A stretch of DNA of 64,000 nucleotides from Lagopus muta. Lineage: Eukaryota; Chordata; Aves; Galliformes; Phasianidae. A program made the position numbers and the translations under genes. Positions 1 through 64,000 of the stretch are shown here, one piece after another. The notes under the pieces are model-generated. The model saw only the letters and a list, made by a program, of their open reading frames with translations. It ran no database searches and had not been told where the DNA came from. The stretch is from contig NC_064437.1 of NCBI RefSeq assembly GCF_023343835.1, positions 13,357,001 to 13,421,000 on the forward strand, given 5' to 3'. Every line of letters starts with the position of its first letter. Within the stretch, counting starts at the first letter, position 1.

Positions 1-3000
1 GTTCATTTCTGTAGAAGCCTTCAAATCCGGACTGTGTTGTCTTCATAAGTTTCAGATCTTTAATTCCAGCAAAAACAACCAGAGGACCTGTGAGCCAGAA
101 ATATGCGATAGCATGAGCCCTTTTCAGAGGCAGACAGAAAGGATCTCTGCTTGTGCACTTGTAGTAGCAGTTCTAGAGCCGTCAGGTAGTGACTACTCCA
201 AGACTTGCACATTTCTGCTGCAAGGCTAACTACTTCTAAAAATTATTTTCTGTGTGCTGATGTTAGCAAGAAGGCAAGAAACAAGATAGAAGCCACTGAA
301 ATCAGAGCTCAGTCTAGAAAGAAGAGAATCTTCTTGAGTGACCTGCAGTGGAGAATCGAGGACACCTCTTCTCTCACTTCCTTGGAGCTGGGATGCATAT
401 CAGGTAGGCTGTTACTGATGTCAACTTGGGGATCGATCACTAATTGCTCAAAAGGGAAATGAAATGGGCTACTGGTGCTGTGGTGCACAGGAGAGGTAAA
501 GGGAGGCCTTTTCTAACATGGAGAAGTGTTGAAAGGTAGGTTATACAAAGACTGGGAGCCTCAGCCAGAAATTCACTTTACATATCCATCCTGTTGTGTT
601 TTGCATCCCTAAGAACGCGAGGGCAAGGAGCCAATGCAAATGCTTGCAGTTCAGCTAATTAGCAGGAACTGGCATTAATACAGATACCACCCACAGGTTC
701 AAACTGACAGTGTTTTCCTTGTAGCCACTATTTATAAAATGAGCTGTTGCAGATCAATGCTGCATGGGCGGATTATAATTTTCTCAAGACCTAACAGTTG
801 TGTCCTGAACATTTTATTCTGTCATTTTGGATGGCAGCTGAAAAAATTCATGTGGTCAGTCATTTAGATTACACCAAACTGATAATTGAAAATTTCACTG
901 AGCAGAGCTGCCAAAAATGCAAATTTGGGAAAGAGGAACTTTACACCATGCAGACTTACCCAGAGCCCATATAGATGGTCACTGCTGAAGCCTATGCTGC
1001 TGCTTTGTGCTCTTCATGCACACACTAGCTAGTTTAAAATTAATCCTTCAGTAAGCCCGGCACATAGTAATCCTGACTTTGACTTGGAGGACTGACACAC
1101 TTTTATTAAATTGCCTTTGAAGAAAGGAGCATATAAACAGGAGGGGGAACAGCTGTTTATGAGGGTGGATAGTGATAGGACAAGGGGGAATGGTTTTAAA
1201 CTGAGACAGGGGAGGATTAGGTTAGATATAAGGAAGAAGTTTTTCACTCAGAGGGTGGCGCACTGGAACAGGTTGCCCAAGGAGGTTGTGGATGCCCCGT
1301 CCCTGGAGGCATTCAAAGCCAAGCTGGATGTGGCTCTGGGCAGCCTGGTCTGGTAGCTCCCAAGCAGGGGGGTTGAAACTAGGTGATTTTTGAGGTTCTT
1401 TTCAACCCAGGCCATTCTATGATTCAGTGAAAGTTAAACTGAAAGTAATTTTGCTGTGATGGATATTTCCAAATGACATGATTGTTTAGAGTGTTTTTTT
1501 GTTTGTTTGTTTAAATACCTTGTTACTGGGTATGATTAAAACTGTATTTCATCCATTTATTTTCTTGTTTACATTCATCATTGCTTTTTGAATGGTGTTA
1601 TCTATTACTTTGACTACATTCCCTCATTATTCACCAAAGCTTTGTAGAATCTAAAGATTTATCTTATCTGCCCAATATTGTTGAACAGAATATACTGGAT
1701 TTGCTTCAGATCTTGATGACTTCATTGCTCAGGTATAAGATAATTGGGTACAAATGTAATGCAAATACTACCAGTGTACCTTGAAGTATCTCATATTCAA
1801 ATGCATACTGTTGTTTGAAAAGAATGCTTGCAACAAATGCTTTAAAGAAATGCTGGCTGGGTAGATGTCTAGGTAGAACTATAACACCTAGACAAAGTTT
1901 TTAAAGAGCTGAATGTCCCTGTGCTTTCAGAAGCTTTTGTGCTTGTACTGTTTTTTCAGTTATCTGATGGCAACTCCACTGAGAATTGGAATCGATGATC
2001 TTTAGAGGTCCCTTCTAACCCTGCAATGCTGTGATTAAGTTACTTCTGATGTTTTCAGGTTTTAAAAAATTCTAAGCCTCCAATCAATTGAAATAGTGCA
2101 GGGGAGGAAAAAAAAAAGAAGAAGAAGAAGAAGAAAAAGAAAAGGTTGTAATTCTATTAAGCCTCACAAGTTTTCTTTTAATGATGAGTAAAGTGTTAAA
2201 ACATAGGGTTAACAGAGAAGTAAATTTATGTGTCTGGCTGCTAGGTGCATGGGAGGATGCTAAAGATAGAAAAGGCTCACTTATAAGGAGAATAAAAGGG
2301 AGTTGAAAATCTTCTGATTATTATTCACCCAAGCAGGGAATCCTGAAGAAACAACTGAAGGTCTGCATGAAGAAAAGACTAAGAAGGAAAGGCAGTTTTT
2401 TCAGAAAGCCTTTGTAAAGGCTGAAATTGCAAAATTGCATGCAGAATTATCATGATGATGAAATATTTAGATTCAGTTCATATACTGGAAGCAGAAGCTT
2501 CTCAAGAAAGCATAATATATTTTTTTCTTCATTCAGGTTTCTTTCTTAATTTTTTTCAAGAAGATAAAATTAATTATATCAAGGCTGAGAAAAATGTAGT
2601 AGTTGTCAACATTACTGTGAACATTACAAAACATTATGCCAAAAGGCACTGGAAACCTGCATGGGCTTTCTCTTTTTTTTTTCAGCAGGAATGTGGGGCC
2701 AATGCTCAGCTGTTCTTTAGCTGTCTCTCAGAGATCAAGGACTACATAATTAGACCATAAAATTATTCCTTGGTTTAGACCTCTGGAGAGGTTTTGTTCC
2801 TCTGTAAGCCCTGCCATGGCTTTTGCTGTCCCTAAAGCAACCTTCTGTCATCAGCAGAAATATTTACAGAGAAGCAGGGGAAGCTGCAAAGTCTTTTCTC
2901 ACCATTCCGGCACTGCTCAGCTTCGCAAAAGCGAATCCCATCAGGAACAAGTATGAATGAGTGGATGTGGGGAACGCCGTTCTAAAATCCAGAGTAGACA

Positions 3001-3889
3001 TGTGAGTTAAAATGCAGAAAGCAGAAAGCATCACCTTCACAGGAAAGCAGGGTAAGAGAGTGGCAAATGGCTCCAGCACGAGCCAAGGGAATGCATTAGT
3101 ATTTCAGATACCTGGTATTGACGTTGCCATGGCACTTCCTGAACGTAGGTTTTGACGTACGCCACTTGGCAAAATGTTGTCATGAAGTGTTTGCAGATAT
3201 CTATAGCAAATTGTTCTATACTTGAGATCTAAGGCAGCAAAGAATATTATTAGAATGAAGCAATTACCTCACATACAAGAGCAGATTGTTCTAATTGTAA
3301 ATATTTAGGGAGCATCAATGTTGTTAAAAATACAGATTTCTTTCAATTCTGGTTCTGCGAGCTTACTCACTTGATCAGCTTGCAGCAAATGCTGCAAATA
3401 AACATCCAGATCCAGCTAAAAATCTCCCATTCTGCAGCTTGGGAGCTGGAGTCCCTGGATGTAATGCTGAATGTGGATTTCATTAAAAGAGAGAGAACTT
3501 GAGCTGCAGATTTTCTTTACGGTATGAGGAACTGAGGGAGGTAAGAGCACAGTTAACAGAATTAAGAAGAGACTAAGCTACTTAGAGCCCTTCTGTTTAA
3601 AATGCTGCATAACAAACACTTCCCAGTGAAGAGACAAGAAAAGCAAGGATAGCTAAAAAGTAAAAGATACCCCATTTTTTTTGGCCAACACCAGGACAAT
3701 ATTCTTAATGGTGTCTGTAGGTATCACTAAAGAGTTGTTTCCATCCAAATACTCATGAGCAGAAGTCAGCCGGAGATGTGTGCACACTTCCACTTCTTTA
3801 ACAAAGTGCTTCTTCCCTTCTCTATGAAGGCGAAGGAATTTGATTGTGTTCTTGCCATATTCACAGTTGAGCACTTCTATATCCTTAAT
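1..3889 (-). CDS. UOX: Urate oxidase (uricase) gene, partial: coding exons 2-5
   Basis: Urate oxidase converts uric acid to 5-hydroxyisourate, classically in peroxisomes. Four exons are read on the minus strand: 3889-3671 (73 codons, begins [14 protein letters not shown] and contains IPTDTIKN), 3228-3112 (39 codons, [12 protein letters not shown] to VPWQR), 2981-2903 ([19 protein letters not shown]) and 87-1 ([19 protein letters not shown], cut by the window edge). Every junction seen has AG/GT sites and compatible phase, with no stop or frameshift. Lys in YGK and Thr in IPTDTIKN, the family's Lys-Thr catalytic pair, are present, as is Phe in QSGFEGF. The NH of mammalian FNHV is replaced by CQ (TFCQV). 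Six cysteines occur in about 167 residues, more than I recall in mammalian forms. The first coding exon was not found and the last exons lie outside. Birds excrete urate and are said to lack liver uricase, so activity is doubtful, but this part is open. Confidence 0.93.
1108..1430 (+). mobile_element. CR1 LINE, 3'-terminal fragment
   Basis: This 5'-truncated CR1 lies in the UOX intron between exons 4 and 5, antisense to UOX. It encodes the degenerate end of CR1 ORF2 ([16 protein letters not shown], then [19 protein letters not shown]) and ends in the family 3' tail with a CCATTCTATGATT-like motif. Confidence 0.9.
1988..2040 (+). mobile_element. CR1 LINE, short 3' tail remnant
   Basis: A roughly 50-bp piece matching the CR1 3' end (GATCTTTAGAGGTCCCTTCT, then a degraded TGTGATTAAG end). 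Nothing of the ORF remains. Confidence 0.65.
2107..2145 (+). repeat. GAA/A-rich microsatellite
   Basis: A purine-only run with GAA triplets, inside a UOX intron. Confidence 0.9.
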
Positions 3890-5148
3890 CTGAAGGGAAA
3901 AAAACACATGCTATAGTTGTAACTCAGAACTCAGCAGAGGCATTAGTTACACTTAGGCAGTGAAACATAAGCAACGTTTATTGTTTTATTTCTGTGATTA
4001 CCTGTGATAATGAAAATATTTCCAAGTTCTGATAGAAGGATAAATGCTTTGAGATGTCTTTATGAGTAGCAGCTATGACAGACTTTAAAACGTTTCTTGG
4101 AGGGCAGATCTTTTAGCAAATCGTACGCGGAGCTGCAGGGGCACTGAAGCAAAGCTTCAGTGCAGGGCAGGCAGGTGGCTTTGTGAGCAGGCACAACTCC
4201 CAAACAAAGAATGAAAGCAGCTGTCATGTTCTTGATGACTTTTGTTTTCTGTTGCCCCATCTGTGCATGTTGTGGTTCCCGAGAGAAAGAAGGAAAGAAG
4301 GGCCGGGCTGGGCTGGTTGAAAGGGTTTTGTTGCAACCGGATTCCTGGTTGCTCATGAAAGGGATCAGAAGCAAGTCTGAGCAGCAAAATTCAGCTCTCA
4401 ATTCACACTTCTACAATCCTGGCTTTCTGGGATCATTGTTTTTGTTTGCGCTAAGCCCTAATTGCTTTCATCCTGCTTTGGTCAGACGCAGTCCAACTTG
4501 CACAGCTTCTGCCGTGCTGGAGACACTGCAATGGGAGGGAAGGAAAAATACTGTAGGGTCATGGGGTTTTCTTTTCTGCTAAAACATCCAGTGCTGACTG
4601 CAATAGACTTTCCCTGAGGCTGACTCGTCCCGTACCTGATATTAACTTATTCCAGTGCAAGTGTAATGGGAAAGGAGACGAGAATATTTTCAAGACTAGG
4701 TTCAATTCAGACTTTGTTCCTAAGATAAATGCTAGTGCATTTAAAAGGGAATTTAAAAACCTTACTAACCAACTGGAAGTAAATTGCTATGGCTCAGAGG
4801 CTTTTGTTGCTGTCAGTCCCTGCAAATGGACGTTCAGTGCCCATGGGCAAATGGAGGAACAGAGCTGAACTGGGGGCTTTGCAACCGGGAATGATGCAAA
4901 GGCTGAGCTCACTGCAGAGGCTGCATGGAAAAGCAGAGAGGAGAAAGTGGGTTTGGTTTGCTTGTCTGAAAACTGAGCTTTTTCGGGTAGTTGTACAAGA
5001 TTGACGAGTTTCACGTGTCCGTTCTTCTGCCCGGATTGACGCGCGCGAGCTTCTAGCCGATGCTGGGGGCGTTCACAGGCAGCCTGAGGAAACGCAGGCG
5101 ACTTCTGTTTTCGGAGCCTGCCCTGCGCTCACTGTGCCACGCGCCGAG
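3890..5148. other. Intergenic or 5' region between UOX exon 2 and DNASE2B
   Basis: UOX (minus) and DNASE2B (plus) point away from each other here, so the UOX first exon and both promoters could lie in this stretch. I found no minus-strand start exon with a convincing donor. A cysteine-rich minus-strand ORF at 4401-4060 is noted in the findings. From about 5000 the sequence becomes CpG-richer toward DNASE2B exon 1. Confidence 0.5.
5010..5019 (+). promoter_or_regulatory. E-box CACGTG upstream of DNASE2B
   Basis: TTCACGTGTC lies about 130 bp before the DNASE2B start codon. It matches 8 of 10 positions of GTCACGTGAC, the CLEAR element bound by TFEB/MITF-family factors at many lysosomal genes. 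The site is seen; the role is inferred from family knowledge. Confidence 0.4.
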
Positions 5149-8100
5149 ATGACTGCGAGCTGTGCGTGGCGCGGCCCTACTCTGCTGCTGCTGCTCTTCT
5201 CCCCAGCCCTGTCGGCAGTGGAGATTTCCTGCAGGAACGAAGACGGGGAGGCAGTGGACTGGTAAGTAAGCACCGCACACGGGAGGGAAACTGGATGAGT
5301 AAATAATGCCTAAAATTACACTGTGCAAAGTAGGCGGGTCACTGGGAAGTAATGCATAGCAAGCATTGGTTTAATCCTTCTTGCCTCTGAGTAGCTGAAT
5401 TTTACATTAGGAAAACCTGGGCTAGGTTACTGAAAGGTGATTTCATTCCATGGAACAAACCACGCTGCTCTGTTATGACTAACTGCAAAATAATGACAGG
5501 TTTACGCAGCGTTCATTTCTGATGATCAAAGCCAGCCTCACCTGTGTTCCAGTGCCAGCACCACAACTGCCTGCAGCAGCACTGCTGGGAAAATGCCCGC
5601 ACCCTGCCCTGATCTCACTGATGGCCCCTGGCCACGCAAGGGAGCTGAAGCCCAGTTGCCTCCCGAGTGGGCTGGGAGACGCACAAGGAGCGCAGGCAGC
5701 CGTGGCTGTGTGGGAAAGCGGTGTCTGGCAGCGCCCAGCCAGCACTTAGGTGCCAAGTGATTAACTGGGTTAATGCACCTTGAAGATGAAAGACACGAAG
5801 TGTAATCACAAAACAGCCAACCCATGTTTAGAAAGTAAAGCAAGGGCTTTTAAAAAAGGAAAGAAAAGAAAAAAAGCACTGAAGCCTCTGAAGGACAAAT
5901 ACTAGGCACTTTAAAATAAGAATGATAGAGCATTAATTAGTTCAGATATGAGTGATAGAGGAGGTGGTGCTGCTCTGTACCACCACCCTCACACATGGCT
6001 CACCAGGGGCTCCCAAGCACAGGCAGTGTGCTGCGCACATTGAGCTCCTGAGGGACTGGGCCAGCCCCATCTTGCTTATCAATGCACCTCCAGATAAAAG
6101 TCATTTTTTGGGAATCAGAATCTGAATTGGTGCAGGCAGCCAAGAAATTGGTGATAAGAAATATTTCATTTCTCTGTAAAACAATGATTTCTTTCAGAAT
6201 AAGTTGCAGACCCTGGTCCCTTCTGACAGGAGTAGTAGGGAGAAGAGGGGAGATCTTCCAAACATATCGTGACCTGATAAAAGAGAAGCTTGCCTGTCAG
6301 CATGGTCGTGCTTGTTTATTGACAAACATCCTCTGCTTCTTCCTGATTCTGAAGTCAGGTGCTACGAAGCAGAACTGAAACTGCTGAGAAAAGCTTCCTC
6401 TTAAGCAAAGGATGTTGACACCCTTTAAAATAAACACAGCTTTTCTTTTTTTTATTTTCACTTGCAAGAGCTGTATGAGTCTCTGCTGTTCAGTGGCTTC
6501 CTGCTGCAATTCTCCATAATTGCTTATTACCAGTACTCACACACCTTTTCTTTGCTGCTAGACTGAAGGAATCACTTCCCTTATCACTCTGATTCCTCCC
6601 TGGAAATGCCAAAAGCTGAGTGGGAGGGGGCTTTGGGCAGCTCACATTACTGGGAGGCGTCCTACTGGGGGACAGCTGGATCTGTAAGGTCCCTTCCAAC
6701 CCAGACTGTGCCATGAATCTGGTCCTCCCACCTGTGTCCCTGGCTTGCCTGCACTTCCTTCCATGAGTGGTAGTGCTGGCAATGGCCACAGGTGCTGTTT
6801 CACCTGGGAGCTCACCTCACCAGCCCCTGCACACAGCATATGGCCCCAGGCCCACTGTCCTTAGGAGAGCAGAAGTCTCTGTTTTATTGGCCCAAGTTCA
6901 CTGCACTCTTTGAGAATCATCTTGTGCACACAGAGCCAGGGATTGAAGCCAGGGCTGTGCATTGGTTTTTATAGGATGTGGAAAAAAGAGATTAAAAGGT
7001 GGTTAAAATTTGCTTCTAGTAATTCAGTGCTCACTCAGAAGCAAGCACTGTGGCTGTGTTAATCAGATTCTTTGCTGCTAATAACTTTGCTTTTTCCTGA
7101 TTGTCAGGAAAGTAATTTCAGTCCACTCCCACAACACTTCAATACTTTAAGCGCTTGAGAAACTTCCTGTGCAGTTAGCAGTGAGGACTTTCATCCAGCT
7201 TTAATTGCTGAGGCACTCATCTGTCAGGTCAAGTGCTCAGCTCACCTGGGAGTGGGCATTCCTGTAAGCACGTCAGCTGCAGGGCTGTAAACATGGGGAA
7301 AGCACCGACCTTCCAGAACATTTTGGAGGAGCTTGGAAAGGCTTCAGGCAGCAGTTCTTGGTTCATCTCCTACCTGTATAACTACTACTATTTGTCTTCT
7401 TTCCAAAACCTCATTGCAAGTGAAGGGATGGCTGCAGCTTCTCAAGTAGGAAACGCTCTCACCAGACCTCCCCTGCAAATTCCTTCTTCACCTTCTCCTG
7501 GAACATCCCTCAGACAGTGGGGATGCAGGTGGATTACAAGAATCACTAGCATGGTGTGTGCTTCTCCTCAGTCTGTATGTGTGCCCTTCCATGGATTAAG
7601 TGTCCCTCTAGCAAAATGCTGTTCTGGTGCTTTTACCTGCTTTCTGAGCTGCCTTTTTTTTTTTTTTTTTTAAACCAACTGTAATTTATCTGGGCAGGAC
7701 CTACTCCTCCTGACATACTGACAGTGTTAAGTGCAGTCAGACTGCATTATTGCTAAGCATTATGCACAGGACCGAAAATAATGCCGCTCAGTTCTTACTA
7801 TTGACATAAATAACAAATTACTTAAGCAGAGCACTCAAAGCAAGTGGCTCAATTAATTAGACTGCAATTAATCCCATGGACTTTTGTACTAGGAAAACCT
7901 GTTTACTTCATCAGATACACTAGTAGAAACGGACCCATTTGCCAACAATGTCAAGTACTCTGCAATTTTGAAGAGATTTGTGTTTCTTACTGATTGTTTG
8001 TAAATATTCCACTTGCAACAGCTCAGCAGAATGTGTGTCTGCTATTGAAGGATTATAATTAATCATGGTTTCGTGCTTATTTATGTGTGTATGAACAAGT

Positions 8101-11100
8101 GGAATTATATAATTTTATGATTTAATATACAGTGTAATTATGGCTCATATAAATACATAATTCTATTTGTATAGAATAAGAAATTGTTGGTAAGAGTTAT
8201 CCATATTGACCAAGAGAATGGCAGACTGAGTTTGGGACCTGAAGTTCAGGCTCAGCCTTTTCCTGTTTACGAAAGCCAGGAGCAAGCAGCATGGATTTGG
8301 TGGCTGCATGGGACACCAGAGGATGTCCCCACAGTGTGCATCCCTGCATAGTTTTCCCTGCTTCATCTCCCTGATGCTGAGCTCACAGTTCAGTCACTGA
8401 AATGCTAGGCACAACTCATTCAGCCTCATCCTTTGTGCCGAGGGTGAAAACCCCACAAAGATGCAGGACAGAGTTGTGTTCAGATGCTCACATTCACATT
8501 TTAGCCACAGGAGGGATGTGGGTGCAGTGAGGGAAAACTAAGGCTAGTTATTCTAGGGTACTGACAACAGTGTGGCCATAGCAAGGGTAGTTTGGTGCTG
8601 GCTAAGCCTCTTCAGAGAAGCAGACTGAAGGTGCCCGCAGGGACACGGTGCTGCTGGCTCCAGAGTGTTAGCACTGGTGTCCCTGTGCAGGCATCTCTGT
8701 GGTCACCTTGGTCCTTACATGCTCATGGGGGAGAAGAGATGGACCTATGCATTGAGGTAGAATGGTTTGTGAGAAAAACAAAATTTGTTTGTCACTGCTG
8801 CAGGTTTGCTCTGTACAAGCTGCCAAAGCACACCAAAGGAGATGGCACAGGGCTGGGCCTGGAGTACCTGTACATGGACAGCCTAGCGCAGCAGTGGCAG
8901 CCTGGCAGGTACCTTGTCAACATGACACAGAGTGCTCTGGGACAGACACTGGGGCAGCTCTACAAAGCATACGAGTCCAAGGTAAGTAAGGTTTAATTGC
9001 TGTGTTGCTATCATGTCTACCTGACAGTACATGCAAATTAAATGAAACCAGCCAAAATAAGCATGTAGGGCTATAGCCAGACCTGACTGACTAGATCTGC
9101 TAATATGCATCAAGGTGAGCATACTGGTGGCTTGGCAGATCATTTGCAGTTCTGGCTACAATTAGAATCATAGAATCGTAGAATTGTTTGAGTTGGAAGG
9201 GACCCCTAAATATCAGCTACCCCAACTCCCCTGCTTTGAACAGAGACCCCTACAGCTTGATCAAGCGCTCAGAGCCCTGTCCAGACTGACATTGCAAGTA
9301 TCCATGAACAGGGCATCCACTGCCTATCTGGGCAACCTGCCCCAATGCCTCCACCCTAATTGTAAAGAGCTTTTAAATATTTTCCCTATATTCAAAATTA
9401 GAATTAGAAGTTGCCCTAGAAATTTCTAGTTGAGTCTTTCACACACTTGAAGTATTGTCCATCAAATAGATGAACATTGGTGCACGGTCCCCATGGCTTT
9501 GTTTCTGCAATTTCTGTTGAGTGGTGGCTGAAGCACAGAGCCAGCTGTCAGCTCAGCCCAGCCTGGTGCCGATCACCCACCTTAGCCCTCCCAGCTGCAT
9601 GTGTTTTGCGTTTCACCTTAGATCACATTTGGGTTTTGCTGTTGCCTTCTGACTGCTTCACCAGTAATGATTTCTTTTTCTAGTCAGAAACTTCCTTTAT
9701 GCTAGTGTGATCATAAAATACCACAAGATCTGCCCATGGTTATTTTTTAGCATCTACACATTGTTCCCATTCTTAAGAGTCTGGGTGTGTCTTTGCATTT
9801 CTGCTGTGGGTTGGTGGTAGGGTGTCATTACATTTATATGTTTAAAAAAAAATTGGTCAAATATTGCCAAACCACTCGACTCTCCTATTCTGTATCATGC
9901 TGGAACTGTAATACAAACAATCTTTACAAGCTGAGCTATGCTGATGCCATCTTCCTACACTGCTAGCATTTGCAAACTGCACAGCAGGTGGGGAAACATT
10001 TCTCAACACCTTTGAAGCTCTTTATTCGGGGCAAATAAGGTGCAGCTGTATGTAAATTTTTTTGTAAAAAATATTCATGGTTTGTCCTTCATAAGAACAC
10101 TTGAAATGGCTTCTTTTCCTGAGCAGACATTTTCACAGAACCTTGTTGCTAAGTGAGAAAGAGATACACAGAAAAGCAGAGAATGGGAAGTTCTGGGAAG
10201 TGGTTGCCCAACAGAACCCATGGAAATTGTCCTATTGAGCATATTGAGCCTCAAGGACTGTTGCAATGATTGAGAGAACTTCTGCTTGATATTAACCAGG
10301 ATCGTAATGCTGAGTCTTCAAGTTTATTTTAGTGTAAGCTCTGTGTAGATGGTGGCAGCTGACATGGGAAAGAGTCTCGTGATGTATGCAGAGATCTGCT
10401 GAATTCTTTCAGAAAAAGTCATTTGCTTAAAGGCCTTCCTCTTACTGAATGTCGTGTTTCAGAAATGTGTGTTTCCCTGCAGAGGAACAACACTGTGTAT
10501 GCAATCTATAACGATGAGGTCCCTCATTCAGGCTCCATCAGCTCTAAAAAAGGACACACCAAAGGTACAGGGAGAATCCCCAGCTTTCCTCTTTTTTAAA
10601 GTTGTGGAATTTGTTTGTTTGTCAATCTGCATATCTAAAAATCCTGCCTAAAACAAAACTGGAAAGCAATTTGCACGATGAGTGGTTTGCGGCGCGGTGA
10701 CAGATGCAGTTGCTTCTATTCTGGTTCTGCTGTGCCTGTGCTGTATTGAAGAACTCTTAGGGATTAGGGACCCTTTGTTTTCAAGAGTGGAAACTCTTGT
10801 ATCTCCTTCTGCAAGTACAGACACATCGTCCTGAGCTGGCTATGTGACAGCAGCACCCAGTGCAAGGGGAAAGGCACCCTGTGAGACAGTTAGCCTCTGA
10901 ACTCCCAGCTTTCCATCTCTGTGGAAGGATTATAGAGGCACTTAAGTAAGCAGTGACAGTATAGCCACAGAGCTGCTGTGCAATCCTGGTGGTCCCTTGA
11001 GGAAGCAGATGGGATTTGCCCAGCCTGGCGCTGGAGAGCTTTGGCAGGGCTGTATCTGGCTGTAGATCTGGGGGCTGCTCCCTGGGCCCATGCCTACCTG

Positions 11101-14100
11101 CAGTGCAGGCATCCTGCACTGAGCACAGTGATGAAATGAAGGGAAGGGGAGGGGGGCATGAGGAGGGAATCACAGACAATAAACCATCAGATTTTTCAGA
11201 GACGGTATTTGAGCAGAGAATGAAAAGGTTTTGCAAAGATTTTCTTTGAAAGCACAGAGGTGACAGTTCATGTTAGGCTACACAGCCGAGAATTAATGCA
11301 ATTTTAGCACAATATCAGTGTTTTCTATAGCCCATTAATATACTGTAGAGCCAGTTTCGCTGTAGACATTAACACACTAAAGCATGAGGTCTGCAGCAGC
11401 AAATCCAAAGCAGGACACCACTGCGATGTCTCAGGGCTTACGTCATTCATTTGATATAACTTTCCTCTGATAGGGTTTCTGCTCTTGGACAAATCACAAG
11501 GCTTCTGGGTGATCCACAGCGTGCCCTTGTTCCCCCCCTTTCCCGAAGATGGCTATGGTTACCCAGCCAGTGGGGAGTTCTACGGACAGACAGCCATGTG
11601 CATAACCTTCACATATGAGCAGTTCATAGAAATAGGTAAGGATTCTCCCTAAGAATGCCTTTGCACCACTGCAACTCTCTGACTCCTTTCCTTTTTGCTG
11701 TGCCTCCAAAATTGCTTGCTTTTGTCCTCCATTATCAAATTTGGTAACCAAGTGGGGCCTGGAAACTGCATGCTTGGCTTTCAGTTCTATTTATCGAGTT
11801 CTTCCTGTGGGAATGTGGGAAATTCACTCTTCCACTCTTTCTCCATCTCCCATGGGATCTACTGAGATAATAATAGTCACAAGCGCATATTGAGGGCAAA
11901 GTCAGCCCATACATACCAAATGCTTTAGAAATATAAAGGAGGATGGGTCATCATTTTTAACAGAAGTAGTAGCTTATTCAACTGCTGTAGTCTGCAGTTC
12001 TACAAATGCAAAGCAATCACTGCTTAGCAGGAATGGTGGCCTTGACGTCAGAAATACTAACTGTGGAAAAAATATTCTCCAGAATTTCTATACGTACTTT
12101 TTGCCACATAAAAAGTGAACCCTAAAAATAAGAAAAATAAAATCTGTATCTGTAAGATTTAGAAGTACCTGACACTGGAGGTCCTGAATAAGGACTATGA
12201 AAAGGCATGGTAAGATATAACTTATATGTTCCTTAACACCTTTTACATTTTTTTTTGCTCTTTGCTCAGTTACAAGTGCCAGATTTTATCAAAGAAATGC
12301 ATAAGATTATAAATAAACAAGCTGGGCACACTATGGAGCTGTTAAAACCAAGATCCTGCTCCTGGAGGTGCATCTTTGCTTGTGCTTAGGGAAAGGGAAG
12401 AAGAAAATGAGAAGCACAGTAAAGTTTTCGTGCTCTATCCTCCCAGCTTCTAATCTGTGGTTTAGGGTTTTCCTGAGCTGGAAAGACTGGAAAGTTCCTG
12501 ATGGAGTCATCTTCATGAACTCATCACTCGTGGAGCTATTTGTATCCTTCCTCTTTATGAAATCCACAGCGAGGCCTGAGCACTGTACAAAGAATTTTCT
12601 TCTGCAGATCCAGTCCAGATTCTGAAAGTCAAACTCTATTCTCCCTAAAATCCAGCCAGGTGCTTGGTCAGCTTTTCGCTTTGGCTTTGGCTTTGGCTTG
12701 GCAAGTGTAACTGAGTGGAAACTCCTCCTGTAAATACAGACTTGAATTCACACGTGCCACTTCAGCAGTGTGACCACTCAGAGGCTTGAAGGTGATCATG
12801 GAGGGATGTGGTACGGCCCTTCTGCTGAGTGCAGGGAGGTGTACATGGTAAAAATGGAGCTTACTCTCCCAGCCAGGCTATGTGCTACAGGGCTAGTCAG
12901 AACTCAAAGCAATTAAACACATTTTTGGTTGCTAAAACAAGCTACTTCGACACTGAACTCCTCTGGGAGATAAATTGTGAAGATTAGAAAGGATTTGTGC
13001 TTCTCTTCCCAGGCTGAACTTTGCTGTCTTGATTGCTCCACTTTAACCTATTTTCATTTTGCTTATTTTCATTTCTTTGTGGATGTTTTATGTTGTTTGG
13101 GGGCTTTTTTTTCTGTGGTTTTTTGTTTCCACTTTAACCTACTTTCATTTTGCTTATTTTCATTTCTTTGTGGATGTTTTATGTTGTTTGGGGGCTTTTT
13201 TTTCTGTGGTTTTTTGTTTGTTTACTTGCTTTTTTCTAGACCAACAGATGCTGAGCTCTAATCCAGAAATCTACAGCTGCTCCCTCCCTGATACCTTCCA
13301 AGCCGATCTCCCAAACCTTCAAAAGCTTTGTGCAGGCTCCAAGCTGCCCTCAGGCCCCCTGCGCCGCCTCTCCAAGCTGCAGTCGGCACGTGGAGAAGCC
13401 TTTCTCCACTTTGCAAAGTCTAGTTCTTTTGTGGATGGTAAGTGAAAGTGCTGTTATCTATCATGTGCTCAAGCAAGCAGTGGGCAGTCAGTATATCCTT
13501 TGACAGTATTTTCTTTGAGGGGAAGAAAAGAATTTCAGCTTCAGAAATGAATTAGCAGAGCAGGGAATGGTCTTCTGTCATTCTGTCAGCCCCACAAAGT
13601 GAAAAGCTATCTCGTCTCTCAAATGTTTTACAATGCACATTAGTGAGGTTGTCAGAAATTTTCTATCCTGATATTCAACTGTAGCAGCAAAGAACAAAAA
13701 TTAGGTTTGAATAATCTGCTTTTTTTTGTTATGAAGAACTGAGGTTTTTTGTTATTTTTTTTCCTTTATTTCCTATTGATTATTTCTAACAAGTTTTCCA
13801 GAGAAAGAAGGGAAAACAAGAATGAATTCGGGAAATAAAATCAGGGCAGGATGGGGGTAAAATCTCTTCTGGTTCACTTCAGGCATTGGAGAGAAGTTAG
13901 CCCAGTTTAAGTGATCCTTTTTGATTCCTTCTTAAATGAAGGAAAATGATGGGCTGACTCCCATCCTCTGCTTTCCCACAGATATCTACGTGGCCTGGGT
14001 GGCTCAGGAACTGAAGACTGATTTGTTGGCTGAATCCTGGCAGCACTCTGGCCAAAAGCTTCCCTCAAACTGCTCTCTCCAGTACTACGTCTACAACGTA

Positions 14101-14337
14101 AATCTCATAGGGACGCCACTGAATTCCACCTTCCATTCGATCCAGGATCACTCCAAATGGTCTGTTTCAATGAAGGATGAAGTTCAGTGGACCTGCATTG
14201 GAGACCTAAACCGTGCTGCTGAGCAAGCTTGGAGGAGTGGTGGGTTCATCTGTACACAGAACAAACACATCTACAATGCTTTTAGACATTTGGTGATCCA
14301 CTACGAAAGTTGCAATGATGCTTCCACGTGGATATAA
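5149..14337 (+). CDS. DNASE2B: Deoxyribonuclease II beta, complete, six exons
   Basis: An acid endonuclease that cuts double-stranded DNA in lysosomes without metal; in mammals DNASE2B degrades DNA in lens fibre cells. Exons: 5149-5261, 8804-8981, 10483-10564, 11474-11635, 13240-13437, 13982-14337. Phases close to 1089 bp, 362 aa, the usual family length. Residues 1 to about 23 form a signal peptide with a leucine run. The mature protein begins near EISCRNEDGEAVDWFALYK. The two catalytic histidine contexts are present: WVIHSVP (His139) and QDHSKW (His301). Possible N-glycosylation sites include NMT, NCS and NST. The start is the first ATG before the signal peptide, followed by a strong donor (GTAAGT). 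Choice of DNASE2B over DNASE2 rests on synteny between UOX and RPF1. The exon 5 acceptor lies just after a tandem duplication. Confidence 0.96.
5262..8803 (+). other. DNASE2B intron 1
   Basis: A 3.5-kb intron with GT-AG ends. It holds a probable CR1 3' tail remnant near 6640-6715 and a T run at 7658-7672. ORFs here show no family resemblance and look like chance. Confidence 0.8.
6640..6715 (+). mobile_element. Probable CR1 3' tail remnant
   Basis: GTAAGGTCCCTTCCAACCCA followed by GACTGTGCC resembles the CR1 3' end; the rest is too diverged to place firmly. Confidence 0.5.
9163..9432 (-). mobile_element. CR1 LINE 3' fragment, antisense to DNASE2B
   Basis: The left end carries the inverted CR1 3' tail (AGAATCATAGAATCGTAGAA), followed by the reverse complement of the GGTCCCTTCCAAC region and the terminal ORF2 region. 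It lies in DNASE2B intron 2. Confidence 0.9.
13038..13219 (+). repeat. 91-bp tandem duplication, two copies
   Basis: Copy 1 begins at 13038 and copy 2 at 13129, both with CCACTTTAACCTA-type starts, differing by about one base (CCTATTTTC versus CCTACTTTC). The unit is T-rich and pyrimidine-rich. The second copy ends 20 bp before DNASE2B exon 5, so the duplication repeats the polypyrimidine and branch-point zone of that acceptor. Confidence 0.95.
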
Positions 14338-14923
14338 ATCGACTGTTCCTCCCAAACAGCATAGCCCCTCGTTACATAAAATGTGTAGGAAATATCTCCC
14401 TTAAATTATATTTTCTCTCTGGAAAAAAAAAATGGCCCTGTGAGTTACCAGATGCGCTAGACTTTCACTTCATTAGCTACAAAAGCAGGCATTTTATGGG
14501 TAAAACATGGCTGTTTTTTCCCTGCACTGTGACACTGAAGCAAAGCGCGCTGCTGCCAGCAGTGCTTCACAGGGGACGTCAGTGAGAAATGCTGGACAGG
14601 GGATGTGAGGAAAAACGAAAACTTGCTGTGCTATGTAGGCTGTCTGGGATGGGCTGTTGACAGGAGAAAAGTACCCCAAAATGCTTCAAAATCACCGCCT
14701 GTTCCAGGTTCTGTTGAGATCAGATCATGGCTGCTGAGGCTGGGCTGAATTTCTTAAAAGTCAGGCGTAATTGGATGCAGACAGGAAGACAAGTAGTCTG
14801 GGGACAAGAAGGCTTCATTTTTATGATTAATTTTTGGAGAAGAAATCAGCTTTGAATCATTTGTTACCAACAGCTTGGGAATGTTTCTAGTGCTTTTATT
14901 CATGTGCAGCAATCATATAAACC

Positions 14924-14929
14924 AATAAA
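14924..14929 (+). terminator. DNASE2B poly(A) signal AATAAA
   Basis: The first canonical AATAAA after the stop codon, about 590 bp downstream; a second AATAAA is at 14949-14954. Which one is used cannot be told from sequence. Confidence 0.6.
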
Positions 14930-15975
14930 CACGTCCAAAAAATGAATGAATAAAATAAATTAAGAGAGAAGATGTTCTTTTTATGGTCTCTCTCCTCCAT
15001 CTATAGCTATTTGTGATTGGTTATACGGTTTAATAGCTGCCAAAGGAAAAATTGAGAAAATTAGGGGGAAAAAAAGAGAGAGAAGAAAATATTTGAACAT
15101 GTTATTTCATCTACATTTTCACACTGCAGATTATGTGGCTGTTAATTTTTGATACCTCTGTTCTCAGGCCTAGCATTTGAAGTTTGCATAGATTTGCTAT
15201 AAAGACAAAGCTAACTTGCAAACTTGCAGTAGCATTTTTTGAATCAATTTTTAATATGTTCTTAGGTACATTTATAGGATTATATCTCACTTTTTTTTTT
15301 TCCTGAATTGCTATAAACTTATGTTTGAAGGTTTGCCTGCCCTGCTAATATTTCTGTTTTGCTGTGTTTGTAGTCCATGCCCCTGACTGTATACAAGTGT
15401 CAAATAGCTATCAAGAAATACCCTATGACCACAAGAATTTACTGAAGACTTCCTTCCCTTTCTGTCCTGAAAAAATCAATCAACAAAGTGTTCAAAGTAC
15501 CAAATAAATGAATGTCATATCACATTTGAGTGTACTTCTTGAAGAAATAAAACTACTGTATCTGGCCTGGTTAATGGGAGAACTGTGCAAAACTGGATTG
15601 TATGTTTAGTCAACCTGGGTTGAAGATAAAGCTGACTCTCATAGCTCACTGAAAATAATGTAAATAGTTTAGATGTTTTGCACAAAATGGACTTTTTTCT
15701 TTATCTCTACATATGAGCAAAAAGTTTTACAAATAATGTTAAGTAACGTTTTTCCTCTGAAGCTTGTCAAATTATTTTATGTGCATGCTTTCCATTGTTT
15801 CACCAGCTGTGGTCAAGTAATAACTATTTGTGGCTGTGAAAATTGCCTGTTAGACAGCAGTGAGAGCTGGGACAGTAGGGCTTGGCTTCGATAAGCCAAG
15901 ATAAAATTTGTCTTGTCCATTTTTTCATGGCAGACACTGACCCAACTGGCCTGACCTCTTGCATCTTGCCCACAG

Positions 15976-16039
15976 CATCACATGTTCGTGTACAGGACGT
16001 ACAGGAACAACAAGGAGACCTTCACTGGAATCAGCTCAG
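15976..16039 (+). other. Orphan exon-like segment, product unknown
   Basis: A 64-bp segment bounded by a good acceptor (CTTGCCCACAG) and a good donor (CTCAG/GTGAGG). In the frame starting at its first base it reads HHMFVYRTYRNNKETFTGIS, with about 17 of 21 third positions C or G, although the surrounding DNA is AT-rich. That bias suggests coding selection. I do not recognise the peptide and found no partner exon nearby, so it could be an exon of an unannotated gene, a decayed exon or chance. Confidence 0.3.
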
Positions 16040-19000
16040 GTGAGGTGCTCCATGGTGCACCAGAGGGCTCTGGGATCTGCTCCACCACCTGTATTTCCTA
16101 TGGGAGATGCTCAGCCACAATGTTTAACTCACAGAGCTCAACAGCATGGAGTCTTCATCCCAATGCTGACACAGTGGTGTGTCACAGTCCTGCTCCCCAG
16201 ACCTGTCCCTTGACTGTAAGTGCTAATTGGTATCCTTAATTATTTGTTCAATTGGTAGATATCATAGAGCCAAGACTGTTCACAGCATTTCTCTTCCAGT
16301 GTGCTCCAGACTGATTGCCTCCCTGTCAGCATCTACTAAAGAGGCGTAAACAGTAGTGGGAAGATGGAAAGAAGCCCTGTACCCTACACTGCCTAAGTAG
16401 GTTGGGCACACACTAATTTCAGTGGTGTAGCAATAAAAAGGCTGCAGTTCTGGTTCTTATTTTTTCTGTCTGTAAACAGTTTTAATGTAGTTTTCCTTTC
16501 ATTGCATAATGTCCGTATTTGCATATCTCCCAGTATTTCCATTACGCACATTATGAAACATGGGTAGATGCTCTTTTTCCCAAAAAAGACCTGTGATCAG
16601 CAATCTGAACTTCTGGATTTTTGAATGGCCTGTATCTGTCAGGCCAGCCGTGTGACATCAGGGCCACATCCCCTTGCTCAAACCTACATGCCGTCATAGC
16701 ACACGCTGTCGCTGGTGTGAAGTATTTTTGCATATTTTTACAAGAGTTTAATTTAAAAGGTGCTATTCTTTATCAAAACGTCAAACACTTCACAGCTTTA
16801 CCTGCTGAGCCCTCTGTGCCCGTGGAGGAGGGCATGCAGCACAGCCCCTGGGAAGGGACCTGGTGAGCCACACTGCAGCTGCAGAAGGGCAGAAGAGATG
16901 GATACAGCATGGAGAGAGCAGAAGGCTCTTCTCCTTCTGGAATCCCCATGTCTCATCCCCTTGTTGCATAAGTATGGCTATTCTGACCCTTGGGCTCCGT
17001 TCTGGTTAGACTAAATGAGAATATTATGCATGAAAACTTTTATGCATGAGAGGCCAAAACTCACATTATTAATCCACTAAACCTTGCTGTAAGACAGGGG
17101 AGTTTGCAACAACCACAACAGCAGATATAATTATTGAGTAGGAATGGCCTTCTAATTACTTAGACAAGATGAGGCCCTGTACCAGCAGCCCCACAAGTGC
17201 TCCAGTGACAGGAAATGCAAACATGGCCTCTTGCAATGCCTGCTTCGGCCTTCCCCACCCACCCGCCACTCTCACATGTCCCCATCACCACAGGAAACCA
17301 AGCCTGATGGGTTTTACTGTCTGCCCCTCAGGATTCTCCTGCAACACCAGCGGCTGGGAATCCCTCAGGTAGTGGCTTGGTGAGCAATTTTATACAGATG
17401 TAAAGGGAAGAGGCCATCTAAAGAATGAGATGATAGGCTTACTAAGACAAAAGCTAAAATACTGGGAAGGTGTTAAAACCTAACCTGTGTGAAGTTTCAT
17501 TCCAGCTGGGCAGTTACTCCACTGGAAAGCAGGCAGAGGCATCCAGCCAGAGGCCATTTCACAGGGCGTCTTTATGGAGGCATTTCTCCAGGTGTCTCCA
17601 CAAGGACTTAAAACACCTTGAAGCCTAGCAATGGGAGCCATCCCTTCCACCAGTGTGCTGGGGATCTTCTCAAGGACCTTATGTTCCATGTCAGCTGCCT
17701 GCCAGCCAGCAAAGGGAACATTTGGGAGAAATTGCTCTGACCTAGCTGGGAACCTTCCCTTCTTCAAGGCATGCTAATGAAGCCTGACACTGGACTTGTC
17801 ATAAAGGCCTGCGGGTCTATTTCTGAAACACAGCAAAGTCAGCTTCAAAGTTGGCTAGACTAGTTTTTAGAAGTACCAAAGTCTGCAAAGCTGTGGATGT
17901 TTTGTCCATCCAACTGCCAGCAATGCCCCTTCTTTCAGTTGTAACCCATGCCTCTCCCACTTGTGCAGTGGCTCACGACAGTATTTCACCAGCAGTTTGC
18001 TGTTTGCACCTTTCTGCTCTCAAAACAAGAAGTTTCCAGCAAATGCCTCTAAACATCAGTTCTTACATTGAACAGTGTCTTCTTGGCATGCCTGCGGTGT
18101 TAAGAGAATGGGCTATTTTTGAGAAGACATACAGAGTATGTATATATATGCCCTCCTGACAGTCCTGAAATGCTAAAGAAGACCATTCTTTTTTTTAATG
18201 TATCAAAGCATCTTCTGCATTATTAGCGTGGTCACATAATTATCCCCAGAGAAACTTACACCCATACATTAACACCCATAAATTATTGTGTAGATGTCTT
18301 TTATACCTTCATTTTCAGCTTCTGGGAAAGATACATCATTGGATACTTAGCACAGTAATTGCTTTCAAACATGTAAGCTGCCTATGCCTTGGGTAAAATG
18401 TTCAGGAGGCAGAGATGTGCTGGCAGGGTCTGCTACAACCTCAGTGCAAGCCAAAGCCTAACTGTGCTCAGAATGTGATGCAAGAATATGATGCACTTTT
18501 CATATTACACAAGAGATTTAAAAAACAAAAAAAAACAAAAAAACCAACAAATTTAAAGATGAGAATGTAAAGGAAATGAATTTGTATTAGGCAAAGCACG
18601 GGAATACATTCTCCATAGTGTGGGGCAGAGAGCCAGATCTCAGATTTCAAGCTAGGGTATCAGTCTTTGATAGCCTGATACCCTGAACATATATGAACAT
18701 ATATATGAACAATAACTGTATCTGACACTTTCCTATTCGATCAGATATACCAGATTAAAAGCCTGCTCTGTTGAATATTCTCAGAATTCTTCAGCAGTAA
18801 AAGCTGCTGCGAGTGGCATCTGAAGCCATTGTCTTTCAGATTTTGGCATCAGGAGGTAGTTTGTAATACAATTTTTTAATGCTTACTTACTGTTTTTAAA
18901 TTATTTGTTCCAGTATTATATGCATATTTGATAATTTAATTTTACTCAAATTGTTAAGTACAAAACATTAGGATTTGAAATATATACATTGATTCTTAAG

Positions 19001-22000
19001 CAACTGTTACATTTTTATTCGAATAAATCCCCTTGATTTTATTTTTTTCAGTTGAGTTCAAGTATCATTTTTACATGAGGTAATTGGTGGCCATTCTGCA
19101 TCATCTGCAAATCAGGCAAAAGCAAGGAACATCTTTCCCCTCCTTTCACCATTTTGCAGCCTAAGAGCTGCAAGCTAAAAATTAAATATTCAAAACTTTA
19201 CCAGAGCAGGACAGAGTGTTCAGTGTGACCTGCTGGAGTGCTCGTGGTTGCTGCAAGCAGTTCACTGTAGTACACTTGTCCTAGCATTGCATAATTTATT
19301 AATCATAGAAATTGTGCATGCAAATCAGCCACACTGTTGTGCTTCATCATATGCTAACTAGTATATTTGTTTTTACGTGCATTAAAGCCCTCAGATAATA
19401 AAGTCTCATTATAGCAGTGCACCTTTTCTCTGTTGCCTTCTGAAACCTGTCAATTGTTTGCTAAAAGCCACGTCGTTGAGCATGCTGGGGTTTTGCCATT
19501 GTTCCTATACTTCTGACTCCCCAAAGTGTGGCAGTATTTAGCTCCAGGGCTTTTTCTGTGTCTCGATTTTTACAGGTTTCCTTTTTAGGCTAAGGTTCTG
19601 TCAGCCAGAAATCAAGATTTCTGTAGTGCAATTTTAAAACTGTATTCTTGCACCCGTGTGTTTATGCTCGACAGCACTGCCCACCCATTCACGCACAGGA
19701 TTAAGAACACCAACTCAGTGCATGTTTCAGAAACTGTTTGCTTCCTTCCCCTAGCAGCTGCTCCATTGCTTATACTGATCTTGTAATCCTTCCTGGGCAT
19801 TGCACAAATGAAATCTGCGTCTTTTCTTCTCTTGCTTTCTATCTACTCTAATTAATTTTTTGCATGAAAGTAAGATTTTCAAGGGGAGAACAAGAGACCT
19901 AACTATTTTGCATGAGATATTTTGTGAGGAAAAAGCATAGAAGAAATGTTGTGCAACAAAGACAGACTATTGCTGTAGTTTTGTTCCCTACTGCCCAGGA
20001 ACCTGCCCTCCTCTTTTCTGCCAAATAACATGGAGAACCAGAGAAATCAGAATGAGAGAACTCAGAGGAAAACTCAGAAGAGCGAAGAGGACAACAGAAG
20101 GTGAGCCAAGAGAGGAGCAGAAGGAACATTAGGGTGGCAGACATCAGTGGAGGCCAGAGACCTTGATTTCAATCACAGCAAGCCATTAAGAGTTAATCAT
20201 GCAGAAATATAGTCAACTATCTGTTTCACTTACTGTGATAGCTGCTGAGTATTTATCTGTTTAACAGGTATAACCTCCACAGGCTGAGCCACAGAGAGAA
20301 AAAAAATGAGAAGCACACACTGAAGTGACTTAGCCAAGTATTAAAAACCAAACAAATCCTATCACCTGGAGAGGAAGCAGCTCCCTGTTTGTTACCAAAC
20401 TTCCAAGAGGTGGGGTGAGGCAAAATCAAAAGCATTACATATATAAAAGTGGGAGGGAGCAATTTACAAGCCAACCTAAATAGTTTGAACAATGTATTTG
20501 AATAACATGCTACTTTTTTCTTTCTTTTTTAAAAAAGGAAGCTACAATTAAGATTTAAAAACCAATAAAAACGCAGTGAAGATGGAGGTGCAGAACATTT
20601 ACAAGATTAACTGCAGACCGTTTCATTATGGAGTGTGACACTACAACAATTCATTCTCATGGAATTCAGATAACTGCAGGCAAAAAAGGTAAATACAAAT
20701 ACAAAAGAGCATAAACTGTGGTAAGCAAACTGATGCCTTTAACACTTTGCTCTTGGCATTGTTATTACAGAATTTGTAATAAATTTTGGCCTTTTATTCT
20801 CACAGAAAAATTAAAGCTCTTCAGGAATTTCCCCAGTTTTGTACATTCTTTGGTTCTATCTCTTCCTACATCCTGATGCAACTTCATTCTCTAGCACTAA
20901 CCAAGCCACCAGTACTTGGCCCTGCACAAGTCAAAGCCAGCAGGCATTACTTACTGTCACTTGGCTCATTGTGGCCCACTGCTTGGTAGCCTCCCAGTCT
21001 TGGATTCCACAGAGGAATAATGGTAGTGCAGAAGCTGAAGCTCTTTAAAAAGTGTCCTCGTAATGTCAGAGGAGGAGCTAGGCGTAAGGGGTTGGCTTCA
21101 TAAATGCAAATATTTCATAATTTATTTAGTAATGTGGCTTTTTTTTTTCCCCCTAGGCAAAAGCTTTAATAAAGGAATAGTTCTACTGCAACAAAGGAAA
21201 TGAGCAAGAAGAGAGATGAGGACACATCCTAAGTCCACTAATGGCGGTGGGAATTTGCCTTCATCTTCAGTGGGAACATATTTTCAAAGACATGGGAATC
21301 ATCCATACAAACGGGAGGATAAAATCTGAACCTTCTGTGGTCTATGACACAAACCAGAAGATGGCCCCAGCACAGTGGAAACGTGCCCAGCAGGAGTTTC
21401 ACAGCCAGGCTTGACCACAGTCCTATGTGTGGTGCCGGCTGCTGGGATGGACGTCATCACGGCCGCAGGCACAGGCAGTGTCTGTGGTAGAGCCCTCCCT
21501 GAGGCCGGGCCAGGCAGGAACCAGGCAGAGATGCATCCCTCTGGTGAACACTGACCCTCTTGCTGATTATGGGTTTACCTTCAATGCCCTACATTTGGGA
21601 AGAGGAGCAGCGTGGACAGCAGGAATCTTCCCCAGGGAGATTCAAAATCTTCTTCAAGGGCCAAAAACTCTTCCTGGGTACATGCTGCCTGCTGAATGGC
21701 GCAAAAAGCCAAAGCAGGAAAGTCCAGATGAAGGAACCTCATGATCTCAAGCACCTTTTCTTTTGGTACTGGCACTACACAGCAAAGTAGACATTAAAAT
21801 AACAGAGTTGCCACTCTTCTGCTAGCAGAAGCATTCATCTCCCTCTCATCCCTTTGATCTACTCCTTCTTCCACTCCCAGGATTGCACTACGTCAACTCT
21901 CTGTGTGATAGTGTGCACACCAGGACCTTGTTGTACTCTTGAAGAGTGAGTTCATTTGCCCCATGAACACATGGCCTCTATAGTTCTGTTTGAGCTCTTT

Positions 22001-25000
22001 AAGAAAAAATCCTCCATTATCCTTGATTATCGGTCACCAAAATATGTCTGATAGGATAGACCCTTCCAAATAACCAAATTGTGCAGAAAAAATTTCAGAA
22101 AAATGTTCTATGGAAGTATGCCCCCTAAGGAAGAAGGCTTCTTCGTAACAACTTATAAAGTTATGTTTCCTATTGGATCTGTGCTGCCAGTCCATTGCAG
22201 TTCTCATAAAGAAAAAAATCACAAGTATTTTCTCAATAACCTCTTTAAAAGAAATATATTTACCATGTGCTGTGTTCTACATGGCATTGATATTCAGTCC
22301 CTAGGGATAAAGATGTCTATGAACAACCTTTAAGAGAGTCACAGATATGACTAAACAGTGCATGTTCATGTATATTTTCTAGATATTACATTTCTTAAGG
22401 AAGCCCATGCCTCTATTGGAAAACTGAAAGAAATTTCAAAAGCTGTGACTTCTTTGCAAGTCAGAATTTTATTCCTATATTGTATGTCAAAATATCAATT
22501 TTTATTTGATTTTTTGAGAGCTTTGCCCAAGATTCTTCAGGAACTGTAAGACAACTTACAGTTTCAATTCTTTTTTTTTTTCCCCCAAGAAAATGCAGTA
22601 TTTCTTTAATACTGAACTCTATTGGTTTCCAGTGCCCTTACTTTTAACTATCACCTTGTATAAAATCAGTGTAAGAAATGAGAAATGAAGCATGTGGTTT
22701 AACTGCTTTTAAATTCATGAGTAGTGCTACTACGTTTTGTGGGATTAGTTTGATAGTCCAAGTAAAATAACTGTCAGCTAGACAGATAGTGCAATAAAGG
22801 TGAAACACACTATTGCTGATAAGAAAGTAATCTTTATTTCATGGCCCCAGACTTCTAGCATATGAGCACAGTACTTTGTGGGATAGAGGGGCACTCACCA
22901 ACATAACACTGCTGAGCACAAACAACTTGATTAGATTAGTTGGACCAATGTGGTAGAGGCAAAGTGGAACTGAGCAGCTTTGTGGCCCTGATCAGGTATA
23001 ATATAAGTGCAGTTTTCTCTCTATATGAGGAAATTTCATGTATTAGGGCTAACAGCATTTGGAGCAAGTCCACTGTAATTTCAGTGTAGCATTGGATGAA
23101 GCATGACAATAAATTCAGCAAAGTAAAAAACTGGGAAAGTTAAACTCTTGACAAATTTACAAAAGCACTGCACAAATTCTGTGTGTACCTGTGCAAGGTA
23201 TTGAGCAGAAAAGAAATATGTTTATTCTAAGAGGATACAGGTGTGGCTACTACTACTGTGTACCAAAGATATTTTTTAAAAAATGAATCCTGTTGATGCT
23301 ATTTGTTTGAAGCAATAATTAGACTGGCATCAAGTTTGAATGATAACTCCTGCTGTCTTCACACAGATTTTCTAAGTTTGTGAGTCCAGTTCTCAGGAGC
23401 TCTTTAGCAAAGTTCTTATGTTGCCAGCATCACTCCCTCGGAAGAAACTGGTAAAAGGGTGAGTCCTGGTTTTCAGTACCTTCTACAGATTGGTCTTCAA
23501 AAGTGAAAGGCAGCTTTTTTAAAAGTGATCTTTCATAATTACAGTTGAAAATGATGTGTTTGCCAAGTGCTGAACAGCCTTGAAAACTGGATCTGATGTG
23601 CTCAAGGTAAAATAAAGGTTTAAGCCTGTAATGTATTTCACACTTAGAAGCCTTTTGCGTATACTCAGAATTGGAACTTATGTTTTCCTTTTTAAAGAAA
23701 GAATAAGTGATACTTCTTTCATTATTGATACAGTTTTGTAACTTAGTGTTTTGAATTATCTATTTCAGATTTTCTCAGGAGAAAGTTGTCTCTGCAGATG
23801 CCCCCAGACTCTGCCAAATGATTGGCTTTCTATCCAGTTCCGTCATTTACTTCTGTTACATGTTTTAGACATCCATTTTTCCATCTTAAAACATCCAAGA
23901 TTGTCCATCTTTACACATCCATTATTTCATCTGAACTTCAATTCCATGTTTTTTTGTCTGCAGGCTTATAAAAAAAAAAAGAAAACAAAAAAACACACTT
24001 GGACTGGAAGGAAAGCACATGTATCAGAACAGACTTTTGGATTTGTTTTACTTTGAACACACACAGCATCATGTCCTCAGTGGCTTAATACCGAAGAGCA
24101 CTTTAGAAAGTCATTTGTATGGACTTATGAACATGCCTCATATAAAAAGAAAGGTACAACTTAAGAGCTCTAATACTGTAAAGAAATCCACTTAAAAGTG
24201 AAGAAATACAGGAATGTCTTTAATCACCCACTGGATAGTCCTTCATTTAGTGTACAAGATCTTCAGCATTCTCGGATAATGGATAGGAGCGTTTTGCTGG
24301 TTTTTAATTCTTTTTATTAAATGTATAGTCTTCTGTTCTACTTATTCCTCATTAGCCAGCTCCTTCCCAGGAACTAACTCCATCCTGGAGGTTGACATGT
24401 TTAGCATCCGTGAAGCATTATGGTTCTCACATTTGGGCTAGGATTACCCTGGCTTTATGCGAAGGTTTTACCAAGCAGCAAAGCTTTTCTTAAAAACCAA
24501 TGAAATGCTTTTTTACTCTAAGTACATCATTTGGTTTCAGCCAGGCAGTTTCCTGATAGTAGTATAACAGAGTGTCTTTTCAGAATCCCAGTAGGTGGAA
24601 GCTTGGTTTGAGAACACACTGGGACATTTGGTAGCACTGATATTTTACGTCTCAATTGTTAACAATTCTTGAAAGTATAAGAAGTATTTAAAGGCCAGGT
24701 GGTTCAGGAAGCTGGCGGTGGATTACGAGGCAGCAAAATGTGGGATAACAAAAAAGGTAAAGAGAGTTGTCTGCTGCAGCTTGCCTTTTGAAACAGGACA
24801 GATGGGAACAACTCATGCACACAAACATGATGAGCACAGCACAGAGCGGTGGAGTGCCTGCCCCTTCCTAAAACAGGATCATACCTAAGGAAACAGCCTA
24901 GGGGTGAGGACGCAGGATTGACATCTTGCCTGAAACAACAGGATTATCTTGTTTCATCTCTGCCATCAGGCATAAGGAATGAAAGATCCTGAGCCCAAAG

Positions 25001-26277
25001 GACAGCAAATAATTGCTCCCCAGACAAGATGGACTGCTTCCTCAAGAGGTGTTGTAAAGGAAAAGTTTCTCTCCATTCAGTGCAGTGACGTTCGTCCTTG
25101 TCAGGATGACAGTCTGTTCCCAGGACCACCAAGCAAAAACACAGCTGAATGAACAGGTAAGAAAAAATTGCAAATATCGGTGCCAGCCTGGATTTTTATA
25201 CATGCAGTCTGATAAGTTATATATTTTGTTGTAAAATAATCAAGCAGAATGATGTGCTAAAAACCCTCAACAGAGATCTGTGATGAGATTACATTCACCT
25301 GAGCACTATATTCTAGTTAAGTTTTTAAAAAGTGGAAGAGAACTTGGTCTTCAAACAGCTGTGTTGGATCCTCCATTTTTCAGTGATTGTGGTTGGCATC
25401 ATATCAACAATATCAGCCCTGCAGGTTGTGTAACAAGATAATGATACAAGTCTTAGGGTTGAAAGTGGAGGTGCTGGTAGGATGACAACATCCCACCACC
25501 CACATACAGTAAGAAATAATTGGGATTAGGTGAGGCTGCAGTCAGACATGAAAATTAAAAATATTATTAACAACCGAAAGAACAAATTAAACTAGATTTA
25601 AACTATTTAATTAGATTAAATTAAAAAGTCTGAAGTGATTTCTATGATCTTCTAGTCTGACTTCTTGTATAATAGAAAGCTGATTGTCCTGAATTAGCTC
25701 CTTTTTGGACTGGATTGCATTATTTAAAAGAGAAAACATCAGATCTCAATATAAAAATTAGCATAAAAGCTACAATAATGCTGGGTAACTCAGTGGTCAG
25801 TTATGGTAAACTGTAAGTTAAGATTGTTGTTCTTGGATCTTTGTCTGCTAGATTGAAGCTATGTATTATCAGAAGAGCCCTCGTTAACTTTCTCTTTGAT
25901 AAACTCAATGAACAGAAATCTTTGAACCGTACTTCAGGAGCGTATGCTAATCCTTTAATCATGTTTCATGTTTATTCTATAAAATCTTACAGATTTTTCA
26001 TTGTTCTTTTTGACTTGAGAACACAGATCCCAAGTATGTTTTTCATCTGTGGCAGATGCAGAGGATATATAAACCTCCCTACTGTTTCTCAATATTTTCT
26101 TGCTTAGGCAATCGAGAGTTAGATTCTCTGTTTTAGTCACTGTACCAGAGAAGTAGCTGTTACGGACCATTACAATCTCCAGCTCCTTTTCTCTGACTGC
26201 TTCCCAGGAGAGCACTCCATGTGAGATTTGTTGTAGCCTTGTTCTTCTTTCTAGATTTAGTCTAATTTATCTCTGTA

Positions 26278-26336
26278 AGGCGCAAAAGAAAAGAGAGAAA
26301 AGAGAAGAAAAGAGAAGAAAAGAAGAAAAAAGAAAA
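26278..26336 (+). repeat. Polypurine (GAAAA)n-type tract
   Basis: About 60 bp made almost only of A and G with GAAAA/GAGAAAA units; intergenic. Confidence 0.9.
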
Positions 26337-29250
26337 GCTTTCATGCTTTTTTTCTAGAAAAATAAGGCAGAAGGGGACTGCTCGGAGGTTATTATTATGA
26401 AATATATGTGAAAAAGGAAACTGAGGACAGAATGGGACTTCTGAGTCCCATATTGGCACAAGCAGTACATTTGAAACTGAATTGCAGAGACCATGCCTAG
26501 ATGCTTTACCAGCTGATGGATACAATTCTGGTATCAGACAGAATGTTGTAATTACATTTCAGGTGCATTTAAAACTAATGTTATTCTGCTGGTGAAATAA
26601 ATGAATAGGAATCAACCATTAAGCCTTCTCCTATCAAAGCGAACCATGTTGTATTTTCTCTTCATTAATAATTGCACACAACCCTAGAAGATAAAAGTAA
26701 AGCCATTGGAATTATAGAAGAAGGAAAATATTATCTTAGCTAATGCATCCTTGTCATCTTGTACAGCAGCTTTGACTGAAATGGTGTTTTTTTTATTCTG
26801 CCCTCCATCTCTGACATGAATAGCCACACACCTCAGCATCAGTCTGTGCATGCTGGATAGAGCAACAAACTTGCTAAACCACGTCCAAGTGAAGGAACAA
26901 CTGTAATAAGAAGTGTAACTTAAAACCAGATTTCAGAATGACTTTTGTTTCTTTGTTCAATCAAATCTTATGCATTAGTCAGGATTAGATCTGACAAGCT
27001 TCTGCTGTAAAATGTTATAAAACAGGCTGAAATCTAGGCCAGGGCTAGGGGCATTCCTGGGAAGCTCGCTGGATTTCCTGGAGGGCTAGGTGTGGTTCTG
27101 TAAGTAGGAGGTTAACGCCAGTGATTTTCTGTTACTAGTAATTATGTGCAGCTTGAGTTACATTAATAAGAGCTACATATGCATACTGGAAAAAAAGAGT
27201 TTATCTGACACTGAGATTATTACATGTTTCTAGTTAACAATGTTCATTACCTTTGTTATTTTGTGATTAGCACTTATAAATGCCCAAAACCATGTTCATT
27301 TTTTACCAACACGTAAGAAAAAATGTTCTGTCATTGAGAGTTTAAAACAGAGGGATATCTCCTGATACATATTCCACCAGTCTTTTTAATATTTTAGAAC
27401 TAATTGTCCTTGCCTTGTTGTAACTCAACTCAGTCATTTTGCTTTTTGTTACAATTCCTGCCAAGTATAGATATATGCTTCCCAGAAAGTTATCCTGAGG
27501 TGAAAACCCAACATGGAAATATCAATCTTAAGAGATTTCATAAACTGATAAAGAAAGGAAGCAGAATCTTATCATAGGAGAAGGGCTGGGCAGCCTTAAA
27601 TAAAAGTGACTCTACCTTTCTAGTGAATAGTCACCAAAATTGAGCAATAAAAGGGGAAAAGAAGAAATGACATTGTAGTCTAGCTAGAAATGTCTTTTAG
27701 CCTGATTTCATTAAAAACCCATTCACTGCAGCCTCTATCAAGTACTGTTTGAATACTATGATAGATATTCTAAAATTATAGTAGTTTTTTAAAGTATTTT
27801 TGTTTGTTTGTTTGTTTCTTTTTCTGCTCCATTGTGATGTTTCGCAGTGTCATAGGCTTTTCATGGCATCGCAGCCCCGAAGGAAGCACTGATTCTCCAG
27901 CCTGACCTTTTGCCCACTGTGGGTGATAGAACTGACCAAGTGACTGCTGCGTAATTTCTGCGGGACCTACAATACCTCCTTTGGAAAAAAAATTACCTTC
28001 TCTGTTTAAAGATTTCACATGACAGCAACACTTCACAAGCCTTTTTTAAACCAGAAATGTCTCTTATCTCAGCTTTCAAAAACTGCATCTTTTAAAAGGT
28101 TTGTCTGCTAAACTGGAGATTGCTATGGTGACAACTATTCTCCTTACTGAGGTGATTTCACATTCTTTAGCTCTTGTGTGATTCAGTGATGGGCTAGAGA
28201 TAAGGGTTTTAAAGTCTCTTCGGTAAGGGCAGTTTCTAGGTACGTCTGTTTAGCCACTTCCTGTTTGCCAGCCTTTGCACAGATAGCAGACCAAGACGTA
28301 CTGTTCCACCAGTAGAATCCTTACTTAGTGCATACATGGTGCTCCCCACGTTTGTACAACCAAGGACTGCATTTCTGTGTGCTCTTAAATGCCTGTCTGT
28401 ATTGCTACTCTTCATATCACAGTCCTCCATCAGATAACTGATCTACTTATTTCTTTCCTAGAAATATCAGCTTGTAATTAACTGTATTAGTTTGCACGTT
28501 GTTCACATTAGCTTATCTTCCTTAAAATTCTGTTAACACTACAGAATCTATCCTTATTATGTATCACTTGACAACTTCTATCTGCTATGTAAATATTAGC
28601 TTATAAATTTTGAAACTAATAAATGCTTCTTATTAATGCTTCCAAGTAGAAAATGTTCCTGAGTCTTTTTTGCAGTTGAAAATGTAAAGTATCTACTAAG
28701 AGCCAAACAGCAAAATAGCCACATACTGAAATATAGCAAAATAGAAGCATAATTATACAATATACTATGCTTAATTGTTGATAATATGTGTTGATTCCAT
28801 GGAGTTAAGAGAGATCTACAAGGGGAAAAACACTTGAGGTATTCTAGTCCATTACAAAATAGTCCCATTATTTCTAAAATAACATCTATAAATCAATTTG
28901 CATCAATTTTGGAAAAGGAGAAAACTCTTAGATGTAATCTACACAAGCAGAGAAACAAGCAAAGCTATTTGCTATATTCAGCTTTGTTTATTACAGAGAA
29001 AATATTACCATAGAGCACAAGCATGCTTAATATAAAATATCAGAAAATCACAATCTCTCTGTCATGTAAGGAGTCACACTCTAATAAACTCTTCCTTCTT
29101 CAGTATGTGGAGGAATATTTTATTAGGGTACCCCAAGCTAAGTGTAATTGCCACCAGTAGAAAAATTCTTCTGCATCAAGGACCAAATCCCCCAAGAAAC
29201 AGAAGATTTTCTACATGCCCACAAAGTCAATTAAATATTGTCATTAATTG

Positions 29251-29371
29251 CCTTTTTTCCCCCTTTTTTCTCTTTCTCGTTTTTTTCTCTTTCTCCTCTT
29301 TTTGTTTCTCCTCTTTTTCTTCTTTCTTTTTCTTCTTTCTTTTTCTTTTTTTTTTTTTTTTTTTTTTTTTG
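29251..29371 (+). repeat. Polypyrimidine tract, T/C-rich
   Basis: About 120 bp of nearly pure T and C with CTTTTT and CTTTCT units ending in about 25 T. The ORF reading through it is compositional. Confidence 0.93.
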
Positions 29372-30143
29372 GCTTATGTACAATTAATGCATTATCTGTA
29401 GTTTTAATCTACTAGCTAACCAGAAATGATGACAGATTTGTGGGAAATCAAACACCCAGTATTCATCAGGCTGATCTACTGAGATTAAAATAATGGCTGG
29501 CTATAGCATCTTGATAGGTCTTGTGGGAAGCAATTGTTTTGATGTCTGATATATTTACATGTTTAAGGTTGTGTTGAAATCCATACATAAGCAGCTTCTG
29601 AATCTTTTTTAAAACTGTAATGAGCTTTAAAGTTGGACAGTTAAATGCAGTAGTCAAGGGAATTTTCATAGTATTTAAATAATATATTTACTTTTTTTTT
29701 TTTTTGCAAGCACGCCACATAAAATGCCTTCCTTTTAAATGTTCTCTCTTGCTTCATTTTTCTTCAGATAACTTTTGCTGTTTCAGACTTCCAAACATTT
29801 GAATTCTTCTCACGCACACTTTTTTGCACATTCTGAGATGTTAGATGTTTCACCATTGGAATGCGTAACAAATCACTTCTCTTCACATGACATAGCAAGA
29901 GAGTTACACAAAGCTGAATTGCTGCAACTTTAAGATGAGCAAGAGGGAAGATCCAGGGAGCCACAGGTCTGCCAGCCTCACCTCAGTCTCCAAGATGATT
30001 GTGGAGCAGACGCTCCTAGAAGCCATTTCCAAGCATTTGCAGGACACAAAGGTGACTGGGAACAGCAAGTGCAGTGTGACTTTACCAAGGACAAACCTTT
30101 GATGGGAAGGTTGGCTCAGCAGAGAAGAGCTGTGCATGCTGTT

Positions 30144-30203
30144 TACCTTGAGCATTACCTTGAGCATTACCTTGAGCATTGCCTTGAGCATTACCTTGAG
30201 CAG
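30144..30203 (+). repeat. 12-bp minisatellite, five units
   Basis: Five tandem copies of TACCTTGAGCAT; unit 4 has TGCC for TACC and unit 5 ends in CAG. Read on the minus strand it encodes repeated MLKV. It sits 45 bp left of a CR1 3' end. Confidence 0.95.
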
Positions 30204-30247
30204 GCTAGAAGAGCATTGTGGGAGACTAATTTGTGAAATATGGAGTG

Positions 30248-31062
30248 AATCATAGAATCATAGAATCACTAAGGTTGGAAAAGACCTTAAAGATCACCCA
30301 GTCCAACCGTTCACCTATTCCCAATAGCTCCTACTAAACCATGTCCCTCAACACAACATCCAGTCTTTCCTTGAACACCCCCAGGCTCGGTGATTCCACC
30401 ACCTCCCTGGGCAGTCCATTCCAGTGCCTGACCACCCTTTCTGAAAAGTAATACTTCCTCATGTCCAGCCTGAATCTCCCCTGCCGTAGCTTGAAACCAT
30501 TCCCCCTGGTCCTATCACTGATGACACGAGAGAAGAGGCCGACCCCCAGCTCACTACAACCTCCCTTCGGAAAGTTATAGAGAGCAATAAGGTCTCCCCT
30601 GAGCCTCCTCTTCTCCAGGCTGAACATTCCCAGCTCCTTCAGCCTCTCCTCATATGGCCTGTGTTCCGTCTGGAACCCTCACCAGCTTTGTTGCCCTCCT
30701 TTGAACACGTTCCAGGGCCTCAATATCTTTCTTGCAGTGAGGGGCCCAAAACTGGACACAGTACTCGAGGTGCGGCCTCACCAGTGCTGAATATAGGGGA
30801 ACAATCACCTCTCTGCTCCTGCTTGCAACACTGTTTCTGATGCAAGCCAGGATGCCATTGGCCTTCTTGGCCACCTGGGCACACTGTCGGCTCATGTTCA
30901 GCCAAGCATCAATCAATACCCCCAGGTCCATTTCCTCTACGCAGTCCTCCAGCCACACCGCCCCAAGCCTGTAGCGTCGCCTGGGGTTGTTGTGGCCGAA
31001 GTGCAGGACCTGGCATTTGGCCTTGTTGAAACTCATCCCATTGGCTCCAGCCCAGCTCAAGT
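30248..31062 (-). mobile_element. CR1 LINE, 5'-truncated, about 0.8 kb
   Basis: The 3' tail is at the left (ATCATAGAATCATAGAATCA). Moving right on the minus strand, the end of the ORF2 reverse transcriptase region is readable as [18 protein letters not shown], then [20 protein letters not shown], then [20 protein letters not shown]. These pieces lie in two frames, so the ORF is broken by a frameshift near 30630-30650. It is the longest contiguous CR1 piece in the intergenic region and is non-autonomous. Confidence 0.95.
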
Positions 31063-33892
31063 GGATCATAAGGTGGGTGTGCAGTTGGATGGGCTGTTGG
31101 GTTTGATGTGTGGTGATCAGCAGCACAAACAGAACTTTCTGTTTTTAAGGGTGCTCATCACAGACCCATAAAAAGGCCCAAATAGTTCATCTCCTCATCA
31201 ATATCTGAACCAGTGCACACTCAGCAAGTTCTTATTATTATACCTATTTTGAGGAGGGGTGTGTGTGTCAATAGGCTGGCAGATAAAGCTGCTGTTTAGA
31301 GGAGTCTTTGCTTTTTTACTGTTGTTTTCTTTCTTATTTGAAAGATTTTTTAACATAAAAACCATAAAAAGCAAGAAGACCAATGAAATTCTAAAAAGCT
31401 AGGGCATTACAGAATGAAAATTGACCAAGAAGATTTCATTTGGTCTTCTTAAGCATCTATACTATAACAAAAACTTTAATGTTAGGGACTGGCACTTAGT
31501 CTGCATTCCTCATGCAGGCTTGAGTCTTCTAGGATCTGATAGCTGGAATGATTCTGAGCGTAGTGAAGTGTTCCTTGAACCTTACAATAGCTGTGGCTTT
31601 AATGTATGATACTAAATATTCTCAAAATATCCAGCTTTGGGTGCTTCACTCTGGGCTTTCTAAATGCATAGATACGTAGATACATTTTCCTTTGGCAGAC
31701 CTGTTTCATTTTCCCACCTGTATGATAGAGCTAATACCTTCTTCCCAATATGCAAGTATCAAATACCACAAAGAAAAAAATGTCTTGGAAAAGCACATTA
31801 AAATAATAATTGATTTCCATATTGAGTTATGGAATTAGTACAGGCATTCAGAGCACTTAAAAAGATCTAGTGTTCAGCCTGAAATGTTAGATAATACCGA
31901 GCCTCACTGAGCGTGATCCCCATTTATCTATTAGAGAGATTGCCCTAGGTGATTGAAAATAGTGATTAAACTCTGGAAACAAGATCCAGTAAGGAATGCA
32001 AGCCTGTAAGCCTGTAAGTCCTAAAGAGATGATCCAGAAAACTACCCACGCAGTTCCTGCATATGTACGTTGTAATTTTACTTTGCTCCCCTATGTAATG
32101 TTTCCATTTGGTTCTGGGTATGCCCAAGTCTGGGAGCAGTCTGGAAGTAGCTATGTGGCTAAAAATTTATTTCATGTGATTTATTTATTTCAAGAGATTT
32201 TCTGCAGCAGAGATCCTTGACGCTATGGTGCTATGTAACAAATATCACAAGTCTAAGCTCTCTAGAACTAAACACAACACAGGCTTTCTCTCAAAAAGTG
32301 ATGATATCACTCCTAATCTTTCATATCTCAGCACAGCAGCAATAGATCAAATAAGAAGAATTAAGAAAGTTCTCAGTTTTGAAAAACCTAGGGGTTTGTG
32401 GCTAGATTGTTCCATTGAAAAGAAAGATGTGAATCTCTGTCTGCAGAGGCTGGAAAGTCCTGTCTCTTGTGTCATATGTGAATTCATTTGGAAATACCAA
32501 TGAAAGAAAGCTACTGTCATGTAGCAGGAAGAAAGCCTGTAGGTTATATCTCTCTTCACACAGAGACAACTGTTTTGTTTAGAACACTGCATTTTCTAAG
32601 GCATTTTTTTCAGTAAAGTGAATCTTGAAGAAAGGTAATACATCCTGTCTATGTTCAGCTAATGAAATTAGGAATAAATTAAAAGAAAAAAAAAAGAGAG
32701 AGAGAGAGGGGGAAAAAATAGCAAGATACAAATAAAAATGATGCTTCCACTACTGCAACTCAATCAGTGGTAATTTACGTAAAGGTTTGCTCAAAAAAAT
32801 TAAAAAAAAAAAATTAAAAAAAAAAAAAAGAATATTCTGGTCAAACTTCTATGAAGAAATTAACAGCATGCATGTGTTCATTACTTCGGCTTTCTCTTGA
32901 AATTCTAATTGTACCCTGTGATCTTACTTTACCAGGACCACAGTATGTTTCCGGTGTCTTTCTGCTGCCCCTCCCTTGCCATAGGAAGTTCCTGTATTAT
33001 TGTGTATCATTATTTTGTTCCTGTGAGTCCTTGGAAGCCTATGAATAATATTAAGAAGCTGTCTTCCCTGTGCTAGGAAAGAGAGTGTGTTTTTGCCCAC
33101 GTGTAAGCAGCCACTGAGCTTCATAGAGTCATGACATACAGGTAATGATTCCAGTTGAATCTGAAACTACAAATAGCTCAGAATTCCCTGCAAAACTCTA
33201 CTAACAGCAGTGATTAAAAATCTCTGTTAATGTTTTTTTTAGAGCCACACTTGCAGTCTCTAATATTTGAATCAGCTGATGAGATAAAATTACAGACAAT
33301 CCTTAGTATATTCCCAACTAAATCCTCCAAACCTTAATTACCATGGAAACTACTTATCCTTAAGGCACTACAGATAGCTGATTTTTTTTTTTTTTTTTAC
33401 AAAAATGGCAGTGAGGCCATAAAAATTGGGTCTGTGTGTAATGAGACCTTTGATCTTTCATCTACTCCTGTGTTAATTAGAAATAACCTCAATGAAGCAA
33501 GCTGAGTTACACAGTATAATTAGTTTACACAAGAGAAGCAGATTTGATGTGTTGTCCAGTTCAGTTTTTTCCAGGTCTTTTTCCATTAACTTCATGCAAT
33601 TGTGTTAATACATTTCTTTTTCACTTCTCTATGAAAATAAATTGAAAATGCAAGATATTATTTGTATATAAAAGTAGTAGACATACCCATGTTTTGAGAC
33701 AATTCTAGTAATGGAACTAATCAGTGCCACTGAGGAGCAGTACTTAAACTGCGTTTACGTTACAGAGATCTGCATTTCCAACTTTATGTGTATTTCATCT
33801 CTGACTGCTTGCAGGGAGTCTCCTGTTTCATTTTAACATAAATTTTAACAGCTTTTAATTGAGCAAAAGTAATTGGCAGTCAAGTTACTATC
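31063..33892. other. Intergenic region between CR1 copies
   Basis: AT-rich DNA without a recognisable gene. It contains a GA-rich microsatellite near 32685-32715 and A-rich runs at 32800-32830; a T run follows at 33383-33400. Confidence 0.7.
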
Positions 33893-33897
33893 AAAAG

Positions 33898-34064
33898 CCC
33901 AGGAACAGGCTGCCCAGCAAAGCTGCAGATGACAGCCTGCCACTGTGTTTGAAGTCAGGCTGGCCAGGGCTCTGAGCAGGAGGTGTCCCTGTGCCTGACA
34001 GAGGGTTGGACTGTAAGATCTTTAACATCCCTTCCAACTCAAACCATCCTATGGCTCTGTGAAA
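33898..34064 (+). mobile_element. CR1 LINE 3' fragment
   Basis: CAGGAACAGGCTGCCCAGCA, then the CR1 3' end GGTTGGACTGTAAGATCTTT and the tail with CATCCTATGGCTCTGTG. It is an old diverged copy. Confidence 0.85.
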
Positions 34065-34274
34065 AAATCCTGTTTCAAGTAGAAGCTCCCTATGAACTCA
34101 CTTATTCCAGCTCTGCAAGCAAATGCCTGTAACATGTGCGTGTTATCATTTATGTAAACCCATCACTGTGTCATGTTTGTTGAAAGCTTTCCATTTTCAT
34201 TTTGTTAAGCCTGATTATGAGTTACACTGTGGCAATAATTTATCTCATCTCCCATCTTACTGCAAGGTTGCTTT

Positions 34275-34640
34275 CTTGCTGAGCACCTCTCCTACAGAGA
34301 AAGGCTGAGGAAGCCGGGCTTGTTCAGTCTGAAGAAGGCTTTGGGGAAAGCAATCGTTGCAATCTTCCAGTACTTAAAGGGAGCTCATTAGCAGGATTGA
34401 GACCGACCTTTTACCCAGCCTAGTAGTGATCGGACAAGCGGGACGGCTATAACTAAAAGAGTGGAAATTTAGGTTAGGTATTAGGAAGAAATTCTTTACT
34501 CAGAGGGTGTTGAGGAAATGGTACAGCTGCCCAGAGAAGCTGTGGGTGCCCCATCTCTGGATGTGCTCGGAGCCAGGCTGACAGGGTGCTGGGCAGCCCG
34601 ATCAGGTGGCTGCCAGCCCTGCCAATCGCAGGCGGTGAGA
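34275..34640 (+). mobile_element. CR1 LINE fragment abutting the RPF1 promoter
   Basis: CR1 sequence from GAGAAAGGCTGAGGAAGC through CTTCCAGTACTTAAAGGGAG and GGAAGAAATTCTTTACTCAG to a degraded GCCAGCCCTGCCAATCGCAG. The 3' tail is missing and the sequence changes into the GC-rich RPF1 5' region about 190 bp before the start codon. Confidence 0.9.
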
Positions 34641-34689
34641 ACTTCACCCACCCTACGACTGCCCCCAGCCCCACCCGTTCACACTCAAC

Positions 34690-35250
34690 CTAGTGCCCCG
34701 AACGTCACGCTCAGTGCGCATGCGCACAGGAAGTTCCCGCCTTCCTTCCGGCGGCGCATGCGCCGAGCGCGCTGCCCGGCACAGGGCCGGGGCCGAGAGA
34801 GGGCCGAGAGTGGGCCGAGGCGCAGCGCGGCATGGCGGGAGGCGGCGCGGGGACAGGCCCGGGCTCGGGCCCGGCGGGGCAGGATGTGGAGCCAGCGGCC
34901 CCGGAGCGAGTCCTCTTCCCGCCGACCTTCAGCGTGTCCGAGATCAAGAACAAGCAGCGGCGGCACTTCATGTTCCTTCGCTGGAAACAGCAGCAGAGGA
35001 AGGTGGGTGCAGGCCGGCGTGGCGCCGTGAGCGGGGGGCACCGGGCTGACGGCTGACGGCTCTCCCTCTCCTTTCAGGAGAAGCTGGCGCTCAAGAAGAA
35101 GCGGAGGAAGGAGCGAGAAGCCCTCGGGGACAAGGTGAGCGCCTGTGGGGCGCGGCCTCGGCGGAGCCCTGCGTGGGTCGTGGGTGGCGGTGCGAGCAGG
35201 GCCCTGTCAGCGCCCGACCGCGGGGTCGCTGCGGGCATCGCCGCGGGCGT
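34690..35250 (+). promoter_or_regulatory. CpG island, RPF1 promoter and first exons
   Basis: Dense CpG and GC content covers the 5'UTR, exons 1 and 2 and intron 1 of RPF1, the usual form of a housekeeping promoter. No TATA box is apparent. Confidence 0.8.
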
Positions 35251-38200
35251 GCTCTCATCCACGGTGCCTCGCTGATCTGCTGTCATGCCGCCTGCCCAAA
35301 CCATGCACACACCCGTTGTCTGCTTGTCCTTATTGGCTTCTTTTCCTAACCTACTGCAACAGTATATTGATGGTTGGAAGGAAGTTGTGAGTTCCTGTGT
35401 TATAATTCTACAACAGCGGCACGAGTAAAGGGGCGAGCATTGTTACATCCTGGCTGTCGTTCAGTTGTGGGTGCAAAGACAGCATGTTCCTGTTGCACAC
35501 AGATCTTCTGGTAGCACGGTCTCATGGTAGCTTTTGCAGTACTTTACAATGTTGCTTTACAATGATGTGTGTGTGTGTTACATTAATAAATCTATGTTTA
35601 TTTTAGGCACCTCCAAAAGCCATTCCAAAGACTATTGAAAATCAGAGAATTTATGATGAAACAACTGTAGATCCCAATGACGAAGAGGTAACTGTTTAAT
35701 TTTTGCAGATGCTGTTAATCGTCTTTGGTTTGGTTTGGTTTGGTTTGGTTTTTTTCCCCAAAGAAAAGCCTTAAAATGTATGGATAAAATTCATTATTCT
35801 TGATTTTTCTGTTAAGATGTTAATGGTTTACTTTTCATGTGCTGGATTCATCAAAACACAATGTCCTTTTTTTATTATTTACCTTAAATGTCCTTTAAGT
35901 TACAGCTATTGATGGCAAAACCTGTCAGTTTTCTTTATTCTGGACTCTTTAAAATGCAAAAACCACACGTCTTAGAATAAATAGTTATAGGACAGAACTT
36001 GCAAACTGGGATTTTTCTTGTTAAACTTCATCAAATTAGATCAGATTGAACAACTGTTCTTCAATTATTTAATATGTGACAAGCTTACTTTTCTTCTAGG
36101 TTGCTTTCGATATAGCGACTGATGAATTTGCACCATATTTCAACAGACAAACAGTTCCAAAGATTCTTATTACAACATCAGACAGACCTCGTGGGGTGTG
36201 TATGCCATGCTCAGATTGTTCTGAGCAATCAGTTGCACAGTACCGAAGTTTTCATGTGATTAATTTATTACACTTTTAGTATAGAAATGACTTTAAAAAA
36301 CACAACTTCTTTGTATGCTGTCAGTAGAGACAAAGGAAACGATGAGCAGGAGATACTTTGTGCTAAATTGTTAGATTCTTTTTGGTCAGAAAGTGTCTCT
36401 TGGGTTCTAGCACCATTCAAGATGGGTTTAATCTAACTACCATTTCTAATCTCCAAGTTTAACGTGATGTATAAGTCCATGATGACTGCATACAATCTTA
36501 TGTAGGAAAAAACTACAGAACTTAATATTTCCTTGGGGTTTTATTTTGCTGCTGCTTTTAATTTAGTGGCTCTTGGGAAACTTTATGTGTATGCAGTCCG
36601 CTAGCTTCTTTAGCACTGTTTGTTTCATTAAAAAGCTCAAGTATACGTTCCTGTATGTGATGGTGTGCATTACCTAATTTGGAAGATTTCTGACGCTTGT
36701 TGCTGTATTTACTGCGTTGTGATTTAACTCATCTGCTTTACAGAGAACAGTGAGATTCTGTGAACAGTTGTCCACTGTTATACCCAACTCGCATGTCTAC
36801 TATCGCAGAGGATTGGCTTTGAAAAGAATTATTCCACAGTGTATTGCAAGGGACTTCACAGATCTAATCGTCATTAATGAAGATCGCAAAATACCAAGTA
36901 TCCTTTGTGTATATACTAAACTGAATGCAGTGTTAGCTCTAGGCTATGGGGAAACTGTTTTTCTTCAGTGTGTGTGTCTTAAGATCTCCTTTATTCTGGA
37001 TTTTTTTCTCCACTGTGCTGTTTATAGGATAATTATAGAGTTAAAAATCACTGTGCCAACTGAAGTATCTGATGATTAATGGCACTTGAAATTATGAAAT
37101 TATTTTGTTGTTGTTGTTGTTTTTGTTTGTTTCAGTAAGCTTAGCTTCCCTTCCTGACCAGAAAGTTTCATTTAGTTTTGCTGATTTGATAGGTACTGAA
37201 AAGATGACAGAATATAACAGGTTAGCTATTGAAACAAACCTTAATGGATGTTTGAACACCAGCTAACTAGTTTCTGAATGTATTTTGGAAACATAACTAA
37301 ACCCTGTAAATTAGGCATAGCTAATGGATGTAATATTGTGATACCATACTGCATTTAACAGAACGTGCTTCTCCGTAAATTACATTTCAAATTTTACAAA
37401 CTTTTTTTTTAACTCTGTGAACAGATGGGCTTGTTTTAAGTCACCTTCCTGATGGTCCGACTGCTCATTTTAGAATGAGCAGCGTCCGTCTGCGTAAAGA
37501 AATAAAGGTGAGACTCCAACAAAACCTTAAATAAAAAGTGTACTTTGGTTTATCAATAACTATGTTCAGTTCATTCAGCTGCCCAAACTGGTTGTGCTTC
37601 TGTAAGGTTCATCTGATCGTGTACAGATGCTTTTTCATAACTGGCAGGAGGCTAAAGACAGTAACAGTCTACTTCCATAAGTGGTGTATTTCAAGTTTCA
37701 GAGTTACCCACTGAATTTGACTGCCTGCCAAGTGTTCTTATAGCCATATCATCTAACATTAATACAGGATACATAACACCCCGTGTACAGTACATGTGCA
37801 GCAGGGTGTGTAAAGTAAGTGCTATACAAGATTTCAATAAATGCAGTTCCCAGTCTTGAATAAAACCTAGTTTTTCTTATCTTACAGCCTTGTCACCTGT
37901 TCTACAGTAAGTATTGCTTACTTAGCCAAAGATAACTTGCAGTACAATGTTGTTTTTTTTTTTTTTTCTTTTTTGAATTAAGTAGTTTTCAAAATGTCAT
38001 CTAAAGGCTGTTCCAGATATTCCTCCTTGCTATGTCTGGAGAGATTTTCAGCCTCCTAATTCTTTACTGTAGTGGGTGCTGCCAGGAATGACAATTAGTG
38101 CAGCAGAGAGGAAATACAGAACTTTGTGCTTTTTCATTAAGTTTGTATCGTTAATCCAAAGATCCTTATGTTAGCACCTTCTGCTTTACTTACTTACAAA

Positions 38201-39529
38201 CTTTGTATAAATTTTTTCAAAAAACAATTAGGCATATTATCAGGCCCTGGTTGTCTACACCCTATTTTATCTCTATCTTTGATAGTACATTAAAATAATT
38301 TTGCATACCATCTAATATTTGCATTTTTTCACTCCAGAGAAAGGGGAAACAACCCACAGAACATGCACCCGAAGTAATCCTGAATAATTTCACGACACGA
38401 CTGGGCCATTCTATTGGTCGCATGTTTGCTTCTCTCTTCCCACACGATCCTCAGTTCATTGGAAGACAAGTAGCTACGTTTCACAACCAGAGAGACTACA
38501 TCTTTTTCAGATTCCACAGGTAACTTCTTGCCCCAGAATGCATGAGTGAGAGATATTGTTCACATAGCTTAACAACTAATCTTTTTTCTTTTTTCTCCTC
38601 AAGGTATATATTCAAGAGTGAAAAGAAAGTGGGAATACAAGAACTTGGGCCACGTTTTACATTAAAATTGAGGTCTCTTCAGAAGGGAACCTTTGATTCC
38701 AAATTTGGAGAATACGAATGGATTCATAAGGTATGTCTGAGTTATACTAAGTCTGCTGGGGAACAGAGAATACATCTGACATGAAATGTGACCACACATC
38801 TCAACCTACAAAAGCACTTCAAGTGCAGTTCTCAAAACAGAAATGCCTAAGTGAAACACTGAGAACTACTTCTTGTCAAAGAAGTAAAGTAAAAGCATTC
38901 TGCTATGTAGCAAGGATGATGAGTGTCAGTATATCATGACTGCTTATGCTGTGTAACGTTTTGAACATACACCAATATAAGCAAAACTGATAAATGCTCT
39001 CTTGGTATGATCTATTATTGGAAGCCTAGTAAGCTTGACTAAGAACATTTTTTGCAAGGTCAGGGTAAGAACTGTAATGTAAAAACAATTAAGCTATTTC
39101 CTCAAACGTTAATTCTTACTTTCCATTCAGTATTAACACTGACTTCATCGTACCTTCAGGTGAAGTGCACATTACGTTAACAGTTAATGACATTGGTAGT
39201 TACGTTGCCTATCAACTGCAATTCCATGGTATTTGAGCTATAACAGAAGAAAAAATCTAGTGTTTATGATGTAGGCCATGATGTGTATAATGTGTGTTGG
39301 ATGCTGTGACTGCTGTCTGTATATACTCTTCTAAACAACTGATCTCCAACATTTCTCCCTTGCCTTGAAAAGCTGACTACAATAACTCAGTTGCTCTGTA
39401 GTGCATTTCACTGCATTAGTGTAAGCCTGAGTTGTCACTGTATACTGGTGTACGAATTTGCTGTTAATAACTTTTCTTAAATTTCAGCGTCGAGAAATGG
39501 ACACAAGTAGAAGAAAATTTCACTTGTAA
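34832..39529 (+). CDS. RPF1: Ribosome production factor 1, complete, nine exons
   Basis: A nucleolar Brix-domain protein needed for large (60S) ribosomal subunit assembly and 27S pre-rRNA processing. Exons: 34832-35002, 35078-35134, 35607-35687, 36100-36195, 36744-36897, 37425-37507, 38338-38519, 38604-38730, 39488-39529; 993 bp, 330 aa. All junctions have GT-AG sites and matching phase. The N-terminus is Gly/Pro-rich and variable. Residues 46-76 form a basic stretch ([20 protein letters not shown], then KKKRRKERE). The Brix domain runs from about residue 123 ([11 protein letters not shown]) to about 310, with [40 protein letters not shown] and the C-terminal [10 protein letters not shown]. 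The protein is slightly shorter than the human one (349 aa as I recall) because of its N-terminus. The start is the only ATG before exon 1 that gives this frame. Confidence 0.98.
35726..35753 (+). repeat. (GGTTT)n microsatellite in RPF1 intron 3
   Basis: About five GGTTT units followed by a T run. Confidence 0.9.
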
Positions 39530-39866
39530 GGGACAGTTACTTGCCAACTGCTCACAACCAGAAATATGACAGTATCTTTGAACTATGGATCATCTCAAAT
39601 GCAACTAGTAATAACACTGAACAGTAACTGGCTGCAGAAAGACAAAATATGAACTGTTTCTGTAGAAACTTTTAATGTTTAAGTACAACTGCATCTTTTT
39701 ATTTCTTCTATGGTTGTAGCTAAATCCAACGTGACAAAGAGTTTAGCAGGAAGATCTATTGTAATGTTAGAGAAGGCTGTAATTCAGTTATCACTGAAGC
39801 TTTGCTATGACTGCTGATGTACTGTAAATAACAGTGTTTACTGAAAACTGTTAAAAATATTTTCAA

Positions 39867-39872
39867 AATAAA
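39867..39872 (+). terminator. RPF1 poly(A) signal AATAAA
   Basis: A canonical hexamer about 340 bp after the RPF1 stop codon, followed by T-rich sequence. Confidence 0.85.
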
Positions 39873-39894
39873 ATATTTTCACATATACAGCTTA

Positions 39895-40560
39895 TTTTCT
39901 TCCCTGTTAAGCGGCTAAACAGAGTCATTCTACATTTTAATCAGGTAAGAAATAAATATTGTAAACCTCTAACTGTTAGTTTTCAAGAAGAACAAAAACC
40001 AAACCAACACCAGTATCCTGCCTAGATAATGTTGAGAAAGCTGCATACAGACTGATTTATACTTACAAGAAATATTTACTCAGAACAGGTGAGATCTCTG
40101 AACAAGATTTTCTCCATTAGAATCTTTTAATGCTTTTTTCAGCGGTGATAACTATAATTGAGTTGATACTACCTGTGGAATTAACTTTTTGTTCTGGCTT
40201 AGATTTGCACATTCATTTTCTTTTGGATTACTTTCTTTCCATTGTGTACCTAAGTAGTGCTTTTTAGTATTAACATAAAGGGGCTAAAGGTACACTAATG
40301 ACTCAAATTGCTCTTTAAGGAAAGTTAGCTGTAGTTGTGTAGTACAATCATAAAAGAGCCAAAACCTGTTTTTCCCTGTTCTACTATGCTTCTAAGCATA
40401 CTAGTGATGAAGTTCTTAAGAGTATCAGCCCAAGGCACATTTGTAGCACCACAGAACACCTGAAGATAAGCTCTAGCGATTATCTTCAGCTGCTGAAAAA
40501 TGATGCAGTAGCTGATGAGGTGTCAACATATCCCGACTTCTGAGATAAACTTCAACACAA
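39895..40560. other. Gap between convergent RPF1 and GNG5 3' ends
   Basis: About 0.7 kb of AT-rich sequence between the RPF1 poly(A) signal and the opposing GNG5 one. I see no gene in it. Confidence 0.7.
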
Positions 40561-40784
40561 AACTAAGTCAAAACACTTTTATTTTTTGCTTGGTATATAA
40601 AACTGATTCCCTCATGAACAGAATTATTGTAAATAGCATACGGTTCTTTTGGAGAGGTAGATGGTAAGAGGTTTGACAACAGTAGCAATTTTACAGTTAG
40701 ATTTGGCACATGAAAGCTAAGCTTTTGTACAGACTTCAAACCAGGCCACTCCTTGAGGCACTCTGCCCCGACAGACATCAGCAG
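40560..40784 (-). other. GNG5: GNG5 3'UTR exon (predicted)
   Basis: On the minus strand, GNG5 exon 2 continues past its stop codon to a donor CAGTG/GTAAGT at 42324/42323. A good acceptor (CATCTTTTCCTAG) precedes position 40784, and a poly(A) signal AATAAA lies at 40583-40578. I infer a noncoding terminal exon here; cDNA would settle it. Confidence 0.65.
40578..40583 (-). terminator. GNG5 poly(A) signal
   Basis: AATAAA on the minus strand (TTTATT on plus) at the end of the predicted 3'UTR exon. Confidence 0.7.
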
Positions 40785-42353
40785 CTAGGAAAAGATGCTA
40801 AAAGATCTGAAAAACAAACAAAATGAGGTGGTTAGAAGATAACAAGCAATCCTACATGTTTAAGAATATGCATACTACTTAAAAAAATTCCTTTTTTTCT
40901 ACAGTTGTTTAATAGAACTTAAATTATAAAATAAGCTTTTCAAAACCATGAAGCCATCCCCCAGGGGGTACAAGAAGATAATCAAAGCTGTTACAAAACA
41001 ACCAGCATGCTGCATCTTCTGGAAGCCAAATTAAGTAGGAGGGCAGAGTAAGTTGTTTCTGGTCGCTTGATGACTATGAAGTATTGAGAATCTACTTCAC
41101 TTTTGAAAAGCAGGGGGAGTCTGGGTAACTTAACAAATCTCACTTCCTCTTCATTCTACAGTTGGTACAGACTGTGCAAGCATGAACTCTGTTGGTTCAT
41201 CTCATAAACAGCAGGATTACAACTAAGAAATTCACTGTTTTGAGGAAGCACTTGCAAGAGGTGAAAGGGAGAAAAAAAAATCTGTTCCATGCAAGTAGCT
41301 TAAATTGCTATTCTAATGCCTTTTGCCTGTAGCCATAAGCAAAAAGAAGTGCTCTATTCCAAATTCAGAAAAGGCATTTAAGGGCCTATTAAGAAAAATA
41401 TTAACCCTGTTCTGCCGTGTGAATTACTGCTTAAAGCTGAAGAACAATACTAGGAAGGCAAGTGAGTTCAGAAATGTTATCTTTTAAAAATGAATAGTTT
41501 ATAAAATTCATAATAAAGAAACTTCAGAAGAACTACTCTAGAAGAGCTCTGTGACTCAGTCTTTGTAAGACTTCTGTGAATCTAAACCTGATCTCTGTCT
41601 TATCACCAGAATTTTTAGGTAATGCCAGATTAGTTGTCTTCATAGTGACAGCAGTAGTGTTAATGAACCTAGGAAGGTTTCAAAATGAAAGTACAAATGA
41701 GTACTTAACAGTTTCTAGTTATTTAAACTGCAGTCTGTGTAGTAGCCTATTGTAGGGGAATCTGGGTGTTGATACAATTCTTGGCCTATGTAATTTCCTT
41801 TTTACTTAGAGGGTATTTTCTGTAGCAGACAGGGCTCTCCTTTGAGAGCATCACTAACCTAACCTCTTTGGGAAGTACTCCTTAAGAGTTTAAAAACAAA
41901 GTTCTGAGAACTAAAATCTGCTTTATCTGCTACAATTGGCATTCACTCCATAAGCCTTCAGGCAACAAATCCTATGTGAGAAAAAGGACATGATGCTTTT
42001 AACATAGAAGAAAACTGCAGCAAAGCTACATTACAGCCAGGTTAATCTAGATAGCAGCTCAGTAACAGCTGGCCCCCAACTACTTTGGCTACAATAGCAG
42101 AAACGGGTTGGAGCCCTGTAACATCCAACTACTACTCACTTATAAAATCTGTCTGGTACAGAGTTACCCTCCCAGTCTGGGAGGAAAGGACCAAAACAGG
42201 GAACCAGACCAACACCAGCCGTACAAGTCAGACGTCTCTTTGGAATGCTTTAAACATAGACAGTTCCACTTAAAGCAGGCTGTTTTTAATGACAGAAGAA
42301 AGTCTGAGTCTTTAAGAACTTACCACTGAAAGATACCTAAGCAGTCCACGTAA

Positions 42354-43369
<1,016 letters not shown>

Positions 43370-44267
43370 GGTGGCGGCGACAGCAGGCGGCACACCCAGA
43401 CCCAACTTTCCGGCGCGTCCCAAACTCTCGGCCCGGAGGCGCCTGCGCAACCGCCCCGGGACCGGGACCGCCTCGGGGGGCGCTGCGGAGCCTCCGGGAG
43501 CCGCGGGGCGGGGGCCGGGGAGCGGCGTGCGGGAGGGTGCTGGCCGCGCTACGCGGGAGAAGACCCTGCGGGGGAGAGCTGAGCCCCAGAGCCAGCGCTG
43601 GGGCTGTGTTCCAGCTGCAGCGGGTCGTGGCCGTCGCCCACCGGCATTGCAGCCCGCTTGGGCTGGTGACACGAGGGCACGGAGTGGCAGCAAGTGTGTG
43701 TGTGCAGGGAGTGCCGGGAGAGCTGTGCCGTGTCCTCGGGCGGCAGCCGCTGAAGTGATGGGATGGTCTGTGGTATTAACGTTAGGGACAAACCGGGTTT
43801 TTTCGTGACAGCCAGGTTTCCATGGCATGCTGTGTTTGGACAGTACGACGTGGAATGTGCTGCATGCAAGTGGCTGGGCTTCGGCTCGCTGCGTTGGCCC
43901 TTGGTCAGAGATCAGTCCCGGCCCTGCTGGAGTCCCGTCTGTGTGTTTGGGCACACAGAACAATTGTGTAGGAAGTCACCTAGGGAGATGCCAGGAGGAA
44001 GTGCCGCGGGCAGTGTGACGGCGGCGGGGCCAAGTGGGTGCCAGGTGACGGGCTGTGTTGGAGGTGCGGGCAGTGTGTGTGTGGTGAGCAGGGGCCACGC
44101 TGTGGCACAGAGACAGATACGTGCATCTCATAAGTGGGAAAGGAAAATAAAGTAACCTCCTGGCGACAGATTGTCATGGAACTCAATTTTAAAGAATGTT
44201 TCAATCAGAAGGAAAATTAAGAAGCCCATCTGGCACCCACGGTAGTCAGGCACAGCTAGCAGCATGT

Positions 44268-47200
44268 ATGTCATTTGGCCAAATGAGGCCTCAGACATCC
44301 CAGGTGAGTTTTGGACTTTGCCATAGAGTTTTTCTAGATTTCATAAAAAGAATAAATGTATGTATGTATTGTAAGTGAGACTACGCTGCCTCTGGGAGAC
44401 CTGAGAGGAAGAACGTGCCTTTCCAAGTTTTTATTTAGTAACTCAACAATTGAATAAATACTTAATTTAGCTTATTTGCACTGTGTCTGGAATGGAAATT
44501 GGGAATGATTTTCAGAAGTGTGTCTCCTCCTTGCCTGCACCATTTGATGTTCACTGAAAGTACCAGGACGCAGGCCAGGAGGTCCACACCAGGACTGCAG
44601 GTCTGAAGGCACTGTGGGTGAACACTGCTCAGAGCATTGCAAGCATTACCAAGAGCCCTTCTGTGCTCCAGAGCGATTAGTGCTATTAATAACTATCAGG
44701 AAAAAAAAAAAAAGTTTTCTTCTGACACTTTTTATTGAGTTTGGATCAAGATTTTATGGCTTTTCACTTTTTATGAAATGAATGAAAGCTTGATTGTAGC
44801 TGAAGTATTCTTGTATTCATGCCATATGCTTTTTGTTAGGTTGTATCCATCACTGTCATAGTGACATACAGCAGGAGCCGTATCTCTCATTTCTCTCTTG
44901 TTCTCTCATTTCCACTTTTTCTGATGTGACTTATTTCTGTGCCATCACCTGGCAATCACAGACTGTTCTGCTCATTGCTGTTTTAGTCTGTTGGGTCATC
45001 ACTGCAGATATAGCCTTGCTTGGGTCTGCAGGGCATTAAATAAACCATTCCTCCCTCCAAAACTGAAAGTCCAGCAAAACAGAGTTAATAAGAAGAGAAT
45101 TATAATATATATTTACTGTTAAGACCATCTTAAAAATTATTTGATTTGTTTAGCTGGTGGAGCTCCATGTTTTTTTTGTCCCAGAGGAAGTGTGGAACTT
45201 CAAGCTGAATACAGTTTCTGTGGCTCTTGCCAGCAAATTCATCTCAGCTGGGTTTATAAGGTGAGCACACTCTTACTCCCAAATGTTGTAACACCTGTAA
45301 AATATTTACTTGGTTGGTCCTCTATCTTGTCTTGCAGTCAATCTGCTCTGTTCATATGCAAAATCTGTCAACAGGATTTGCAGGCTTCAACTCATTTAAA
45401 TTTAAGTTTGTATTGTCCCCTGAAGACAATATATTATGTAACTGAAAAAATTGGCAGCAGCCAGGTGTGAGCATTTAGAGCAGAATGTATTCATTCTTGC
45501 AGCTTCTTTTGTTGAAATGCTGCTCAAAACCAAATAAAGTAAGTGCACGTATCCACTCTAATGTACAAATCTCCAGTAGAGGTGCAAAATACATAGAAGG
45601 AGTGGTAAATCATTTCACGTGTCTGCCATGCATACTCTGGAGTAAGTTTATTTCATTAAGGCTCAGTTCTGAAGCAACAACTTAAATTAGGATTCTAATT
45701 GATTTCAATGAGTTTGTAACACGAGAGAAACATGGATCTATTAGAGCAGGTCCAGAGGGAAGATGATCTGGATATCCTCTCCTGGCTGGAGCTCCTTTCA
45801 TATGAAGACAAGCTAAGTGATCTGGGCTTGTTCAGCCTAGTAGAGGAGAAGACTGCAGGGAATTATTATTACAGCCTTTCAGCAATGAATGGGGCTTGTA
45901 AGAGGGAAGGGGAGAAACTTTTTACAAGGCCCTGTAGCGACTGGACAAGGGATGACAATTTTAACTAAAAAAGGGCAGATTTAAATTAGGTATTAGTGAG
46001 CACTTCTTCACAGTGAAGGTGATGAGGCACTGAGCAGGCTGCCTGGAGAAGCTGTGCCCCATCCCTGGAGGTGTTAAAGACCAGGCTGGATGGGGCCCTG
46101 GACAGCTTCATCTAGTGGGAGTGACCCTGCTGTGGCAGGAATTGGAACCAAATGGTCTTTGAGGTCCTTTCCAACCCAAGCCATTCTGCAGTTCGGTGAT
46201 ATGTCTAGGTATTTGTTGCATACTAAAGAGTGTAAAGTAATTAATTATTAATTATTCAGTGGTGCAATACAATGCTGCAGTACATAGACTCTAGCGGTAA
46301 CTAACACTGGACCAGCTTATCACTGTCTTTAAAAACATAAAATATGTTAAGAACCTTCTCTTAGTTTAACCTGGGAGAGGGAACAGCAGCCCTGCCGGTG
46401 CAAATCGTGCTGATAGCTCTGCCCATCCAGTTTGGTGATCCTATTACTGTGTGTGTCAGCTCAACAAAGGACTGCCAGATGTAAGTACAGGCCACTTCCA
46501 TTAATCATGAAATTAGAGGAAAATATTAAGTGTATAATCATCTGCAGCTCAGGGTTCTTGTTCCCATGAACTTGATTTCTCAGCATACATGATCTTTTAT
46601 TTATTCCTCATTCCTCACCACAGAACCAATACTTTTGTTATTTCTAGATGAGATTGCTGCAGTAAACTCTAGTTTGCATCATTTTTAAAGGAACACTTTG
46701 AAGGAAATGACTCAGTGTGACTAGGCTTCTGTTAGCCAGTGGCAGCAAGTAAGAAATACATCATTATATGTTCATAGCAGCTGCACTAGCAAACATTTTT
46801 CAATTAATTTCTGTTGTGTATTCCAGGTTCTATATACCTTTTCTTCTGTGATATATTATCATAGTTACTTGACTGTTTTCCTTGCTGTTCATACGTACCT
46901 TAGATTTAGATTTCTCTGCTCATTTGAAAGGGCATTATCAGTGAAGGATGCACAATTTTAGAACTGCCTCTAAAAGAGTTTGCAATTTTTGGATTTCAGC
47001 AGATAGTTCAAAGGACATATCTTCTTTGAGAAATCAGTTTGAGAAAAGGTTAGAGGAGACATATTTGAATTACAGATCATCTCTCTTCTCACATACGACC
47101 CTGGCAGGGTGTGTGTTGAATTATGTTTTCATCTTTCACATATTTCTTTATACACTTGAAATAAATGACATTAGGGCCAAAATCTGCATCGGATGTGGGC

Positions 47201-50200
47201 AAAAAGTGGATAGCAAAGAAATAAGCAGAAGCTAAATGTTCAGGGACAAAGTAGGATGGCCTAGATATGTCCACTCTGCAGACTGCTTGGCCCTTGGTGT
47301 CCTGAGCTCCTGTGCTGCAAGGCAGAATTACAATCCTGAGGAGGGTCCTTTGAGTCCCATGTGTGAAATAACACGTAGGAAACATTGTAGCTCACTGAAA
47401 CACAGTTTTTATTGCGTGCAACTGGGGGTGTTTTACATATAATGGATATGAAATGAAGGCATAGAGCGCAACTTTGCTGGGTCAGTGCTGAAGATCTGCC
47501 CAAGATGAAGGGTTGGTATGTCCTCGTCCATACTGTTTACTGAGAACAGTATGTCCCGTACCCCAAGCTATATCTGAGCATCACTTGAAGAGTGACAGCT
47601 GGCCTGGCCCAAAACCCTGGTAGGTATGAAATGCTGCTAGGTAATGTACTAACACTTCAGCAGCGTGGATGATTAACAGTCTTGGGCCTGATTTTGTTCC
47701 CTGGTTTGTTTTATATGGCAACATAGAAGCAATTAGAACTTCTCATGTTGTGATGCAGAGCTTTTGTGTGACTCTTGCACATTTGGTTTCAATCTATGGA
47801 GGTGCATATTTATTATTGGAATTGAATGCACCCTTAGCAAGTTTGCAGATGACACCAAGCTGAGCACTGTGGTTGATACTCTGGAGGGAAGGGAAGCCAT
47901 TCAGAGGGACCTGGACAGGTGAGGAAGTGGGCCTGAGAACCTAATGAGGTTCAGCGATGCCAAGTGCAAGGTGCTGCACTTGGACCAGGGCAATCCGAAG
48001 GTATTTATATAAACTGTGGGAAGGTTTCCTTGAGAGCAGTCCTGCAGAGAAGGACTTGGGGGTCCTGATGAACAAGACGCTGGACATGAGCCAGCAGTGT
48101 GTGCTTGCAGCCCGGAAGACCAACTGTGTTCTGGGCTGCATTAAAAATGAGGTGGCCAGCAGGAAGAGGGAGGTGATTGTCCCCCTCTACTAGGCTCTTG
48201 TGAGGCCTCATCTGGAGTACTGCATCCAGGCCTGGAGCCCCCACCACAAAAAAGATGCAGAGCTCTTGGGACAAGTCCAGAGGAGGACCACTAAGATGAT
48301 CAGAGGGCTGGTGCACCTCTGAAGAAAAGTTGAGGGAACTGGACTTGTTTAGCTTGGAAAAGAGAAGGCCCTGGGAAGATCTCATTGTGGTCTTCCAGTA
48401 CTTGAAGGGAACATGTAAAAGGGAAGGGGAAAGACAGTGGTAGTGATAGAACAAGGGGGAACAGTTTTAAACAAAGATAGGGGAAGTTTAGAATAGATAT
48501 TTGGAGGAAGTTTGTCATGCAGTGATGATGCACTGGAACAGGTTGCTGTGCATGCCCCATCCCTGGAGGCATTCAAGGCTCTGGATGTGGCTCTGGGCAG
48601 CCTGGTCTAGTAGTGCCTGGCAACCCTGCCAATGGCAGGGGGGTTGAAACTAGATGATCTTTGAGGTCCTTTTCAACCCAGGCTGAAAATATGATTCTGT
48701 AATATGATGATTTTGGTACTGAGTTCATTACTTTGATATTTGCATGATTTCCTGTAGTAGATTAAATTATCTAATTTGTGTTTGCATAAGCTCGCTCATC
48801 CTGAAACTATGATTGAAATGTTTACAATACAGTGTTTGGTTTTTATTTAAAATACATTTGCGTGTACATATACACACACCCTACTATAAATTAGTGTTGG
48901 AGAAGAGAAAACCAAAGGAATGTGCTTGGCACTTAAGGTGATGAATTATCCTGTTGTCCTTAGTGCTTAAATGTGGATGTCCGACAGTCCACCCAAATGG
49001 AAATGTATGACTGTAGTTTCCAATGCTTTTGTTATTCATTCCTAAAGGAATCTTTTTCAAATTTCAGACACTCTCATATACTCGCTTCATATGGGATTCC
49101 TTAAGTATGAATATTGCTAGCTGATGTTATGACAGCCTTTGTAATACAGTCTACCATAACATGATACAAAGTACTGATTTCTACCACACCAAACATCTCT
49201 AACCTATAAGTAATAAGGTACTGTTTCAGAAAACAGTTCCCTTTTTTGTTCATTCTTTCCATGCAAACCAATATTTAAATATCATTATCTTTCCCCTCTT
49301 ACTAGCTAGCCATCACTGTTTGATCTTACAGATGTATTAATGAATAACTACATTCTAGGGTGTCTCCTCACACTACATTAAGAATGCTACGGGAGAAGCT
49401 TGGAGAGTACCTGGGTGGAGTTGCAGTTGCAGACAAATTCCAATTTTTAAAATGCATTGGGAAAAAGCTTGCAGTGGTAAGTTCATTTATTTTTTCCTTT
49501 AATGCACTTCTGCTTTATAATGTAAACTATGGATTTAGTCCCTGTCATTTAGAAAATATCGTAGAATCATATGTAGGTTACTTCAAAAGTAATGCCTCCT
49601 GTTTATTTTCATGGAAAATACAACATACACAAAGAGAATAATAACGTTATTTGATAGAACAGATTCTCAGCTACACAACACTATTTTTCAATGTAGTCAC
49701 CACCATTAGCCAACTGTGTAGATGAGTTGATTGAGAGAGTCACTTTTCATTTCATGATATGACAGCTGCGTATGAGCTGTACAAAACATGGCTTGTCTTT
49801 CACGTTGCTGAAATGCACCTCCCACCACTTCTCACATGGTCACATTCACTGTTTGGTCTTCATAAACATTCAGCAAGCATCAATGAATGTTAGTGGGTGC
49901 CATTGCTTCCTTTTAGAGGAGTTCATTGACACACCTTTGCTTCATCCGTACTTCCATGTCAGACGCCATTCTGACAGACTGCCCCTCTGCTGCCATCTGT
50001 TGTATGGCAACAGAATTTAATGGGATGCTGGTGAGAAGGTTCAACCTCTACTGCCATCCCACCAACATCCACCTTTGACACTGTGGGCCAATGTAGTAAA
50101 ACAGGAGGCACTACTTTTGGAGCAGCCCTTGTAGAACAACTTGGGTTGGAAGGGACTTTAATCATCATCCATTTCCAACCCCACTGCCTTGGGCAGGGAT

Positions 50201-53200
50201 GCCACCCACTAGATAACATTAGGTGCTCTGTCACCATTCGTTTTTAGATGCGTTCAAGAATGAGCTCTTGTCTATTTCCCCAAATACAAACACACAGGTG
50301 GACAGGAATGTTATCCTTTAAATCATCAAATGTAATTAGTTGCAATCCAGTGGAAGATGCTAAGACAATAGGTTAAATGTAACTATTCTAGCTGAATAAA
50401 AAATATTCCCCCAAGGTCATTATTGCCAGTACATGGTTAGGAGTTTGGCATTTGAAGAATTTGCAACGGAGTTGAGTAAGTCAGAATTCCTTAAAAGGGA
50501 GGAACCTGCAACCTGTCCAATAGCCTTTAAAGATCAGTCTCTGAATGAAAGCTTCTCTGAAGGTACATTTAATGTCCTTGAATCAGTCCACTAATACAGC
50601 TTGAGGAGGCTTATGCAATCAAAAAACTGTCTCTGAATCATAATTGTTCCTCACTCTGATTTTCTCTGTATTTAGCTATGTTACAAACTATAGCTAGAGT
50701 AAATAAACTTGAAAACCAGATTGACTGAAAGTGCATTCGATTAACACACAAAAAACCTATATATTTATGTATGTAGACAGATATATATATGGATACATGT
50801 ATATAGATATTAAAGACTTTTTTCACCTGCTTGGAAATGGATTTGGAAATTAATTACGGGGCAGAAAGTTGGTCTTGATTTCATTTATAGTCAATGTCAC
50901 TAAAATTACCCATATAGAAATCCAAAATAAATACCAAGTAATGTGTAAAAAGTAGGTGGAAAGGCTTGAACAGGAGCTTCAGGACTGTGATGCAGCCTAA
51001 ATCTGAAAATATGCATAAACCTTCAAACATTTCAGATATTTTTAACTGGATGATAGCAACTGAGATGGTATATTTTCTTCCTCACTGTTAGATCTGAGGT
51101 AAATGGAGAAATTTTCCAGCTCCCTTGAGAATGACAAGGGATTTAATAACATATTTTGCTTTTAATAGACAAATATATTAGTAGGTACAAGTAAAGGTTT
51201 TTAGCAATGAATTAAAGATATAATTTAGCATTGCTTTATATTTGCTTTGTAACAGAAGGTAAAACAATGAACCAAAAAACTAACAATGAACCAAATAACT
51301 AGTTTATTTATTGTTAGGGTCATGGTAACCTAATTGAATTACCTCTCCGTGATCAAATGTTTATTGAGTTTGTTTATTTTCTCTGTGTTCCATTTCACAA
51401 TGTTTACAATGTAAACAGTATTGAGTTGTATTCTGCTTGCATGTGTAGGTCTTTAAATGAAAAATGAACTCCAGCCAAAACTATTTTAATTTGTTCTTCC
51501 TTTTATGTAGTTTGTGTCTCATTGTGTGGCCATTTTTGAGAACAGAATTTGGCCCCATGTCTAATTCAGTTTTGTTATTTCATTGCTTAATTGCAAGCTC
51601 AGAATTTTTATTTTTTTTCTAATGGTGTTTTCTAATGGTCTTTCCAGTTTATATTGATTATCTTTGATTTATTTATTTTATAACAGCTGTTGAAATCTGA
51701 AAACATGCATCACACAAAGAATAGCAAGGCAATAAATACTATAAGACATAGGAGAATTATCAATTTTTTTTTTTCTATAGCCACCAAATATGCTGCATTG
51801 TTGTATGAGGTGAATAGAGACATTTATGTTAGACTTGGCATTTCTATTCAGATTCGACTTGAAGCAACTTCTAGTAAAGGCGGACTTTCTACTGCTGTCA
51901 CTGTTGGGTTGAGTCCTTTCAACCACAGCAGAAACACATACGTGTACTCTTGTGTGTCTGATTTAAATTTTGAAACACAGAATAGTTTTAGTGCCATGTC
52001 AGAAAAAAGAGAGTAGCATTCTATGTTTCTTCTCTCCATCAGGCTGTTGCGGAAGAAAAATGTAGTATGTAAAGACAGAAAATAGAATACAAATTAGCAA
52101 CATTAATTATTAAATGCACAACATTATTGGTAAGAGAAGTATTTTATCAGTTATCTTCTGTTTTTTATCTTCCAGGTGAAAACAAAGCAAGAAGCAGAGC
52201 TGAAACTGAAGTCATTTGCTCCCCCTTATGTATGTATTTTATGGCATTTAAGATATCATTTTCAAAAGCTTTGCACATTTCTTCTTTTATGTCTGGTTAA
52301 TATACTGCATATTTTAGGCACTGTATCCTGAATTATATTTATTACCTCAAGTGGACTATTTTGAAGATGTTTATCCATTATCATCATCAACACAACAAAG
52401 ACATCACTTTAATGCAGAAACTAATAGGTATGGTCATGGATCAAGACTTCCTAACCTTCCCCAACAGAAAACTGAAAGCAAACAATTTTTAGAAGGCATA
52501 CAGAGCAGTCATCTGCTAGAAAATCAGAAAGTGTGCAGTCCTGCAGGAGGGTCTGAGAAGGAATCTCTGCCCGTATTGCATATGAGTCATGAGCAAGACC
52601 ACAACACGATTACAGAAACACAGGCACAGTTCAGAGTGAAAGGTATGTTTAACCAGTGCAGTGAAGAAAAAGAACTATTATAGTTAACATTTACCATGAA
52701 ATAATATTTCTCTTTTCTATATCAATTATTTTGTAGATCAAATTGGATCCAAGGGATCTCTCTTCACAGCAAGTCTTTTAAATCCTGTAGATCAAGGGAC
52801 TGGAAAAAGCTGTATAGGACAAAAGAACTCCCAGCATAGCCATCTCAGCCGGGATCCAAAAGAGCCTCCTGCTCCTAAGTGGAATGACAAAGCCAAAGGA
52901 ACTGCTCTTACTCTTCATGTAAACCACAGTGATGAACAAGACCAAAATAACCAAACACATCAAAATCACATGACAAATCCAAAGGGTACGGTTCACTGTC
53001 ATCTTGTTGCTAAACCAAGCTTTCTAGAAAATTGGCAGAGTAAAGCTAAATTGAAAAAAATCTGTTGGTACAGCATAAGTTGGAATATTGCTGTCAGAGC
53101 AGTACTCTAATTTTTAAAATAATATTATCTTTCAAAGAAGGTAATGATCCTGTAATTCAAAAGCAATTTTAAATGAAAAAAAAAAAATTGTTATCAGGAA

Positions 53201-56200
53201 ACCATGGAAAGCAATTCATTCACTTCATCTTTCATTGTTATCCATGGCTATGTTGCTACTGAAGGGAAACGGCTTTCCACCCTCTCTCCTATGTAATGTG
53301 GATTTACTGTTATTTAATATTAGTGAACAGTGGCAGTTCTAAAATTGAGAGGCAAGAGAACTCTTTGAACAGACTACAGTGAAGATAGTAGAAGAGTATG
53401 GAGGGATTTAAAGCTCACATAAACTGGGTAGCAGTTCTGCTCCCAGATAGAAGATGTCTGAGGGACATCTGTTGACTGTTTTCTATAAAATGGGGTGCTT
53501 TAGGATATTGAGGGAAATTAAGTCTCTAAACTGTTATCTGATGTTCTTAATGGTCCTAAATTTCTAGTAATTACAAATGAAGAAGTGACCAAAGCATTCA
53601 AATTGGATTTGAGTGACCACTATTAAATTAGCATCAAAATGATAAAATAAATTATTAGGAAATAATTTTGAAAGACAAATCTTAATATTTGTGTATAATT
53701 TTACAGTTAATATAAAAAGGCGAACCTTCTTTTGTTGCAAATTTTTAACAAGGAATTATTAAAGGAGATTATATTCAATTTTGTCATAGTTATGGGCACT
53801 TTACTGATCTCATTTAAAATTATTCTTGATAAATAGTATTTTGAGTAAGAAAACAAAAAAATTGATGTTGTGTTCTTTGAGACATGTCTGAAGAGTGTGT
53901 CAGAAAAGGCTTTTCAGTTTCCACTCATAATCCATAAAAAATAGTGTTGTCCCTCCATTATCATGTCAACTGAAGTTTGAAGCCTGTCAATACAGAAATA
54001 CATATATATGTGTATTTACATATATACATGAAAGTTTTCCATAACTTTGTTTTGAATGATGAAGGATGTGGGATTTTGTTGCATAAAGTGTAGGCAAAGT
54101 CTGTCAGCAGTTTTCTTCTGAAAGATTTACTGTATGCAACTTAAAGCTGATAACATTCAAATGCAGAATGTTTTGCTGGCTTTCTTTACCAGTTTGTCAG
54201 AGAATTTCAGTCTCTGAAAGGCAGAAAGTAGTAGGAAATGTAATTTAAATTATTTCTTTATCTGCTGTAATGTTTCTCTACTAGTTACCAGAATGAGATA
54301 GATACAAATTGTTAAAACAAGTGTTTTTTCATTTATTTATTTCCTAAATCACAAAAACATGATTTACCCCAGAGATAATCTTATGTATTGAACTGACTTA
54401 TGGTCAAAAGTGCTTGAAGTTTATGATTGTAATCTACATGTTTTGATTATCCTGTCACAGAACTAAACAGCAGGCTAATTACAAACGTGGAAAATAATGA
54501 TCACCAAAAAGATGGCAAACTAAGAGGAGACAGAACACAGCATTCTGGAATTCTTAGAACACTGGAAGACCAAACCACAGAATACATACACAAAAACCAA
54601 AGGTTAGTAAATAATGATTCTGACAAAACAGTGAATACCATCAATTCATGACTAGAAGCTTATTTTACCAGCTTCAAATAAGTGAAAGAAAATGGAAAAT
54701 AAACCCCACATCATTCCATTAATTATCACATAATTCTTCAATTTTATCTTTAGGTTGCTGCCATACAGAACTAGCAAGTCTGTAACAGTTCTTGGTGAAA
54801 ACCTGGATGGTGAGGTTTGTTTTTCAAATTAGAATGTTCTTTGTAATGTGGAGCAGTAAGCATAATCCTCCACCTAGAAAAAGGGTGATTTTATAAGACA
54901 AGTAACTCATTAGAAATATGAAATGTTTGATGTACATTTTACAGTAACTGAGTAAAGTTAATTCATTCCGTGCTACTTTGGAGATTTGCTAAGGAAAAAT
55001 CAACTATATTTCTAAATAATGAAATCATGGGAAGTGATACCTTTGGTTATAATCTATTTATATAGTAACCACCTCAATCTTATTAATATCAGCCAATTTA
55101 TTTATTATTATTTACAATTTCTTGATAGTGACATTCTATTGACTTTATCAATGGCATTTTCTATAATTTAGTTATTTCCAATGGGATAAATGTTAGTTTT
55201 ATCTCAAGCAAAACATTTCATTAAAAATACAAAATTATTTAAAGCATACGCATGGAATTGTCATAGCATCAGAATAAGGACATATTTAGGAAGACACAGT
55301 CTGCAGTCATACAGCGTAATATCTTCACTATTACTTTGTCACCTGTGAGCTATTATAAGTTCTAGTTTAGAAATGGGCAGTCCAGCTTTTGTTACCCAAT
55401 GAGCATAGTTTTAAAGCCAGTTATTTCTGGTATCATATGGGTATGTCAGCATCTGGTGAAGTGGACGTGGACAAGAATATTTAGCAATAGTGTACAACTT
55501 GGACCTTGTGTTTTCCTCTGCAGTTTCAGTGTTGACTGTTCTGATTCTGTTGGCAGATGTCCATCTGTTTGGAATTTAGTAATCATTCCTACAGGTAACA
55601 CAGAATAAAAAAGAGATTGTATTCAGGATCCATTAATCCCTCACAATCACTCAGACCACTCTCAGAATGTATGTTTAATGTAACTGTTCTGGATTGTAAA
55701 TCATGTACTTGTCTTTTGGCTCACTAGGCAAATGACAACAAGCAAAATGATCCTACTTGTCCAAAAGAATATGCTTCTCCTCCTAGTCTACCTCTTCTGG
55801 CAATTTCTGTAAGCCCAGCTCAAGTTCCAACAGTTCAGGCAGAAGGTATGTGCTTCCAAGAAATTTCTGGGGAGTTAACATGCAATCAAGATTGGTTAAT
55901 GAAGATGGAAATACTTACCTTTTGAAAGAATTTGTGCATATATTTACTCATCAGATTGTTACAAATTTTGTGTTTGGAAAATGGGGGAGATAAGGAGGGA
56001 GACTGGGTAAAATACTGTTGGTTTACATTAGAATGTAGCAAAGAAGGTCACTTGCTGATGATCCTCAGTTGGATTATAGGAGAAATATATCAAAAATGTT
56101 CATGATTGACCTATAGTTGCACACTAGTTAAAGTCTGAGATATTATCTTACCTATTTGCCATCTATCGTTTAAGGCAAGATTTTGCTACAGATTTTATCA

Positions 56201-59200
56201 GAAATATTTTAAGCAGGAAGTAATCCTCAAGAGGTTTTTTTATCCTTATCTGTCAGGAGTTTTCAATGCATATACATCTAAATAGTTTTTGAAAGTAATT
56301 ATTCCAATATGTTCCACAGGCATTTAACAGAATTTGTACTGTTTGCATGTATATAAATGCCTGAATGCATGCTGGACTTCTCATTTTATTCTAATGTGAC
56401 AGCCATTTCCAAAATTTAGATGGTTTATTAAAATAAAAGATTTTCTACTGCCTATTCTAGCAAAGTTTTTGGCATGATATATGATGGGTGGATTATAAAA
56501 ACCTTGATTGATCTTTCCTCCTTGCAGTATCCGGATGATTGCTAAATATAATTGTAATATCTTTAGAAAACAAGATGGTAGAACAATTGGAACAAATGAA
56601 GAAAGACAGAAGGCTCATGGAAAAAAACAGAGAAGAGCTGGTCAAAAAAGTGAAAACACTACTGGAACAAAATAAACTGAAGAGATATCATGGTACACTT
56701 TTAATTTATTTTGGAATTTGGAATAATAGAGAAATGCTGAAACCTATGTGGAAATGTTAGTCAAATTCTTTGTCAGTGAGTTTAATTACAGAAAGCACAG
56801 CTGGCTAAGCAAGAGCTCTGATAATGAGAAGGCTCATTAGAAGAAATAGTATGGTAGAAAGGCTGAAATGTCTTCTCAAGCACTTCTGTGGCAGTCCTAT
56901 AAATCTGAAAATACTGTGGCTTTTATAAACCAAGTTGTGTCCTGGGTACATACAGCTCCCAAGAGCTACTGCTGGCTGTTGTATGTCAGATCTCAAAACT
57001 GCACTCTAAAACTCCCTTTAGCTGATGCTTGCCAAGGTTTTGGCATGTTGATAGCCCTTCTGTTCTAAGTGCAAGATTAATGCTTTCTTTTCTTTTTTTT
57101 TTTCCCCTGCTACCTAATGTATTCAGCATATGGCATGCTGAATTAATAAGCCTATCATGGCAAGTCTGACAAATCTTGTTTTTTTTTAACATAGGTAATT
57201 ATTTCATTGAAATCTCACCTAAATTTTCTTAATAAAATTATTTTGAAGTTTATACTTAAGCTGCTTTCCTGAAGTCACATTCCAGTTATGCAGAGATTCG
57301 GTTTAATTACTGTGATGTTTCAGGAGTACTCTTTATACTTAAATGCAGCTGAATCACTAGGAATCTCAACTGTTATCTAACTGATATGTAGCTTTGTCAA
57401 AGGGAAAAGACGTCCCATTTTTTCCAGTTGTCCTTTGAGGGCATGGCCATGCTGCATTCTACAGCATGGTGAAGCTGTAGTTTGAAAAAGAAAACTTGGT
57501 CACTTGAAGGAGAGAATCTGCAGTAGCATGAGTCTGCAAGGCAAGTTTAGTTTACGCTGCTGAGATTGTCCTAAATGGTTCCTGCATTCCCTTAAAAAAC
57601 ACTACCCAGTTAGGTAAATTTAAGATTATTTCACAAGGATTTCAACAGCTTCTCAGGTTCTTTAAGAAGCATTAGTACCTCCAAATTATTTTTATCAGGC
57701 CTATGCAGTTTCAGAAGAGAGTGCATTTGTATTTTTTCACAAGGTTCAAAGGGAAGACTATGTTCTTTAGGAACAGCAATGCAGTTTGTATTTAATTTCA
57801 TCCTAAGACTGCCATGCTGACAGTCATTTTTGGTTACATACTATATAGTGTTTGAACAGTGGAACTTTTTTTCTGGTAAGTTTCTAATGAAGCAGTTATC
57901 CTGCTTTCCTAAAATATGCCTTAAAATAAATTTCACACACTGCACAATAGCAGATGTATGTAGCCATCAGATTGCAACACTGCTATAAGCCAGCTTCGGC
58001 TAACATGTAACACAGCTCAAGAAATCATAGTTAAATTTTAAGGTAAATAACTGTTTCCCATAACCCTGGGACTTCTGTTCAAAATCTCTGGCCCTGCAGA
58101 GCTCAAATTCTGCATAAAGCCTTTAATGCTGCTACAGTGATGCTGTGGACTTCAGACTGTGGCAGGTATCCCAATCTTAACAGGTATGGAGGGCTTGCGC
58201 AGCTGAAATCTGCAGAATTGCCACGCTGAACAGAATTTTGGGTTTTTGACCTTTTGATATACCTTAGGAGACAGAGAGAGCTTCATGTTGCAAGTCACTG
58301 TGTGAAAATTCTAATGCACTTTTTGGGAATGTAATTTTAACAAAGATTTTCACAAATTGCTTTCTTTTTAAAATAAACTTACTGCTAATTTTTAATATCT
58401 GCATTGGCCAACTGAGTCCTGTGAGTTCAGTTTGTCATTACAGTCTTCAGTAGACCTTAAAATAAGACTAACAAAACCAAACATTATTATATATTCCTAT
58501 GTAGATCGTGAAGAATGGAAGAAGAAATACTTTGAGGCTAAGAAAGCTACGGTTTCACTGGAGGATGTTTTAAGCAAACTGAGACAAGATTTAGAGCTTT
58601 GCCACCAGAAATTACTCTTGCAATTAGAAGCCAGATATTGCCGAAAACAACCAAACAACGCAACAAACGTGAAGGTACGTAATTAAGTTATTTAATCTTT
58701 TGACACAACCTCTTTCTTGTATAAAATATAAATGAAAGCAACAAATTCATCACCAACCAGTGACTTCTAAACTAGCTATAACAGTCAAATATTCCTCAGT
58801 AACCTGAGGTGTGGCCACTATGAAGTTACTCCATCCTGTTCTTGTTGAAAAGGCTGAAGGCTTGAATCTGAGCTTTTGAGTCTTTCTGCTTTGTGTTTGT
58901 ACAGCACTGTCTCATTACAGAATATCCTTTTGTTCAGTGCGATCTTTGAGTTGTTCAGTTCTGCATTGCTCTTATAATCCAGAATTTCATGGGAAGAGGT
59001 AATGAATTGTAATTATGCTTGAAGAAGAGACATCTCTGAAGTTTTTGAAATGGTTACACTTAGACTGTTGAGCAGCTGTGAGTTTTGTGTTGTGCTGCTG
59101 ATGTCGAAATAGGGGAAATTCATAGAGGAATTACAAAAAAAAACCAAAACCCAAAACGGTAAACGTGCTTCCCAATAGTCACAGCTGCTAATTTCATAAA

Positions 59201-60744
59201 TGCATCATAGAAGCAAGTATATTTGCAAATCTGAGTCTGGACTAGGAAAATATATGAACTGTAGGAAGTACATGGAGTATCTTATGCTTGTCTGAAAAGT
59301 GGGAGATAATCTATGATTGTACAATGTATATAAATGCACATTAACATAAATATCTAAAACATAAAAATATGAAGTTTTTATACTACATTTTTATTACAAG
59401 CTATGTCTAAGTATGCTGACTTCTTTTTGGAGAGTCGGAGTTCTTAGGCTCTTCGGCTGTGCACAAGGAGCCTTTGTAAATAAGATATGCACAACTTAAA
59501 CTGCAAAACAGTATGCTGTTACTGAGGAGTTCTGATCTGAGAAGTGAGAGGGAGAAGGGAGGAAGGCCGCTGGCTGCTGAGGAGAGCCACCCTCTGTTGG
59601 CAAGCAGACTGCTTCCAGACCTGGACAAGCAAGCGTGCATTGAAGCACGGAAGGATGGAAGAGAGTAGAACTGGAAAGAGTCCAGAGGATTGTTTCTGAG
59701 GGGTGAAGTAGCACTCAGGGAATGAAGAGATGCCTTAACACTGAACTACATTAAAGTTTTTGGGTGTGTTTTTTTTTTCTTTTTTTTTTTTTTTCATGTA
59801 GAATAACAGAATCATCCAGATTACTACAGTGCAGCATGAACTTGATCAACTGAAAAGGAAGCTGGATGATACAAAAATGAAACTCATAATAGAAATTAAG
59901 GTACTCTGCCTTTGTTTTACCTTTTAATTAAAGCAGTCAAAATGTTACTACCTATTAAAATCTTCTCAAACATTAGAAGATCTAAATATTTGTTAAACAG
60001 TTTGTATTTTCAAGTTCTTATTGTATTCTTATTCTTATGGTATTAGTTATCATAACTTAGCACTTGAGCCAAATTACTTCAGAGCATGAAGTTTGGCATT
60101 AAAGCTCTTACTTACACTTTCAAGGTACTATGTTGCAATCTCTTTCAGAAGAAGTAATTGAAGAAACATACTAGGTGAGGTATACAGAAAAAAAAAGGCA
60201 GAATGATTTTCCAGGAAAATGCAAGTTGTTGTCAACTGCTTTATTCCATATCAGTGCTGCCTATGGCTCCCTTAGAAAGGAAGATGATGGTAGAGCCCTT
60301 CATAGTGGATAGCAGTCCAGCGTTGAACGCTTGAAATCTCAGTGCTCTGCATCACAGAGATTGCCTGTGGCACTGAGTAATCTAGGGTGGATATGCTTCC
60401 TTCATTGTATTACAAGGAGTAGAAAAAGCAATGAATTCCATGGTTAAAGAAAGACACCACAGCCAAGTGCTAAAACAAAGCAGTCTATCTAATTAGAGGT
60501 GTAAGATTTTTTAAAGATAAAAGATGTATCCTGTATTCAGCCGTCCCGCATGAAAGTCACTCAGTCTTAGCTATACAAACACATCAATTCCAAAAACTAC
60601 TTTAAATTACAATTCCTTAAATGTCTGGTTCTTCTGCAGATGAGAAAGCAGGCAATAGCAGATTTACGAGCTCTGAGAGCAGAACTGACACAGAAGAAGA
60701 TTCATTCAGCTTTAATTCTCCAGTCTGGGAAATCTGGAATTTAA
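44268..60744 (+). CDS. SPATA1: Spermatogenesis-associated protein 1, 13 exons
   Basis: A testis protein linked to sperm head shape; mammalian work reports interaction with IFT20 (recalled). Exons: 44268-44303 (tentative), 45154-45260, 49359-49476, 52176-52229, 52318-52642, 52737-52985, 54461-54602, 54754-54814, 55728-55845, 56567-56692, 58505-58674, 59802-59900, 60640-60744. Phases close to 1710 bp, 569 aa. The N-terminal part is conserved ([51 protein letters not shown]). Residues about 110-400 are polar, low in motifs and diverged. Residues about 404-555 are charged coiled coil ([57 protein letters not shown]). Exon 1 reads [12 protein letters not shown], the same length as and partly like my memory of the human start, with donor CAG/GTGAGT. 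An in-frame upstream ATG at 44196 or another first exon at 43988-44044 is possible. Confidence 0.9.
45730..46200 (+). mobile_element. CR1 LINE 3' fragment in SPATA1 intron 2
   Basis: CR1 from GAGCAGGTCCAGAGGGAAGA through a decayed ORF2 end ([15 protein letters not shown]) to the 3' tail CCAAGCCATTCTGCAGTTCG. It is in the same sense as SPATA1. Confidence 0.9.
47829..48707 (+). mobile_element. CR1 LINE, about 0.9 kb, in SPATA1 intron 2
   Basis: Starts at CTTAGCAAGTTTGCAGATGA and runs through ORF2 pieces ([40 protein letters not shown]) to the tail CAGGCTGAAAATATGATTCT. Frameshifts and stops break the ORF. It is the longest CR1 copy in the window. Confidence 0.95.
49558..50235 (-). mobile_element. 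CR1 LINE 3' end split by a mariner insertion
   Basis: The inverted CR1 tail begins at 49558-49571 (ATCGTAGAATCATA), is interrupted by the element at 49572-50131, and resumes at 50132 (TAGAACAACTTGGGTTGGAA) to about 50235. Joining the flanks gives the normal CR1 tail. SPATA1 intron 3. Confidence 0.85.
49572..50131 (-). mobile_element. Mariner/Tc1-type DNA transposon, 560 bp, Galluhop-like
   Basis: Terminal inverted repeats of about 32 bp: the left end contains TTCAAAAGTAATGCCTCCTG, and the right end, inverted, contains TCCAAAAGTAGTGCCTCCTG. Each is flanked by TA, the target duplication of this superfamily (49570-49571 and 50132-50133). The inside, read on minus, holds broken transposase-like sequence beginning [18 protein letters not shown] in spirit but interrupted by stops and deletions. 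At 560 bp it is far shorter than a full mariner, so it is a non-autonomous deletion copy. Confidence 0.85.
50236..52175 (+). other. SPATA1 intron 3, right part
   Basis: AT-rich intron sequence with a short TA/TG-rich stretch near 50758-50810. No repeat family or RNA gene was recognised. Confidence 0.7.
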
Positions 60745-61046
60745 GAGCATGACTCAACAGTAATGTATATGGAAGCTCAGAACATCTGTGTTGCTTTTTG
60801 TACGCTCTTAAATTTCTCTTGTAAAAAGGCATCAGCAATGCAAGTGATGTGGAATTTGTACACTAGCCTACTAAAGTACTGCAACTCACTTCTTTTTCAA
60901 TCTCATTACTGAAAGGTTTATCAGCTACATGAATCTACATTTTTAACCTAGTCATGTGTCTAAAACAAAACTATTTTTAAAATGTAAATTGGTGAATCAT
61001 GTGACGTCACATCAGTATGCTGATGATCCTTCATACCTACCAAGTA

Positions 61047-61052
61047 AATAAA
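61047..61052 (+). terminator. SPATA1 candidate poly(A) signal
   Basis: AATAAA about 300 bp after the SPATA1 stop. A second AATAAA at 61430-61435 would give a longer 3'UTR. Confidence 0.6.
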
Positions 61053-61656
61053 CCTAAAATCTAAAGTCTTCTGTTCAGATTTTGGGGCACACATTTAATT
61101 TTTTGATACATGATTAACATACATCTTACACAGAAGTAGAGCAGAAGTAATCTTTGCTTAGCTATTTACTGAAGTGTATTTTAGTCATTATGTGTATAAT
61201 TGTCTATAAAATATCAATGTATTTTTGCTACATTATTAAGTATGAACAAAATCTTTTGGTTCTTTCATATCTAGGTGGTTTTATTTCCTCTCTCAAAGGA
61301 AAGCTGCATAAACATTAGCCTTATTCTGTAATTAGTGGAAGATGCAAGCTTTGTCTTCAAAAAGTTATAATTATGATCTTGGTGCTACTTAAAGTACTGT
61401 ACAGTCTGCTTTCCTTTGAGTTCTTTTTCAATAAAGGATTTAATGAAGATTTTAGTGCTAAAGTATTAATATTAAAATGGCGAAGCCAGCTCCGTGTATC
61501 TAATTCAAATTTAATTAGTAGAGTCACTCAAGCAGAGCATGGTTGTACTTTGGTTAGGAGACACTTCTGAGAAGCAGAGAAGCTGTGTGGCTGTAAGCTG
61601 TGAAACAAGTCATGCATAAACAGACAACAGCATTTATCAACCTTAGAAGGCAGTGT

Positions 61657-61662
61657 TTTATT
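61657..61662 (-). terminator. CTBS candidate poly(A) signal
   Basis: AATAAA on the minus strand about 990 bp after the CTBS stop codon. It faces the second SPATA1 signal at a distance of about 220 bp, so the two 3' ends are nearly touching. Confidence 0.55.
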
Positions 61663-62649
61663 TAATAAAAAAATCCTGTGGACAGCAGACAATCTCTCCA
61701 TGACTGCTGTTACTTGAAAAGTTACACAATTATTTTATTATTATTATATGAAAAACATTAACTAACTAGAATGAAAATACAATCCCCTTCTATCTCAGGG
61801 GAAACACCACATAAAAACAAAGTAAAGACAACAGTGGATCTTGTAGTGTGTGGAAAAATATGAAAGATGTATGCAGTTCATTAAATAAGCTGACTTCTAG
61901 TTTTGAGGAAGTAGAAAAGTTTGAAATGGTAGAAAACACCGTCCTTTCAATAATAATGCTATCTCTTCAAGATAAAGTCCAAGATTTTTGGCTTTTGAAA
62001 CTAAAGAGTTTACATGATACACGGATATGGTGAAACTTGTGTTTACTGAACGCTCTTTTCTAAGAAGAAGAATGATAAAAACTTTAAGGGCAATTATTTC
62101 ATGTTACATAATTCCTTTGATGTATGAAAGATTTTCTCTCTAAGCACAAGTTTCACCAAGCTGCACCTAAGCAGCAATCTGCCTATCAGTAATCTGTGTT
62201 GAGCCATACTCAGGAATGACTTTGCTGAAATACAGGTTGGGCTGGGAAGTCAGAAAGCTGAGTCTGCAACTATGTGACCATAGGCTGATTACCTGCTGCA
62301 CCAGGCAGCCTTTTACAGGACCATTGTTATATGGGCCCTGTAAATTCACTTGGTCTTGTTACCAGATACACGCTAGGTTTGAGCTTTAGGTAGCTTACTA
62401 TTGTTTTGAAAAATGAAAAAGATGAGAAGTCTTTTAAAGTGCACAGGTAAAGCAACCTTGGAACCTTACAAAGAATGAAAATACAGTTTTACATACAAAG
62501 TAGCAAGATGAATTTCAGTAGTTCTCAAAGTTTTGATTGCAATCATGGTGTATTTATAAAAAGTCAAAATCTGTCATGCTATATGCATCATCAGAAATGA
62601 CCAATTTTCATAATCCTAAATCAAGTAGTTCACGATTTCATGTACTTAC

Positions 62650-63976
62650 TTATGGTGTCAGGGCTTGCCACATTGCTTCAGTTTGTTTTTCTGCTACAGC
62701 TTCCCTGGAATAGTCAAGACTGTTTCCATTCCACATGCCAATGCCCCTTAGGCCTCGATTCTTCACATATGCTGCTTTTAGAGAGATGCTGTGAGGGTCA
62801 TCATACCATACTTGGTGGAAGTGACCAAGAGAATCCTAAAAAAACATGCAAACAGATAATGTCAGTATACACTTACCTATATAAATATGATATATTAAAG
62901 TTAATTGAATTTTATTATACTTTCTATTCAATATAGTGAAAAGTACAATTATAAGGTTGGATATACAAGCTATGTGTATTTATATTACAATGCTTTCCTG
63001 ATTTATGGTTGTTTCTCACACAGGACAATTTTAAAAAATTAAGTCAAATACTTGGCTATAATTTTACATAGAGAATTTAAGTTATAAAAGAGTGAGGCAT
63101 TTTAACTGAAGTTAGAGGAAAAGACCTAACTAATCTCTAATGTTTCTTGTTAACTATAGCTATGATCTCAGACATGCTATCTAAACTAGCAGGTAAATTT
63201 AGTTAGAAACTATGTCCCTTTTTTCCAGCAATAAATGGTTTTAGAGGTAGTTGTAAAACTCAAAGGAAAGTTATGTGGTCTTTACCTGGTCACTGCTTAA
63301 CACCTTCTGATCTTATATAACTTACACTGAAAATTCTGCCCAAAGAAACCAACAGTGGTGTTCATGTTCAGTACAATCATTGGTGGACCCTTTTAGTGGT
63401 TCTATGTAGAAATCAAATGCAGAAACGAACACCCAAGCCACTAGTTTAGAAAAACTTAAGAGCATCCTAGAATCTCTTTTGGTTTAAATTGGTCCTCAAC
63501 ATCAGAAATCTGTAACAGTGAAGAATCAAGCTAAAGGATTTCTTTGAACAAAATACCCTTTTTGACATGATACTTTTCCTCTCAAGAATAGCTGTGGAGC
63601 AGTGAAAACCTTCATTACTCCTGTAATCTCAGTCACCACATCCTCTTTTCAGACTAGAAACAGAGGAGATGGAAATCCAGTCATCTACTACATGGGGGGA
63701 AAAAAGAGAGACTAGAAAACACAAATGTCTAACCCTGAAAATTTTACAGTCAAAGAACTATGGCTCACAAACAAGTAGTTCACAACGTGTGGTGTTTTAT
63801 GAAGAGACACATACCTTGTATTCATAAAATGGAGAGTTTTGTACCTCATCCCATAGTGCTCCTGAAATAGAACTGTTCACCTGCTTCATTATCGCTCCAT
63901 ACGGCACCTGATGCCCTGCAGCATCACTGCAAGGGGCACCACGGAATGGTACTTTGGAAAGGGAACAAACATGATC
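62650..63976 (-). CDS. CTBS: Di-N-acetylchitobiase, last two coding exons
   Basis: A lysosomal glycoside hydrolase (GH18) that splits the chitobiose core of asparagine-linked glycans from the reducing end. Exons: 63976-63815 (54 codons, DHVCSLSKVPFRGAPCSDAA to PFYEYK) and 62835-62650 (61 codons plus stop, DSLGHFHQVWYDDPHSISLK, RGIGMWNGNSLDYS, ending MWQALTP). Both are bounded by clear splice sites in phase 0. Only the C-terminal 115 or so residues lie in the window; the GH18 catalytic acid motif is upstream, beyond the right edge. The C-terminal WYDDP/GIGMW region forms the end of the barrel. The stop codon is followed directly by GTAAGT, a donor-like sequence. Confidence 0.95.
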
Positions 63977-64000
63977 CTGAAGGAAAAGAAAAAAGCAGAA

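Follow-up and report, generated by a model that had tools for sequence, protein, structure and literature searches.

The gene that opens the window (the whole stretch of 64,000 nucleotides analysed here) is very probably the 5' half of the bird orthologue of CRUOX, a cysteine-rich urate oxidase (UOX) kept after urate degradation had ceased in the liver. This assignment follows from a match to the uricase family PF01014, identity to the PDB entry 8ofk at 169 of 172 residues, a displaced first coding exon, four derived cysteines and a DNASE2B gene that is divergent from UOX. Two features that mark CRUOX, derived cysteines and a first coding exon displaced past the 3' end of DNASE2B, were both found in the window, and others (Tyr230, C287, C289 and a C-terminal extension that replaces the peroxisome signal) belong to the second half of the gene, beyond the window edge; one point against the assignment is that cysteine 149 of the chicken protein is a phenylalanine here. 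The chicken gene was named CRUOX by Mori et al. (2023; PMC10517255), who reported its cysteine enrichment and displaced first exon; the term 'reptilian' in that paper takes in birds, and it gives RNA data for two turtles, anole and canary as well as for chicken, the species whose protein was studied.

UOX exons 2–5 were located by tblastn of the window with a mouse uricase sequence as the query, and are given together with exon 1 and DNASE2B in Table 1.

Table 1. Coding exons of UOX and the DNASE2B gene in the window
Feature	Position	Strand	Details and basis
UOX (CRUOX) coding exon 1, MSQVT	20955..20969	-	beyond the DNASE2B 3' end; donor GTAAGT; its 15 bases equal the start of the chicken cloning primer
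UOX exon 2, with C14, Y16, K18, C41, P62, T63 and D64	3671..3889	-	tblastn; splice boundaries
UOX exon 3, with C90 and C98 (FCQV)	3112..3228	-	tblastn; boundaries; alignment to 8ofk
UOX exon 4, with C136 and C141	2903..2981	-	tblastn; boundaries; alignment to 8ofk
UOX exon 5, truncated by the window edge; F165 kept, chicken C149 replaced by Phe	1..87	-	tblastn; PDB match to 8ofk (E 5.6e-13)
DNASE2B, divergent from UOX, inside the first coding UOX intron	5149..14337	+	Pfam DNase_II PF03265; exons partly mapped

When joined, the five UOX exons have consistent phases and contain no stop over 172 codons (exon 1 included). The acceptors of exons 2–5 end in TTCAG, CTTAG, TTTAG and CACAG, with the AG preceded by a pyrimidine-rich stretch or similar, and the visible donors (exons 2–4) are GTATCT, GTATCT and GTGAGA. 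An earlier note on this DNA had described four consecutive open UOX exons with splice sites; these were confirmed on the minus strand with in-frame joins and no stop, so that the exon set was right for those four but overlooked the short first coding exon. Openness of the exons is, however, weaker evidence than the match to the chicken protein: in a control with 5000 random sets of four minus-strand pieces of equal lengths, drawn from position 4000 to the end, 52 sets had an open reading in some frame.

Over residues 15–138 the joined sequence of 172 residues matches the Pfam family Uricase (PF01014; E 3.8e-21; bit score 76.4, cut-off 25). Their best match in the PDB is 8ofk (E 9.9e-115), from which they differ by F59L, I107V and C149F; the next best, 4mb8, is identical at 87 of 164 aligned residues. 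Entry 8ofk is titled simply 'Uricase' and is taken here to be the chicken protein because its MSQVT start fits the cloning primer, and its residue numbers fit those used, in PMC10517255. When the exons were searched separately, exon 2 was identical to 8ofk at 70 of 71 residues over the stretch searched; exon 4 by itself (30 amino acids) had no match in the PDB, the same stretch being aligned within the joined protein. The window protein is very near chicken uricase and not identical to it at three sites, changes which are in themselves no proof of selection. These differences speak against the reference chicken sequence, though less against a variant chicken one; the bird is probably another galliform. 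Near-identity to a protein that is functional in chicken (PMC10517255), the intact splice sites and the retention of every listed pocket residue within range make it very improbable that the gene is a uricase pseudogene, young or in decay, with a first half that has stayed open by chance, a reading that has in its favour the open frames among the random sets and a view limited to the first half of the gene.

The first coding exon reads ATGAGCCAAGTGACA from 20969 to 20955 on the minus strand, is followed directly by GTAAGT and keeps the phase into exon 2. The chicken cloning primer given in PMC10517255 begins with the same 15 bases, and its next seven are those at the start of exon 2. Some 75–80 bases 5' of the ATG there is, on reading by eye, a TATA-like stretch, TTTTTAAAG. 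Exon 1 sits 6.6 kb past the DNASE2B stop, which therefore places DNASE2B within the first coding intron of UOX. Displacement of the first UOX exon beyond DNASE2B is the reptile layout according to PMC10517255. DNASE2B itself was recognised by DNase_II (PF03265) matches at 8805–8978 (E 8e-12) and 13972–14313 (E 2.1e-41), the latter in an open reading frame with its stop at 14337; its start was set by eye, and the 38-amino-acid reading from there matched no Pfam family. A search for a remnant of the ancestral first UOX exon at 3890–5149 on the minus strand gave nothing clear, the score of 26 being reached in 18 of 300 shuffles.

Several other features of the window were recorded. Shortly 5' of the last DNASE2B match, at 13037–13219, a 91-base unit is present in two tandem copies that are 98 percent matching, and appears to reflect either a recent duplication event or an error of assembly. 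GNG5 was found on the minus strand at 42360–43369 with a human query sequence, in two pieces (42482–42360, 95 percent identity over 41 residues; 43369–43256, 66 percent over 38 residues). An open frame of 158 amino acids at 30650–31126 on the minus strand matched no Pfam family at E 0.001; we take it to resemble the tail end of the reverse transcriptase in CR1-type retroelements, and the UOX intron that separates exons 4 and 5 presumably also holds a CR1-like repeat at about 1120–1430. At 34518–35049 long open frames overlap on both strands, a pattern suggestive of another gene with a GC-rich promoter or first exon there. An Rfam scan of the window gave no matches at the gathering score, and a scan of viral contigs for bird uricase sequence that might have strayed into them gave 15 pattern matches, none of them a relative. 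Two in situ probe primers listed in PMC10517255 had no match in the window at up to three mismatches.

The catalytic pair, Lys18 and Thr63, was seen intact in the alignment, as the earlier note had read it, and the other pocket residues within range (Tyr16, Pro62, Asp64 and Phe165) are also kept, the roles of all these residues being those assigned in PMC10517255. Mammalian FNHV is FCQV both in the window protein and in chicken. The catalytic histidine of the uricase family presumably sits further downstream, beyond the window, where the active-site residues R182, S229, residue 230 and Q231 also fall. That the NH of FNHV is lost, which had also been remarked, is correct as a reading of the segment, but the sections of PMC10517255 consulted do not list FNHV with the residues of the active site. 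Retention of the Lys–Thr pair and of the pocket residues within range would also suit an ordinary uricase that still breaks down urate in this bird's liver; such an enzyme is scarcely credible here, given that the near-identical chicken protein oxidises urate slowly, with a turnover more than 100-fold below that of zebrafish uricase, and that its transcript is absent from liver (PMC10517255), and given also that the displaced first exon is present with no clear remnant of the ancestral one at 3890–5149. The pseudogene and the ordinary liver enzyme were both rejected.

The cysteines that the earlier note had placed at new sites (LNC, VCT, TFC and EQC) correspond to C14, C41, C98 and C141 in chicken numbering; they are present both here and in chicken, and absent from 4mb8, whose only cysteines in the compared region are C90 and C136. 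Six of the seven chicken cysteines in this region are kept in the window protein, the exception being residue 149. The window protein departs from 4mb8 at 77 of 164 positions, with four cysteine gains and no losses, for which the binomial P is 0.029, 0.069 or 0.127 at an assumed cysteine rate of 1.5, 2 or 2.5 percent per change; judged from this fragment by itself, the gain is only suggestive. The strong case for cysteine enrichment is that made in PMC10517255 from the full-length chicken protein, with its 18 cysteines, and a survey of 3,393 orthologue groups. In chicken, C14 is about 8.5 Å from C287, the cysteine closest to the peroxo hole; C98 makes inter-tetramer disulfides in crystals; and peroxide generally converts C41 and C141 to the sulfinic acid form (PMC10517255).

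The retention of C14, C41, C98 and C141 alongside the replacement of C149 by phenylalanine might mean that the cysteine set is still turning over in this bird lineage, although we consider this unlikely: the reading stays weak because it concerns a single site compared between two birds, and the change at 149 may have gone in either direction. Were it so, selection may hold particular cysteines, those near the active site and those crosslinking at the surface, and not total cysteine content, and this would help to single out the cysteines on which the new function depends.

For the CRUOX orthologue as a whole, the following account is proposed. Birds and other reptiles retained a cysteine-rich UOX after halting hepatic urate degradation; its coding start here is at the displaced exon beyond DNASE2B, so that the first coding intron spans all of that gene on the opposite strand. 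By extension from the chicken work (PMC10517255), the protein would be a tetramer produced by skin and feather epithelium as it differentiates, and probably located outside peroxisomes. Chicken CRUOX is described as being without a peroxisome signal, and expression is reported in skin and feather and not in liver for chicken and canary; in chicken, several embryonic tissues were also positive by in situ hybridisation before the feather stage. The enzyme would oxidise urate slowly and may return the product to urate, chicken CRUOX having been reported to regenerate urate from 5-hydroxyisourate, an ability that the authors ascribe to thiols (PMC10517255). Peroxide would drive disulfide links (C98) and aggregation, as can be expected from the chicken protein, which aggregates with urate or peroxide unless reduced, through cysteine linkage (PMC10517255). 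The role suggested by the same authors is in the skin barrier, as maturation of the cornified layer; this is their proposal. We infer that function carries over from chicken to this bird on the basis of the 169 shared residues. The view of the earlier note, that retention with altered chemistry fits a new role in skin better than a young pseudogene, gains support from the chicken work to the same extent.

The published case is of an enzyme retained for more than 300 million years though the liver reaction was abandoned, which became a skin protein with a gain in cysteines; the cysteine/phenylalanine difference at residue 149 is a small natural clue to which cysteines count. An earlier paper on bird uricase, by Keebaugh and Thomas (2010), is cited in PMC10517255 and PMC5138847. 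The gene in the window is a correct rediscovery of the one published in 2023 by Mori et al. (PMC10517255), the only paper that the literature searches returned. The suggestion that it would be a new, bird counterpart of a reptilian co-option in skin does not hold, as the published protein is that of chicken. The window adds only a further bird with this layout, probably a second galliform, and the phenylalanine in place of cysteine at residue 149.

By comparison with chicken CRUOX, also GgUox (LOC101747367; PDB 8ofk, 8oh8, 8oih and 8oiw; Mori et al., 2023, PMC10517255), the window protein has 169 of 172 residues in common, including the four derived cysteines, and likewise starts with MSQVT, encoded by a first exon that is displaced to beyond DNASE2B; it differs at residues 59, 107 and 149 over the compared residues 1–172. 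With the reconstructed mammalian uricase 4mb8 it has in common the family PF01014 and C90 and C136, whereas C14, C41, C98 and C141 occur in the window protein only. In the ordinary uricase of non-reptilian vertebrates, by contrast, the first exon adjoins DNASE2B and a promoter is common to both genes (PMC10517255).
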